Shown here: positions 1-64,000 of the stretch, piece after piece
Layout: each line of letters begins with the position of its first letter
Position numbering within the stretch: the stretch's first letter is position 1
Source of the DNA: Pocillopora verrucosa
Lineage: Eukaryota; Cnidaria; Anthozoa; Scleractinia; Pocilloporidae
Length of the DNA stretch: 64,000 nt
Reading direction: 5' to 3'
Assembly (NCBI RefSeq): GCF_036669915.1
Contig: NC_089320.1
Span: forward strand, 4,808,039 to 4,872,038
Notes under the pieces: generated by a model
Told to the model about the DNA's origin: nothing
What the model saw: only the letters and a program-made list of their open reading frames with translations
The model's database searches: none
Made by a program: the position numbers and the translations under genes

Positions 1-449
1 TTGTATGTGGTATATCAGTTGCGAATATATGTATGCATGCATGCCCCGGGCTATATATGCTTCGGGTTGGTTCTCGGCAGGCTTCCCTAAATAAACTTAT
101 TTGGTGTACACTACTGTGTTATTTGTTGTGTAGTGGAGACAAAATTAAATATTTCTTTGCCAGCTTCAATAATGACCGGGGATTAATTTTAGATGATAAA
201 ACAAAGGATTATGCCGACAGAAATACCAGAGGTCAAGTAAATTCGTTACATGAGGTCACACAACTCGGGTAATATTCAGGGTGAAAATTTGCATATTTGA
301 GCGGTTGAACGAAAGAACTCATTTCTCAAAAACTAAAATACATTTTCACAAAAAAAACCACACCACAGTTGTTAGGACATATTGGGCTACAAAATGTGAA
401 AGTACGGGAGAAAACGAATCTAGGCGACTTGCCGCTATTTGTCTGATGC
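1..449. other. non-coding flank, no gene seen
   Basis: Short AT-rich sequence left of the LINE relic. The open frames here are short and resemble no family I know. It may hold the decayed upstream part of the LINE that becomes readable at about 450, but I cannot show that. Confidence 0.4.
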
Positions 450-1525
450 ATGTTGACATTAGCTCTTAATATTTTTCTGAACGATCTGTTCTCTTATATT
501 AATCGTGCTTATTTGTCCAACTATACCAATGATAACCAAATTTTTTTAAGTGATCGCGATCCTGAGGTGGTCCTTAAGTCCGTAATCAATGGCGATATCG
601 CTGTCGCAAGTCTTTGGTTTGATGATAACAAGCTAGTGCTCAATCCCGAGAAATGTAAGGGTATTATTCTTCGAAAAAGCTATCCTGGTGATCTTTCCTT
701 TAGTATTAATGATGAGCAGGTTCCAATTGTAGACCATTTAGATCTTTTAGGTGTAACTATCGATAACTAGCTAAATTTTAGCAAACACATTGCCAATATT
801 ACTAAGAAAGTTGGAAAGTAGTTAAATGTTTTGAGCAGACTTAGGAACATGCTATCAATCTCCTTGAAAATGTGCCTCTACAACTTGTACGTAATGTCTT
901 ACTTCACTTACTGTTCTGCTATTTGGTTCAACTGTAATGAGTCTGATAATCAGAAGCTGGAAAGGCGAGAGTTTTAAGGTGTGTCTACAACAAACGGGTG
1001 CCCCTTTATGATAATTATGACTACGGTTTAACTTTGTCTAATCGTCGACTACAGGACATTGCTATATTGATTTTTAAAGCTGTAAACAGCATGTAATCGG
1101 AAAATAAGCGACTTGTTTATCGTACGAAATAATGTGAAAAACTTAAGAGGCACCAACAAGCTCGTCGTCCCATGTAAGAATGCTACAACCTTTGGCTTAA
1201 AATCTATATCTTTATTGGTGCCAAAGTATTGAATTCCTTACTGGATGAACTACGCTCAACGACAATTCTTAAGGAATTTAGGAATGCTGTAAGAGAGCTA
1301 CATTTGCAATGTACAGTCTATTAAGATCTTCTCGCTGTTATAATTTTTAAGAGTTAAGATTGTTTACTAACTTTAAGTAGTTGGAAAGTTAGTCATTAGT
1401 CATTTTTCAATTTTTCGTTAGTTTTCTTACTTTTTTCGGCATATTAGCACGTACTGCCAGGGGCCTGATCAGCCTCATTAACCCGAGCTGAAATAAAATT
1501 ACGTACTTACTTACTTATTTCGCAG
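450..1525 (+). mobile_element. LINE reverse transcriptase relic (non-LTR retrotransposon)
   Basis: The frame from 450 to 770 reads like the palm of a non-LTR reverse transcriptase: an FLNDLF-like start, the catalytic box region (expected YADD, here decayed to YTND), then NKLVLNPEKCKG and LLGVTID, which match the usual downstream blocks. Past the stop at 768-770 the homology continues, with further stops, through NFSKHIANITKKVG and a YNLYVMSYFTYCSAIWFNC stretch typical of the thumb region, to about 1320. The 3' end is followed by an AATAAAATTACG stretch and a (TTAC)n tail at about 1500-1518, as in CR1/L2-like LINEs. The mutated catalytic box and stops show it is dead. The clade call is tentative. 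Confidence 0.75.
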
Positions 1526-1529
1526 GTCT

Positions 1530-4500
1530 TTTTGTTAACGAAGAAAACTCCCATTTGCAACCTATGCAGATAGGTGAATGGCTGGATTTTTGTAATCAAC
1601 ACCAATACCACGACTTTTTAAATTCCAGAGAAGAAGGTGCTCAAGCTTAAAAATCTTCTGAGCACCGCAATCACGGACGAGTCGTCTTCGTATCGCGAAT
1701 TTGCTAGAATAGCGGGCTCTATAATTTCGCTTTCCTTAGCAGTGGGTCCTATTTCGCGTCTTTTCACCTGACAAATGTACCTAGCGATCGAGTCTCGATC
1801 AGGATGGGATCGCACCTTTCGTTTCCTTGCAGCACTTTTGAAAGAGTTGAAATCCTGATATTCGAACATCGGTTCATTTAATGGTTACTCTCTTCGACCT
1901 CCGCCTGACACGTCTACCGTCATATTCTCTGATGCAAGCGATGTCGCCTTTCGCGGGTTTTCAGCATCGTTAGACGGTTTAGCGGTCACCGGTATGTTCA
2001 CGTTTGATGACCTCGGTCAAAGCTCTACTTTCCATGAGCTGAAAGCTATCTACTATGTGTTATTGTCCTTCGCGGGCCAGCTTACGCACCAGAGGGTAAA
2101 AGTTTTCACTGATAATCAGAGAGCTTCCAGAATAGTGTCCATAGGTAGTTCTAAAGTTCGCCTCTAGTTGGTTACATTATCTTTATTTCAGTTTTGTTCT
2201 GCACGGGATATATCCCTCGAATCATGGTGGATTCCCAGATCGCTGAATGAGAAGGCTGATCAGCTCAGTAGGTTTTGCGATAAAGATGAATCCATCTGTT
2301 TTCCGGCTAGTGAATCGGTCGCAATCGACCGTTTTGCAACGTAGGACAATGCTTAGCTCCCAAGATTTAACTCGAAGTTCGCTTCTCCTGGTTCCAGTGG
2401 GGTGAACGCCTTGGTGCAAGACTGGAGTGGTGAGAACAATTATATTGGATTTGTCCCTTAGTCAGCCTCGTGGTCGATTCCGTCCGTCATCTGACATCAT
2501 ATGTTAGTCGCACAACCCTGATCATTGCAGAATGGCTCTCGTCGTATTTTTGGCCTTTTTTATGCCAGGGATGTCAGTTTAAGCCTTTCGTGGTAGAAGT
2601 TTTTGCCCTCCCGGCGATGAGCAACCTTTTGCTAGAAGGGCCAGGACAGAAGCAAATTTATAATCACATGCGTTAGTCTTTCGCGGTTGCCCAAAATTCA
2701 GAATGTTATAGCTTTACGCTTAGATTTTCAGCGAGTTTCTTTTCTATATCCGCGTAGCATAGCACGCCTTAATTGGCATAGAAAAGGAAGCTCACTCTTC
2801 CAGAGCAGCCAAAAGAGCCTTTATTCGCAGATAGGTCCCCAATAGGTTTTTCGGGATCCGGGATTGGGCTGGATAAGAGGGGAGCGAGATGCGGGATTGC
2901 TATCATGAGCGGAAATCTATCTTCTCAGTCCACGAAAAGCACCAGCCGAACAGGCTCTCTAGCATTCAGGAGGCGGTCGGGCTGTTCAGTGACACTCTTT
3001 GAGTTATTGTGCGGCAATGAAAATTATATCAGAAGCGAAGTTGCCAATTAACCAAAATTCCTCAAAGGCCCAAAGGGTAACAAGGCATCTAGGACTGCTG
3101 CGTCAGTTGACATGCTTAACGGCCTCGAAAACCCCCACGGTGTTAGATTATCCAAGAAACTTTGGAAATGCAGCAAAAGATAGCTGAAAGGGGACAACCC
3201 GTTGGGCGGTGTACTATTTTACAAATCCAAATTCTTGGTATCCTCTACTTGAACGTGCCATGATCCTGTCGGCCATACCAGCAATTCAACTGTTACCACC
3301 TCTACAGGTGACAGTACAGAGCATATAGAAGATAAGGGATTGGGCGTAAACATTTATTGCAGCAGTGCGTCAGCGCTCTGTCGGACAAGAAACAACGGTG
3401 GCAATAGCTGGAGCTCCCTCTTTGTACCTCTATCAGAGAGAAATTTAGCGCGGCGAACCGGTCAGCCTCGAACGCTCTGACTTCGAGGAACAGCAAGAAA
3501 ACAGCAGGAAACAAGGCGAAAAGGAAGATGAAATATTATCGGACGATTCCCCGTGTGATGATGGTGACATTCCATCTTTGGAACGAGAGGCTGATTTTTA
3601 CCTTGGAAGATGAAAATCAGCTTCGAAAGAAGTATTCGCTTCAACTGCAGTGTTAAGGCTGTCATGCCTTTGCCACCGGAGATTGATTCGCTATAACTTT
3701 GATTCGTGTTAAACCGCAACAATGACGTTACTGTTTGTCCGTTAGGGACGTGATCTTTTAAGTTCCACCCAGAACCGCATTTTAGTTGGTTGTCTTGCTT
3801 TGGGCTAATGATAAGACGTGTTTATCGGAAGAGCGCCTTTTTGCCCACCTTATCTCGAAGTTCGTTTTGGTTAAACTCTTAAAAGCGGGACTGTTATGCA
3901 AGTGCCTTTGTTCCTTTTTTTTGTGCTTGTCTAAATATCTAGTATTTTGGTAGTTTCGCCTAGTTTTTACACAATTTTCCTTATCGCTCGCTTTCGCAAC
4001 CTTGTAGCACGTGGCTTACGTTGTTCACGCTTCGTTAGAACGCTACACGTTTTTCCCACTTGGCTATTAGTTTTTGTTAGAGTTCGTTTTCAAGCAGTGT
4101 TCCTTTATCCTTTTTTTTTAATTTAGCTCACCTTCTTCCTTACTGCGTTAAATAAAACGATTCAAGGCTTGTGCGCAAAATATATCCTCGCTTCATAGCG
4201 TGTTTTCATTTGCGAAACTCATAGTTGTCGTCGAAAAGTTGCTTCGCTTGTGTCGGCCGCTACAAGCAGAATTGTGTTCAATTGAGTCTTCTTTATCTTC
4301 CTTGTTATGAAACTATGGGATTGCCGTCATCTTTTTTTGTTTTATGCACTTGTTGACATTGTTATTCGTTTCTTTGATACCGACCTGTCTGTGTTAATAC
4401 GTTTGTCTGTGATCAAAGTTTAACGGAAGGAAGTCGTTACCGTGACTAGCGTACGTTATTCGGGAAAAACTATCAAAACTTCTAAAATAAACGATATCAT

Positions 4501-4800
4501 CATCCTTGTTCGATATCATTAGCTTTGTTCGTCGTATGTTTGAGGCTAAGTCTCGCGAATATTTCTACTCTAGCAAATAGGTTTCCGTAACTACGCTAAG
4601 ACATGATTTTAAAAAGCACATAGAACCTTTCGTGGACGACGTTTCCAAGTTAGGTATGCATAGTATTAAGTCTGTTGCCGCGTTCAACCCCGCTTACGGG
4701 CGTATTCCAGGCGACCTATTGGATATACACGCGGGGGGAAGTGTCCTTCTTCAAAGAGTAGATGTATTAAGCACACAGAACACATATCCAGCTTATTATT
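1530..4800 (+). mobile_element. decayed DIRS-like (tyrosine recombinase) retroelement
   Basis: A frame at about 1620-1765 reads IPEKKVLKLKNLLSTAITDE then an ARIAGSIISLSLAVGPI block, typical of the end of reverse transcriptase in DIRS-type elements. From 1920 to 2290 an RNase H-like domain follows: VIFSDASDVAFRGFSA, a FHELKAIYYVLLSF block, the VFTDNQRA motif, then SWWIPRSLNEKADQLSR. At 4560-4790 a frame contains a GMHSIKS block and continues as expected for a damaged tyrosine recombinase C-terminus (family pattern HSLRSGGA...GRW). Stops and frameshifts occur throughout. The 2.7-4.5 kb interior is not readable. RNase H followed by a tyrosine recombinase fits DIRS or a relative; a gypsy relic next to an unrelated recombinase is the alternative. 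Confidence 0.55.
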
Positions 4801-5284
4801 ACAAAATGTAGATTTCTAGAATTTTCTAGAAAATTCTTTCATGCTCCTTAAAGTAGCGGTGATATAGATAATTTATCAATTTCCAGCTTTTTCTAGTATA
4901 TTCCAGATTTTCAAGACTTTTTCAGCATTTATTCCAGGTTTTTCAGGTGTTTACTTCATGATGATTCACTCTGACTAATGACTATAATAACTTTTACTTG
5001 CCATTTAACCATTTCAATTAATTTATTAGATGTATAAAACAAGGCTAAGCCCGTAATTTACCATGAATCTTACCAGGCTTTATGTTTGTAGAATTCACAT
5101 GCCCAACAAAAACAAGAATCATGTCTTTTTTTGCCAGCAATACCCTGAACAAATTTCTTTGAAATTCTATGAATTATCCAAAATATGTTACATATTAAAG
5201 TCTTTTCTTTGTTGCTATGACTGTCCTGAACTAAAATAACATTGTCTTTTTTGATAAAAAAAAAACAAGGACAATAAATGTTTC
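4801..5284. repeat. AT-rich spacer with TTTTCTAGA/TTCCAG-rich repeat
   Basis: Around 4805-4950 the sequence repeats short TTCTAGAA and TTTTCCAG-like words. A similar stretch lies at about 10320-10515. No gene is seen. Confidence 0.3.
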
Positions 5285-6829
5285 TCATAGCTCTCTCTGT
5301 TCTTGTCCTCTGCATTTGGCCTTGTTTTCTTTATTTGCTCTGGCCTTCTTTAGAACCAGGCCAAGGTCCTTTCTCACAGATGACCTTGTAGCTGCAGTGA
5401 ATCCTTTCCTTAGCACAATACCTGTAAAAAGGAAAAAGCAAATGAAAGCAGTTCAAGTAAAAAGCATGTTACATTTGAAACTGTATAGTGCAAAACATAA
5501 ATTATACAAAGGAACTCTTGCTGAAAGAACTTTAATTATTTTTAATCACATGTTAATTACTGAATTTGTAATTGCTGAATTTAAACCAGTAAATAGATGC
5601 AGTCAGCTTACATGTGTGTATCCTTGTTGCCACCCAATTCAGATTATGTGGTGATTCATTCAGGAGGCTGCAATTGTTCTGTTTGTAGATACTCCCTTGC
5701 ACTCCGTTCCATGCGACAAATTGCACAATCTATTAACTGCACCCTCTCAAATGAATCTTCAGGTAATTTATATTGAGTGGCAAAAAGGCTGTAAACACAT
5801 ACATGTAAGCTGGTTTGCCTATGTTATTTGAAGTGCAAATGTAATTGGAAATGTTGACCATTTCACAGCATGTAATATGACAGTATGTATGTGCAGTATT
5901 TTGACATGTGGCCATAACGATGAGAACTTTTCTTTCAGCTTCTGTCAATGTCTGGTGCATATATTTTTAAACAAAAGTCAAGGAAATGCTGCCAAGACCT
6001 GTGACACAAAACCACAAATTCTAATTAACCAATTTAAATGTTTTGAATTTAGCAAAGATATTGGGGTAACTATTAGCCAATTTCTAACAAAAGATGTTAC
6101 TTTTATCAGGGAGACCTAGTTACATGCTTGAGAGACCAGGAGATCCATTCTGTATTTAGGACAGTTAGCACATACAGGTGTATAGAAATAATTAAAGAAA
6201 TACACCTTTAAAAATTAACTCACCTTCTAAAATGCTCCACCTTGATGGACTCAGGCCTGGTCTTGCTTCATAATCTTTATTGCACTGTAAGCCAGTAACT
6301 GATGAATTCTGCAGTTCCTCACTTGAGAACAGCTGCCTTGCTGGTGCCTCCACAGCTGACTTTGCATCGGTAGCATCCTCTATTAACTTGACCAATGTAT
6401 CATGGCAACAGTTTTGACATGAAAAGACATTAACAAGAGAGCATAGACATAAAGCCAAGAATGAAAAGAACCTTCAAAATCGAAAAACCTGTTTGAAGTC
6501 AAAATTCATAAGATTTATGTTTTAACGAGCATTGATGTGGAGACCAAACCAAGGAATTCGAAAGAAAACGGGTTTACCAAGCATTTGTTGCACTTCATGA
6601 CGAAAGTCAATGCAATTGAGAAAAATACTGGGTGTATAAACTCACCAAATATTGCAAGAACATGCCCCTGAAACAACATGGGTCTCTTTGTCGCCGGATC
6701 CGTTCCTTGCAGTGAACATTCATCTTCTTCTCTCACACTGAAGGGATCGCAAGCGATGATCTTCGAGGAACTCTGCGCCTCCACTCCCCACGATTCCCAG
6801 TCAACAACAACGTACTTGTACTTGAGCAT
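5285..6829 (-). CDS. small three-exon gene, unknown function (158 aa)
   Basis: Exons read on the minus strand are 6829-6646, 6379-6224 and 5421-5285. Each has consensus splice sites (TTTG|GTGAGT, TTAATAG|AGG, GAAG|GTGAGT, TTTACAG|GT), and the phases join without a break, ending in TGA. The predicted protein starts MLKYKYVVVDWESWG and has a hydrophilic middle (FEDATDAKSAVEAP) and a basic tail (VRKDLGLVLKKARANKENK). The N-terminus resembles a short domain that in other cnidarian proteins precedes BEN domains, but no BEN domain is visible. This is a weak similarity from memory. Further exons between exons 2 and 3 are possible, and the first acceptor has a poor pyrimidine tract. The splice-phase agreement is the main support. 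Confidence 0.4.
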
Positions 6830-8770
6830 TTTCGGAAATCAAAACTAAACAGAACTCAGCTGAACAGGTTGAGATTTCAAGTTAAAACGCACGCCAAGGA
6901 CGATCACGGTAAAACACGGGGAGATATGAATGTCACAGCGCGAACAGACGCTTCCAAATTCAAATCTGGCGGGGCTTTTGCTTTGATCGTATCGAAAAGC
7001 TGCGGTCACTCCAAAGTCGGCGATAAATATCACAATCTGGGATGAGTCGAAAATGACCATGTTTGTTTAGTGAATGCCGACGAATTTCACCGCTGACCAG
7101 GGGATTGCTGAAACGACAGCTTTTCCGCGATCGCTGTGGACTGTATCCTAAAGAGAATTACTTTTCTTTCTGACAACCTCAACAGTAGGTGTGTGGCAAG
7201 GGCTCCGAAATGCTGCGGTCATTGTCGATAAAGTTGTTTTTAATTAACAAAAAGGTGAGTCATTTACTTATTTATCATTGTACTTGTAGTGTTAAGTATC
7301 TTTCTGCAAAGATTGCTCTTCATAACGTGAGGCCTGACAAAGGCAACTATTCTCAAGGTGTCAATGGTAGTCACAATGTGACTCACAATGTGACTCACAA
7401 TGTGACTCACAATTGTTCATTCTTAAGAAAAATTTGGACTAAAACACAAACAGGAAGACAACAGAAACAATCAATTTTAATTTTATCTTGTATTTTCATT
7501 GGTGTAAATGCCCTTATACGATTTTCTTATTCAAAACTCAGCAGTGAACAGGATAGACTTTTTCACAATTCCCAGCGCCATATTGAACATGCAACCGCGC
7601 ACACGTGAGAACGAGGCTGGGGTTGACTCGTATTAAATCTCTGTTTGCGCTTTGATTGAAATTCATACGTGGACAGTAAAATTGTTCGTTTTTTAAGGAA
7701 AATGGATGGTCCTAGCCGAAATGTCGATAAAGCTAATTTTTCTCTCAAAAAGAAGAGAAAGCAGCGTGCCGCTTTTGGTTTTTCAAATACATTTTATGGT
7801 CCCAATGGTTTGCCTACGAGCTTTCACTTCTTCAAGTTTATGCACAGAGGCATGTATTTTTGCTAAGTATTTATCGTTCTATACTTATCTTATTCTCTGT
7901 GAATAATGGATGAGGATAACTATCGTTGCAAAATTAGTACAAATTTTGTATTAGGTACCTGAATTGTTTTAAGTTCAATAGAGTTTTTTTTTATTCCGGC
8001 AGTGAGTCAATAAGTTCAGTACTGCTCACCTGTTTACTACATGGCTTGCCTAAAACACTCCTAGTAGAGAAACTCTTGAAAAGTAATTGCTTTTAATAAA
8101 ATAACCAAGACACTGCATCTTTCAAATTTTCACTTATTATGGCAGAACCAGAAAACTAGCACAAATTTGGTAGCAATTGTGACAAAAGCAGTTTTCAGTA
8201 GTTGTTTTTGTTTTTTATGATAGTATAATAATCCACTATGGATGCCACATGAAACTCTCATGAAATATTTTGTGTGCTTTATGTATCAATCAATTTGATG
8301 CTTCAAATTGAAAAAAAAGAAAAAGTGAGTTTCACCAACTAAAAGAGTTCTCAACTCAAAGATGATCTATGACACTAAATTTTATTATTCACAAAACTGT
8401 CTTCATAATAAAGAGTTTGATATAAATCTCGCAAAATTAATTTCTCATACAATTCTATGGTTTGGAAGATTCTCTTTCAAACAAATCTTATGGTAACTGT
8501 AACTTACAGTATAAAATAAATATCTTGATATGGATTTATTTCTCAATCTTTTAAGTATCTTCTTTACATCTCAAAATTACATTACCATAACATTGGTTAA
8601 CACAATGCAATAAGAACTAGTATAGCAAACCTTTGTATCAGAAGGCCTCTGAGCGCTAAGCATGGGAATATCAATTCACTGAATGTTTATCACTGACAGA
8701 AACTTAAATGTGTGTAAAGGACTAGCATTGTTGAGATCAGTAGCTGAGAGGAAGCATTTCTGTTCTCTTC
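6830..8770. other. intergenic, no supported gene
   Basis: Upstream of the minus-strand gene at 6829. The sequence holds open frames at 7189-7608 and 7669-7866. The latter starts MDGPSRNVDKANFSLKKKRK if read from the internal ATG at 7701, but has no recognisable homology and no clear splice partners. A first exon with the donor AAAAAG|GTGAGT at about 7254 is possible but unsupported. Confidence 0.4.
7369..7412. repeat. 12-bp tandem repeat (GTGACTCACAAT)n
   Basis: Just over three head-to-tail copies of GTGACTCACAAT. It lies inside a long open frame that I do not regard as a gene; no homology is recognised. Confidence 0.8.
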
Positions 8771-8773
8771 CTT

Positions 8774-8978
8774 TAACCCTTAAATACCCAAGATCTGATC
8801 ATTAATTCTCCCTTCTAGTTGCTACACATTTACTTGTATATAAGTTATGAGAATTTGATTTAAGATCAAGATAACTTCTGCCTGATAAGTTTTAGTATCA
8901 TCATCTGTTTGCTGGATAGTGTTTGGATATTATAGGGAGAAGTTACATGAATCAGTCACTTTTGGGAGTTTTTAAATT
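8774..8978 (+). repeat. MITE-like element, subfamily C copy 1
   Basis: Starts with TTAACCCTTAAATACCCAAG and ends near TTTTGGGAG. The interior (TTGATTTAAGATCAAGATAACTT and GATATTATAGGGAGAAGTTAC) matches the copies at 22.84, 31.5 and 35.29 kb. Confidence 0.6.
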
Positions 8979-9227
8979 GTCTAGTATTTTGGTCTGATTC
9001 TTTCAATGCTGTCTTGCCACCTAATAAATTACTATGAGTCACGAACTGAAATGGTTTTCTATTTATCACGAGCATATTTTGTCCTGCGCCAGATGGGTAT
9101 CAAAATATGACATCTGTCAGTTACAGTTTCCCTCTTGGGTTGATAGAAAGAAGGGTTATAATCAAGTGGTTCTGCAGGCTCTGTTGTTTAGTTTCCCATA
9201 AGATACAATGTACAAATGGCAAACTAA

Positions 9228-9755
9228 AATACATCTTGGTAAAGAAAATGGGAACAACATGAATTGAAGAATTTGGTGCCACAACAAGTACCACTCAACA
9301 ACAGCAGCAATAACAAATCTCCTCTACCTAAAGGGTGAGAGCCTTTTCCTTGCTTTTTAAGCCATACTGAACAGCTAGTGTGGTACTTCCTGTAATTCGT
9401 TCCTCTCAACACAATGTGGCAATATTCTCATGAAACAATGGGGTAATTGTAAAGCTGAATGAAATTCACCTCAAGTAAATTACTGAGATCGCTTGACCAT
9501 CCAAGGGCTGAAATCCTTACCATAGTTGCTTTGTATTTGAAGTTGCTCTGGTTTTGTTCTAGGTCCTGGACATCTGTAAGAAGTTCTCGGTTTTTCCACT
9601 TCTTGATGGAAGGAGGTGTCACATCAGCAAAGCATAAACTTTTGACACTAAGTTGGCTCTAATTCTGGCTGTCGATTTTGAATTAGATTTTAAGATCTCC
9701 CTGAGATCTTTTGCTTTGAGTTTCTGGATGTCATCTAATGACGAAATTTCCATTT
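9228..9755 (-). pseudogene. SAP-like, transposon-associated protein relic
   Basis: From 9755 the minus strand reads MEISSLDDIQKLKAKDLREI and then a SKSTARIRANLVSKV block, which looks like a SAP-type helix-extension-helix motif. A +1 frameshift follows near 9625. The next frame reads VTPPSIKKWKN and later VRISALGWSSDLSNL and NFIQLYNY, ending at a stop near 9431; a third stretch continues VLRGTNYRKYHTS. I recall this order (SAP-like motif, then a GWS-DL and LYNY block) from repeated cnidarian proteins with a SWIM zinc finger, probably transposon-derived. The frameshift and stops show this copy is dead. Low confidence on family. Confidence 0.35.
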
Positions 9756-9759
9756 TGTT

Positions 9760-10726
9760 GTATTAAAGAACCATTTTAAAGGGAAGAATTGCATTGAAAA
9801 GTGCATTAGAACGTGAAATATCAGCAGATCAGCTGTTTGAAAGAACTGCCGGGTCAACCCAGCCTCATTATCGTGTGTGTGTGGTTACTAATCCAATATA
9901 GCGCCAGGAACTGTAGAAAGGTCTATTTGTCAGAGTTCTTAATTGACTATGAGAAATTTATTTAAAACCAACAATGTTAATCATTGTCTAGATGACTGTA
10001 TAATAAAAAAAATCTGCCAATAAATATTGAATGGTGGCTTTGCATAATGAAATAAAATCAGCATGTTGAGAATCCATTTTTCAATGACAGGTGACTTATA
10101 ACTGTACATCAAGTGTACCTGCCCAAAACTGATTGATCTATCCAAGCCAATGACAGTTGTGTAAGTTTTACCACTTTTTAATCTATTATGTATGGCAAGC
10201 TGTAAGGTAAAGTACTTCTTTTCATCTTCTTATTCAAGACTTTAAAATAAAATGAAACTGACTAAGCTGACAATTTCTCTTAGTTTTGCTAAATTTAAAT
10301 AAGTTGTTAACTATTTCTAGCTTATTCCAGTTTCCTGCAAGAAGTAAAGACAGGAAAAGGTTGTCAATTTTTGGCAGCAGCTAAAGCTATTTCCAGCTTT
10401 TGAAAGAACTTAAAACTTGGAAAAACTGGGAAAATGTTTTCTTGAGAGAAGCTAGAATAGGATTTTGGAATAAAGCTGTCATATTCTAGAAATTTCTAGA
10501 ATTTTCCAGAAATTATCAGAAAGCTGGACATCATTATTATAGCTTCTTTAAGTTGTAGTCTGCTCATACAGTGTATGTTAAATGTAGTATAGTCTAATGG
10601 TGGGAGACATGAGTCATGCCTGGCCTGTCTCAGATTTCCTGCCCTTTTTTCTTTTAAAGCTTCTGGCATGCTCGCAAATTGTTTTTTCAATTCTTCATTT
10701 CAATTTGGTAATGCTTGTTTTTACAG
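9760..10726. other. intergenic/intronic AT-rich sequence
   Basis: No exon recognised. If the ACAP relic ever had its BAR, PH and first ArfGAP exons here, they are gone. The stretch 10320-10515 is rich in TTCCAG/TTCTAGAA words like those at 4.8 kb. Confidence 0.35.
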
Positions 10727-11948
10727 GAGTTTGGGTGTTCATGTCTTTAAGGTTTGCTCATTGACTCCTGATGCATGGGAACCAGAGCAAGTCAAGGTAA
10801 CATAAGATGCATACCTTTATTATTTCTAAGCACTACATTTTGGGTTTACAACTGTTGTACTGGACAATGCTCTGGCATAATTTTAAATGGGCTTGCATCT
10901 TAAAGTGTTTAAGGCATAGTCTCTGACTTGGTGATTGAATATTTTTTATTTTAGAGAAAAGGTATAGGTAAAATAGAACTAAATGAATGTTATATAGTAA
11001 TTTTAGGTTTTGTTTTTAAGTTAATGACAGAATCAGGAATTGAATTAGTCAACGGAATTCTTGAGGCAAAAGTCAATTCCCATACAAATAAACCAACTCC
11101 TTAAAGTAGCAGGTACTGTTTTTTATTTTAAATATTAATTCCTAAATTTTTTTAGTTTATAACATTTTTTGAAAAATAATTATCACATGATTTTTGTTGA
11201 AGGGGTGAAAGAGAGACTTGGATCAAGTTAAAATATGTACAACACAATTTTGTTTCCCTGGAAAACTTTCTAAAAAACTGTCAAACTTTGGAAAAAGGGA
11301 TCATTAGAAATCTTGCAAGATTGAAAGTTCACCATGAGGAAAGGGGCACACATTTGGCTGTTGAGAGAACAGACTCCAAAAAAAAGTAAACTTTTCTATA
11401 GGAAACTTGCCATGAAGTCAAAGTCAAAGATGGACAACTGAAAGAGTGTCCCTGTTGAAATACTCTCTGTGGATGTAACAAGTGAAGACTCTGAAAAGTT
11501 AGAACATGTTGCTTCAAATTTTCTCAATGATGAGACTGATAGCAGTGACTTGCATGATGAGGACAGACCGGGAACTAGTGCACCATCAACATCATGTCGT
11601 GACAGTGAGAGGTGACAGGCAGCCTCCATCGGAGCAGCTATGTCTTATGACAAGGGTAGAGATAGGGGAGGTTCATTTGATTCAACCATAAGAGAAGATG
11701 GTGTGACTCACAAGGCAACCATTTGTGAAAGAGTGCAGAATAATGGCAATGGTGACCTGGAGAAAAGACTGAAGGAGGACATGGAGAAAGCAATTGCTGT
11801 GTTGAAAAGAGTTAATCCCAGTAGGGTATGCACCTTTAATTACCAAATAGAGAGGTCTGCACTATCTGTTTATTTATTAATTATATCATTGTATGCTGTG
11901 TTGTAATGTCCTGAGAGTTATTGAGTTGATACTTAGTGGTGATTATTC

Positions 11949-12156
11949 ACCCTTTAAACTCAAACATCAGCATGCATATTCTCCATACTGTTCTCGATAC
12001 ATTTAGTGACATGATGACAAGGAGAATTTGTTTAACAATTCAGTGCCTCTTTAGTTGGTGATCATGTCCTTTATTCTTGTGATGTTAATGTGTGATTCAT
12101 GTGTGAAACTGTAAGAAAAAAGTAGATGCTGGTCACTCTCAGGGGTCAACAGTTTA
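11949..12156 (+). repeat. MITE-like element, subfamily A copy 1
   Basis: Begins ACCCTTTAAACTC and contains GCATATTCTCCATACTGTTC, AAGGAGAATTTGTTTAAC and TTGGTGATCATGTCC; ends near TCAGGGGTCAACAG. Lies in an intron of the ACAP relic. Confidence 0.65.
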
Positions 12157-14097
12157 ATGGTACATGACATTGCTTGTGGCTTGTTTTAATTGTGGGTTTT
12201 TGTTGCAGTTACTTTTCAAAGCAGCAGAATGGAAGAGTCTTCCTCTTATGGCTGCATCACTTGCAGAAGGTAGACAAGAACATGCTGCACTTATTGTTTA
12301 TTTAATGGCTGCACATACATTTCTGGAAAGTGATACTTACAGTAATCACACAAACTGTGTGTAACTTTCCACTTTCCTCAAAAATGTACAAGTCATGAAA
12401 GTATTTATGGAAAATTTTCAGGTGCCAAAGTGAACTGGGTAAATGAGGAAGATGAACGAAAAACAGCACTTCACCAGTCTGTCTTAGGGGTAGGTTTGAC
12501 TCTTTCTGTTGACGGTGTTCTGCTATGCTAAGTACTTGCAATTCCTTCATGGAAGGGTCATTATGTAATGAAATTATAATTTTTCTTCCTTAAGGGATCA
12601 TTACCAGCTTGTGAGTTCCTTTTACAAAATGGAGCTAAAATAAACCAGAAAGACAAGAGGGGAAGAGGTGCACTTCATCATGCAGCACTTCTTGGGTAGA
12701 CAGGGTGAGTTGATCAAAAATAACATTCTATTAAAACCATTTTCTCTCTTACCATCACTGTTTTCTGCAGTCATTGTGAGTGTATTGAGAACCTTGTTTG
12801 TGTCTGTAAGGCAAAGCATTTTACTTCTTTTTCTTTCTTACTTCAAGTTGTTATTATCAGTATATGAATATTGGTAAGGTTAAGACTTACAACCACATGT
12901 TTCAGTAAAAGTTCCATAACTGTGTGTACTTTAACCTAGTTCCTGTAGGCATCTCTCACCTAGAAGATTGGAAAACACAATCCTTTGTGGCCTGTGACTA
13001 TTTTGTTAGAACAATTTTTGTTCTGACCTTCACTATTTCCTGCAGTCTTTGTGAGTCTATTAAGAACCTTGCTTGTTTCTGTAAGGCAAAGCATTTTATT
13101 TCTTTTTCTTTCTTGCTTCAAGTTGTTATTATCAATGTATGAATATTAGTAAGTTTAAGACTTACAACCACGTGTTCCGGTAAAAGTTCCATAACTATGT
13201 GTACTTAAACCTAGTTCCTGTAGCTCTTAGCAACCAGTTCTTTCCTTAGCATAGTGTCTATCTCCAGAACACAATACAGTGGTGTGGCCAGGGCTTAAAA
13301 CAGTTCACCCAGCTGTGGCATCATCTGTCATCACTTATATTAATACTGCTCCTTTATTTTCAGTCCTATCCTCTTGTTCCTGAAGCGAGGAGGTAACCAG
13401 CATGATGTTGACGAGAATGGAGAGGTGAGTGTGAACATAATGTAGCGATGCATGAAAAAAGCCCTTGGAGACAACTTCCCATGAACTGCCAGTCTTTCCT
13501 TCCAAATTAATCTGTGTTCCCCTGGAAAACAGAGGAAGCAGTAGATGTTGCATGAAAGGTCACAAGTGGCGGTAAAAACAGTGCTCATGAAAGTTTCTTG
13601 ATCAATTTCTTTTGTTAATTTCAGGATCCTCTTACAATTGCACTAAAACAAACAAATGCAGATATTGTTACTCTGTAAGTATACAAATGCAATATAACAG
13701 TGGATATTGCCTGATTATGATTCTGTTCCAAGGAATTGGTTTTTTTATTTATCCTTCAAGAGGTGAATGAAAGAATCCCAAAAAATTGGAATTGGAATTC
13801 ACACACAGCAGTCTTTAGTCATTGTCTTCTTTTGTGAAAGAATCATTGTTAGGAATTGTAAATTTTATATCTACACCTTGCTTTTGGATGTCAGGTTATT
13901 TTGGTATCTATTACAGTAAACATATAGCTGCTTTTGGTCCATTTCTAACTTGTCAACATTTACTAGACGGTGAAAAATGAAATTGTTTATAGGTTGAGAC
14001 TGGCAAGACTGAATGAAGAAATGAGAGAAGATAATGAGATTGCCCAGGGTAAGATCTTTTTAAGAGTGCTCCATCTATTTTTTTTCTGATTTGTTTT

Positions 14098-14122
14098 GTT
14101 TGTTGTTGTTGTTGTTGTTGTT
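14098..14122. repeat. (TTG)n microsatellite
   Basis: A run of GTT/TTG triplets inside an intron of the ACAP relic. Confidence 0.85.
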
Positions 14123-14343
14123 TTAATTATCAGTGAATTTAAGGAGTGGTAAGCAATGTAATCTAACCACTGTATTGTTCATCATGTTTGTCTAAAATGA
14201 AAGTCCACTATCCCTGGATATTTCTGGGCAAGCAGTATGATGAAAAATATTATGATATCATAAATCAAATGCACTCTACTTATCCATGATTATAAGTAGT
14301 TGCAGAGGGAAATTACTCATTAATCACTCCAAAGGGTGTAAAG

Positions 14344-14551
14344 GTTAACCCTTTACACCCAAATATCATTATGCATATTCTCCATACTGTTCTCTATAAA
14401 TTTCCTAGGGTCTAACAAGGAGAATTTGTAAAACCATGAAGAGCTTTGTTAGTTGTTGATCATTTCCTTCATTCTCATGTCTTAAACATTTGGTATAAGG
14501 GACAAATTGTGAAGAGAAATTAGAACCTTGTCACTGTCATGGATTAAAGGA
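14344..14551 (+). repeat. MITE-like element, subfamily A copy 2
   Basis: Begins GTTAACCCTTTACACCC, contains ATGCATATTCTCCATACTG and ends near ATGGATTAAAGGAC. Sits in the last intron of the ACAP relic. Confidence 0.65.
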
Positions 14552-15467
14552 CTAACTGCTGTCATTTTTTTTTTTGTTTCAGGTGATGTTACATTCAATG
14601 ATGTGTTCAGAGATTTTTCTAATATGGCATCCAGAGACCCTGACAGGCTTAAACACAATTTTGATTCAAGTGGACCAAGTAGACAGACACAACTGTGATA
14701 ACAAAATCAATTTGTTCCACCTTAAATTGAAAACAAATATTTGAGGTCACTTCACATCAAAATGTTTCATTCCTCAAAAATAAGCAAACAAATTCTCATT
14801 TCATTGAAGAAACCAATTTGAATATTCACTCTAGATTTAATATTACCACAAACACAAAAGGAGTAAAATATTATTTCCAATTTATGTTTAGTTTTGTAGT
14901 AATTTGCACTAATCAGGAATTAATGTTTCACACTGACAATATTACTACCTGTCATGTAATGTAGGAAAACTGAACTGTACAAATTAACTTATTTTTTATT
15001 CATTAGGAATTTCAAATTTTCTACATGATAATTACAGCATTGTTTAGAAGAAAGAATAGAATCTTGCACTGAATAACTTGAGGAAAGAAATCATATCAGT
15101 AAATCATAAATTAAAAAAAAAGGAATGAAATTTGTAAATAAAATTTCCCCTATGACAACTGAATGGAAGGAAGGACATCAATGTTTAATGAAGAGTTGAC
15201 TGTATGAATACTATGGTCAAAAAGTCAAAGTTGAACATGATGATATTAATATTACAATGCTCAGTTATGAAAAATTGTACGAACTAGCTAGTATTGAATC
15301 ATTATTTAGTTGATTTTGACCAGACTTAGTGGTATCCTCCATTAGATTGATATTGATTTAAAAAATAAAAACAAACTCATCTCTGCCTTTTTGTTTGAAG
15401 TCCCATCAGCTAATTTTTGTCATTTTGAATGGTGAAATGTTGAGGTTTGATATATCCTGTCATTTAT

Positions 15468-15668
15468 GTTTACCTTTTTACACCCTAACATCAGTATACA
15501 TATTCTCCAAACTTTTTGTCATACATTTCCTGAGGGGCTGGCAAGGAGAATTTGTTTAACAAACAAGAGCTGATTTATTTGGTGATAATTCCCTGTATTC
15601 TTGTGACCTCAATGTTTGATTCAGGTGTGATATTGTGAGGAGAAATTAGATCCGAGTCACTTTCAGTT
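15468..15668 (+). repeat. MITE-like element, subfamily A copy 3
   Basis: Begins GTTTACCTTTTTACACCC, has ATACATATTCTCCAAAC and GGCAAGGAGAATTTG, and ends in GAGGAGAAATTAGATCCGAG then TCACTTTCAG. Confidence 0.6.
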
Positions 15669-16270
15669 GGGGTATTGGGATTTTCGGTTTTGCGGTTTTG
15701 GCTATTTTTAAGATTGGCTTTTCGATCTTTGTGCCAGAAAGCTTCGGTTTTTCCTATTTGGGTCCCGTTTCTCTGCGATCTGAGCGGCAATTATGCGTCT
15801 CCACTAATCTCGAATAGCCCCAAAAAGCTCTGTATGCTCCACTTGTCACCACTGCATCAGATCGATCAGGGTTTTGATCACTAGGATGTTGAAATTTTTA
15901 AGACTGTTTTGCATGCGGTTTTCGGTTTTGATCCAATTTTTTTGCGGTTGTGTGGTTTTGGATGATTGCGGCTGCTAATAGACCCCGATGCCCCCCTTCC
16001 TCAGCGGTTTAACAGGTTTAAGGGTGTGCATGTCAACTTTTAAAAATGCCTCCCAAATATTTTAATTACGACCACTGTCAATTTGTCTCAGTCTGATTAG
16101 CAAATCAAAAGGTCCGATTCAGGTTTCATTTATTCTCCTCTTTCGAAAAAGCCAAAATAAAACTCAAAGGAATAAGCAAAGATAAAAACTTTCGAAGTTG
16201 TAGTTGACGCAAATAAAGCATTTTAGAGACTTCAGAGAAAAACAAGGTGCCAAGTAGAAAAAAAGAGCAC
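15669..16270. repeat. TTCGGTTTTGCGGTTTT-rich repeat and spacer
   Basis: Two T/G-rich patches (about 15678-15760 and 15905-15970) repeat TTCGGTTTTGCGG-like words. No gene is seen. Confidence 0.45.
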
Positions 16271-16334
16271 TTCCAAAACTGTTTTGTTTTGTTTTTCATT
16301 TCAAACTGTGGTAATGTGGTTTGTTTATAACAAC

Positions 16335-16510
16335 AAATGCTTAGCTCTATTAATTATGAATGCAGACAAAACTTGGGATCTAATACTTTTATTTCAATTA
16401 TTTTAATTTGAAAACAAATCTCCCTGAAAACATACTCCACCTTTCACATTCTTGCCAGAAACAAACCTAAATAAAACTACGAGGATTGCCAACTGTCCTT
16501 ATCATTTTAT
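16335..16510 (+). repeat. dispersed repeat G, copy 1
   Basis: Contains ATGAATGCAGACAAAACTTG, GATCTAATACTTTTATT, CCACCTTTCACATTCTTG, CCAGAAACAAACCTAAATAA and TTGCCAACTGTCC. The same string of words, diverged, occurs at 27478-27645. Confidence 0.55.
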
Positions 16511-17772
16511 AATATAGCATCTTTCAGGCTCTAGCGCAGCTCCCCAAGCCCCAACCATTTTGGTCGCCATTGCGAGAGAACATTTGGCGACTGAAATTTC
16601 GACAAGTCGCCAATTGGCAACAAACAGGAGAACATGTTGAAAATTTGTCCAACGAAAAACAAAACGTAATCTTTCGATTTCTTTACGTTGATTCAAATCA
16701 GTCAAATGTAAACTTAGCAGCATCATAACGTTGAAACGGTTAGATTTAAGTCGTTAAAATTTTCCCAACAGTGGCGCGTTATCGCGAAAAAGAAAATCTT
16801 GAAGTTGCGAGGATACCGATCGAGGAATTTCCGATACAGTCCCTAAAAATTGTATAATAACATTAGCATAATAATAGCGATTTCCAGGTCGTAAGATAAC
16901 TCCTAAAACAATTCAAAAGCAGTACAATAGAGAACCTTTGACGCTGGAAATGATCCGTGGTTTCATTTTCATACGAGTATGTCTCCTATGTCTTCACTTT
17001 TGTATCACAGTTGGCAGTCGCACAAGTCAATCGAAAAATTACACGATCTTGAAAACTGGTGAGAAAAATGAAAGTCGAACAACCAAGGCGTGATTAGAGG
17101 CGCTCGTAATTAGTTAGAAAATTACTTTGGCTTTGGTAGAGGGGGAAGGTGAAGGAGATTGTGCAGCGACGAGTCACATCTTTTCTGGTTACACTACTAA
17201 GCGTGCAATTTGCCTCAGAAAGCAAAAGCCTTCACCATACTTGTGATTGTCTTTTTAAAGCCTCTATCAAAATAATTTCGGATTAATGTCACTTTTAGCA
17301 CGTATCCATTTCAGTTTCCGAAAAAAGTCTTGAAATGCGTGCAGTAACAAAAACGGCGAAAATTCGTCAAAATCGTTAAATCCGCCGAGGTGATTTCGCT
17401 CTGACGAATTTGACTACAATTCGTCAAAATCGTCAAATCCATGAACAACCACTCGGTTTGACAAAGTTTTGTTAAATCTGCCATTTCGGTCACCGCGTGC
17501 ATTTCTGCACTTCAGTGGACAGGGAGTTTCCTCTGTCCGTTTCCCATATCAGCTTCCTGAGTAGTCGAGAAAAGATGGCAGGTGAAAACAAACCATTGGC
17601 TAGTTGACAGCTGTAACTTTGCCAAGAATTAAAATTGTAGCTCTTACCATAGAGAGAAACTGTGAAATCTGTAGCAATGACTGACCGGAAGTCACCATAC
17701 TTTCATTATTTCAACTTACGACATAATGCGATTTTCATCTGATCGAAAACAGTGAGAATACAAACGCTAACA
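16511..17772. other. intergenic sequence upstream of the NLR gene
   Basis: No exon recognised. Around 17350-17450 the words AATTCGTCAAAATCGTCAAATCC and close variants recur. No clear TATA box or initiator was identified for the gene at 17773. Confidence 0.4.
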
Positions 17773-20700
17773 ATGGATAATCTCAAGGAATTACTTAAAC
17801 CAAAAGCGTTTAACACAGTTAGCCACGCTGCAGTTGTTATTTGGATCCTGATCGGTGTAATCTTCCTTGGCATTTTTGCAGACGCAGAAAACAGCGAATC
17901 CAGGTATGATTTCCGCTGTGCCGGGGCGAAGAGTGAAAACATCGACCTTGTTCGTGGAAGATGTTTTGAGTTATACGAGAAGCGGTATAACAAACACGAT
18001 GTTCCTATCTATGCCTTCGTGATCATGAATTTCTTCCTCATCGGAACTGTCTGTGCTATTTACTCCCAAATAGCGAGCCTCACAATCAATCAACTGTCGC
18101 CAAGCGCTCGTAACGGTGATCTCGAGGGGCAGTTGTGCGACCAAGGAAACGCACCTTCTAGTAAAAAGCTGTTTATCGCTTACTGTTGTCAACTTTTCGC
18201 AAGGATTGTTTTAGGAGTTCTCTTCATGGTTCTACAAAAACAGTTTCTCTATCCTCTGGACTTCCCCCCCAACTTCCCTTGTTATCTAACCTCTGGAGGG
18301 AGTCAGCCAAGGAATTCTACTGGCGTCTGGCACGAGTGTCATAATCAACGAGCAACTAAGAAAAACTCCTGGATGCGCGCTGTTCTTGTCCTTAATGGGA
18401 TTTTTCTCTTTGGTATTCTGTTGGAAACCGCCTATATTTTGCTACGAGCCTGGAAAGAGGATAGTTTCATGAAAAATTCCAAGTTTCTAAAGGCTCACCT
18501 GAATCCCTTCCATGCTGACTCGCAAAATGCTACCACACCGCCTGTGTTGAGACCTGAACCTCCGCAGCAAGAAGAAAGAACAGAGCAAGAAGAAAGAACA
18601 GAGCAAGAAATGAACGTCCCACGAGAACAACACCAGGGAGAGGAAAGTAAAGAACATGAAACGAACATTCCACATCTGCCAAGCAAGCCTCAAAAACTCC
18701 AAAAACCACCGCTTCAGGAATTCATCGAGAATACAAAAGAAATTATTAAAAAGGCGACCAATCAAACTCCCCAACTCCGGTCGCCTTTTTCAAGTACTCC
18801 AGGCGAAGGACACCGAGTTAAACATTTGACTCTGGATCAGATTTACACAAAACTTGTCGTTGTTCCAGACATAGCTGATCATGACTTTACTGGAGACAGA
18901 CTGGAGAAACTGGAAGTCTACACCAGATCGGGTGGGGAAAACACAACACCAAGAGGGCCGGAGGACATTCTTGACCACGAAAACAAAAACGTTTTGATTG
19001 TTGGTCGTCCCGGAATCGGAAAGACACTATGCTGTACCAAACTCCTCAGAGACTGGGCATTTAACAAAGTATTCCATGAATCACCTGATTCCAAAATCCA
19101 TTTTGATGTTACTTTCTTCATCAAATTCAGAGCATTCAACGCGAAAGCCGACCTTAGCCTCAGGGAACTGCTCACATTGTCAGAACATTCCCCCTCAGAT
19201 CACATGGATGATGAAGTCTGGAAATACGTCCTTGATAACCCCCAAAGAGTTCTCATTATTTTCGATGGAATCGATGAATTTAAACTTAATTCAAAAATCG
19301 GCGAGGAAAATTTCGAGTCTAACTTCAAAGACCGCGTAGACGAGAAGATGCCCCTTTTCGCCTTGTACGAGAAGCTTGCGACTGGGAAACTTCTCAACGG
19401 GGCTGCCGTTTTAACAACCACAAGACCCACAGCTTTGTCATGCATCGAATGTGTTTCTTTCGACAAAACCTTCGAAGTCCTCGGCTTCTCGTCCAAACAA
19501 GTCAAAGAATACGTAACCAAATTCAGTGCTGAAGAAGACAAGGATGCGGGAGAAACACTATGGCGACACATCGGCGGCAACAGGAACATTCTCTCTCTAT
19601 GCTACATTCCTGCGAGTTGCTTCATCATTTGCTCAACTCTCTTTCAAATGGTGAAGTTCTATGGTTCCAAGAGTCTTAGCCTACCAACGAATCTAACAGT
19701 TATTTACAAGAAAGCAGTGAAAATTTTTTACTTCAGACACAACGAAGAATTCCGCGGCAAGTATTTCGATAGTAAATTCTTGGAATCAGACAAGTTACCC
19801 CCTGAAGTGGAAAAGAAATTCTCGAAACTTGAAAAAATGGCATTTCAAGGAATTAAAGAAGGAAGGCTGGTCTTTGAAGGACACGAAGTACGCGGAATGG
19901 AAGACAACGCTCTTTTTCACCGCTTACCCGACCGTCGGCCTGACACATTTGAACGCGAGGAAAAATTCTGTTTCATTCATTTAACAATGCAAGAGTTTTT
20001 CGCTGCGAGGCACCTAGCAAACATGAATGAAACAGAACTGAGGAACTTTGTTTCTACGAACATCGCGGAAGGCAAATGGCAGCTGGTTTTTCAGTTTCTA
20101 GCAGGACTAATGAACGAGAAAGAAAACCTACCGAGCGAAATCATCACAGACCTTCTTCCTGTGGAAACTCAAGAGAAAGAAAGCGAGTGGTACAACGAAG
20201 AGTGGACAGAGGATATAGAGCCAAGGAAAGTAACTTTGTGGCCGACTGAAGACAAAAAACATTCAGCAGTGACATTATTTAAATGTACTAACGAAAGTAG
20301 TGAGATGGAGGAAATAATTCAGAGAAAACTACAACAAATTAACTTTAATTTGGTAAATTTTAATCGTTGTCAACTTACACCTGTTGATTGTGCTTCAGTA
20401 GTTACTGTAATTAAGAATGTTCAACAAATTTCACATTTAGATTTGGCTGGCAATCACTTTGGTCCATTAGGTTGTTTTGAAATTTGTAACTTGTTAAAAT
20501 GTAGTAAGTCTCAACTGAGCTGGTTAAACCTCATAGGAAATCAATTGACAGACGAAGGAGCAAAGTATTTAGCTGAAGCCATCAACAACAACAACTGTCA
20601 GCTACGCAGGTTACACCTCTGGCAAAATGACATCTCAGACATTGGAGCACAGCACTTGGCTGAAGCCATCAACAACAACAACTGTCAGCTACGCACGTTA

Positions 20701-21228
20701 AACCTCACATACAATAACATCTCAGACATTGGAGCACAGCACTTGGCTGAAGCCATCAACAACAACAACTGTCAGCTACGCACGTTAAACCTCTGGGGAA
20801 ATAAAATCTTAGACATTGGAACACAGCACTTGGCTGAAGCCATCAACAACAACAACTGTCAGCTACGCACGTTAAACCTCTCAGACAATAACATCTCAGA
20901 CATTGGAGCACAGCACTTGGCTGAAGCCATCAACAACAACAACTGTCAGCTACGCACGTTAATCCTCGCACACAATAACATCTCAGACATTGGAGCACAG
21001 CACTTGGCTGAAGCCATCAACAACAACAACTGTCAGCTACGCACGTTAAACCTCATGCAAATTAACATCTCAGACATTGGAGCACAGCACTTGGCTGAAG
21101 CCATCAACAACAACAACTGTCAGCTACGCACGTTAGACCTCACAAGAAATAACATCACAGAAGCAGGTAAACAACACGCAGAGAATTTACTTAGCAATAG
21201 TCAATCTAACTGTCGCCTTATTATCTAA
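17773..21228 (+). CDS. membrane-anchored NACHT-LRR (NLR-type) receptor, 1151 aa
   Basis: Intronless. The ATG at 17773 is chosen because the frame upstream opens only with GTG. Hydrophobic spans lie at residues about 16-36, 78-100, 133-154 and 201-225. The two predicted outer loops carry C49/C64 and C170/C189 plus a sequon (N181-S-T). A charged, repetitive linker (EERTEQ twice) follows at 255-345. NACHT: Walker A GRPGIGKT at 411-418, Walker B LIIFDGIDE at 494-502, sensor-like TTTRPTA at 548-554, and the winged-helix motif FIHLTMQEFFAARHL at 734-748. LRRs of ribonuclease-inhibitor type run from about 884 to the end. NLRs are ATP-driven switches that oligomerise on ligand sensing. A four-span N-terminus in place of CARD, DEATH or PYD is unusual; the loop pattern suggests a large-pore-channel-like module (inference). 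An ATTAAA at 21269 may be the poly(A) signal. Confidence 0.93.
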   Translation: MDNLKELLKPKAFNTVSHAAVVIWILIGVIFLGIFADAENSESRYDFRCAGAKSENIDLVRGRCFELYEKRYNKHDVPIYAFVIMNFFLIGTVCAIYSQIASLTINQLSPSARNGDLEGQLCDQGNAPSSKKLFIAYCCQLFARIVLGVLFMVLQKQFLYPLDFPPNFPCYLTSGGSQPRNSTGVWHECHNQRATKKNSWMRAVLVLNGIFLFGILLETAYILLRAWKEDSFMKNSKFLKAHLNPFHADSQNATTPPVLRPEPPQQEERTEQEERTEQEMNVPREQHQGEESKEHETNIPHLPSKPQKLQKPPLQEFIENTKEIIKKATNQTPQLRSPFSSTPGEGHRVKHLTLDQIYTKLVVVPDIADHDFTGDRLEKLEVYTRSGGENTTPRGPEDILDHENKNVLIVGRPGIGKTLCCTKLLRDWAFNKVFHESPDSKIHFDVTFFIKFRAFNAKADLSLRELLTLSEHSPSDHMDDEVWKYVLDNPQRVLIIFDGIDEFKLNSKIGEENFESNFKDRVDEKMPLFALYEKLATGKLLNGAAVLTTTRPTALSCIECVSFDKTFEVLGFSSKQVKEYVTKFSAEEDKDAGETLWRHIGGNRNILSLCYIPASCFIICSTLFQMVKFYGSKSLSLPTNLTVIYKKAVKIFYFRHNEEFRGKYFDSKFLESDKLPPEVEKKFSKLEKMAFQGIKEGRLVFEGHEVRGMEDNALFHRLPDRRPDTFEREEKFCFIHLTMQEFFAARHLANMNETELRNFVSTNIAEGKWQLVFQFLAGLMNEKENLPSEIITDLLPVETQEKESEWYNEEWTEDIEPRKVTLWPTEDKKHSAVTLFKCTNESSEMEEIIQRKLQQINFNLVNFNRCQLTPVDCASVVTVIKNVQQISHLDLAGNHFGPLGCFEICNLLKCSKSQLSWLNLIGNQLTDEGAKYLAEAINNNNCQLRRLHLWQNDISDIGAQHLAEAINNNNCQLRTLNLTYNNISDIGAQHLAEAINNNNCQLRTLNLWGNKILDIGTQHLAEAINNNNCQLRTLNLSDNNISDIGAQHLAEAINNNNCQLRTLILAHNNISDIGAQHLAEAINNNNCQLRTLNLMQINISDIGAQHLAEAINNNNCQLRTLDLTRNNITEAGKQHAENLLSNSQSNCRLII
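20572..21180 (+). repeat. seven 87-bp tandem LRR units, near-identical
   Basis: The block GCTGAAGCCATCAACAACAA begins at 20572, 20659, 20746, 20833, 20920, 21007 and 21094, exactly 87 bp apart. Each unit encodes a 29-residue ribonuclease-inhibitor-type LRR. The AEAINNNNCQLR part is identical in every unit, while the residues after RTL (LNLTYNN, LNLWGNK, LNLSDNN, LILAHNN, LNLMQIN, LDLTRNN) differ. Confidence 0.97.
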
Positions 21229-22500
21229 CATCGCCAGTTCACAAATAATTGTGACATCTGGAACTAAAATTAAATAATCACTTACAATTCAAAAGGTGAG
21301 GCAACTAGCTCAGTGACAATTACAACACAACCACTGAAATCGTGAATGAACGAAAGAAAACAAAGTTTGTGAAGCGCTCAGAGCAGAGAGATTATTTGAA
21401 CCGGATCGAAATGAAGAAAAATGAACCAATGAAAATGTTTATTGAGAACAAAGGATGTCAAAGTGTCTTTTTTTGTAAACGAACCAATAAGCTTGAAGTT
21501 AAAACACAAAACTTACTGCATAGAAAACAAACAAACCTCGGACCTCTCAGGAAACTTTATCATTTGTCTGTCACATGAAATAGTTTTCCGTGTAGTTTAT
21601 TGAAATTTTTTTGAAGATTATAGGCGGATCAGATGAGTAAATACGATTCAGATCGCTTGCAAGGATAACAGTTTTCTTTTTTTTTGAGTTTGTTTTTCTT
21701 TTTTTGTTTTTCTTTTCGATCAAAAGAATCCGGTTCGAGTAGTTTCATACTGTATACAAATTGTAAATATGTAAACCCATTACTTTTCAAAGACAAAAGA
21801 CTTTATTGTAGGTTAGAGAGACATATATTACGTTACACAATTTTTTAAGGTGTATGCAGTAGCTTTAAATATTGGAGTGTTTTTGCACATATTTTTTGCC
21901 TGTTACTATTACCATGATAAAATGAAAAACTTTGACAGTTGAGATTTCACTGACTAGTATTTGTAGATAAGAGCAGAACTCCTAAGTTTATCAGATGATT
22001 GTTGAATAAATCATGTAAGCAGATTTATTCTTTGTGTTGCTATCGATCCAGCCCCTATGGTTAGACATATCAGACAGAGTAAAGAGTTTTACAAAAAGTT
22101 TTGAAACAAAACAAAAATTGGACAAAGGAAGACGATGGGGTGGGGCAGGGGAAGGGGGGTTGGTAAAGCCTTCTCAATATCAAACAAAAGTATAAATAAT
22201 TTCTCTGAGAAACATGATCAGCTCAAATAGAGGCTTTTTTCAGTAGTACCTTTTCTTTAGCAGAGATAGCATCCTTCTTAAAATCAACTGTTGCCCTGCC
22301 TTAGGTTGAAATACAAAATTATTCCAACCCTATTTTAAACCTAGACCAAAATTCCACACTCTGTCTTAAACCAGCAATAAAACATCTTTAAAACATTAAA
22401 TGAAAATGGATATTACCTCAAATAAATGCCCAACCAGATATTGAAAATTCTGGTCCAAATTTTCATCATACACAATCATGTTTAGTTTTTTCATAATATG
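21229..22500. other. NLR 3' flank, no gene seen
   Basis: Holds the likely 3' untranslated region, T-rich tracts near 21670-21720 and a G-rich patch at 22133-22165. The open frame at 21342-21578 has no recognisable similarity. Confidence 0.4.
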
Positions 22501-22507
22501 CATGTTT

Positions 22508-22668
22508 AGTTTTGAGAATTTGGTATTGGATCAACTAATAATCCCCTTCCCCTCCCCCTGGCTGATATTTTCTTCAATCCCATCACTTGTCTGCTTGATA
22601 TTGTATTGATATTGTAAGGAGAAATTCTGTCTTGGTCACTCATGGGAGTGAAAGGCTTAAAGAGTTAA
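22508..22668 (-). repeat. MITE-like element, subfamily B copy 1
   Basis: Reverse orientation: GAGAATTTGGTATTGGATCA, then TTGATATTGTAAGGAGAAAT, TCTGTCTTGGTCACTC and GGGAGTGAAAGGCTTAA. Confidence 0.65.
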
Positions 22669-22837
22669 CACACAATGAAAAATTGCTTGACCCTATTTTT
22701 AATCAAGCTTCTTTCACAAGTTAACAAATATTCAATACCCTATTTACATGAACATGTGAATCTGTCACCTACTAACAATTTTAATCTGAAGCATTCATAA
22801 CAAGTATAACCATAATGCTTTCTGTTCTCTAAGGCTT

Positions 22838-23037
22838 ATAACCCATTAACTTCCAAGGACTGATTGCTACTTCTCCCTTGCAGCTGCTATACATTTCATT
22901 GTAAATTAGTTTTGAGAATTTGAAGTTAGATCAAGATTAAAACCTGAAGGTATTCTCGTCACCTTTGTGCTGGAAAATGTATGAATACAACAAGGAGAAG
23001 CTACATGTTAATCACTTCCAAGAAGTAAAGGATTAAG
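22838..23037 (+). repeat. MITE-like element, subfamily C copy 2
   Basis: Begins ATAACCCATTAACTTCCAAG and ends CCAAGAAGTAAAGGATTAAG; the interior matches the 8.8-kb copy (TTTTGAGAATTTGAAGTTAG). Confidence 0.6.
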
Positions 23038-23510
23038 ACATGCTCATCTGCAATTATTGTTAGGAGTTCTTTGTCTCAATATAAACAAATTGCGCTTTAA
23101 CTTGGGGCAGAAGAGCACAGAACACGTCATCACAATGGAATGTGCTGCACATCTAATTCATCACCTTAAAGAAAAATGTGTAAAAATATGTGATATGTCA
23201 GTTAGCTTACTCACAAGCATATTAACTTGGTACATCTAGAAATATGCAAATTAGTCTTTAACTTACATTTATCTCAGTAGTCTGGAAATGTGGAATTCTG
23301 GAAATATGCCAATAATTCTTTAGCTAGGTTGCATGTATCTTAACTTGGCAGTCTATAAATGCAAAAATCTGGAAATAGTAAAAGGATATGGTTTTAACTT
23401 TGGTTCTAAAAACATTCAATTTTCTTTGTAGCCCACTGTCTTGCTTCCTCTACTTCATTCAGTAAAGAAAGATCCTTAATCTATCAAACACCTTTGTTTT
23501 GTTCAATTTC

Positions 23511-23649
23511 CTCAATTGGTAGAGCACTGCACCGGTATCGCAGAGGTCATGGGTTCAAATCCCGTACGGGCCTGAAATTTTTTTCAGGTCCTACTTACAA
23601 CTACTAGTTTCAGTAGTGTTCTTAGCTGCGAGGATCTTCTAATTTCATC
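23511..23649 (+). mobile_element. tRNA-derived SINE-like unit 1 (head truncated)
   Basis: Begins CTCAATTGGTAGAGC (A-box-like) and contains GGGTTCAAATCCC (B box). A hairpin CCTGAAATTTTTTTCAGG and a shared tail ending GAGGATCTTCTAATTTCATC follow. The acceptor-stem 5' strand is missing. It differs from unit 2 at only about four positions over 139 bp. Confidence 0.7.
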
Positions 23650-23745
23650 TTTCCACCGCAGTGCAAATATGTGAATTTTCATATATCTAAATCTTCATTC
23701 ACTCGGATGTTTATTTGTACCCAATTCATTGACCAGCTCCCAGTT

Positions 23746-23894
23746 GGCTTGTTAGCTCAATTGGTAGAGCGCTGCACCAGTATCGCAGAGGTCATGGGTT
23801 CAAATCCCGTATGGGCCTGAAATTTTTTTCAGGTCCTACTTACAACTACTAGTTTCAGTAGTGTTCTTAGCTGCGAGGATCTTCTAATTTCATC
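23746..23894 (+). mobile_element. tRNA-derived SINE-like unit 2 (tRNA-Thr-like head)
   Basis: The tRNA-like head is 23746-23817: acceptor strands GGCTTGT/ATGGGCC pair fully with G-U wobbles, the D arm has TTGGTAGAGC, and the T arm is GGGTTCAAATCCC. The anticodon loop reads CCAGTAT, so the triplet would be AGU (Thr), but position 33 is C rather than U and the anticodon stem has an A-C pair at its base. With the shared 3' tail also found in unit 1, this is best read as a SINE rather than a working tRNA gene. Confidence 0.7.
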
Positions 23895-24149
23895 ACAAGT
23901 TTTCTTTACCTCTTGTTTGAACCATTTCAACAGATGATGCGTGCATGTGTTTTACTGAGCCAGAACTGTAGCACTGAGTTTTAGGGGCTTGTTCCCCTGA
24001 AGAGTGATAAATACAGCAGATGCTCTGACTCAGACAGATCAGAATTTCCTGAAAATTCACATTTCCAGAAAAAGAGTAAAGATTAATTTTTTAATGATTT
24101 TTGAGTTATTAGCTGAAATATGAAGTATATGACCCTATGTTGGCATATA

Positions 24150-24285
24150 AAAAGATATTTATCTTGGATGGGCACATTAGGATATGTATCTTGCATTAAT
24201 CTGACTTGTGCATTAGGGTATGTATCTCACACTAATCAGATCACAGCAATGAGGTATGCTTGCACCAATCAGAGTGTCACAATAC
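24150..24285. repeat. degenerate ~36-bp tandem repeat
   Basis: Three loose copies: GCACATTAGGATATGTATCT, GTGCATTAGGGTATGTATCT and GCAATGAGGTATGCTTGCAC, each followed by an A-C-TAATC(A/T) stretch. Confidence 0.4.
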
Positions 24286-25654
24286 TGTCCCTCATGCCTA
24301 TCACATCATGAAATTAGGGTACCACAATTTTTGCCTTTTGATTGCTCTTTTTGCCAAAGCTGAAAAGATCACAAAGTTATATTTACTTTCTGTGTCAACT
24401 GCGATGTGGACTATCTGTTTATTTTTGCTTTTAAAAGTTCTCCATGCTTCTGTTTGTCATCTTGTGTTTAAAAGGTATTTTTCTGATACAATTACATGCT
24501 AACTTGTTGCTATGGATTAGACTTACTCAGCTAGTATGCCATTTTCCAGTAAACAACCTAAATTTTACAACATAACCCCACTCCACTGAAAAAATTTCAC
24601 ATGGAACTAAATGTTACTGTTAGTCAATTTTCCATGCAATTCTCACATGCTGAGATATTATCTAGCGATCAAATTCACTTTTAGCCGCCTAGGACTTCAC
24701 CCCATCACATGTCAATTCCTTCTAGACAGCCTGCATCTTATCATGTATTCCGCACAAATGGGGCAAAGTACAGATAGGCAATTACCAAATAAAGAGCCCA
24801 TGTTGTTATGTTTTGAAATATGATACTTTTCTAACCACTTTTCTGCACTAATGTTGTTCATTTTTGCTAACAATTATTCAGACACCAGTGGCAATAGACC
24901 TTAAAATGTTTCTCTGAGTTTATTTCTGATAAACTGGAAGGTTTTGTTTTTGCTCTCCACTTAACAATATCTTCATCAGAATCTTTCATAGGTAAATACT
25001 CTTTTTCTTTTACAAAAATGCAAAAATCAGTTGCTTAGTTTCCCATTTTGACCCACCCATCAAAAAAGCATGCATAGCATGCCTATGTTTTAAGTATGCC
25101 CTTGTCAGTAACTAATAACAATAATTGTTACTGTCCCTGAGCTGAAACACCCCTTATTTTTGTCCAAAAATACTCTTTCAAGTGTTACCAAGTGAATAAT
25201 TTTGCCTTTCACTATCCCTACCATTCAATGGGAGGCCTGTTTGACAAATTAAGAATTAAAACACAACTATCATACCTCGTGGCTGACAAAGATAAATGCT
25301 ATAAAGTGGCAACTATGGTATTCTGTATTTCCTTTCTTCACATTTTCAATTTGTTTTTTTCTCTTTTTTTATTCTTCTTTGGTATTTTTCTTTAAGGAAA
25401 CAAAAAATCTTAAACCACTGCCTATGGTTAAAATCAAGCAGTGCGTAAAATAGTATGCTTAATATTCAACTATCATAACAACACTCCTTAGTATGACACA
25501 CTGCACAGCAATTGGAATCATCATTTGCATGAATGTACTTCTGACACTATGAGGCACTATGGTAAGACTAAACTCTTAAAGATTCCCTGCCTTTTTGTAG
25601 ACATACCACTCAGCATATCTATTTCCCAGAGAAAACTGGAAAACTGAAATAATC
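24286..25654. other. intergenic, no gene seen
   Basis: AT-rich sequence with short open frames that I regard as chance. Confidence 0.4.
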
Positions 25655-26230
25655 CTAAATTCCACCGACTTGGGGAGGAGGTTGGTTAGGAAGAGGAACA
25701 GGTTTCACTTTGCTATTCACAGGTGACTCATAATTCTCAAAAACTGTCTCACAATGTCATTGGGAAATCATCAAAAGAATACTTTAAAGGCCTGTTAACA
25801 GCTTCATCATCTGAAAAATTAGCCTAATGCTCTTTGAAAAGTATAAAGCAACTAACTACAGGGGAAGCAGAACTGGGAGCAGCAGAAGATGAGGGAAACG
25901 TGGGGGAGGGGGGTGGGTTAACAACTACACATTCAAACAAAACTATCATTCAAATGGAGTAAAATTATCACGTTCAACACGAACATGCTGATCTACTGCG
26001 AAAAATAGAGTCATTCTTGATCATTCTTCTGGATATGCACTCAAAAATCACAGTTGCTATATGCTGAATTTGTACCAGATGAAAATAATTCACTCACTAG
26101 AAGCTGCCTGTGACTCTTCCTAAGGCAGCTCCTCGTCGTCAACATCTTCTCCTTTACTAACAATATCAATACGACAATGTTTTCGTTCCGCTTGTTCCTT
26201 GGAGTTAACCAACACAAAATAAAAGCCAGT
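25655..26230 (-). pseudogene. two-exon gene 3' end with in-frame TAG, unknown family
   Basis: Minus-strand exons 26230-26098 and 25743-25655 join in phase across a strong donor (TCTA|GTGAGT) and an acceptor (GAGACAG|TTTTT). The product reads GFYFVLVNSKEQAERKHCRI, then VSKGEDVDDEELP, a stop (TAG at 26122-26120), EESQAASS, and a Pro-rich end KPVPLPNQPPPQVGGI before the final TAG. Codon quality on both sides of the inner stop looks coding, so either the gene is broken or the real protein ends at the first stop and the second exon is 3' untranslated. Upstream exons were not found. No family recognised. Confidence 0.35.
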
Positions 26231-26925
26231 CTATGACTTCACGTGCCAACTGTTGAATGGTAAAGTAAAGTAAAACGCACATGCGAGAACGTTTGATGAG
26301 GTAGCTTTCACGTTCAAATCGATAACAATGTCAACATGCAGAGGTGAGACCCTGAAAAACATGATTCCGAAGAGCGATGGCCAGTGTCGGGGCTGAACCA
26401 GGACGAGTCACAAGAGATATCATTTAACAAATGTCTCACTATAGTTCGCCATTTTGAAAACCGTGAGGGGCATTGGGTTTAATTGGTTACGTATACTCGA
26501 CACCATAACGTAGTGCACGTGCATACGGCCTTCTTAGCTACAAGGCAAAGGCAGGAGCCCTGACACAGGCTGATAGGCACCAAAACATACAAAACTTCGT
26601 TGCAAAATCGCTATCGCATCGCACACGATCAAAAAAATGCATTTCTTTATGACAAAAAAACAGCTGTACATGCATGTATTATACTACGCGTGACGCTTAT
26701 ACAGTAAATAAATCTCTGAAAATTGCATACCCAAATTACCATTCGGTCTAACTGTATCAATTAAGTTGTATGAATTGTAAATTAACCCATTTGGGGTATT
26801 TTTTTTAGCCTTCGTGGTCCGTTTGAAGCGTCTTTTTACAAATTTACTCTTGGCCGGAGACAGTTTAAGTTTGACATTACATGAACATGAATACGATGGT
26901 CACGTAGTCAAAGCTGCAGATAAAA

Positions 26926-27123
26926 ACTTTTTACACCCAAACATAACCATGCATATTCTCCCAACTGTTCTCCGTACATTTCCCAAGGTGCTGACAAGGA
27001 GAGTTTTGCTCAACAATCAAGAGCTGCTAAGTTGGTGATCATTCCTTTATTCTTGAGACCTAAATGTGTGATTAACTAGTGAGGAGAAATTAGATGCTAG
27101 TCACTCTTAGGAGTCAAAGTTAA
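26926..27123 (+). repeat. MITE-like element, subfamily A copy 4
   Basis: Begins AACTTTTTACACCCAAAC, has ATGCATATTCTCCCAACTG and GCTGACAAGGAGAG, and ends TTAGGAGTCAAAGTTAAG. Confidence 0.65.
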
Positions 27124-27477
27124 GGGAATCTTAGTGTCTATGAGTTTGGATTCCCCTTATTACTTTTGGAAACATACCTTCCAAACATTTCTTTCTATCC
27201 ATTGTCATTTTGTTGTCTACCAGTCTAACTGGCAAGGCAAAAAGGTGGCTCAGGTTTTTTTCTGCATCATTTTCTTATAGTCTTTTAATGAAGAAGCCCA
27301 TTCAAACCCACAGAGGCCAAAAATAAAAATGTGTGAGGATGTAGTACTCATAAAATAAGTACCAGTATTTTAGGGTAAAAAAAGATGGCAAGAAGAAAAA
27401 GACACCAAAACTTGTGGTTGTTTGTTTCCTCTTTCATGCTAGAGTCATTTCCTGTGTCTATGAAACCAAACGTTTCG

Positions 27478-27645
27478 CTCTTTCAATCATGAATACAGAC
27501 AAAACTTGTTATCTAATCCTTTTATTCCACTGAATTAAAAAAAAAGGAAAACATAAAAACATGCACTACCTTTCATATTCGTGTCAGAAACAAATCTGGA
27601 TAAAACAACAAGAACTGCCAACTTTCCATATCATATCAAATTTTA
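27478..27645 (+). repeat. dispersed repeat G, copy 2
   Basis: Contains ATGAATACAGACAAAACTTG, CTAATCCTTTTATTCC, CTACCTTTCATATTCGTG, CAGAAACAAATCTGGATAAA and ACTGCCAACTTTCC, matching 16335-16510. Confidence 0.55.
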
Positions 27646-28520
27646 GTATTTATTTAACTCCAGTGATTAAACTGAAAGCATTTGTGGGTTTATCCTTCAG
27701 AACCTTAAATGTCAGTTGTTGTGCCCCAAATTCTAACATTTCAAAAAATGGGTACTTGGAGAAAATAAGTTATAATCACATCAACTTAAATGTAAGTTGC
27801 AGCAAATGTTAATGATAAAAGAAAGAAGTTCTTCAGGTTGTTCACCAAAAATTTACAAGCTTTCCACTGGATGGTTCAGGTGGTCGTTTCAAGGTAGTTT
27901 TGTGTTTGTTTTCTCATTTTATGATCTGTAACATCCACTTTCTATTTGAAAAAATTCCCTGAGCAAATGGATTTTTCTGACATTGCTTTTAACTTTCACT
28001 TGATTTCTCCCCCTGACTCAGTTCCTGCCTTGCAGCTGTGTTCTCAGGAGTTGTGTCATTAGCTCTTGCAGGCTGCCAATATGGACAGAAAAATAGAAGT
28101 CAAATGAACCTTCATTGCCCTGTAACTGCCTGTATTACCACCAATAGCCCACAAAAATATGATCATAACATGGTGGTTGTATCAATGAATAGCATCACCT
28201 CAGGTTGTGATATAGATACTGATTGTCAGTTTTACTCTATTGACACCATGAAAAGTTCATTATAATTAAAACTTGTCTTGCATATGTAGCCACAGTCAAA
28301 TGGACAGAACTCAGATAATTCCTTATGACTGAAAGACGTCACAAGACAGAGATATGGTAAGGGAATTTCATATTGTACCCATTCCACTGGTCACGTGGGT
28401 TAAAATTAGAATCTATAGAAAACAACTCCTATGGAATCTAACAACTTGCTATTGGTTCTAATAAAAAGGTAGGCTGATTGACATTGGTTTCAAAACTAGT
28501 GAAAAGACCAGGTCAACCCT
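27646..28520. other. intergenic, no gene seen
   Basis: Open frame 28038-28265 has no recognisable similarity and no splice support. Confidence 0.35.
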
Positions 28521-28732
28521 TTAACCCTTTCACTCCCACAAGTGACCAAGACAGAATTTCTCCTTACAATATCAATACAATATCAAGCAGGCAGGTGATG
28601 AGAATAGAGAAGAATATCAATTATGGGATTATTAGTTGATCCAATACCAAATTCTCTGAACTAACATCATAAGAATTGTATGGCAGATAGTAAGGAGAAT
28701 TACTAATAAGATCTTGGGAGTGAAAAAAGGGT
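28521..28732 (+). repeat. MITE-like element, subfamily B copy 2
   Basis: Begins TTAACCCTTTCACTCCC, contains GTGACCAAGACAGAATTTCT and CAATATCAAGCAG, and ends GATCTTGGGAGTG. It abuts copy 3 directly, giving a tandem pair. Confidence 0.75.
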
Positions 28733-28733
28733 C

Positions 28734-28935
28734 AAGTCCCACTAGCAACCAAGACAGAATTTCTCCTTACACTATCAGCACAATATCAAGCAGACAAGTA
28801 AAGAGAATAAAAAAAAAGGTTTATTACCGGATTATTAGTTGATCCAATTCCAAATTATCAAAACCAATATCATATGAATTTTACGGCATACAGTAAAGAG
28901 AATCACTAATGAGATCTTGGGAGTTACAGGGTTTA
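28734..28935 (+). repeat. MITE-like element, subfamily B copy 3
   Basis: Same orientation as copy 2 and directly next to it. Ends TCTTGGGAGTTACAGGGTTT. Confidence 0.7.
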
Positions 28936-29231
28936 ATAAAACTGACTGCGATATTTATTGGGTGGTGTGACATGGTTTTATGCAATCAAGAAAATACCTT
29001 GATTGGCCAGGACTTCCCAGTGTTTCTAAGTAACCAGAATAAAGAGAAAAGTGCTTTGTCCTGATGGTAAAGCACCTTACCCTGGTTGTTGAAATGTTGG
29101 ATGGTACTATCCACTGAATAAATCTATATGTTTTGCTAACACCCATCTGCTAAATAGCAATTTATCTGTTGCATAATGTTATTCACCCTTTGAACAACTG
29201 GACCCTTATCTGTAACATCTTTCCATGTTCC

Positions 29232-30561
29232 TTAACCTACCTTGAAAGAGGGTCGTCTTTCACCACCTTCACCAGGCCTGCCCCAAAAAGGCCTTCCCCA
29301 ATGAGGCCTTCCAAATGGGGATCCAGGAGGGCCCTGCCAGTACAACTGGTGTCTACAGTTTGAATATCCAGCTCCAAGGCCTACACCAATTCCTAATGTA
29401 ACAGGCCATGCAGCCCCTTCATATTAAAGGAAAAAAATATTAGAGGAAGCTACAGTTATAAGGAAACATCCAAACAAATATACTCATTGTGATAAAAGCA
29501 GTAATAAGCTGGTGTGAACAAAAACCCTTTCGATGGATTTCAAACCCTTCATTCTGATAGGGTGTTTTTTCTTGTTTACAGGTAATAATCCAGTGTCCTA
29601 GAGGTAAATTTACCCTCCAATCCCTTCAATGATACCCATAAATGAGAGTTAGTTTCATTCAGGCTATGATGAATAACACCTTAGATAAACTTTTCACTTT
29701 TTGTAGAGATGCTAGGGGTGTAAAAGAGCCATGGATATTTAAATCCCTTTAACCCTATAACTCCCATGAGTGACCAAGACAGAATTTCTCCTTACAATAT
29801 CAATACAATATCAAGCAGAAGAGTAATGGGAATAAAGAAAATATCAACTGGGGGATCATTAGTCGATCCAATACTAAATTCTCCAAAATCATATTAAAAT
29901 AATTGTAATGCAGACAGTAAGGAGAATTGCTAATGAGATCTTGGGAGTAAAGAGTTAATAGCTATGATTTCATGTCAGGGAACACTTGATCTTAGACAAT
30001 ATTGGTGTATTGCTGCTTCATATTGGTCACCTTTATACCTCTTGTTCATTAGATAAATTTATGTAAGTCAAATCAAAAAATGGAATCCAGTTACCAAACG
30101 AATTTCATTGAAATATCCAAAAAACCACACCCTAAATAGGAAACCCTCTCCTCCCCCCTTGTAGACCTCCCAGCAAGGCCCCTATTCCAGCGAAGTAATT
30201 GTTGGACTTCACAGAGGGCACGAAATCTTCGCCCTGCTGGAAAAAATCATTAATTTTTCCTCAAAGTTAGTTTTTAGAAGAATATTTGAATCTTAAAGTG
30301 CACAAAAGAGTTTAAAACTTCCGCATAAGCTAACACCTAAGCTTTCTCTGGACTTACTTTTGAAGAACAGTAACGAAAGAACACCGCCAAACACGGCTCC
30401 ACCAACTGAAAAAAAGGTATGAGGTAAATTCAGCGAACTCTTATCAAAATTATCTTCTACTTCTTCTTGATTTTCAAAATACCAGTTTTAAACGTTGTAT
30501 CTACAAGGCACCGATCCCATTTTCTTCCCAACTCTTCTTCGCTTGGCCGTCTGGGCGCCAT
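29232..30561 (-). CDS. MICOS10: MICOS complex subunit Mic10 (103 aa)
   Basis: Mic10 is a small hairpin protein of the mitochondrial inner membrane that bends it at crista junctions. Minus-strand exons are 30561-30483, 30405-30358 and 29416-29232, with borders ACTG|GT, CAG|TTGG, AAAA|GTAAGT and AAG|GG and matching phases. The N-terminus EEELGRKWDRCLVDTTFKT matches the SESELGRKWDRC start of animal Mic10. Two membrane segments follow, both with glycine zippers: VGGAVFGGVLSLLFF (27-41) and WPVTLGIGVGLGAGYS, then the conserved NCRHQ. The C-terminus is longer than the human protein (78 aa) and rich in Gly, Pro, Arg and Trp (FGRPHWGRPFWGRPGEGG). A second ATG lies 9 bp upstream; the inner one has the better Kozak context. 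The last exon could instead splice at AAG|GTAGGT, six bases before the stop codon. Confidence 0.9.
29749..29958 (+). repeat. MITE-like element, subfamily B copy 4
   Basis: Begins TTAACCCTATAACTCCCATG and ends TTGGGAGTAAAGAGTTAATA. Lies in intron 2 of MICOS10. Confidence 0.75.
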
Positions 30562-30681
30562 CTTGAACATTTAAGCGCCCGCATTGATGTTTACACAGCT
30601 GAATTATTTTCAGCGCATGCGGATGGTCAACTACCCCCTGCATTGCCAGATGTGTCCTCTTTCTTTCTCTATTGAGCCATC
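30562..30681. promoter_or_regulatory. shared bidirectional promoter region with RPL22 5'TOP tract
   Basis: Only 120 bp separate the Mic10 start codon (minus) from the RPL22 start codon (plus). A pyrimidine tract TCCTCTTTCTTTCTCT at about 30656-30671 sits just before the RPL22 ATG and fits a 5'-terminal oligopyrimidine (TOP) start, the usual translational control of ribosomal protein mRNAs. No TATA box is seen, as is common for divergent housekeeping pairs. Shared promoter use is inferred from spacing. Confidence 0.6.
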
Positions 30682-33342
30682 ATGCCGGCGGTAAGAATTG
30701 TAAAGAGTTTTTCCGTATTTTACCATATTTGAATGCGTTGAACTACAGATTTATGGAATGAAATTAAAGAGAAAGCTCTTGTCTTCACTTTGAATGCCTT
30801 TTTGGGGAGGTAAAGCTTTTATTTAAAGCCACACGTTTTCATCGAAATTATGGCATGTACTGAATTTTTCACTCGGAACTCGTTTGATAGGATTGTCGAT
30901 GATGTAAGTGTTCCTTCGGTGGTTTTTACGGCTTATAGCTGCTTTAGCTTCAAAAAACGTTGTTTTTGCACACGAGCATTTGTTTTTCGCCAAACTTCGT
31001 CTCGAGGAAACCATATATTTCTCGGATTTTTGAAGAAGGATCGATGTGAAAAAATTGGTGGTCTTAAAGTTGGTCAGAAAGTACACTCCCTTGGCAGAAA
31101 ACGATTCTTGTATATTAATTAATTCTTAAGTTACAAGCAAAACCAAAAGTAAGGAATAAAGGGGGTAAATTTTTAAAGAAACTGTGGTGCTACGTTGGTG
31201 GGAGAGTATAACAGCGTAATTTAGTATCATCAACTGAGTTGATAACGTAAATTGGCCACTGAAAGAGTTTCAAAGCTTGACTTTCAAGCCTTAGCCCCTC
31301 ATTGTTTGCTCTGACGAAGAGCTGACTCATGAAACGTCAGCTTTCAAACTCTTTATGGTGGCCAATTTAGGTTATCAATGCAGTTGGTAATACTAAATTA
31401 CCCAAAAGGAAGGAAACATGTGGGGAAAGAGGATAACATAATGAAAACAAGGCAAATGGGTAAAAATTCACGAAATACGTAAACCCAATTGCAATGGGAA
31501 TTAGGGAATTTCATGTTAGATTCAGTTAACTTTTACCTGATAAGATTTGGTATTCTTATTACCTGTCTTCTGGAGATTGTATGGATATTATAGAGAGAAA
31601 TTACTTTTCACTGGGAGGTAAAGGGTAAACTTTGCTTGTGCTGATTGACTCTGTGGATTAAATCTTCTTTGGTTAATTTTTTACGCAGAAAAAGAAGCAA
31701 CAGAAGAAGAAAACACAGTTGAAGTTCACTGTGGACTGTACTCATCCAGTTGAAGATGGAATCATGGATGTAGCCAACTTTGTGAGTAATGATTTAATTG
31801 TTTTTTTTTTATTTTTAATTTTCTAGTTATTGTAGGGCAGTTGAATAAGGGGGATAAATTTCTGAAGAAATGTTGTTGCTCTGATGAAGGGCTAACCCTC
31901 AAAATGTCAGCTTTACAAACTCTTTTAGTGGTCAATTTTCATTATCAGCGTAGTTGATGAAACCAGATTATATTGTAGGGCAGGTTAAGTGTAAACACAG
32001 TACATTGTACTAGCTTTGGCAAAGAAACTGCAGGGCTGTTAAAATTCTGGAAAACTTTTTAAAACCTCTGGGCAGAAAAAAAAAAATTTTGGCAGCTTGG
32101 GGTCTGCTCCTTAGTCTGTAAGAAACTTTGACAGTAACCATGGTATTGTTTGGGCAAAAAAGTTCTTAAAATTGCAGTATGATACACTGTAGTTGTTTCT
32201 CTTGATTAAAAATCTTCAAATAAATGGCACCATTACAGGTGCTCATAAAAGGACTGTGATTATTTTTAAAGAGGTGTGAAGGTTGTTAGTCTTTATTTCT
32301 TAACAATCTCCTTTTTCACAGTGGTAAATTTGAATTAAAGTTAATCCACTAGTGCTGCTTTGATAGTTTTTTTTTGTAGGAGAAAACAGTGAGAGTTGGG
32401 AAATAATTTGATTGGTTTGCCATGCTTAGGGCCACCTTCCCTAAGTGCCACATTTTTGTCTTCCAGGAACAATTTCTCCATGAGAGGATAAAGGTTGGTG
32501 GCAAGACCAATAATTTTGGCAGTGATGTGTCCATTGATCGTCAGAAGAACAAGATCACTGTTGTTTCTGAAATTCCGTTCTCCAAAAGGTAAGTTTCGTG
32601 GCACAGATGTCTAGCAAATGTTTCTACCATGCAGCTTGTGTTCTTCAAAATTCCCATCTCCTGCATCTTGAAATTTGACAAGTCTTCAAAGGTTTGTCTT
32701 GAACTGAAACTCATTATTTTTCATTGCAAAGACCCCCTGCCCCTTTCCCTTATGAAACCCATATTTTGCTCAATATTCCTCTTTTGACCTTACCTAGGAC
32801 ATTTTCAGGGTTCAAATTCTGTAGTTGATGTACATGAAGCAATCTTTTTTGGACTTCATTTGTGCAAAAAAATTGCACCATCTATTTTTGACTTTTTGTT
32901 TTCCTTATGTTTGTCAACTTGTACCGGAGTCAAAGAAGTTGTGAAAATTTGTTAAAATATCCTGCTTGGAAATATTTATTAAAAGAACATGCACCTCATT
33001 TTTAGCTTGAAATGTGTTCAAACATGTAAGCAATCTTTAATGTTAGTTCTAGTGAAGAAGGTATTTATTTCCTTGAAGGTATTTATCTCCTTGAATGAAA
33101 GCAAGCTATGATAGATTCAGCTTGATGGCTACCTTTTCAGAACACCAGGGTGGTTGTGATAAAACGAGTAAACTGCTCTCCATTGTTGCAGGTATCTAAA
33201 GTATCTGACTAAGAAGTATCTGAAGAAGAACAACCTACGTGACTGGCTGCGAGTTGTGTCCTCTGCACAAACTACTTATGAGCTGAGGTACTTCCAGATC
33301 AACAATGAAGACGAAGATGAGGAGGGTGAAGATGAATCGTAA
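30682..33342 (+). CDS. RPL22: 60S ribosomal protein L22 (eL22), 124 aa
   Basis: eL22 is an RNA-binding protein of the large ribosomal subunit. Exons are 30682-30690 (ATG CCG GCG only), 31689-31781, 32467-32588 and 33192-33342, all with GT/AG borders and matching phases. The protein has a Lys-rich N-terminus ([10 protein letters not shown]), the conserved [15 protein letters not shown] block, the [20 protein letters not shown] block, [17 protein letters not shown], and an acidic tail ([11 protein letters not shown]). Its length is close to that of the human protein. A nine-base first coding exon is usual for ribosomal protein genes. An AATAAA at 33376-33381 lies 34 bp after the stop. Introns 1 and 2 carry dispersed repeats. 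The gene is divergent from MICOS10. Confidence 0.97.
31156..31400. repeat. dispersed repeat D, copy 1 (RPL22 intron 1)
   Basis: Contains AACTGAGTTGATAACGTAAA, TTGGCCACTGAAAGAG, GCTCTGACGAAGAGCTGA and GAAACGTCAGCTTTCAAACT, then an inverted TGGCCAATTTAGGTTATCAA. The two ends form an imperfect inverted repeat. Confidence 0.6.
31505..31631 (+). repeat. MITE-like element, subfamily C copy 3 (partial)
   Basis: Contains GATTCAGTTAACTTTTACCT, GGAGATTGTATGGATATTAT and the end CTGGGAGGTAAAGGGTAAAC. Lies in RPL22 intron 1. Confidence 0.5.
31843..31968. repeat. dispersed repeat D, copy 2 (RPL22 intron 2)
   Basis: Contains GCTCTGATGAAGGGCTAACC, CTCAAAATGTCAGCTT, AACTCTTTTAGTGGTCAATT and TTATCAGCGTAGTTGATGA. 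Confidence 0.55.
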
Positions 33343-33375
33343 AGATTAGTCTTGTAACTCTACTTGAATGTCTTA

Positions 33376-33381
33376 AATAAA
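33376..33381 (+). other. RPL22 poly(A) signal AATAAA
   Basis: Canonical hexamer 34 bp downstream of the RPL22 stop codon. Confidence 0.75.
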
Positions 33382-33918
33382 CAGATGTCAAAGGCTAATG
33401 CATTGGTGGTGGTGGTGTTGTGTTTTCCATTAAATGCTGTTATTGTTCAGTGCAGCTCAACCAGACATTGTCTTTTACCTAAGTTATATACAACTTATTA
33501 TCTTTTCAGTCATCAGTTAAATAGAATACTCCTGAGAAAACTCTATAGCTAATGAAAGACATTGCAAGTGCTTACATCCAATCAGTTTTTTTTCTTTCTA
33601 TCAGTTTCACTAACTTAATAAAATTTTGTGCTAAATTTTGCCCAAACAATAGATGCTTGTGTGGTGAATGAATTCTCTTGGAAAACTGAATTCAACTAAA
33701 TAATAATAATAATAGTCAAAAATGTTTATCCAGGATAACCCTTAAATACAAAAGTAAGTTGTTCTCAATGGGGTCCTGCTTACTAAGAATTAACAATTAA
33801 GAAATGAGAAATCATTTAAATATGTACAAGATAGTGCCTCCAAATCAAAAGACACTTAGATAAAAACTGCTGAAACTACAATAGAAATCACAAGTAATAA
33901 TCATCCACGGCTTTCCTT

Positions 33919-34123
33919 TACCCTTTAACTCCCAGATCAAATTTGTAATTCTATCCATCAACCATACAATTCTTATCATGTTAGTTCAGAGAATTTAGTA
34001 TTGGATCAACTAATTATCCCCAAATTGATATTTTTCTTAATTCTCATCACTTTTGTGGTTGGTATTGCATTGATATTGTAAGGAGAAATTCTGTCTTGGT
34101 CACTATATTGTTAAAGGGTTAAC
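33919..34123 (-). repeat. MITE-like element, subfamily B copy 5
   Basis: Reverse orientation. Ends are TACCCTTTAACTCCCAG and GTTAAAGGGTTAAC; the interior has TATTGTAAGGAGAAATTCTG and TCTTGGTCACT. Confidence 0.75.
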
Positions 34124-35291
34124 AAAACTAGGATAAATGTTCCTCAAACTTTTTTAAAGGTAATGAATTACAAATCAAGGCAGCCAAAAAATAAAAACTT
34201 GCAAAATCCAGTTTGACTCTTGGTAGCATGCTTTCCCATTGTTTCTAGTGTAAGTAAAGTAGTCCACAATTAATCATAGTCCACTATGTAAACTTTACCT
34301 TTGCTGGCATTTCATGGAGAAGAGTGCTAGCTGTTTTGGAGGCATATATCCTTGAATGAATATGAATTGCAAGTAGACAAGGCAGTTATGGAACCAAACA
34401 CTTGCTGTGATGCTTGGCAAAGGGATGATCTTGATTCCTCTCTAGGAAGTGTAATAGTAATGTAATAGCTACACACTGTCTCAGGTGGTGGTTCGTCATT
34501 CTAAACATTGCTTTCTGTATTGCAAATGCAAGCATTGTACTCATTTTGAAGGTTGGAGCAGGTTGCACACATTTTTGTAGTTTTTGCTGTTGAGTTGCAA
34601 CAATTGTGATTGTGGGAAGGAAATGATCACAGTGAAAGTCATGGTTTATCAGTTTTGGACTAGCACTTTCAGATATTTTGAATTCCAAGCACAACTGTTC
34701 TCCACTCGCATGTGATGTCACTTATATGAATAATAATAAAATAGAAGGAACTGTTTAGATTATGTATTTAAGACCTTTTGAATCAATGGTACTTTGCTAT
34801 TACAAAGTAATCAATTTATTATAAAAAAAATTCTTGAAGGTGATTAGTTATCACCACCTTGATTTGAGTTCCAATAGGATGTACACTTGTTGCTCATAAT
34901 TAGACTACGCTTCCTGCTGTTGTTGCATATTCTGCTGACTTGTAATTAATAACTCTGACTCCTACTTTGCTGTCATCAGATTTTGTTAATCACTGGTATG
35001 ATTACAGACACATTAAGAACCATTCAGTCTTATTGCCATTACCAATTAAATTTTATTAATAGTGCAAAGCTCATCAGTCTTATTTTACCAGGCATTAGTA
35101 CAAGAACAAACTCATTTAATCAATGTCTCTACAAGTTTCTAACCCTCAGAGATATACACTTCTGCTAATTTGACATTCTTTGTAGATTATTACTGTATTC
35201 TTTTGATTTAACACATGAATAAGTGCCACATCTAGAAATTCAGTGCTCATTAGAGGGGTTACACTAGGACAAGACTGTAGTACAACCTTGT
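34124..35291. other. intergenic, no gene seen
   Basis: A 111-codon frame on the minus strand at 34386-34721 has no similarity I know and no splice support; I treat it as chance. Confidence 0.4.
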
Positions 35292-35500
35292 TCAACCCTA
35301 TAACTTTCAGAAGTGATAAATATGTAACCTCCCTATTCTATCCATACATTATCCAGCAAAATGGTAAAGAGGATCCTCAAACTTTTCAGGTAAAAGTTGT
35401 TATCTTGATCTAACACCAAATTCTTATAACCAATTTAAAAGGAAATGTGTAACAGGGTGAGGGGAGAATTAACAATCAGATCTTGGGAGTCAAAGGTTAA
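35292..35500 (+). repeat. MITE-like element, subfamily C copy 4
   Basis: Begins TCAACCCTATAACTTTCAG and ends TTGGGAGTCAAAGGTTAA; abuts subfamily A copy 5. Confidence 0.6.
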
Positions 35501-35625
35501 CCCTTTACACTCTAGCATTCATATTCTGGGCACTATTGTCTTTTCATATCCCATGATGCTGACAAGGAGAGTTTACCGGTTTCACAGCCAGGGCTTCTTG
35601 AATTGGTGATCATTTCCAGCGCAGT
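35496..35625 (+). repeat. MITE-like element, subfamily A copy 5 (partial)
   Basis: Begins GGTTAACCCTTTACAC and contains GCTGACAAGGAGAGTTTACC and TTGGTGATCATTTCC, then diverges. Confidence 0.55.
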
Positions 35626-36002
35626 CCAATTTTGAGTTAACTTTTGATTAATGATTATAGACCACTTAAGACTCCAATTAGTCTTAGTTCTATCATTTAG
35701 CTTAGTTCTATCATTTAGTTTTAACCATGAAAATGAAATCTGTACAGAAATTTTTCACATGAAGGAGAAACAAGAGTAGAGGTTCCTCTAATGAGGAGAT
35801 ATGGCTGACCCTGATCTTTGGTACACTGACAGTGCGATAATAAACTAAGTCATATTCCTGTGAAAGGAAGCAGAAATTTAATGTACATGTACTAATTTAG
35901 AATATATTTTACCTTAAATTGTTACATCTATATGAAGATTTTGTATAGAGTAGAGTAGAACAGGATTGACTGTAGCTAATGTTTCTTCCTTCAACAAGTA
36001 AG

Positions 36003-36135
36003 TTAGGTGGCTTTCTCTCGTCACCACTTGAACAAGTTTGTGGACTTTAAATGATCTCCTTTTCTCAGCCATTCAGATCAGCGAATAAACAGCTCAGTAC
36101 CTTGAGGATTGACAGTGTCTTAGACTGCTAAAATG
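36003..36135 (-). pseudogene. NB-ARC winged-helix fragment, relic of the 37-42 kb gene family
   Basis: The minus strand reads LSILKVLSCLF, then a stop, a frameshift, and KVHKLVQVVTRES. The intact gene has ISAVLKVLTCYSLF and FSVHKLVQEVVRDS at residues 763-798. Nucleotide words such as CTTGAACAAGTTTGTG and CAGTACCTTGAGGA are shared with 39.9-40.0 kb. It is a short dead copy about 1 kb from the 3' end of the intact gene. Confidence 0.7.
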
Positions 36136-36184
36136 ATTCGAAAACTTAAATTTTTGTCCTACAGATTTCCTTAGGATAAATAGC

Positions 36185-36396
36185 TTAACCCTTTAACTCC
36201 AATGAGTGACCAAGACAGACTTTCTCCTTACAATATCAATACAATATCAAGCAGACATGTGATGAGAAAAAAGAAAATATATATGAGGGGATTATTAATT
36301 GATCCAATGCCAAATTCTCCAAACTAACATCACAAGAACTACACAGCAGACAGTAAGGAGAATTACTAATGAGATCTTGGGAGTTAAAGGGTTAAG
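36185..36396 (+). repeat. MITE-like element, subfamily B copy 6, perfect 16-bp TIRs
   Basis: Left end TTAACCCTTTAACTCC and right end GGAGTTAAAGGGTTAA are exact reverse complements over 16 bp. This is the best-preserved copy and defines the family termini. Confidence 0.85.
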
Positions 36397-37168
36397 AAAT
36401 GACGTATCCCTGCTGTTATCCTTGATATATCTACTGTTATGTTCTCTCACGGTCGTTGTTTACTTCCAATCAAGTTCTATTTACCCTCAACATCTCCCGC
36501 CTGTTTCATATTATTTCACAGCACGTTCCTTCCGACCATGGCCCTCCGTGGTTCATGGGCTCGTTGTTTCTCATTTTCATTTGCAAAACAGATCTTGACT
36601 TAATGAGCCAAAAGAGATTCAGGGTAAATTACTTAAGAATAATATCTTGTACTCAACTGCGCAGAGAAGTAATTTCCTGCCAGGAAAGCACTTCTATAGG
36701 AGGAAAGAAAAATAGACGACGAAGAAACAGACTTGTATTATTAATCCTTTCATCTAGAAATAATCTTCAAGCGTAATATGGTAGTCAGTATTATCAAACG
36801 GAACGTTTCGTTTGTTTCTCATATGCTACTTCAGTGCTACTGAAATTTTAACACTCGCTATGCCTGACTGCATGGCTTTTCAATTGTCCAGTTCAGTTTT
36901 TAGTTACCTTAGCGACGACATTGCAACTAAATCACCTTACGTCCACAGCCTCCTCTTGTTAGTTCAAGCGTTTAAACATCAATACTACCACGATGCATAC
37001 TGTCAGTTGTTTAGTCTGTCGTCTCCAGAAAGGATAACTGGATAATTTAGAATGCTCTGAGTTTGATTTTTACGATAATCTGTCGAGAAACCTTCAGTAA
37101 ATGGAGTTCTGTTCGGATGACAAATATTCACGTTCACGTTCCTGTAAATTAAGCTTTTCAAAGGATGA
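36397..37168. other. intergenic, no gene seen
   Basis: Downstream of the minus-strand gene. The open frames at 36299-37045 have no recognisable similarity. Confidence 0.4.
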
Positions 37169-40100
37169 TTAGTTCACTTTACATTCATTACTTGTGTTGT
37201 CGTACCCGGAGGGCGTGGCAAGACGTATCACTTCTGGTTGAATGTCATTTGAACTAAACTCTTGTGATTTCTCTTGGCTGTCACAGTCCTTAGCCATTTC
37301 TACATTCTCAACATGACATGCTGTTGTAAACCGCAAAGGTTCCCCTGTCTTGCACACAACTGATACTTTCCCGTGACCAACGATCACCATCTCTTCTGAA
37401 ATTTCAACACTTGTCTCCAACAGATACTCGCCTTCTTTTATTACAACGACTTGATTCTTCGAATTCCCCTCAAGCTTCTCTGCATTTTGAATGACACGCC
37501 GCAGCTGATCCGAAGTTTCCACATCTAGGACTTGGATCTCTCCATAGCGCTGAGTGACTTCAGAGATATCCCGACCTTGGCTCAGGTGTTTAAACACTGC
37601 AGCAGCAGCGAGTGCTTCTGGCTTTCTACCCAGTTCTGCCAAGGTTACAGACTTAACGCGGTAACCAAGCAGCCAGGAAGGGTCAGCTTTGATGGCAGCT
37701 TCAGCGTCATTTAATGCAAGCTGCAACGAAGGCTTCCTCTTTGACGGACTACCATTTTGTTGTTGGGCAGATCTTAAGTAGGTTAACGCCCTGCTAGTGA
37801 GAATCTTTGAATCGTTTGGACATAGAACCAGTGCTTCATTATACATCGTTAGGGCTGCGTCTAATTGGCCGCGATCGAGGCAAGCTTTGGCAGACTCTTT
37901 GAGACTTTTGATGGACTCATCTGTGGATGATTGCGCAATGTTCTCCATGTAAATGGCTTGTGGAACACAACTATAGCACATTATTTGGACCTTGCCAAGA
38001 CCAACCATTACTGTATTTTCTGGGACCTTTAAGGGCTCTGTTAGCTGGTACCGCCCTTCTTTCACCACAATAACTAGATTTCGAGTATCTGTTTTCTCCG
38101 CTGCTGATTGAAAGTCTTGTACTGTGTTAACGACATGTACATCAAACTTTCCAAAGCGACGCTCGACTACTGGAATGTTTGTGCAGTTCGATGGAAACAG
38201 ATGCCGAGATATCGCAGCTGTAGCAAGTGAAGGCCCTCGTTCGTCAAGATGAGCAAGGCAGACAGCCTTCCAATAATACCCCTTTGCCCAAGAGGGATCT
38301 GTCTTTATGGCATTCTGCGAATCATCTAAGGCACGTCTAAGCCATTCCTGTTTGACTTTCAATGAGCATTGTTTCTCTGATAGTTTTAAACTTGTTGCAG
38401 CTCTATTAGTCAGCAACTTGGCATCATTTGGAGACAAACCTAAAGCGTCAGAATAGTGTTTATATGCCCCAACATAATCGTGTTCTCTGAATAAAGCATT
38501 ACCCCTGTCTTTCAGTGCTCGTGTTGCGTACATATTTACATCACACTGCGGCACTCTTTGGAAGAACTGTTGTTTTGGTTCTGTATCACATTGTTGCAAC
38601 AACTGCATGTAATGTTTGGCGTCCGCTTCATTTCCTAGGATGGAATTAATTGCTTTTAAATTCATGTAGGCGGTTTTCAAGCGTGGGTTCGTTTCACCGT
38701 AAAATTTTTTGCGAATCGCTAATGCAATCTGAGCTATTGTCAAGTGTATTTTTTTTGTAGCATTTTGCACGTTTCTTTCGCAAGCTTTGGACCAGCACAC
38801 GAGGAGGCCCTCCAGAACTCCAGCCGCGTGGTCATCGCTTCCATCCTCAATAATGACAACTCTAGTTTCTGTGCAGCCGTTGATCACGCTTGTGTATATA
38901 CGAGGCCACCTTTTTTCTAGCATTTTAAGTAGCATAGTTTCCGATTTCTGGCTATCAAAAGTGCTGAGTATCACGAGAGCATCAGTCATTCCCTTGATGT
39001 AATAATCAGAGTCATGTGGCATCGTCTTGCAAACATCTAACATTTCCTCAGCGTACGGCTTTGCCTCAGTGGACTTTCCTTCATTGTTGAGTAGAGTCGC
39101 AATGTGCTGTAGAACACGTAACAACATTCCCTGATCTGGAGGTTGTAATTCCCTGGCAAGTTTCAAGGCATACTTGTGACGTTTCAAAGCTGATTTGAAA
39201 TTACAAGCTGATACCTGATTTTCGGCTCGTGCAATCATCATTTGAAGATCAACAGATTCAGCAGCACTTAGTTTTAGACTCTCAAGTTGAAGTAAGGCTT
39301 CGTAATTTTTCTTCCACTCCCCTTCAATCGCGTAATATGAGGCGCGCTGTTCGAGAACTAGATATTTAACATCGTCAGGTACAATTGCTCCAGAAGTTTC
39401 CAGTTCATAAAGCTTTCGCACTGCTTCATCGGCGAGTTTCTTTGCTTCTTCGTAACTCACGAGATCAGAGCAATTTCTTCTTCTGACACTTGCTTCCACC
39501 ATCATTACAAGAATTGTTCTGGGATCCTCACGACAACACATTCTTTGAACTTGCAACATAAACTCTGAGAATTCAGCATTCAACTTAACAAGAAATATGT
39601 TCATCCCAATTAATCGCTTAGTTAAGTTGAACAGTTGACCAAAAGTGTCATCACTTCCAATACAATCGACGAAGCGATCCATTGATAACTTCATCTCTGC
39701 CTGTAAGTGATCCTTTAACTTCCGAGAATTCAACAAAAGAGCAATAAGAATATTTTTGTCTTCTTTGTCTACTTCTAACCAGTTTATCACATAGTGACCA
39801 TCAAACCTCAAACAGGATTCACTCTTCTTTCTAAGTGCACAGTGTAGAACGCGCATGGCTGCAGTCAATGTCTCTGTCCTTATTCGCGAAGTTAGGCTGT
39901 CACGAACCACCTCTTGAACAAGTTTGTGTACACTAAATACTTTGCTTTGTTGATCAACTGAGAAAAGGGAGTAACAGGTCAGTACCTTGAGGACGGCAGA
40001 AATGTCGATCTTAGAACACGCAGCTTCTCTTAACTCGACTTGATCTATAGCAGGAAGACCAGGATTGATGACTTCGAAAGGAATATTCTCAGACTCTAGA

Positions 40101-42289
40101 AAGGATGCAATACGCATCATGGTGGCAGCAGCAGGCGATTTTTCAGCCACAAATTCAAAATTCATTTCCCAGGTAGTGTGTACAGATAAACGATGCTGAG
40201 CTTCTATACTAAGCGCTGTTACTGGCTGATGTTTTAAAAGACGGAGCCTTACTTCTCGGTACTTGTCAAGGTAAGGTTTGAAGGTACAAGGAATGGGAAG
40301 CGCAGATATGTAAGCTGCTGCTTGCTCGAGGGCCAATGGAAGACCTCCCAGTTCCTTTGCCAGATCAACTGCTTCCTTGTAAAGGGATTCTTCCTCAAGG
40401 CCCGTTCTTTGCATTAGAAACAGGGCACCTTCCTTTTCAGTGAAAGACTGAAGCTCCAAACAATCTTTGGGCGACAGCTTCAACAGCGTTTTGATATCCC
40501 TCTCATTTTGCCTGGTAGTGAACAGTATTTGTCCATTCTTTGGTGCTTTTGCATTCCTTTGCCAGGGCCCATTGCATATTTTCATCACACCACTGGGACA
40601 CTTTGGGCTTGTCAACTCATCTGCATTGTCTACTACAAGGAGCCATGGACAATTTTTATTCGATAACAGAGCTAGAAATCTGTTGAGGGAATCATCGACA
40701 TTTTCATTTGTCGACGCAGGTATATTTAGTAAAGCAAGGTTCTCGGCAACTGATTTACGTACATTTTCATCACTTTCCCCATTAATCCAGAACACTCCAC
40801 CAGTGAAGTGTTTCTTCCATCTCCAGGCAAATTCTACCGCCAGAGAAGTCTTTCCGCATCCTCCAAGGCCACAAATGGTTTTTGTGCAGCAGGAAATGCC
40901 TGAAAATTTTGAAGAATCCTTATTGGACACTAAATTATGTTCTAACCATAGCAAGGCTGTCTCTCGCCCAGTGAATTCCTGTAATTGTCTCGGTGCGGTA
41001 CATGGTGTGGCAACATCATCTTCTCTTTGTACAACCGAGGATTTTGCCTTGAAGGTTTCTACTTCAGATTTCATGCTTTCGATGCTGACCTCTAAGTCGG
41101 CGATTTTATCTTTTGCTGTGTTAAGGTCCGGGACAACGTCATCCAAACAGCCTGCCACATTCTTTAGATCCTCACTGATAACATCTACGGCACCATGCAA
41201 ATAATCTCGCTCATCAAGCAACCTATTGAAGTTTTCAACACTTTTTAATAGCATTGAAATTTCCTGTTTAAGGACTTCAACATCGGTCAATGTGTCAGTG
41301 AGTTGTTTTCCATGTTTGGCAAACTCTTCTCGATGGAATGCACCCTGCTCTTTCAGGTTGGATAAGTCTCTCTGAGCACACTCTTCAGTTCTTTTTATAT
41401 CTGAAGTAAGCTGCCTGATATTTTCTTGAGCTTCTAGTAAATCATTCTGGCCTTTCCCCAGGTCTGTCCTTGCAGCATGTACCTCTGTATCCAGCTCCGC
41501 TAGTTGGTCCCTTAGCTCGGCTATCTCTTCTTTGTTTCCACTGCTTCGTGTTTTTACTTCAGATAAATCATTCATGCACCTTGTTACGTCTGCAACCAGC
41601 GACTGACCCAGCAAATGAAGAGCCTCAACTTCGGATTCCCTTACATTTACGAGCCCATGATAAAACAAGTCTTGCAAATTTTTCGAAGATTCCTGCACCG
41701 CTTTGTCTGCCTTGAAAACCGGGTCACTTAGCAGATTGTTAAGGTGTCCAAATATGGTGTTGACATCTGCATCTTGAAGTTCTTGTTTTGGCGAATGAGC
41801 CCAGTGATTTCTTCCCTTGTCTCGCACTGCATTCAAAACTACTCGATTGACCGAGGAATGGATGAAAGGACACCATTCTAACACGTTTAAGAGCCCGCTA
41901 ATGTCTGTAGTATTGGCATCTATGATGTCTCCTTTCCGTGTTCCTAATGTTGGCATGAAGACTTTTGCTATTTCCCATACCCCTACAGGAGATCCCCATT
42001 GTTGTCTATCACTGTTGTTCCAGCAAATCTTTGGTCGTGGAGACTTGTGGAGGCGCTCCAGCTCTTTCTTCCAAGTAGTACAAGTGGCACATTTGGAAGA
42101 GTGACCTGCACAGGTACATGGGGGAAGTGAGTGCAAAGGAGGGCTGGAAATAAGTGACTGGTACCAAGCCTCCATTTGTCTTTGGATTAATGGTGTGATT
42201 CCATTTTTTGTTATGTTCAAGGCACATCCGACCATTACCCAGTTTTTGTGCTCTTTCTTATCAAGTTCTGCCGTCCAGCCGGTAGCCAT
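37169..42289 (-). CDS. HEPN-coiled coil-NB-ARC-TPR STAND protein, 1706 aa
   Basis: Intronless. The ATG at 42289 follows an in-frame TGA and has a good Kozak context. In order: a Cys cluster CxCx6CxxC at residues 58-70; a DZIP3-like HEPN-type domain to about 190 with RNHWAH at 160-165, which fits the Rx4-6H motif of HEPN RNases; coiled coil at about 215-420; NB-ARC with Walker A GLGGCGKT (474-481), Walker B WLLVVDNADE (549-558), GQILFTTR (586-593), GLPLALEQ (649-656) and the winged-helix histidine VHKL (787-790); helical TPR-like repeats at about 940-1240; and two copies of a TPR plus beta-strand module at 1256-1438 and 1463-1646. STAND proteins switch between ADP and ATP states, the TPRs sensing a ligand. 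Roles as an immune sensor and RNase are inferred from family patterns. Broken relatives lie on both sides. Confidence 0.93.
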   Translation of the reverse strand: MATGWTAELDKKEHKNWVMVGCALNITKNGITPLIQRQMEAWYQSLISSPPLHSLPPCTCAGHSSKCATCTTWKKELERLHKSPRPKICWNNSDRQQWGSPVGVWEIAKVFMPTLGTRKGDIIDANTTDISGLLNVLEWCPFIHSSVNRVVLNAVRDKGRNHWAHSPKQELQDADVNTIFGHLNNLLSDPVFKADKAVQESSKNLQDLFYHGLVNVRESEVEALHLLGQSLVADVTRCMNDLSEVKTRSSGNKEEIAELRDQLAELDTEVHAARTDLGKGQNDLLEAQENIRQLTSDIKRTEECAQRDLSNLKEQGAFHREEFAKHGKQLTDTLTDVEVLKQEISMLLKSVENFNRLLDERDYLHGAVDVISEDLKNVAGCLDDVVPDLNTAKDKIADLEVSIESMKSEVETFKAKSSVVQREDDVATPCTAPRQLQEFTGRETALLWLEHNLVSNKDSSKFSGISCCTKTICGLGGCGKTSLAVEFAWRWKKHFTGGVFWINGESDENVRKSVAENLALLNIPASTNENVDDSLNRFLALLSNKNCPWLLVVDNADELTSPKCPSGVMKICNGPWQRNAKAPKNGQILFTTRQNERDIKTLLKLSPKDCLELQSFTEKEGALFLMQRTGLEEESLYKEAVDLAKELGGLPLALEQAAAYISALPIPCTFKPYLDKYREVRLRLLKHQPVTALSIEAQHRLSVHTTWEMNFEFVAEKSPAAATMMRIASFLESENIPFEVINPGLPAIDQVELREAACSKIDISAVLKVLTCYSLFSVDQQSKVFSVHKLVQEVVRDSLTSRIRTETLTAAMRVLHCALRKKSESCLRFDGHYVINWLEVDKEDKNILIALLLNSRKLKDHLQAEMKLSMDRFVDCIGSDDTFGQLFNLTKRLIGMNIFLVKLNAEFSEFMLQVQRMCCREDPRTILVMMVEASVRRRNCSDLVSYEEAKKLADEAVRKLYELETSGAIVPDDVKYLVLEQRASYYAIEGEWKKNYEALLQLESLKLSAAESVDLQMMIARAENQVSACNFKSALKRHKYALKLARELQPPDQGMLLRVLQHIATLLNNEGKSTEAKPYAEEMLDVCKTMPHDSDYYIKGMTDALVILSTFDSQKSETMLLKMLEKRWPRIYTSVINGCTETRVVIIEDGSDDHAAGVLEGLLVCWSKACERNVQNATKKIHLTIAQIALAIRKKFYGETNPRLKTAYMNLKAINSILGNEADAKHYMQLLQQCDTEPKQQFFQRVPQCDVNMYATRALKDRGNALFREHDYVGAYKHYSDALGLSPNDAKLLTNRAATSLKLSEKQCSLKVKQEWLRRALDDSQNAIKTDPSWAKGYYWKAVCLAHLDERGPSLATAAISRHLFPSNCTNIPVVERRFGKFDVHVVNTVQDFQSAAEKTDTRNLVIVVKEGRYQLTEPLKVPENTVMVGLGKVQIMCYSCVPQAIYMENIAQSSTDESIKSLKESAKACLDRGQLDAALTMYNEALVLCPNDSKILTSRALTYLRSAQQQNGSPSKRKPSLQLALNDAEAAIKADPSWLLGYRVKSVTLAELGRKPEALAAAAVFKHLSQGRDISEVTQRYGEIQVLDVETSDQLRRVIQNAEKLEGNSKNQVVVIKEGEYLLETSVEISEEMVIVGHGKVSVVCKTGEPLRFTTACHVENVEMAKDCDSQEKSQEFSSNDIQPEVIRLATPSGYDNTSNECKVN

Positions 42290-43215
42290 CTTGTGTTTTC
42301 CTTTATCAAGGCCAAATTCTAAAAATCACATGCCTATGTCAATAAACCAAAATCAGGGATTCTTTTCTCCTTCTGTTTAGGGAGATGAAGGGGTTCGAGA
42401 TATCGAAGGATGAGGGAACTCAAGATATTGGGGATGAGATCCTATGGGCCCTGAAATGCATGGGCTGGCCTTGGGTGGAGGTCCAAGACATTGGGCAACG
42501 AGATTCTGGGGGATTTGACATACTGGGGTTTCCTTCTGGAGACTCGTTATGTTAGGGAATTTGAGATACAGCGGCTCTTAGGGTCCTTGGGGAACTTAGG
42601 GTTCCTTGGGGCTCGAAGCATACGTACAGAAGTAAGCGCCGATCGATTAGGTAGGGGGCTCGAGATACCAGAGGATTCAAGGTTTTGAGGAACTCAGGAT
42701 GCTGGTGAGTTTGAACCCAAGTCAATGGAATTTTAATAAAAATCAAATAACTGTCTGAGCGGAAGGGTGGGGAGTTACGAAAAAAAGAAAACTTAAAAGG
42801 CAGGGGTACAAAAAAAACTTTCTCTAATAGGCGCCGGGTAAAAAAAAAAACACTGTTAGGGCCCGTTCTTGGAGTTGAATTAAAGTTATGTTGAAATGAG
42901 GAATTTTAAATCTTTTGGTTAGATTTGTATTAGTGGGGTTGATTCATGCTTCATGTCATCATCCCTAACAATGGTTTGAGGACTTTGTTACTGCTAACAT
43001 TTTTTTTTCATATTGCTTTTGAAATGTAAATGTTAATAGCTACAAGCTGCAATGCCAGTAGATATTAACAGTGACTTGACCAAATAAAAAGTACCCATAC
43101 ATTTTGGCCTTTTTGCAGTTCACTTTGTTAACCCGACACATTATTAAGCAATAACAGAAGAATCATTATTCAGAAGAAATTGCCTCGGAACATTGTAATA
43201 ACACAAAATTTAATT
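42290..43215. other. intergenic, G-rich repeats upstream of the NB-ARC gene
   Basis: From 42380 to 42700 short words such as GGGGAACTTAGGGTTCCTTG and GAGATA recur in a G-rich stretch. No promoter element was identified. Confidence 0.35.
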
Positions 43216-43219
43216 TTAT

Positions 43220-43335
43220 ATAGAAAAATATGACGTTCTAAGGTCGCTTTAGGCCACCTTGAACAGTAAAAAATTTACCTCAACTTATTGACCGAATATC
43301 TCCAGTGTTACCTCGATCCAGGAGATACCATTTAC
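43220..43335 (-). repeat. dispersed repeat E, copy 1
   Basis: Read on the minus strand: GATCGAGGTAACACTGGAGA, then CAATAAGTTGAGGTAAATTT, GTTCAAGGTGGCCTAAAGCG and ACCTTAGAACGTCA. An inverted relative lies at 46620-46725. Confidence 0.55.
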
Positions 43336-46300
43336 TGTGAACAACGTTTGTACGTAGATGAATAGATTTCATAAATAAAAAACAGAGGAAATGAAACGGT
43401 CAAGGAAAAAAAGACCTGGTCCTAAAAGCTCCTAGATCAATTCATGATCAGAAGAAAACGGTTAAAGTTCGTTTATTTTCCTGAAAGTTTCCTAATACTA
43501 TGGAAATATCTTTTGATTTAGCATTAATGTGATGATGTTCAAGCAAAATTGTTGCGATGATTTTAGGTGACTAATTGAATTTAAACAAGACACGCGCAAT
43601 TACGCTCAGAGTTTATTTCGCTTACCGTTTTGAGAACAAAACATTTTGTTTAAGAAACATTCTTATCAATTCTAATATACTAATGGTTATAGCTGTTGTT
43701 CATTTAATTGAATTAAATAGCTGCAAACTTAAGATTAATAATACGGTAATTACTGGTCGCGCAACCGATTTCGTAGATGATATGCAAATTAATCATATTT
43801 TCCTACAGGAGTCAGTTTACCATTTCCACAAGTTTGCAGCATAAGAAAAACTCCAACCTTTGGCGAGTCCGTTAGAATAATCATTCATACATATCAAAAA
43901 GTAAGCCTTAATACCAACGTAATAAACTCTGGCAGTGGTAACACACACGAAACGGAATGTGGTTTGAGATTGACATCAACTTGAACTCGTGAGAGTGCAG
44001 AAGTAATCAAGTGTATTCTTGAGTCTGAAAGTAGAAATTTATTGTTTTATTTGAGAATCCTGTTTGGATGAGGTTAGTGGTTTTTATCATTTAACTCTCC
44101 TTCACACTTCTTTGAAAATTTTGCCCACAACAAGTACAAAAATTGAAATTTGTTTTGATTTTGTAGCGAACACTGAGTTGTTGGTTTCATTGAGGCAAAA
44201 TATTGGAAAAGTTTTCGTTTTTAACAAAAATCCAAACTTACTATTTCAGTGATTAATTTCCCTTTTTACTTCAGTTCGTTTTCCAGTTCCTTGCATGAAG
44301 AGAATGCTCTAGAATAATGTTGGTCAAGAGCGGTTTCTCGAGGTTTGCTGAGGATATTTTTGGACATACCATGCAGCCGAGCGAGTGCATATCCCTTTTA
44401 CGATGTGCTCGAAACACAAAGCCTCGTTTATGGGGCTTAAACGTTGTTGATGCGTCTTTGGGAAGCGAAATTCAATTACTGTGTGCTAGAGTAGGTGCTG
44501 AGACAAATTTCATGCTTATATATGCATCGGTCAATTCGAAACTTCAACTTCCCTCCCCCGTGGAAATTGAACTCTTGAAAATTAGTCCCTCGGGGCCAAA
44601 ATTATGTTCAAATGCCCTAACCAAGTTCATTTTTTTTTTAGAAAGGAAAACTCAATGACCGTGACTTTCTACTCATTTACCGAGCTTTAAAACTCTAGGC
44701 CTTGCAGACCTTTACTTATGAAACCTGTAGAAAGAATTGACATTTCCGGTTCCAATTCCCCACCCCAGCCATGTAAGGTTCAAATTTCCCATTTCTCAGG
44801 CACGGACGACAGTAAAATACGCGTGGGTTGCCCGGGGAGGGGAATGTTAAAGCTTCGAATTGATCGATGCAGTTTTTCTATCGATGCATTATTCCTTTGT
44901 CTTGCTTTCGCTCCTTTACATGTTCTCCCTTTTTGAAAACGTCTGTGTCAGGGGTAAGTATTTGTTACTAAAATGGGATGCGAAACACGACACTCAGTAA
45001 GACTTGAACTCATAAAGGCACCGACCTATATAATGTTCCACATCGACGCTAGAATAGCTCATTGCGCACAAATTCTTTTCCACTTTTGTGGCAGAACATC
45101 GAAATATACTTGGCACTGTGACAGTTTAGTTCGTTCGCGTAGTGACTCCAAGTCGACCTAGTGCAACCTTGTGCGAAAGTTATTTGTCAATCTAAGAATT
45201 AAACCAGGATTTGAAATTGCTTCCTTGATTTGACAAACTTTTCAAAAGCGATTTGTCTAAAAGATATTGATTCTGAATATTTTTTGGATTGTCCCTTTTT
45301 GGCCTTCGCACCTCTCTCATTGGCATCAAAAAATAAATGAAATATGGTTTATTAGGTCTTGGGTCTTAACTTTCGTTTTCGCTACAACCGACAGTTCAGT
45401 GATGAACAAGGATTCAACTCGAATTCGTTGTTTCGTTTTTCATATAGATTAGGTGTAAAGCTAGTTTAGAGCCATCGAAAGAAGTTTTTAAAAATATCCT
45501 TCACGAACAGTCTCTCAGAGCAAAATAATTCTTAGAGTAAACTCGATTAGCCGTTGCGTGCGCATTCCAACGAGATGACGTTTATTTCAAACAACACTCA
45601 ATTCATGTCTATCCCCTTAATAAGGGCGCCTCATCTACGCATTTTGCGCTCACCGTTGGTGAAAAAAAAAATTTGCAAAGAAGTATCCTGAAAGGCTGGG
45701 TTCCCTTTATACTGATGAGAAAATTGAAATATACGGAAAAGTAGCCTGCAATGTAGGCGTCTTGTTAGTGCGAGCTAACGTTAAAAGCTTGCGATCGTTT
45801 GTTCGACCGGCCATGTTTGATTTGCAGTTAGAGTGGACGGTGGGGGTAGAGGGCGGGGGAGGGGAGAAAGACTTAATAAGTAGTCCTCACTCCCCTACCC
45901 CCACCCCTCTCCTTATTTTTGACCGTCGACCGCCCCCTTGGCATAAATTTATTCCTTTCCCCAGCCTTCCGCTACCATTAAAATCAAAGATGGCGGCCAT
46001 AATATTCGTTATGAAATTACTTGGCACTCGCTCGCCAAAATTACGCCTGCTCTGCAGGCTATTCGAAAAGCGAAATTAAAACCCACTCTAAAACATGATG
46101 TAATTTACGTAATATCTAACGAAGAATATCTAAACCGTTAGCGTGACAAGGAGGGTTAACTGCAAATGTAGCTTACAGGCAACAAAATCAAGTCACTAAT
46201 TACCACCAAATAAACTAGGGTTGGAATTCACACAAATCTTTTTTTTTCGAAATTTTTCGTTCTCAAAACGATAAGCGAAATCAATCCCTCCGAGCGTTAA

Positions 46301-46619
46301 TATCGGATCGATTGTTTACATTCAATGGGTAACCAAATATTTATCCCATTGCGACAATGTCGCTCAACGATATTTGCTTTTGCCCAAAATTAACAGACGC
46401 GTCCATAATATTAGGAAAACTTCTGGAATTTACTTTCATTCTGGACGAAATAAGTACTTGGAGTTTATTTCCAACCAGTGAGCTGATTTAGGAGCTGTTA
46501 CCAAATATAGCTGAGCCGTCATAGATTAATAACTTTTCTCCTTTGACCTTTAAATTTCCCAATTTTTATGTTAATGGATCAGTTCATCCATAAACAAAAA
46601 TTGTTCCAGATAAATGGAA
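43336..46619. other. long intergenic stretch, no gene recognised
   Basis: Several frames of 60-113 codons occur (for example 44317-44658), without homology or splice support. At 45835-45960 G-rich (GGTGGGGGTAGAGGGCGGGG) and C-rich (CTCCCCTACCCCCACCCCTC) tracts face each other as an imperfect inverted repeat. Confidence 0.4.
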
Positions 46620-46725
46620 ACTTCTGGATCGAGGTAACATTAGAGATATCAGGCTAACAAGTTGGGTATATATTTTTTTTGTTCAAGGCGGCGCAAAACG
46701 ACCTTCGAACGTTGAGATAACCTGT
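46620..46725 (+). repeat. dispersed repeat E, copy 2
   Basis: Reads GATCGAGGTAACATTAGAGA, then CTAACAAGTTGGGTATAT, GTTCAAGGCGGCGCAAAACG and ACCTTCGAACGTTGAG; inverted relative to 43220-43335. Confidence 0.55.
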
Positions 46726-47232
46726 CATCAAAATCTGTCATATCCCACACTTTCCCAATAAATGTTAAGAAAAAGGGTAGATCTTTTCATTTATTTCAAG
46801 AGATGTTAGGAAATCTTTACGACAGGACTCGAGTTGAAGTCATAAGAACACTTTCGGTAGGCCATGTTGGCGGGCAAGTACGGGCGGACTAAGCTGGCTT
46901 TATCGATTTTTTGCCAAACAAAAACAACTGGAACTTTTTAATACCCATTTCGTGGTTATGACCCTAAAATTAGCCTTCATGCCAAATTTCAGTTAAATCA
47001 GTGGTTAAATGGCCGCGATTCTTTTAAAAAGTTCGAAAGTTATAGACTATTGCTCTCAAGTAGTTGAACTTGCGGGTCCGGTTCCTAGAGGACGCACATA
47101 CTGCTAAGTTTTACAGTGTAACGCATCTTATTATAGCGGAGCTCGCAGAGCGTAGCCCCATGATTATACAAAATAGTAGTAACCCATCAAGCCGAACAAT
47201 TTGGATGTACGACCGTACGACCGTGCGACCTT

Positions 47233-47602
47233 TTTCTGGAATAAGATTGTGCATGTGGCCTGTGTGTAAAAATAAAACATTCATAATGTATAGGCCTTGA
47301 TGAAATAAGGATTTTTCAACGGGTGGAAAAATACTGTACGCCTGCAAACAGTCAGAGAGCACGAGGTTAAAGGCCAAAACATTCCTGATTATTTCCAAAC
47401 TCATTTATCTTGAGTTTTATTGATGTTAACAGACTTATGGAAATAACACTGTTAAAAGTAAAGTTTCCTCTGAGGTGCAAGCTACATTATTTTGCTTCAT
47501 TGCTTTTTTTCCACCTGTTGAAAAATCCTTAATTCATCAAGGTACACGCATTATGAATGTTTCTTCTTGCACACAGGCTACATGCACAATCCTATTCCAG
47601 AC
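47233..47602. repeat. inverted repeat (foldback), ~100-bp arms
   Basis: The left arm, about 47233-47333, is the reverse complement of the right arm, about 47503-47602, with scattered mismatches. Shared words are CCACC(C/T)GTTGAAAAATCCTT, TTCATCAAGG, CATTATGAATGTTT and ACATGCACAATC. The spacer is about 170 bp. It could be a foldback element or two opposed copies of one repeat. Confidence 0.7.
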
Positions 47603-48900
47603 ACGTGCTAATCAGCTAATTTTTAGCAGTATCTTCTCACGCCTATCATTATTTGGAACTAAAAGAAATGCAAATACGAACACTTTAAATCAAGAAACGT
47701 ACCTCTACCAGCTTTTACAATAGTTTGTATCTTCATCTACTACCGAACCACACGCGGAGCAAAACATCGTGAGCTCGAATCAAAGTGCTCTGTGAGCAAA
47801 CTCGTGAATTGCCAGATGACTTATATGATTTTTTGGATTATGTTTAATGTTATCTGGTTTAAGGAATTTTGCGGTTGATTGTCATATTTAGAGTACGAGC
47901 AGTAGTTCAGTGTTGGCTAATGTAGCAAAGAAACAAAGTAACGTTGGGATAAGAAGGCATTACAATTGAAACGATCATGCTATTACATTTGACAATGGTG
48001 GATGATGTCATGTGTTTTAAACATACATCATATTTGTTTCTGGTTCAAAAGAAAAGGTTGGAAGTAAATGTAAGTGAAAAGTAAAATTTACTGTCTATCA
48101 TTGTAAATATTGGAAAATTAAGGCAATACTGTCTTAATGAAAACATTAATGATTCCCTCTTTATCAAATGAGACAAACGGGAACGAGTTTTGAGTGATAT
48201 AACTAAGCCGAGACTGCTACCGTCATTTTGGATTTCCGCCTGGGTAGATTTTGGTCACTTGCCAGGCAACGTATAATCGAGAACATGATAGAATTTCATT
48301 TCAGGCCTATTTATCCATTTTGTGGTGTATAACTTTCGCATTATGGTACGTAATATTTATTTTGACTCTTCAAATTGTCTTGAAACTTAAAAGAAAATTG
48401 TTCTTTGAAAATTCGCTGAAAATCGGTAGCCAAAATTATTTGTTTAGGTGTTATTTGATTTTCGTGTTAACCTGTAATTTCGTCAGTCGCCGGCAGCTTT
48501 TGTTGCTTCACACAGAAAAAACACACGATACGAAATGTAGTGATCGATTTTGTCCTCAATCTCACGCCATAACAGAAAAAGCTTTTGAACACCTGTAAAC
48601 TCTGAGCGCTTCGGAGTAAGTGATAATTTTTAATGAATCTTCGGATTGTTTTCAAGTTCAAGGACTGTAAATTAAAATTTTACGAAAAACAAAGGTTGTT
48701 CTCTTATTTCATTGTGAATCCTCGCACGCTTGCCAGTCGTTGGCGCCGCTTATTGAAACTAAAACGAATAAATATTAACTCCTTTAAGATTATCATTGGC
48801 TTTTTTTTTCACCTCACCACTATTCTTAACAACAGAGGTCGCCTTTCCGTTTGTTTACTCTTACACGACGTACAATTTCAAATTCAATAACAACCGCTGA
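47603..48900. other. intergenic, no gene recognised
   Basis: Contains a 115-codon frame at 48251-48598 that is hydrophobic but has no similarity I know and no splice signals tying it to other exons. Confidence 0.4.
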
Positions 48901-48912
48901 CCAACTCGTTTT

Positions 48913-48990
48913 CTTTGTTTTGCCGTGAGTTGATTTTGTTTTGCCGTGAGTTAAGTTTGTAGTGCCGTGCCTTTTTGTTTTGCCGTGACA
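48913..48990. repeat. short tandem repeat TTTGTTTTGCCGTGAGT
   Basis: Four loose copies of a TTTGTTTTGCCGTGA-type unit in a row. Confidence 0.6.
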
Positions 48991-50960
48991 GTCGTGGGCC
49001 ACAGTTGTGGGCCACCGCATTGTCCACGCAGTTGAAATAAGGTAAGATTTTTTGAACTTAAATACAACATTCGACACCTTTTCTCTATTGAATAAAGTGT
49101 AGGTTTCGAACAGATTCCACTGATTGCCCACAAAGATCTGGAGATTCCGAAAGTGCATTCTAGAACTGACGAGATATCAAAGCGCCAAGAAAGAGCTTAT
49201 CAACAGTTCAGACGGAAATCGCGACTTTTGAAGCAGTTTCGATAATGCCGCCGCCGTTATTTTCAAGTCTCAAATCAAGATTGAAGCAACATCAACAGTT
49301 CTAAAGGCAGCATAAAAAGGAATCAAGTTTAGTTTATAAATTTTCCCTACTTGTATCAAAACCAGTCCATTGTGTTCCCCCGTTTCGCATGTCTATTTAT
49401 TTTCTTACAACGTCCGACTGCCAAAGCAAAATGTCGCTGTACCCACGAATTACTTTGCAATAAATTCCAACTTCGGGAAATGGCTTCAGATGCATCACTA
49501 GTATAAATTGGTTTTCTATTTATTAGCTCGACTTCTTTTCAGATTCGACAATTCCAAAAAAACTTGCTTCAGAACGTTTGGGGAAAAACGAACGTGTAGA
49601 GGAAAAATTTGTTTCGTCTCAGTTCTTTGAACTTTGATTACGTGTGAGACAATCTCGTGATCACGATACTTCCGTTGTGCTTAAGCAGATTTTCTAAAGA
49701 ATAAATAAGATAAAAGGAATAGCAGTTTCTATTGGTAACAGGACTTACGAAAAGCGAAGAATCTCTACATTTTGTGTTGTTGTTGATGATAGCCTTGGGA
49801 AAAGAGAAAAATCTTTGCATTCATTATTATTCTTTTTAGCTCTAAACGATGTTTCTCATCGACGGAACGTCTCGTCGCTTGACCAGCAGATTTCAAGTGA
49901 AGTGGACGTTTTGTCGCTCCAACCGTTGTACCCTTGAGGGAAACTTAAGTCGAATCTGCTTCTATATAAATTATGTCCAGCACATGAAAAATTCAGCGTC
50001 TTAAATCATCAGACCTTGAAAACGTTTCCAGTCGCAAATGATAAAATTTTGCGAATAAGAGTTGTTTATAAACTTATGCTCATAGAGTTAAAGCAACATT
50101 ACATCTGTGAGAGCGAATGAATGTCCCCTTTAAACTATATAGTACTCACATCTTAAAGTCGCGGCGTAGTATCAAATAGAATTGTTGTCTCTGGTACCTC
50201 AGACATGGTTGCTTCCTCTCAAGCGGAAATGAAAACGCTTACCTCAGCTCAATTAGATACTAGTGTCCAACCTCGCCGCCAATTAGACGATGTGAGACTC
50301 GGTTCCAGTTCTTCGCAGCTGAGCAATATACGGTTTTTCTCTCAAATTACGATAGAACCAAACAGTTTACCATTGAGAAAAATACTCCTCACTAACGTAA
50401 TAAACATTTCAATTCTATTCAACTGTCGTCATCGAAGAAGTAACTAGCTGTCCATATTTCCAGATGAGAAATTCTGTGGGTTTTAAATGTCATGGATTTT
50501 GTGCGTTAACCCGGTGAAAAATTTCTCCAGAAAAATTTCCTAAAAATGCTGTAAAATTTTGTCTGCGAATTTGAAATACATCATATTGACTAGTAACTGG
50601 CGATTCTCTCGTTGCAAGAATTGTGTCATCGGACGATTGGCTTTAATTGGACACCTGTAATCGGACAGTTGAAGCAGCCAATCGTACTAAGTCCTTTCGG
50701 CCAAATCCACCAATCATAGTGTTGATCACAATAACCATAGCAACAACCACTTGTCTTAAAAAAAAAAATTAAAAAAAAGAAAAACCAAGGAATTTCCAAA
50801 GTTAAGGAGGTTTTCTTCTCTAGACATTATCCATACCGGTGACATTTGTCCTAACTGTATTTGTTGTTTTCGGAAATAGTCATGGTTATGATTAATTGGT
50901 AACAGGACTTTGTGTCGTCCACTTCTGTGTGTAATCATACTCGTGATTATCAAATCGGAC
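48991..50960. other. intergenic, no gene recognised
   Basis: A TATATAAATT word occurs at about 49963, and an ATG at 50205 opens an 80-codon frame (MVASSQAEMKTLTSAQLDTS at its start), but there is no homology to call it a gene. Confidence 0.35.
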
Positions 50961-50964
50961 TCCC

Positions 50965-52995
50965 GCAGATTTTGTTAACCTCTCGTATGACTTTTGACTG
51001 GATCGGACTCCACTCGGTTCCTATTACCATTATCAATTATGCACGTAAGTGTGTGACGCCACCTTTCTCTAAGGATATTTAGCAGCATGCACTCTGACTT
51101 CTGGTAGTCAAAGTTACAAAGTATCTTTAGAGTGTTGGTCATTTCCCTAATGTGATAAAAACCCTCCGCCGGCATTCCCTTAAATATTTCTAGAATTTCT
51201 TCAGTATACGCTTTTGACCCATGTATTTTGTCTTCTTTATCCAGTAAGGATGCCAAAAGCTAAAGAACACTTACCAGCAATTGCAGATTTACAGGATATA
51301 TTTTCCTGACAAGTTTCAGTGCATTATTTTAACGTTTCATAATTTATTTGAAAGCGCACGCTGATACGTTGTTTTCTGCCCTTCCAATCATCATTTGTAA
51401 CTGTTCAACTAGGTCACCTGTAAGTCTTAAATTCTTCCTACCATTTTCTAGTAACGTTTATATAATAAGCTCAGTTATACACGCGTTTTGATTGGTTCTC
51501 ACTTATAATCTATTGGAGGACAGACGTATAGAGTGTGTCACTGATGTTCTTACCACATTTTGACGTCTGAACAGACGCACGGCAACTTGGAATCTATTTG
51601 TTAATTTGTAATTTGCCTCCCGCTGCCCCTCCGATGCGTAGTAAGAAACATTATGTTCAAGAACTCGAAATCTGATACAGTTGTCTATGATGACGCCAGA
51701 CTTTTCCAGCTTATTTAACATCTGTAATGTATCTTCAGAAAGTTTCTTCGCCTCTTTTTAACTCTTGGAGTCAGTACAATTTCTTTTGTTGATACTTGCA
51801 TTCAACATTAATTTAAGAATGAGGTTCGGATCGCCACCAAACCGCAGTCTTTGAGAACTCAGCATGAGGTCTAGGGATAGAAACGTTTATCCCAAATAAG
51901 CGGCTTAAAAAAAGAAAGCGATTGAACCAACGTGTCATTGCTGCTGATAAAATGGATGAAATTTCCTCCTGACGATTTGGCCTCCTTCTTTAGATGATCT
52001 TTCAACTTCCGAAATTCAACAAAAGGGTGATAAAAATGTTTTTGTTTGCTTTTTCCACATCCACCCAGTCTGCCGCTTCTTCTTAACTGCATGCTTAAGA
52101 AGGCGCATAGATGAGACCAACAACTCTGTCGTTATTGATGCAGTCAAGCTATCGCGAACGAGTTTGTGTAGGCTAAATACTCTGCTCTAAATACTCTAAA
52201 TACTCTGTAGGATGCTGCTCTAAGAGACGGAACTCTCGGTGCTTGACGAGGTAAGTTTCGAAGGTACAAGGAATGGGAAGCGCAGATATGTAAGCTGCTG
52301 CTTGCTCGAGGGCCAGTGAAAGACCTCGCAGTGTAACCTTCAAAGGTTACCAGTGTAGCGGAGAAGACGATCCGAACGCACAATATAAATCGCGGTTTAA
52401 TCATATGAAGTACGTAATCAAAATTACAAACGAAAATAAGGAGATCGGTGTGAAATCACAGATGAAGAGGGCGAAGTAAGATTGAAGATAGCGTAGTTAT
52501 GATTGATGGTAACGTTGTAGCTGAATTTGTGTGGTTCGAACTAAAAGAAAATGCAGCAGAAACTAAACTAAGAAAATATCCCTGAGAAAGTAACACTAGC
52601 CTAATTAACAGTGAAGCCATTATAAAGTGAACTGAAAGCGAGAAATATATCGATATACGTATCAAAAAAAAAAAAGGAAATATCTGAAATGTGAAATAAA
52701 GAAAAACTTACTTTGGTTTAGCTCCTAATGATTGTAGATAAATCGCTGATAGCGGATCGTACGTGAGTAGCAGACAAAATTGGTGGCGTCGACAGCAAGT
52801 TATAGCGATGAAATATGAATTATAATATCTGGTACATGTGCTTCAATGAAACTGATTGAAATAAAAAACTTATTAAGTAATAATCATTAATAACCAACGA
52901 AGAAATAATAGACCGGAACAAACACAAAAGAAAAGTACACAAGTTACGCGTTTCGAAACTAACACCCAGTTCTTTTGCCATATCATTAATCATTT
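50965..52995 (-). pseudogene. decayed paralogue of the NB-ARC/TPR gene, split by an LTR-like insert
   Basis: On the minus strand the order matches the intact gene. Pieces are INDMAKELG (52995-52965); after the insert, LALEQAAAYISALPIPCTF (about 52325-52260); then, after an internal deletion of about 120 codons, VFSLHKLVRDSLTASITTEL (about 52175-52110); RKLKDHLKKEAKSSG and FISSNDTLVQSL (52010-51920); a SGVIIDNCIRFRVLEHNVSY block (about 51700-51640); and KAYTEEILEIFKGMPAEGF with DYQKSECMLLNILRERW (51215-51060). Frameshifts and stops separate the pieces. The N-terminal domains and the C-terminal modules are absent. A 56-bp stretch (52260-52315) is identical to 40280-40335 of the intact gene. Confidence 0.87.
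52332..52964. mobile_element. solo-LTR-like insertion, 633 bp, 5-bp target duplication
   Basis: The element interrupts the NB-ARC pseudogene. Pseudogene homology stops at 52331 and resumes at 52965 at the same codon. Flanks are CGCAG (52327-52331) and CCCAG (52965-52969); the intact gene has CCCAG once at this point, so a 5-bp target-site duplication with one later change is the simplest reading. The element starts TGTAACCTTC and ends AAACTAACA, fitting 5'-TG...CA-3' LTR ends. An ACAATATAAATC word at 52380 could be its TATA box. No protein-coding remains are seen inside, so a solo LTR is the best call; the orientation is unknown. Confidence 0.65.
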
Positions 52996-55385
52996 TAAAT
53001 AAAAGTGATTACAACTATGTTGAATGCCGGTTTAGTAATTGCGCTCTCTAGAACAAGGAAAAAAACATTTAACAGAGATTTTATCCCCCCTCTAGTTTCT
53101 CAGACTTTATATCCTCGTGTTTATCTTTCTGTGTTATCAATAGCAACATAAAAGTCATAGCCGATAATGAAAATAACAGGTTTCAAGTAGTAATTTGCCT
53201 AAATGTGGGCTGCGCGTGATCCAACCATCTCCTGAACTATCTAATGTCTTTTTCAAATCTCGTGCGACGCTGGGAAGTTATTCTAATTTATGCTACCCAT
53301 GATAACACAGTCAACGATCTCGACATCATCTGTCTTTGTGATTTTAAATTAGTTTTAACAAATCTATAGCCGCTCATTGTATAAACAAATTTATAGATGT
53401 TTGGCTCACCATTCCAATACTTGCCTTTGTTGATTTATAGGGACACAGATGTTTGAATCAACACAAAAAATTGTGCTTAATTGCAGTTTTGGTCAGGTTA
53501 ACGTTTGCTATTGTTTCGATGTTTTTTAATTTCTCGCAAACGGCTGGGGCTCATGTAAACAAAATCATCTACCAAATTATTCACCAATTCATGAAAGTAA
53601 TGAGCGCTAAAGCTAACTGATTTAGCTTGGAGCTAGTCAATGTCATCCAGTAGAATTCAATTAAATTCAAGTACAGCTTAGGGAAATTTGCAAAGCAGAT
53701 TCAAACCAACTTCTAGAATTTTTTCGTCAATAGTGGGCCTTATTGCTATTATTTTATATTCCGAGCTATGAATTAGCTTTTTCTGGCTTCGACAACATGT
53801 TTAAAGATCAATAAAGTTTTCACTCAGAGCGATGCCAAGAAGGTTAATTTGCATGCACATAATAGAATAGCAATTGTAGTTCGGGTTAATCCGAGAGGTG
53901 AAAATTTGCTCGTGAAAATGTCTCAACTCATTTGCATTTTACAGTTCCTCGTGGTGCAGGCTGTTTTCCTTCTCGGGGAAAAGGAGCAAGAAAACCGTTG
54001 TCTTACATTCAAAGTTAGCTGGAAGCATCGACAAGTTCCTTGAGCTTGAGGACCAGACATGAACTATCGTCTAACCATGAAGGTTTTCACAACACAACAC
54101 CAGGTGTGGGAGAACATGTATGTACATGTTGTTGTTCAGAGCGCCTAATGAACTTTAGATAATTTGAAATTCAGAATTATTTATCAACAGGTAATGCCTT
54201 AGTCAGATCTCCGTAAGAGATAAAATGAAAACAAAGCAAAACGAAGCAAAACGAAGCAAAAAAATAATTTTTCAAAAACTGTTCAATGGGCAAATTTACT
54301 AATAATTTTTTCAGTCCTCCCAAACCGAGGGGAGCTTTGGTGAGGACGGATATTCTTCTCGTGGTGAACAACTGAAACCGAATTTTAACTTGTAAAATTG
54401 CTTAAGACCTGAAATTGTTGTCGAATTATTTATAATAGCCTCCATTGCCAGGCATATATATATGCTTCTGCAATGTCGGACAACGAAGGCCGAGCAAGGC
54501 GGACTTGATAGGCAACTAACACGTGACACGCGGGAGAGAGGAACTCGCGCGCGTGATTTCGCTCTCCTTTGTAAGCTAAAAAACTGCACCTGTCTTGCAG
54601 GCTCAGGAGTTAATAATGCTATGAGATGAAGTGAGGTAGAAGGAGGAAAGGATTTTAGCTGTTTTCGTGAGCTGTGAATGTTTCAATTAAATTGCTTAGA
54701 ACTTTAAACCTTCCTAACGCAGTTTACAGAATGACGGGTAACAGAATTTTTTTTGTTTCTTGTAGGTGAAATTCTCTGAGGGAGGTTGATAAAATGGTGC
54801 AATGTATTAATAGATGCGCAGAGAATCCATGTTGATCAGTTAGGCCATATTCGGCCGAGTAATTTTCTGGCTTGTGAAGGTAAGTTAAAAGTTTTCAGAG
54901 TGATTTTTTACATAAACAGGATACCTTAAAAATTCTGGGTGACTGACAAACCGGAAGGAAATAGTTTTATTTTCTCATCACAAATCTTGAAATGGTATTC
55001 CATGGATCATTTATTTTGAAAATTGTCCTACTCGAGGTTGTATGCACACTTAATATGTCAAGACATCCTTTCATAACTGAAATAAACAATAAATATTTGT
55101 AATGCAAATCAACATTGCTGGGGCCTCACCATCAGTTTTTAAAATTATGCTATGAAAAAAGGGGGAAGAGAAGGTCTCAGTACCTTTGAGCAGGTAGAGA
55201 CACTCCCTGTGTTTTGAGGAAAAAATTAAAAGTACAACAACACTATTTCACTGTTTTGCTCAGCTTGGCCGGTCGAACCTCAAATGCAGAGTAATTCTGT
55301 CAGTTCAAAAAATAAAAAACAAAACAAAATAAAAACAAACAGATGCACCCACAAAAAACAAAAACACGGCGAAAACAAGACCACC
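52996..55385. other. intergenic, no gene recognised
   Basis: Only short frames without homology. The stretch 54470-54600 is locally GC-richer (ACGTGACACGCGGGAGAGAG) and looks like a dispersed repeat. Confidence 0.4.
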
Positions 55386-55388
55386 ATA

Positions 55389-55541
55389 AATGTGACATTT
55401 AGGTCACGGGAAAAAGGAAATGATCATCAACTAAAGAGGCTCTTGATTGTTAAACAAATTCTCCTTGTCAGCACCTTAGGAAATGTAAAGAGAACAGTAT
55501 GGAGAATATACGCACTGATGTTAGGTTGTAAAGGGTTAACA
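55389..55541 (-). repeat. MITE-like element, subfamily A copy 6
   Basis: Reverse orientation: AAACAAATTCTCCTTGTCAG, then AGAACAGTATGGAGAATATA and the end GTTGTAAAGGGTTAAC. It occupies the same place relative to the left VWA copy as copy 7 does to the right one. Confidence 0.7.
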
Positions 55542-56381
55542 TAAAAAAAAAACCACGCAAGAGCTTTGTCTGCGCTTTGCCACCACTTAATTACAATTCA
55601 TGCCTTACAAAATTGCCTGAAAAAAGTAGAGAAGTAACGGTTGTTGCTACCCTGTTCGTTTTATTTTTAATAATGTAAACAATTTTTAAAAAATTGAAAA
55701 AAACCAATATTTTCCACCATATTTTAAGACAGTGAAAATCTTTGTTTTCTCAAATGCTTTACACCTAAGTTAACATTTTTTTAAAGAAACAGTTCATCAC
55801 ACGTAGAATCTTTACAGCGATGTAACAAATTTCCTATTTAACAGCCGGGGGAATTTGAGCTGGAAAACAAAAGAGACAAAACACATATAAGTAATTTTCA
55901 AAAATATCTCAACATTAAGGATTGCTAAATAATTCAATAATCCATACATTTGACGAGACGTTTGAGTCAGTCACGACAACTGAAAATTCTCATTGCGTAG
56001 CAAGGATCATAGTGCCACGTGACTACTGTTACACTAAGAATCACTCTAAAGTTTCTTTCCTCAAGGCACAGAAGAAAAGCTTTCTAAAAGTAACAAACAA
56101 ACAAACAATCAAACTGATGAAAATTAATTTTTTTAAAGTTTCTTTCCATTTGAGAAAGAGAAAATGGGAATACAGAAGGGGACTGGGGAAAATCAGAGCG
56201 TCGGCCGGCATCTGTTTCTTCCACTGCAAACGGAAGCGGAAGTCTGTTTCTCTAGACCTCCACAAATTGAATGATTATTTCCTCTAAGGCTGTCCATCAT
56301 TCAATTTTTTTATCTCGTCTACTCAACGTGTTGTCGCATAACTAGACCAAAAAAAAAAGAGTTAGAAAGTACACTACTTAC

Positions 56382-57315
56382 ATCATCGCCTCTCATTCCA
56401 TCACGGGTAGAGAACAAATCCAACGTCTTCACCAGACCATCTCTAATATCAGTCCAGCCACCCCTGGTATTCTCTAATCTTTTCAACTCGTCTAGAAGCT
56501 TGTCTGAATCGAGCCACTCGTCAAAGTAGATTTTGATACTTTCTTTAGTCGTGTACTGCAGCAAAGCTACGTGGGTTCCATCTGATGAGATAGAAAAGGC
56601 CTTGATGAAATCTTTGACAAAATCTTTGGTCTGACGGTATTCACTGTCGTCGATTAAACTGAGCCATCTATTGCGAATCCTACGTCAAACTTGACATATC
56701 TACTGCAACTTGACATGTTACAAAACACAAATAATCGCGTTGATTGATCGAACTTTAAATTAAGGGACCACTCATTATCTATCGTCGGGGGTAGGCGTTT
56801 TAAGAACTTTGTGTTTTTGGGGGGGAGGGGATCACATGGCTTTCAGGGAGAACGGAGAGGGTATCAGTCGATATCAACATACTATGGAGGGAGGACTGTA
56901 GAAAATTGACTGCCAATTAACTGCCACTGAGGGGGGGGGGGGGAATAAGAATATTAAAGAACCTTATGGGGGAATCAGATCAAATTCATGGTGACACTAC
57001 CAAAGACCGGCAAATCTCCTCCCTCCCCCCCCCCCCCATAAATAATGACCAGTTCCTAAGTGTAAAGAAAAATGTTAAAGATTTGCCATAAGGTAACAAA
57101 TGAAAAAAATTATTGTTACAATCTTACTTGGAATTAAGTACTGTGTGCTGGTATCTCCTGATTTGCAGTCCCAACGGAAAGTTCCTCTCTCTCATTACGC
57201 ACGGACCATCATTTTGGCAAGGCTGATATTTACATCTGCACCTCGTTACATTGACGAACAATCGAGTGGGGACTTGTTACTGTAGTTCCGCAAAACTTAC
57301 TGATCACCCCCATCC
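56382..57315 (-). pseudogene. broken duplicate of the LamG-EGF-VWA gene (EGF and VWA exons)
   Basis: The EGF-type exon copy (57315-57150) reads RLFVNVTRCRCKYQPCQNDG but has a TAA stop upstream of this and an extra T that shifts frame before the last cysteines. The VWA exon copy (about 56707-56382) reads YVKFDVGFAIDGS, then loses one base at the MIDAS motif so DGSNS becomes a stop; the rest (EYRQTKDFVKDFIKAFSI, TRGGWTDIRDGLVKTLDLFS) is open in the shifted frame, and the splice donor is intact. The second VWA exon is deleted. Flanking intron sequence matches the right copy, so this is a segmental duplicate rather than a processed copy. Confidence 0.82.
56928..57040. repeat. poly-G and poly-C tracts facing each other
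   Basis: An unbroken G run at about 56929-56942 and a C run at about 57026-57038 lie some 85 bp apart and could pair. Confidence 0.7.
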
Positions 57316-57714
57316 TTTAGCTAAGCTAAGCAAGTCAATCTATATTGTGTGTAGAACTCGGCGCTCTTGAAAACTTCAATTCCATGATGGAGATTCTCAT
57401 CACTCGTTTGTTTGACAATAGGACGATGTCTTCTGGAAAAGTTGTTTCGTCCTTCCGACCACATTGCATGCAGAGTATCGTCCAAAGTGGCAGATCATCG
57501 ATTTCTACGCTTGCTCAGACGTCACAGGTTGAATAACTATTGAAAGCTATTTGAAGGAAACCTAATACAATTCTCCTTCAATTCTTCTTATCTACTACAT
57601 GCACCCCCTTATCCTGACCCGAGAATTTCCATTTAGCGTGTAGGGAGGTGTCTTGGGACGAATATTATTGCTTCTTCTTCTAAATGTCAAAATTTATATT
57701 CAAAAATCAAAATT

Positions 57715-58110
57715 TCGATGTGTAAGAACTTCATCTGTCTCGGTAGTACAGACTCGGAAACCACAAGACTCGACCAGAAAATCACTCTGAGAATTAGTAT
57801 CGCTAGAGCTGCGTATGGGAAACTGCAGGAAAAGACTGTAAAGAAATCAACTTGTCAATATAAGGTATACCGAGCTGTTGTGCTTCGCAAACTCCTGTGT
57901 GGTGAGGAGACTTGGACCATGTATTAGTCCGGCACAAGTGAAGAAGCTTACATGCCCACATGATGCGCTATCTCAGGGAGACAATAAACATTATATCTTG
58001 GAAAGACAAAACAACAAACAAAAAAGATTTTGAAGACGGCAAGTCTCTCAACAATGTTTGACATATGGACTCAGATGACGGCCACGTAGAGATGATGGAC
58101 TTCGCGCGAT
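57715..58110 (+). mobile_element. LINE reverse transcriptase C-terminal relic
   Basis: The frame from 57718 reads FICLGSTDSETTRLDQKITL, then RISIARAAYGKLQEKTVKKS and YKVYRAVVLRKLLCGEETWT, the thumb-region signature of many non-LTR reverse transcriptases (FKYLGS ... YRAVVLSTLLYGCETW). After the stop at 57925 a decayed continuation includes MMRYLRETINIISWKDK-like sequence. Only this part remains. It is a different LINE lineage from the relic at 450. Confidence 0.65.
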
Positions 58111-58880
58111 AAACGGAAACAAAACTACCTTGCCTGAACGTATCTGCTTAATAATGCATCTTTCAAAGAAGTTTATTTACTTGACAAGCACTCTTACAGA
58201 CATAACGAGAGTAAAAACTTTTAAGGTAAATCTACCTTATCTGTTTAAAAATGCAGATTTCGAAGATTGTCAATGCGCTTAACTGACCCTTTTACGAACA
58301 TAATGAAAGCGGAAAAAAATGGTGAATTACCCACATGTAACGTTCATTTCAACGAAAACCGATTAGTTGCTCGCATTAATTTCCTTCCTGAAAGTGACTC
58401 ATTTTTGACCCAAGCAGAATTTGAATATCACCGTAATTTACAGTCAGTTCTTAAGCTTATTTAGGGCCGAATGCCAAGTCTCCTGGTCCGTGCTAGACGA
58501 GCAAACATGGTGCTTGTTTTTTTTTTTTACCGGGACCATTAAAAACAAAATATAGGCGTCCAGGAACTCGTTGTCCAAAGTGCAATGTCACGCATATTCC
58601 TTGTGAAGAACTCTGCTCTCCTAAATAAGATGTACCAGGTTTGTAAATGTAACCAACTCACTACATTACAGTCCGTGACAATGTCGACGGTAAGGAATAC
58701 GAAAACTCCATAGTTGTTGTTGCACGCTTTGACTTAACAGAGAGGCAAAAACTTATTTCACCCATATGCTCGTTCAATGATATACGCTGCCAAAACAAGA
58801 AACTCTTCTGATTAGTGTTGGTGACAAGTCGATCCAATGCAACCAAAAATTGAAATTGTATAGAAAACTAGATAACTTTT
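58111..58880. other. intergenic, no gene recognised
   Basis: The frame at 58267-58464 has no similarity I know. Confidence 0.35.
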
Positions 58881-58884
58881 ATTT

Positions 58885-59055
58885 TTTCGACTAAGTTGAT
58901 AATGTAAATTGGCCACAAAGAGTTTCAAAGCTGACATTTCGAGCGTTAGCCCTTCGTCAGATCGGCTCAGTTGATAAAACAAAATTATCTTGTAATAATC
59001 CCTTACTGACGTAGCATCACAGTTTCTTTAGAAACTTACCCCCTTTATTACATTT
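58885..59055. repeat. dispersed repeat D, copy 3
   Basis: Contains AAGTTGATAATGTAAATTGG, CAAAGAGTTTCAAAGCTGAC and TTTCGAGCGTTAGCCCTTCG, then TCAGTTGATAAAACAAAATT. The GAGCGTTAGCCCTTCGTCAG word is shared by many invertebrate dispersed repeats I recall. Confidence 0.65.
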
Positions 59056-59159
59056 GAAAACTGCTTAGGTTTCAGAAAAGAATACTTAGGTGGAAGAAGA
59101 GGAGGGGCACGTGGCATTTATGTTGCGCATTCTCCATACATGTAATGCTCTATTGCGCT

Positions 59160-59410
59160 TCACAACACTTTTCTGAGGCCTTTGCCCCGACTGTATTGAG
59201 CAGTAAAATTTTTTTTATCTGAAATTTTTAATATGTTCCGAATTTTCGAAACAAGGCCAGACTAAGGCACCAGGATCACTTTGCGAGAGGTGCGTGGATT
59301 CTTTAACGTCTCCTGCTCACCAGTGCAGGGAAGATGCAGGAGACGGGGCTTGCGATTAATCGTCATTATCCGCAGAGACTAGCGATCACAACCGCGTAAA
59401 GGCATGTAGC
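59160..59410. repeat. dispersed repeat F, copy 1 (head missing)
   Basis: Shares GTGGATTCTTTAACGTCTCC, TGCTCACCAGTGCAGG, GATGCAGGAGACGGGGCTTG and CGTCATTATCCGCAGAGACT with the SINE at 63.5 kb, where the matching words are GTGGGTTCTTTAAAGTCCCC and so on. Confidence 0.55.
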
Positions 59411-59750
59411 CTCAGGAAAGCTGTGTATGGTGATACTAAAACGAAACACTTTTAGTCTGTCTTGAGCAGGATTTGACGAAAACCTATTGCATACCAGTAA
59501 GTCGGAATCTTTTTGTCATTGTGTCATTCCTCCCCAGTCTTCTTTCACATTTTACTGAAAAACTAAATGGGCATGGACTCGTGACAAGTTTGGCTCAAAG
59601 TGTTTGCACTCATCAATCGCGTAGAAATCATATTATTGAAAATAAATCTAACAGTGAACACCGCGTACCACCATCTTAGAACTCTAAGAAATCTTAAGGG
59701 ACCATTTATCTTAACAAAGTTCCCTCAGCTCGTCTAGTTCTTGTTCATGA

Positions 59751-59958
59751 ACCCTTTAACCCCTAAGGGTGACTAGGATCTAATTTCTTCATACAGTATC
59801 ACCACTGAATTACACATTGAGGTCATGAGAATAAAGGAAATGATCACTAACTAAAAAACTCGCTGATTGTGAGACAAATTCTCCTTGTCAGCACCTTAGT
59901 AAATGTACAGAGAACAGTATGGAGAATATGAATGCTGATGTTACGGTGTAAAGGGTTG
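59751..59958 (-). repeat. MITE-like element, subfamily A copy 7
   Basis: Ends ACCCTTTAACCCCTAAGG and GTGTAAAGGGTTG; interior ACAAATTCTCCTTGTCAGC and AGAGAACAGTATGGAGAATA. Lies at the left edge of the right-hand VWA duplicate, matching copy 6. Confidence 0.75.
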
Positions 59959-61013
59959 AAAACACACTCAGTGATATCTTTCTTTCGATGGTAAAAAAAA
60001 ACCACACAAGAGAATTATTTGCCCTGTTTTATTGTTTCAAACATTCCAGACTTTAAAGTAGTTATACAATTCAGAACAGCAGAAACTAAAGCTAAACTAA
60101 AATAATGTATGAAAGTTGCATCTATCCCAATTGGTTTCTCTTTGAGTATGTGTTGCTTACAAGTATAAAAAAGTAACTTCTTCCTAAATCAAATAATTAA
60201 AATACGTTCTTTTCTACAAGCTTTAACGTCCTAAGCTTAGAATATAGTTGTAGCATAGCTTTTCTTCTTAAAAAAAAAACCCAATCTTCTATTTGGGTTA
60301 TAGCAATGGAGCAATTTTCTATTTTAAGAAGGGAAACATTTGGCCTGCAAAACAAAAAGATAGCAGTATCTTAGTAATGCTGAAAAAAAAAAAAAATAAA
60401 GGTAAAATTTGGCAATTAAAATGTATTCATCCCTATTACGTCTTCTCGATGAGCTAAGTTATATTTTGTCTGTAAAGTTTGCATTTCAGTATGATCATGG
60501 AATTCTAAGCCGATCACGATGACTGAAAATTCATTTTGGACATTACGTGACAAGGGTCACAACAGTCGTCGCGTTACTGCTGTCACACTATTTTTTTTTG
60601 TGCAAAGATACCGCATTGTATTTTTTTAACATTTCTTAAGAGTGAGAAAAAAAAGGCATGTGAACTGTAAAACGAGGAACACCTGTTTTTCACCCTCCAA
60701 GACTTTGTCAGCATTCTAGAAGTTCTTCCATAGTTCTGTCATTCCCGCTCCCTTCCCTTCCATTCCTATCACCCTGAGGTCGTTGAGAGTGTTTTTAGTA
60801 AGGGCGGAGTGCCCGAGAATAATATTTTAATATGTGCATTAAGGGTCTAACGCGATACATATTGTCTTCATTTACAAGGAGGACAGCGCTCTCACCAAAG
60901 TGCCATACCGTCTCCAACATTTATCAAACCAGAAGGGACGCAAGAGGGTGGGATCACATTCACCCTGCACCCTAAGCAAAATCCCGTGTCACCTCACCTT
61001 ATACCGTTGGACG

Positions 61014-64000
61014 TTATGGAAAATCATCTTCCTTGCACTCCCTGGGACTCAGTTTGTCTATGAGCAGTTTCAGCTCCTCGAATTCCTCTATTTCGAAAAC
61101 CTCGTTCGGACTGGAGGCGATTGTCAGCAGTTCGCCGCGACTTACTGCATTCCCCACTCCAACGGCAATCGACGTCATCCCCGGGATGTTCTTGATTCGG
61201 TTCGAGTATACACTTAAATCCTCCCCAGGGTTTGTATTTTTGCCGTCCGTGAAAAATATAAACAGCTTTTTCACCTGAGAAAAAGGAAATAATTCATCAT
61301 AGGTTAGAGATTGCGAAGTAAAGTAGCCAGACGTACCACAGGAGTTCATCCCGGCTTCAGTGGAATAAAGTGATTAGGGGTATCGCATTCCTCCAGCCTC
61401 CCCTCCCTAGATGGGTTGTTTGTCTATCGCAAGTTGAGCAAAGTACCAACTAGCCTGTTCCAGGCGTTCAGGAAGTTAAACGGAACACGAATGTAAACGG
61501 CTCGTCGTCACAGAGGAACGAAAAAAAAACTATGAAGGTTTTGGTCCACTCTGCCGCATTTATCTCGCTCCGTTTTACAACTGAAAGCGTGGAACAAGTC
61601 TTATAGTAATCTTATCTGACCATGCAATGCCAAAAAAATGGTGCTCGGGATGATAGTCCATAGATAGCCACCTGGGTCCCAGCCAGGGGTTCGACCCAGC
61701 CCTCTGCTTACCCAAGCCAGAGCACTAACCAATGGATTTCTGCGTCTTCCTACTTACTAAAAGTATACACCTATTGTAAATTTTTACAACATTTGTTTGT
61801 AAGTTTTGTCTGTTTCGGTCAACTTTCGTACTCTCTGCAGCTTTCCTGATCTCAAGCGAAAATACATAACGTTGCCATAAATTTGCAAGGAAAAAAGTAA
61901 GATAAAAAGAAATATCGGGAACTGTTCATTCCACTAAAGTTATTTTTCAGAAACGGAATTATTACTTCCTTTAAGACTGTCCATCATCATTTAATTTTTC
62001 TTCTGTGTAATCGACTGACGAGACCGAAGAATTGTTGATAAATCAAATACTTACATCATCGCCTCTCATTCCAGTTCTGGTTGAGAACATCTCCAACGTC
62101 TTCACCAGACCCTTTCCGATATTAGTCGAGCCACCATTGGTATTCTCTATTTGTTCCACCTTATCTAGAAGATCTTTTGGATTGAAATAATCGTCGTCAA
62201 AGTACAATTTGATAATTCCTATAGTCGCGTACTGCAGCAAAGCCACATGGGTTCCATCCTCGGCGATGGAAAAAGCCTTGATGACATCTTTGACAAAATC
62301 TTTGGTCTGACGGTATTCGTTGTCGTCGATTGAATTTGAGCCATCTATTGCGAATCCTACGTCAAACTTGACATTTCTACCGCAACCTAACAAGATAGAA
62401 AACAACATTAATCCCGTTTACTATATGGCAAGGGAGTCTTGGGTTAAATCCGATTGTTCTGATTGTTTCTTTCTCGGTCGGGATTTCACCGCACAGACCG
62501 TTGAAACGGTCGTAAGCCGTAAATTTTTGTTCTCAAAAGCCGGCAAATTCAATACTTACAACTAAAGCTTCGAAAAGGAAACCTGCAAGTGTGCTTATTC
62601 TTTGCAAAGACACTCCCCAAAGAGTCGATCCTCGGTTTTTATGTTGTGGCCCCCTTGGAGCACTCGGTTCGCACTACCACGACCTCGGTCCAACATTTCC
62701 CAGTACGGCCCTCAGCCACGGTTAGTAAGAAATTACGGCTGACCGTACCTTAAATTGACTATACCGAGAGATGTCGAAGATTTCCCGCAAGGGGATAACG
62801 GAAAAAAAAAAAACAACAACAACAACAACGAAATAGAGGTACCCTGAAGATCTTACTTTTGATTTCGCAATGTGGGCCGGTAAATCCTAATTTGCAGTCA
62901 CAACGGAAGTCCCTCTCTCTCTGTGCGCATATTCCGTCATTTTGGCAGGACTTGTCTTTACATCCGCACTTCATTACATTGACGAATAATCGAGCGGGAT
63001 TTTGGTCTTCCCGTTGCGCAAAATCGACTGATATGTCCAGCGGTCTCTCGCGCAAATTTTCGTCTTCGGATTCGAAGTCCCGGATGCAGCCTTTAAAACC
63101 AGCTCTCACCCCAGTCCTTTGGAAACTGAAAGAAAAAGGAAAACATTTGTTGTTGAAGGTTATAAGGAAAAAATATTTACTTAATAGACCATCTGATTTT
63201 ATTGTTCACTGCCATTGGTTCTCACCTTTCATAGATCATGCTTTTTAGGTGTCAACGTTTTTACAATTGAGTGTTTGCCAAGAACACAAAATCGTACTCA
63301 CTTACTCCCCTTTTGAGCGAGCACGTCCTTGTTACATCATCAGGAAGTTGTATCGATGTCCACTAGTACTAATCATGTTCGTACGTATGTATTTGTTTGC
63401 GATATTAAGACAAGCTGGCCTAGTTCTACTCGAAGCTGGTTTAAATGGGGGCCTGTCTAAACAATGACAAGGCCAGGCCACAACACCGGGAGCTACGTTC
63501 CCTACTCTTTGAGAGAAGAGCGTGGGTTCTTTAAAGTCCCCTGCTAACCAGTACAGAGGAGATGCAGAAGACGGGACCTAGGGTCTAACGTCCTTATCCA
63601 AGAAGACTAGAATGTTTGGTCATTTCCAGATGTGATAGCAAAGGCAGCACATTCAGCACATTCTCCTCTGTAATTTTAAGACCCTGAGTTTTGGTCCGGT
63701 CGAGGGCTTGCACCTCGACCTCCTGCACGGCAGTCCAGCGCTCTACAACGCGAACTTATCAAGCGTGGTCATAACTTAAATTTGGTAAATCTAGGGAACA
63801 ATATTCAAACGAAAGACATCCACTAGGGTAGTAAATATTCTTTTCGTGATTGTTGGAAACGAGCTGGTTACGCCAACTCAGGGCAGTAGCCAAGGATGAC
63901 TGTTTGTTCTTCCAAATCGCTCTAGTGTCACTTACATGATTATAGCATCAGCTGAAGACCCTCCACCAATATACACACTTTCCTGTAGTAAATTGGAATA
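61014..64000 (-). CDS. laminin G-EGF-VWA extracellular protein, C-terminal part
   Basis: Minus-strand exons: 64000(off the window)-63936, 63125-62857, 62386-62055 and 61274-61014, with consensus borders and matching phases. The first two give the end of a laminin G-type domain (ESVYIGGGSSADAII joined to GVRAGFKGCIRDF). The second also holds an EGF-like domain with six cysteines (CKDKSCQNDGIC ... FRCDCKLGFTGPHCE). The last two make one von Willebrand factor A domain: KFDVGFAIDGSNSIDD with the DxSxS metal site, GGSTNIGKGLVKTL with the MIDAS threonine, and FIFFTDGKN with its aspartate. The protein ends 12 residues after the domain (SPRECKEDDFP). Such proteins bind matrix or other cells outside the cell; coral skeletal matrix has similar mixes. 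The 5' end lies beyond the window. A broken duplicate lies at 56.4-57.3 kb. Confidence 0.85.
61665..61740 (-). mobile_element. tRNA-like promoter-box repeat
   Basis: On the minus strand, TTGGTTAGTGCTCTGG (A-box-like) is followed by GGGTCGAACCCCTGG (B-box-like), as in tRNA-derived SINE heads. No full cloverleaf was made. Lies in the intron between the two VWA exons. Confidence 0.4.
62808..62829. repeat. A-run plus (AAC)n microsatellite
   Basis: A run of A followed by five AAC units, in the intron next to the EGF exon. Confidence 0.8.
63465..63758 (-). mobile_element. tRNA-headed SINE (repeat F, copy 2)
   Basis: On the minus strand the element starts at about 63758 with GTTGTAGAGCGCTGGACTGC (A box and anticodon arm) and GAGGTCGAGGTGCAAGCCCT (B box, decayed), then a body ACTCAGGGTCTTAAAATTAC and, near its end, GTAGGGAACGTAGCTCCCGG. 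Body words are shared with 59160-59410. The layout fits a tRNA-derived SINE. It lies in an intron of the LamG-EGF-VWA gene. Confidence 0.6.

Follow-up and report, generated by a model that had tools for sequence, protein, structure and literature searches.

Connexins carry three cysteines in each of their two outer loops, spaced CX6CX3C and CX4-5CX5C, and in connexin structures a disulfide joins the middle cysteines of the two loops. Plant CC-NLR resistosomes such as ZAR1 are NLRs that become membrane channels on activation, via a soluble N-terminal helix that inserts. Whereas the helix of ZAR1-type CC-NLRs inserts on activation, the coral receptor described here has a full four-span module built in.

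The available text of PMC8769644 treats connexins as having originated de novo in early chordates and describes a BLAST survey of non-chordates in which no protein was accepted as connexin-like; the available part of PMC6391747 reports connexins in vertebrates and tunicates only. One connexin, Cx23 (GJE1), has only four loop cysteines. In the available text of PMC3920103, mouse Cx23 supported the release of ATP while no coupling was detected, and zebrafish Cx23 forms both gap junctions and hemichannels. By this description Cx23 resembles the coral module in its loop cysteines, but differs from it in being a stand-alone chordate protein.

On the receptor side, anemone NLRs with 3-5 N-terminal transmembrane domains have been placed in one NACHT clade, and such TM-NLRs had been reported earlier in N. 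vectensis and A. digitifera; in the available part of that paper connexin is mentioned 0 times and the N-terminal spans are left unidentified (PMC5094078). Since N-terminal spans on anthozoan NLRs were already known from that source, the novelty of our finding lies in the identity of the module. In the literature searched, which covers few subscription papers and has bioRxiv preprints outside its scope, we found no report of a connexin-NLR and no single paper joining connexin, NACHT and cnidaria.

Layout of the receptor gene

The window, a 64,000-nucleotide stretch of the Pocillopora verrucosa genome, holds a receptor encoded by one uninterrupted frame of 1151 codons plus stop (start codon at 17773, in-frame stop at 21226-21228, 0 internal stops). 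Its features are listed in the table. A NACHT domain with Walker motifs (Walker A, GRPGIGKT; Walker B-like, VLIIFDGIDE), an NLR helical domain and leucine-rich repeats, all found by Pfam, make it an NLR. Like the anthozoan TM-NLRs described in PMC5094078, it has multiple spans at the N-terminus, and the module-bearing NACHTs of this genome fall in one clade; by architecture it is an NLR of that kind with a newly identified membrane module.

Features of the receptor gene, in window coordinates
Feature	Residues	Position	Strand	Basis
Single-frame receptor gene: connexin-like module, linker, NACHT, HD2, LRR		17773-21228	+	Frame and Pfam
N-terminal segment ahead of span 1	1-15	17773-17817	+	Module alignment
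Span 1	16-36	17818-17880	+	Hydropathy
Loop 1, aligned with connexin extracellular loop 1	37-77	17881-18003	+	Module alignment, hhalign
Loop-1 cysteines	C49; C64	17917-17919; 17962-17964	+	Invariant in 49/49 modules
Span 2	78-100	18004-18072	+	Hydropathy
Inner loop	101-132	18073-18168	+	Sequon in 0/49 modules
Span 3, near start of Pfam Connexin match (128-223)	133-154	18169-18234	+	Hydropathy, Pfam
Loop 2, aligned with connexin extracellular loop 2	155-200	18235-18372	+	Module alignment, hhalign
Loop-2 cysteines, with sequon N181	C170; C189	18280-18282; 18337-18339	+	Cysteines invariant in 49/49
Span 4	201-225	18373-18447	+	Hydropathy, hhalign
Fast-evolving linker, module to NACHT		18448-18972	+	dN/dS
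NACHT ATPase domain (E 1.4e-28)	407-587	18991-19533	+	Pfam
NLRC4_HD2 helical domain	736-845	19978-20307	+	Pfam
Leucine-rich repeats		20557-21225	+	Pfam

The linker contains an 18-base coding repeat (18566-18609). Among the repeats, seven near-identical 87-base units at 20557-21161 show 91% matches, a pattern suggesting that the sensing part has recently been homogenised or has undergone unequal crossing-over. A fifth strong hydrophobic stretch lies past the NACHT domain (residues 606-624, 19588-19644) and probably forms a helix buried in the NLR core; the 7tm_1 family weakly matches the stretch just after NACHT in one of the eight complete family frames scanned (L032).

Elsewhere in the window, a second large single-frame receptor-like gene of 1706 codons (37169-42289, minus strand) shows DUF4559, a weak NACHT match, DUF7779 and TPRs, with a 245-codon frame on its opposite strand. 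A tRNA-Thr-like sequence at 23746-23818 has a near-copy about 250 bases upstream, and the same tail follows both; the pair, at 23505-23890, probably represents tRNA-derived SINE copies.

Relation of the module to connexins

The module comprises residues 1-232 and has four spans by hydropathy. Hydropathy averaged over 19 residues peaks at residues 18-36, 79-97, 133-151 and 204-222 (means 2.57, 2.07, 2.10 and 2.03), where the original prediction had placed four hydrophobic spans. Across the family, a mean of at least 1.6 is reached in 49, 49, 46 and 49 of 49 modules for spans 1 to 4; these 49 modules are the 50 loci fetched from the genome minus the truncated L017.

Two sequons occur in the first 260 residues of the window copy, N181 in loop 2 and N252 past the module. 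The loop-2 sequon of the window module is as predicted. Across the family, loop 2 carries one in 44 of 49 modules, loop 1 in 4 of 49 and the inner loop in none. This distribution supports a cytosolic position of both module ends, whereas loop charge does not.

The predicted pairs C49/C64 and C170/C189 are invariant in all 49 full modules, at identities to the window copy down to 22%. In the hhalign alignment they match the first and third cysteines of each connexin loop, and the middle cysteines are absent. Of the 49 modules, none has the spacing CX6CX3C and 2 have CX4-5CX5C; both are present in all three connexins used for comparison. Two cysteines per loop instead of three, raised earlier as a point against connexins, is thus a real difference. 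Since the middle pair is bonded in connexins, the module would lose one whole disulfide and keep the outer two.

Pfam Connexin (PF00029) matches the window receptor with E 4.1e-5 in the whole protein and E 3e-6 on the first 232 residues alone, the latter at 27.6 bits, below the curated cut-off of 31.3. None of ten control modules, one reversed and nine shuffled (five of the nine with spans and loops kept in place), matched Connexin in the Pfam search, and their best chance match to any Pfam family had E 0.0085. For the profile alignment we used 32 of the 49 modules, leaving out most near-copies. Taken individually, 26 of these 32 match Connexin at E ≤1 (best 4.4e-10), followed by DUF5316 in 8 (best 0.051) and 7tm_1 in 7 (best 2.5e-4). 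Searched against 177,635 distinct PDB sequences, the 32-module profile gave 36 matches at E ≤10, 34 of them connexins (best 3e-5) and two galanin receptor entries with E near 0.5; pannexin, innexin, LRRC8 and CALHM were absent up to E 10.

When the 32 modules were aligned by hhalign to three connexins taken from the best PDB profile matches, the probability was 97.4% and E 1.1e-11 over 175 columns (window residues 34-229), with 18% identity. The score was 79, against 13.7 for the reversed alignment and at most 25.5 among 200 column shuffles preserving spans and loops, which makes the homology statistically significant over most of the four-span body. These controls, together with those of the Pfam search, rule out chance or composition as the source of the match. 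The blocks that had been lined up with connexins by eye fall in the same register.

Against single sequences, connexins scored 51-63 (E 3e-7 to 2e-9). PANX1 scored 19 (E 0.07), inside the shuffle-null range, and LRRC8A 16 (E 0.21), at noise level; neither has a detectable sequence relation to the module, and we rejected both as sequence relatives. LRRC8 volume-regulated anion channels also lack a NACHT domain. The innexin family PF00876 is not among the Pfam matches of the window module up to E 10 (HMMER filters apply), and both CALHM and innexins are missing from this list and from the PDB profile list, each taken to E ≤10. The description of the N-terminus as connexin/pannexin-like holds; by sequence its relation, on Pfam, the PDB profile and hhalign, is to connexins and not detectably to pannexin-1 or LRRC8A. 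For a single-sequence, template-free structure model of low confidence, Foldseek returned connexins first, then pannexins and LRRC8, and the best 50 of 147 rows were all from these three families.

The similarities to connexins (PF00029; Cx26, Cx31.3/GJC3, Cx36, Cx43) extend to a short N-terminal segment, the four spans, the two outer loops and their first and third cysteines. They further include C-[FYL]-x-x-[YF] following the final cysteine of loop 1, the residues that come behind the final cysteine of loop 2 (coral CHNQRATKK beside connexin CFVSRPTEK) and a span-4 glutamate, E218, invariant in all 32 modules of the profile alignment. Residues 1-15 are positioned like the connexin N-terminal helix and may share its role, by analogy only. 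Unlike connexins, the module lacks the middle cysteine of each loop, has a longer loop 2 that mostly carries a sequon, and is a non-chordate sequence fused to NACHT-LRR. A sequence relation to connexins, the remote homology that the original prediction had asked profile searches for, is well supported by Pfam and hhalign. Because the three-cysteine feature is missing and the window copy scores under the Pfam cut-off, we do not class it as a connexin and speak of a connexin-homologous module: judged on sequence, it is a connexin relative, not a connexin.

The receptor family and the history of the fusion

A tblastn search with window residues 1-256 in the coral's own genome (353.4 Mb in 52 contigs) gave 69 matches. 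Among them are 58 full-length modules (query start ≤5, end ≥226, without stops), of which 50 belong to frames of 850 codons or more; they are spread over 11 contigs. Some further copies are truncated or contain stops. A divergent member as query returned 63 matches, which brought in one more broken fragment but nothing new of full length. No relatives of the module were found in viral contigs.

In 48 of the 50 fetched copies a Walker A motif lies behind the module in the same frame, and 45 of those 48 also show a Walker B-like motif; the two loci without Walker A are one truncated copy and a stand-alone module. NACHT and LRR were present in all eight complete frames tested, and Connexin matched at E ≤0.01 in four of these, the four divergent ones giving no match. 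As had been proposed, the window receptor is an NLR with a built-in four-span N-terminus, and a covalent link of module and NACHT in one chain, read from genomic frames, is well supported.

The stand-alone module, of 249 codons (C1:22326423-22327085, minus strand; L040/L054), scores 38.8 bits with Connexin, and no NACHT match was found in the 8 kb following it. It is either a truncated copy or a stand-alone channel subunit.

Searching the genome with the Connexin family returned 51 matches, 47 of them in the coral module family. Six of these exceed the curated cut-off, although in one case only when its neighbours in the frame are counted in. Outside the family, a 126-codon frame on C5 (C5:23667701-23667880, minus strand; L051) has the connexin loop-1 spacing CX6CX3C and a Connexin E of 0.019. 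A weak span-2-like match (E 0.47) adjoins it, and no convincing loop-2/span-4 partner was found in the 30 kb around; given the weak match and this missing partner, the frame is probably a chance resemblance to a connexin. We judged the matches at C11:11704260, 11109616 and 11128738 to be false, and the two stretches inspected by frame lists hold histone genes. Since C11:11704260 nevertheless exceeds the cut-off (32.8 bits with neighbours), six-frame Pfam matches above the cut-off are not proof by themselves. An innexin search, run in six frames exon by exon with four candidates scored, gave one match at E ≤0.001. This match (C11:12871452-12872003, minus strand) and the member of the module family that scores best with Connexin (C11:12929780-12930514, minus strand) are some 58 kb apart, probably by coincidence. 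The GFP family gave 74 matches in the genome, clustered on one contig; together with the type of NLR, this suggests an anthozoan and probably a stony coral.

Over 13 usable pairs with the window copy, the module had a dN/dS of 0.25-0.42 and NACHT one of 0.20-0.47. The linker ranged from 0.31 to 1.37 (14 pairs) and exceeded the module in 12 of 13 pairs. These values, which gene conversion among paralogs could affect, come from 14 of 48 possible partners, L032 being saturated. By this measure the module is constrained, about as strongly as NACHT.

Pairwise module and NACHT distances are correlated (r 0.926 among 45 members, drawn from the 48 loci with Walker A), a value reached by 0 of 2000 permutations. 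Of 404 candidate NACHT places, 94 were scored; a module lies within 2.5 kb in 52 and none in 42, and 38 of the latter are on C6 (26) and C8 (12). In a tree of 20 module-bearing NACHTs (loci below 80% identity) and 12 from the 42 module-less places, the module-bearing ones form one clade with support 96/95, a result to be read with the usual caution about long branches, L034 having one. From the correlated distances and the single clade, the fusion seems to have happened once and to be old as far as this genome goes.

A candidate gated hemichannel and its alternatives

Our analysis supports the homology, the single chain, the intact ATPase motifs, the constraint on the module and the one NACHT clade. 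In the likeliest reading, which we consider moderately probable, the receptor is a membrane-resident NLR hemichannel gated by its NACHT-LRR part, with a putative pore. The first 232 residues would be a connexin-homologous channel subunit, joined to NACHT-LRR in the coral's ancestor, apparently once, after which the fused receptor would have expanded to the present copy number. It would sit permanently in a membrane, its modules forming, by analogy with connexins, a hemichannel ring of about six, with loops presumably facing the outside or the ER lumen and held by two loop-to-loop disulfides. Cytosolic LRRs may sense a ligand; NACHT would then exchange nucleotide, its ring would rearrange, and the linker would pass this on and open the pore. 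As the immune output, ions would flow and small molecules such as ATP would be released, with no recruited effector. The four-cysteine mouse Cx23, which supported ATP release, lends support to the hemichannel reading (PMC3920103, available text), and the frequent loop-2 sequons fit it, as chordate innexins are barred by N-glycosylation from making gap junctions (PMC8769644, available text).

The main rival of the hemichannel is a membrane anchor, in which the connexin-derived module tethers or clusters the NLR without conduction and partners signal as in other NLRs. The span-bearing anthozoan NLRs have been described as possibly membrane-bound (PMC5094078, available text), the module lacks the middle cysteines of connexins, and its pore activity is putative. 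However, the four-span body and the loop cysteines persist in members that share no more than 22-34% identity with the window copy, and the module is as constrained as NACHT, whereas a single span without conserved outer loops would presumably suffice for anchoring. We therefore regard the anchor as possible but rather doubtful.

Docking of the receptors between cells, with the NLR opening or shutting coupling on infection, seems improbable to us. Such a gap-junction role would accord with the relation specifically to connexins (in the PDB profile, hhalign and the comparison with PANX1 and LRRC8A), with the single innexin match at E ≤0.001 among four scored candidates, and with the zebrafish four-cysteine Cx23, which makes gap junctions as well as hemichannels (PMC3920103, available text). 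The loop-2 sequons in 44 of 49 modules argue against docking, given the block that glycosylation imposes on chordate innexin gap junctions (PMC8769644, available text), and the connexin spacing of the loop cysteines is missing.

Convergence, in which a four-helix large-pore fold of separate origin or some generic membrane bundle came to look like connexins, is very unlikely. The identity is just 18% over the aligned columns, the fold match of the low-confidence model reaches pannexins and LRRC8, and innexins and pannexins are regarded as unrelated to connexins (PMC8769644, available text); but the profile E-values of 1e-11 and 3e-5 are connexin-specific among the families compared, and the match vanishes when columns are shuffled without disturbing the order of spans and loops. 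Finally, chance joining of an unrelated upstream gene, pseudogene or transposed copy in frame with NACHT, which the truncated or stop-containing copies might recall, is already contradicted by the 50 full modules in frames of at least 850 codons, Walker A in frame at 48 of 50 loci, NACHT and LRR in 8 of 8 complete frames, and the correlated history and single clade, and we give it almost no credence.

Returning to the gated hemichannel, a connexin-related module within the sensor's own protein means that such sensors may open a membrane pore themselves. The broader proposition, a sensor, ATP switch and large-pore channel in one chain and in dozens of versions per genome, with connexin-type channels older than chordates and chordate connexins as one branch of them, is in our judgement evenly poised. 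If true, a connexin-type module older than chordates would have been kept in cnidarians inside immune receptors. The connexin-homologous coral module offers an out-group for testing the origin of connexins. For corals it is vital to distinguish symbionts from pathogens, and the receptor family has grown to dozens of copies while its module stayed under constraint.
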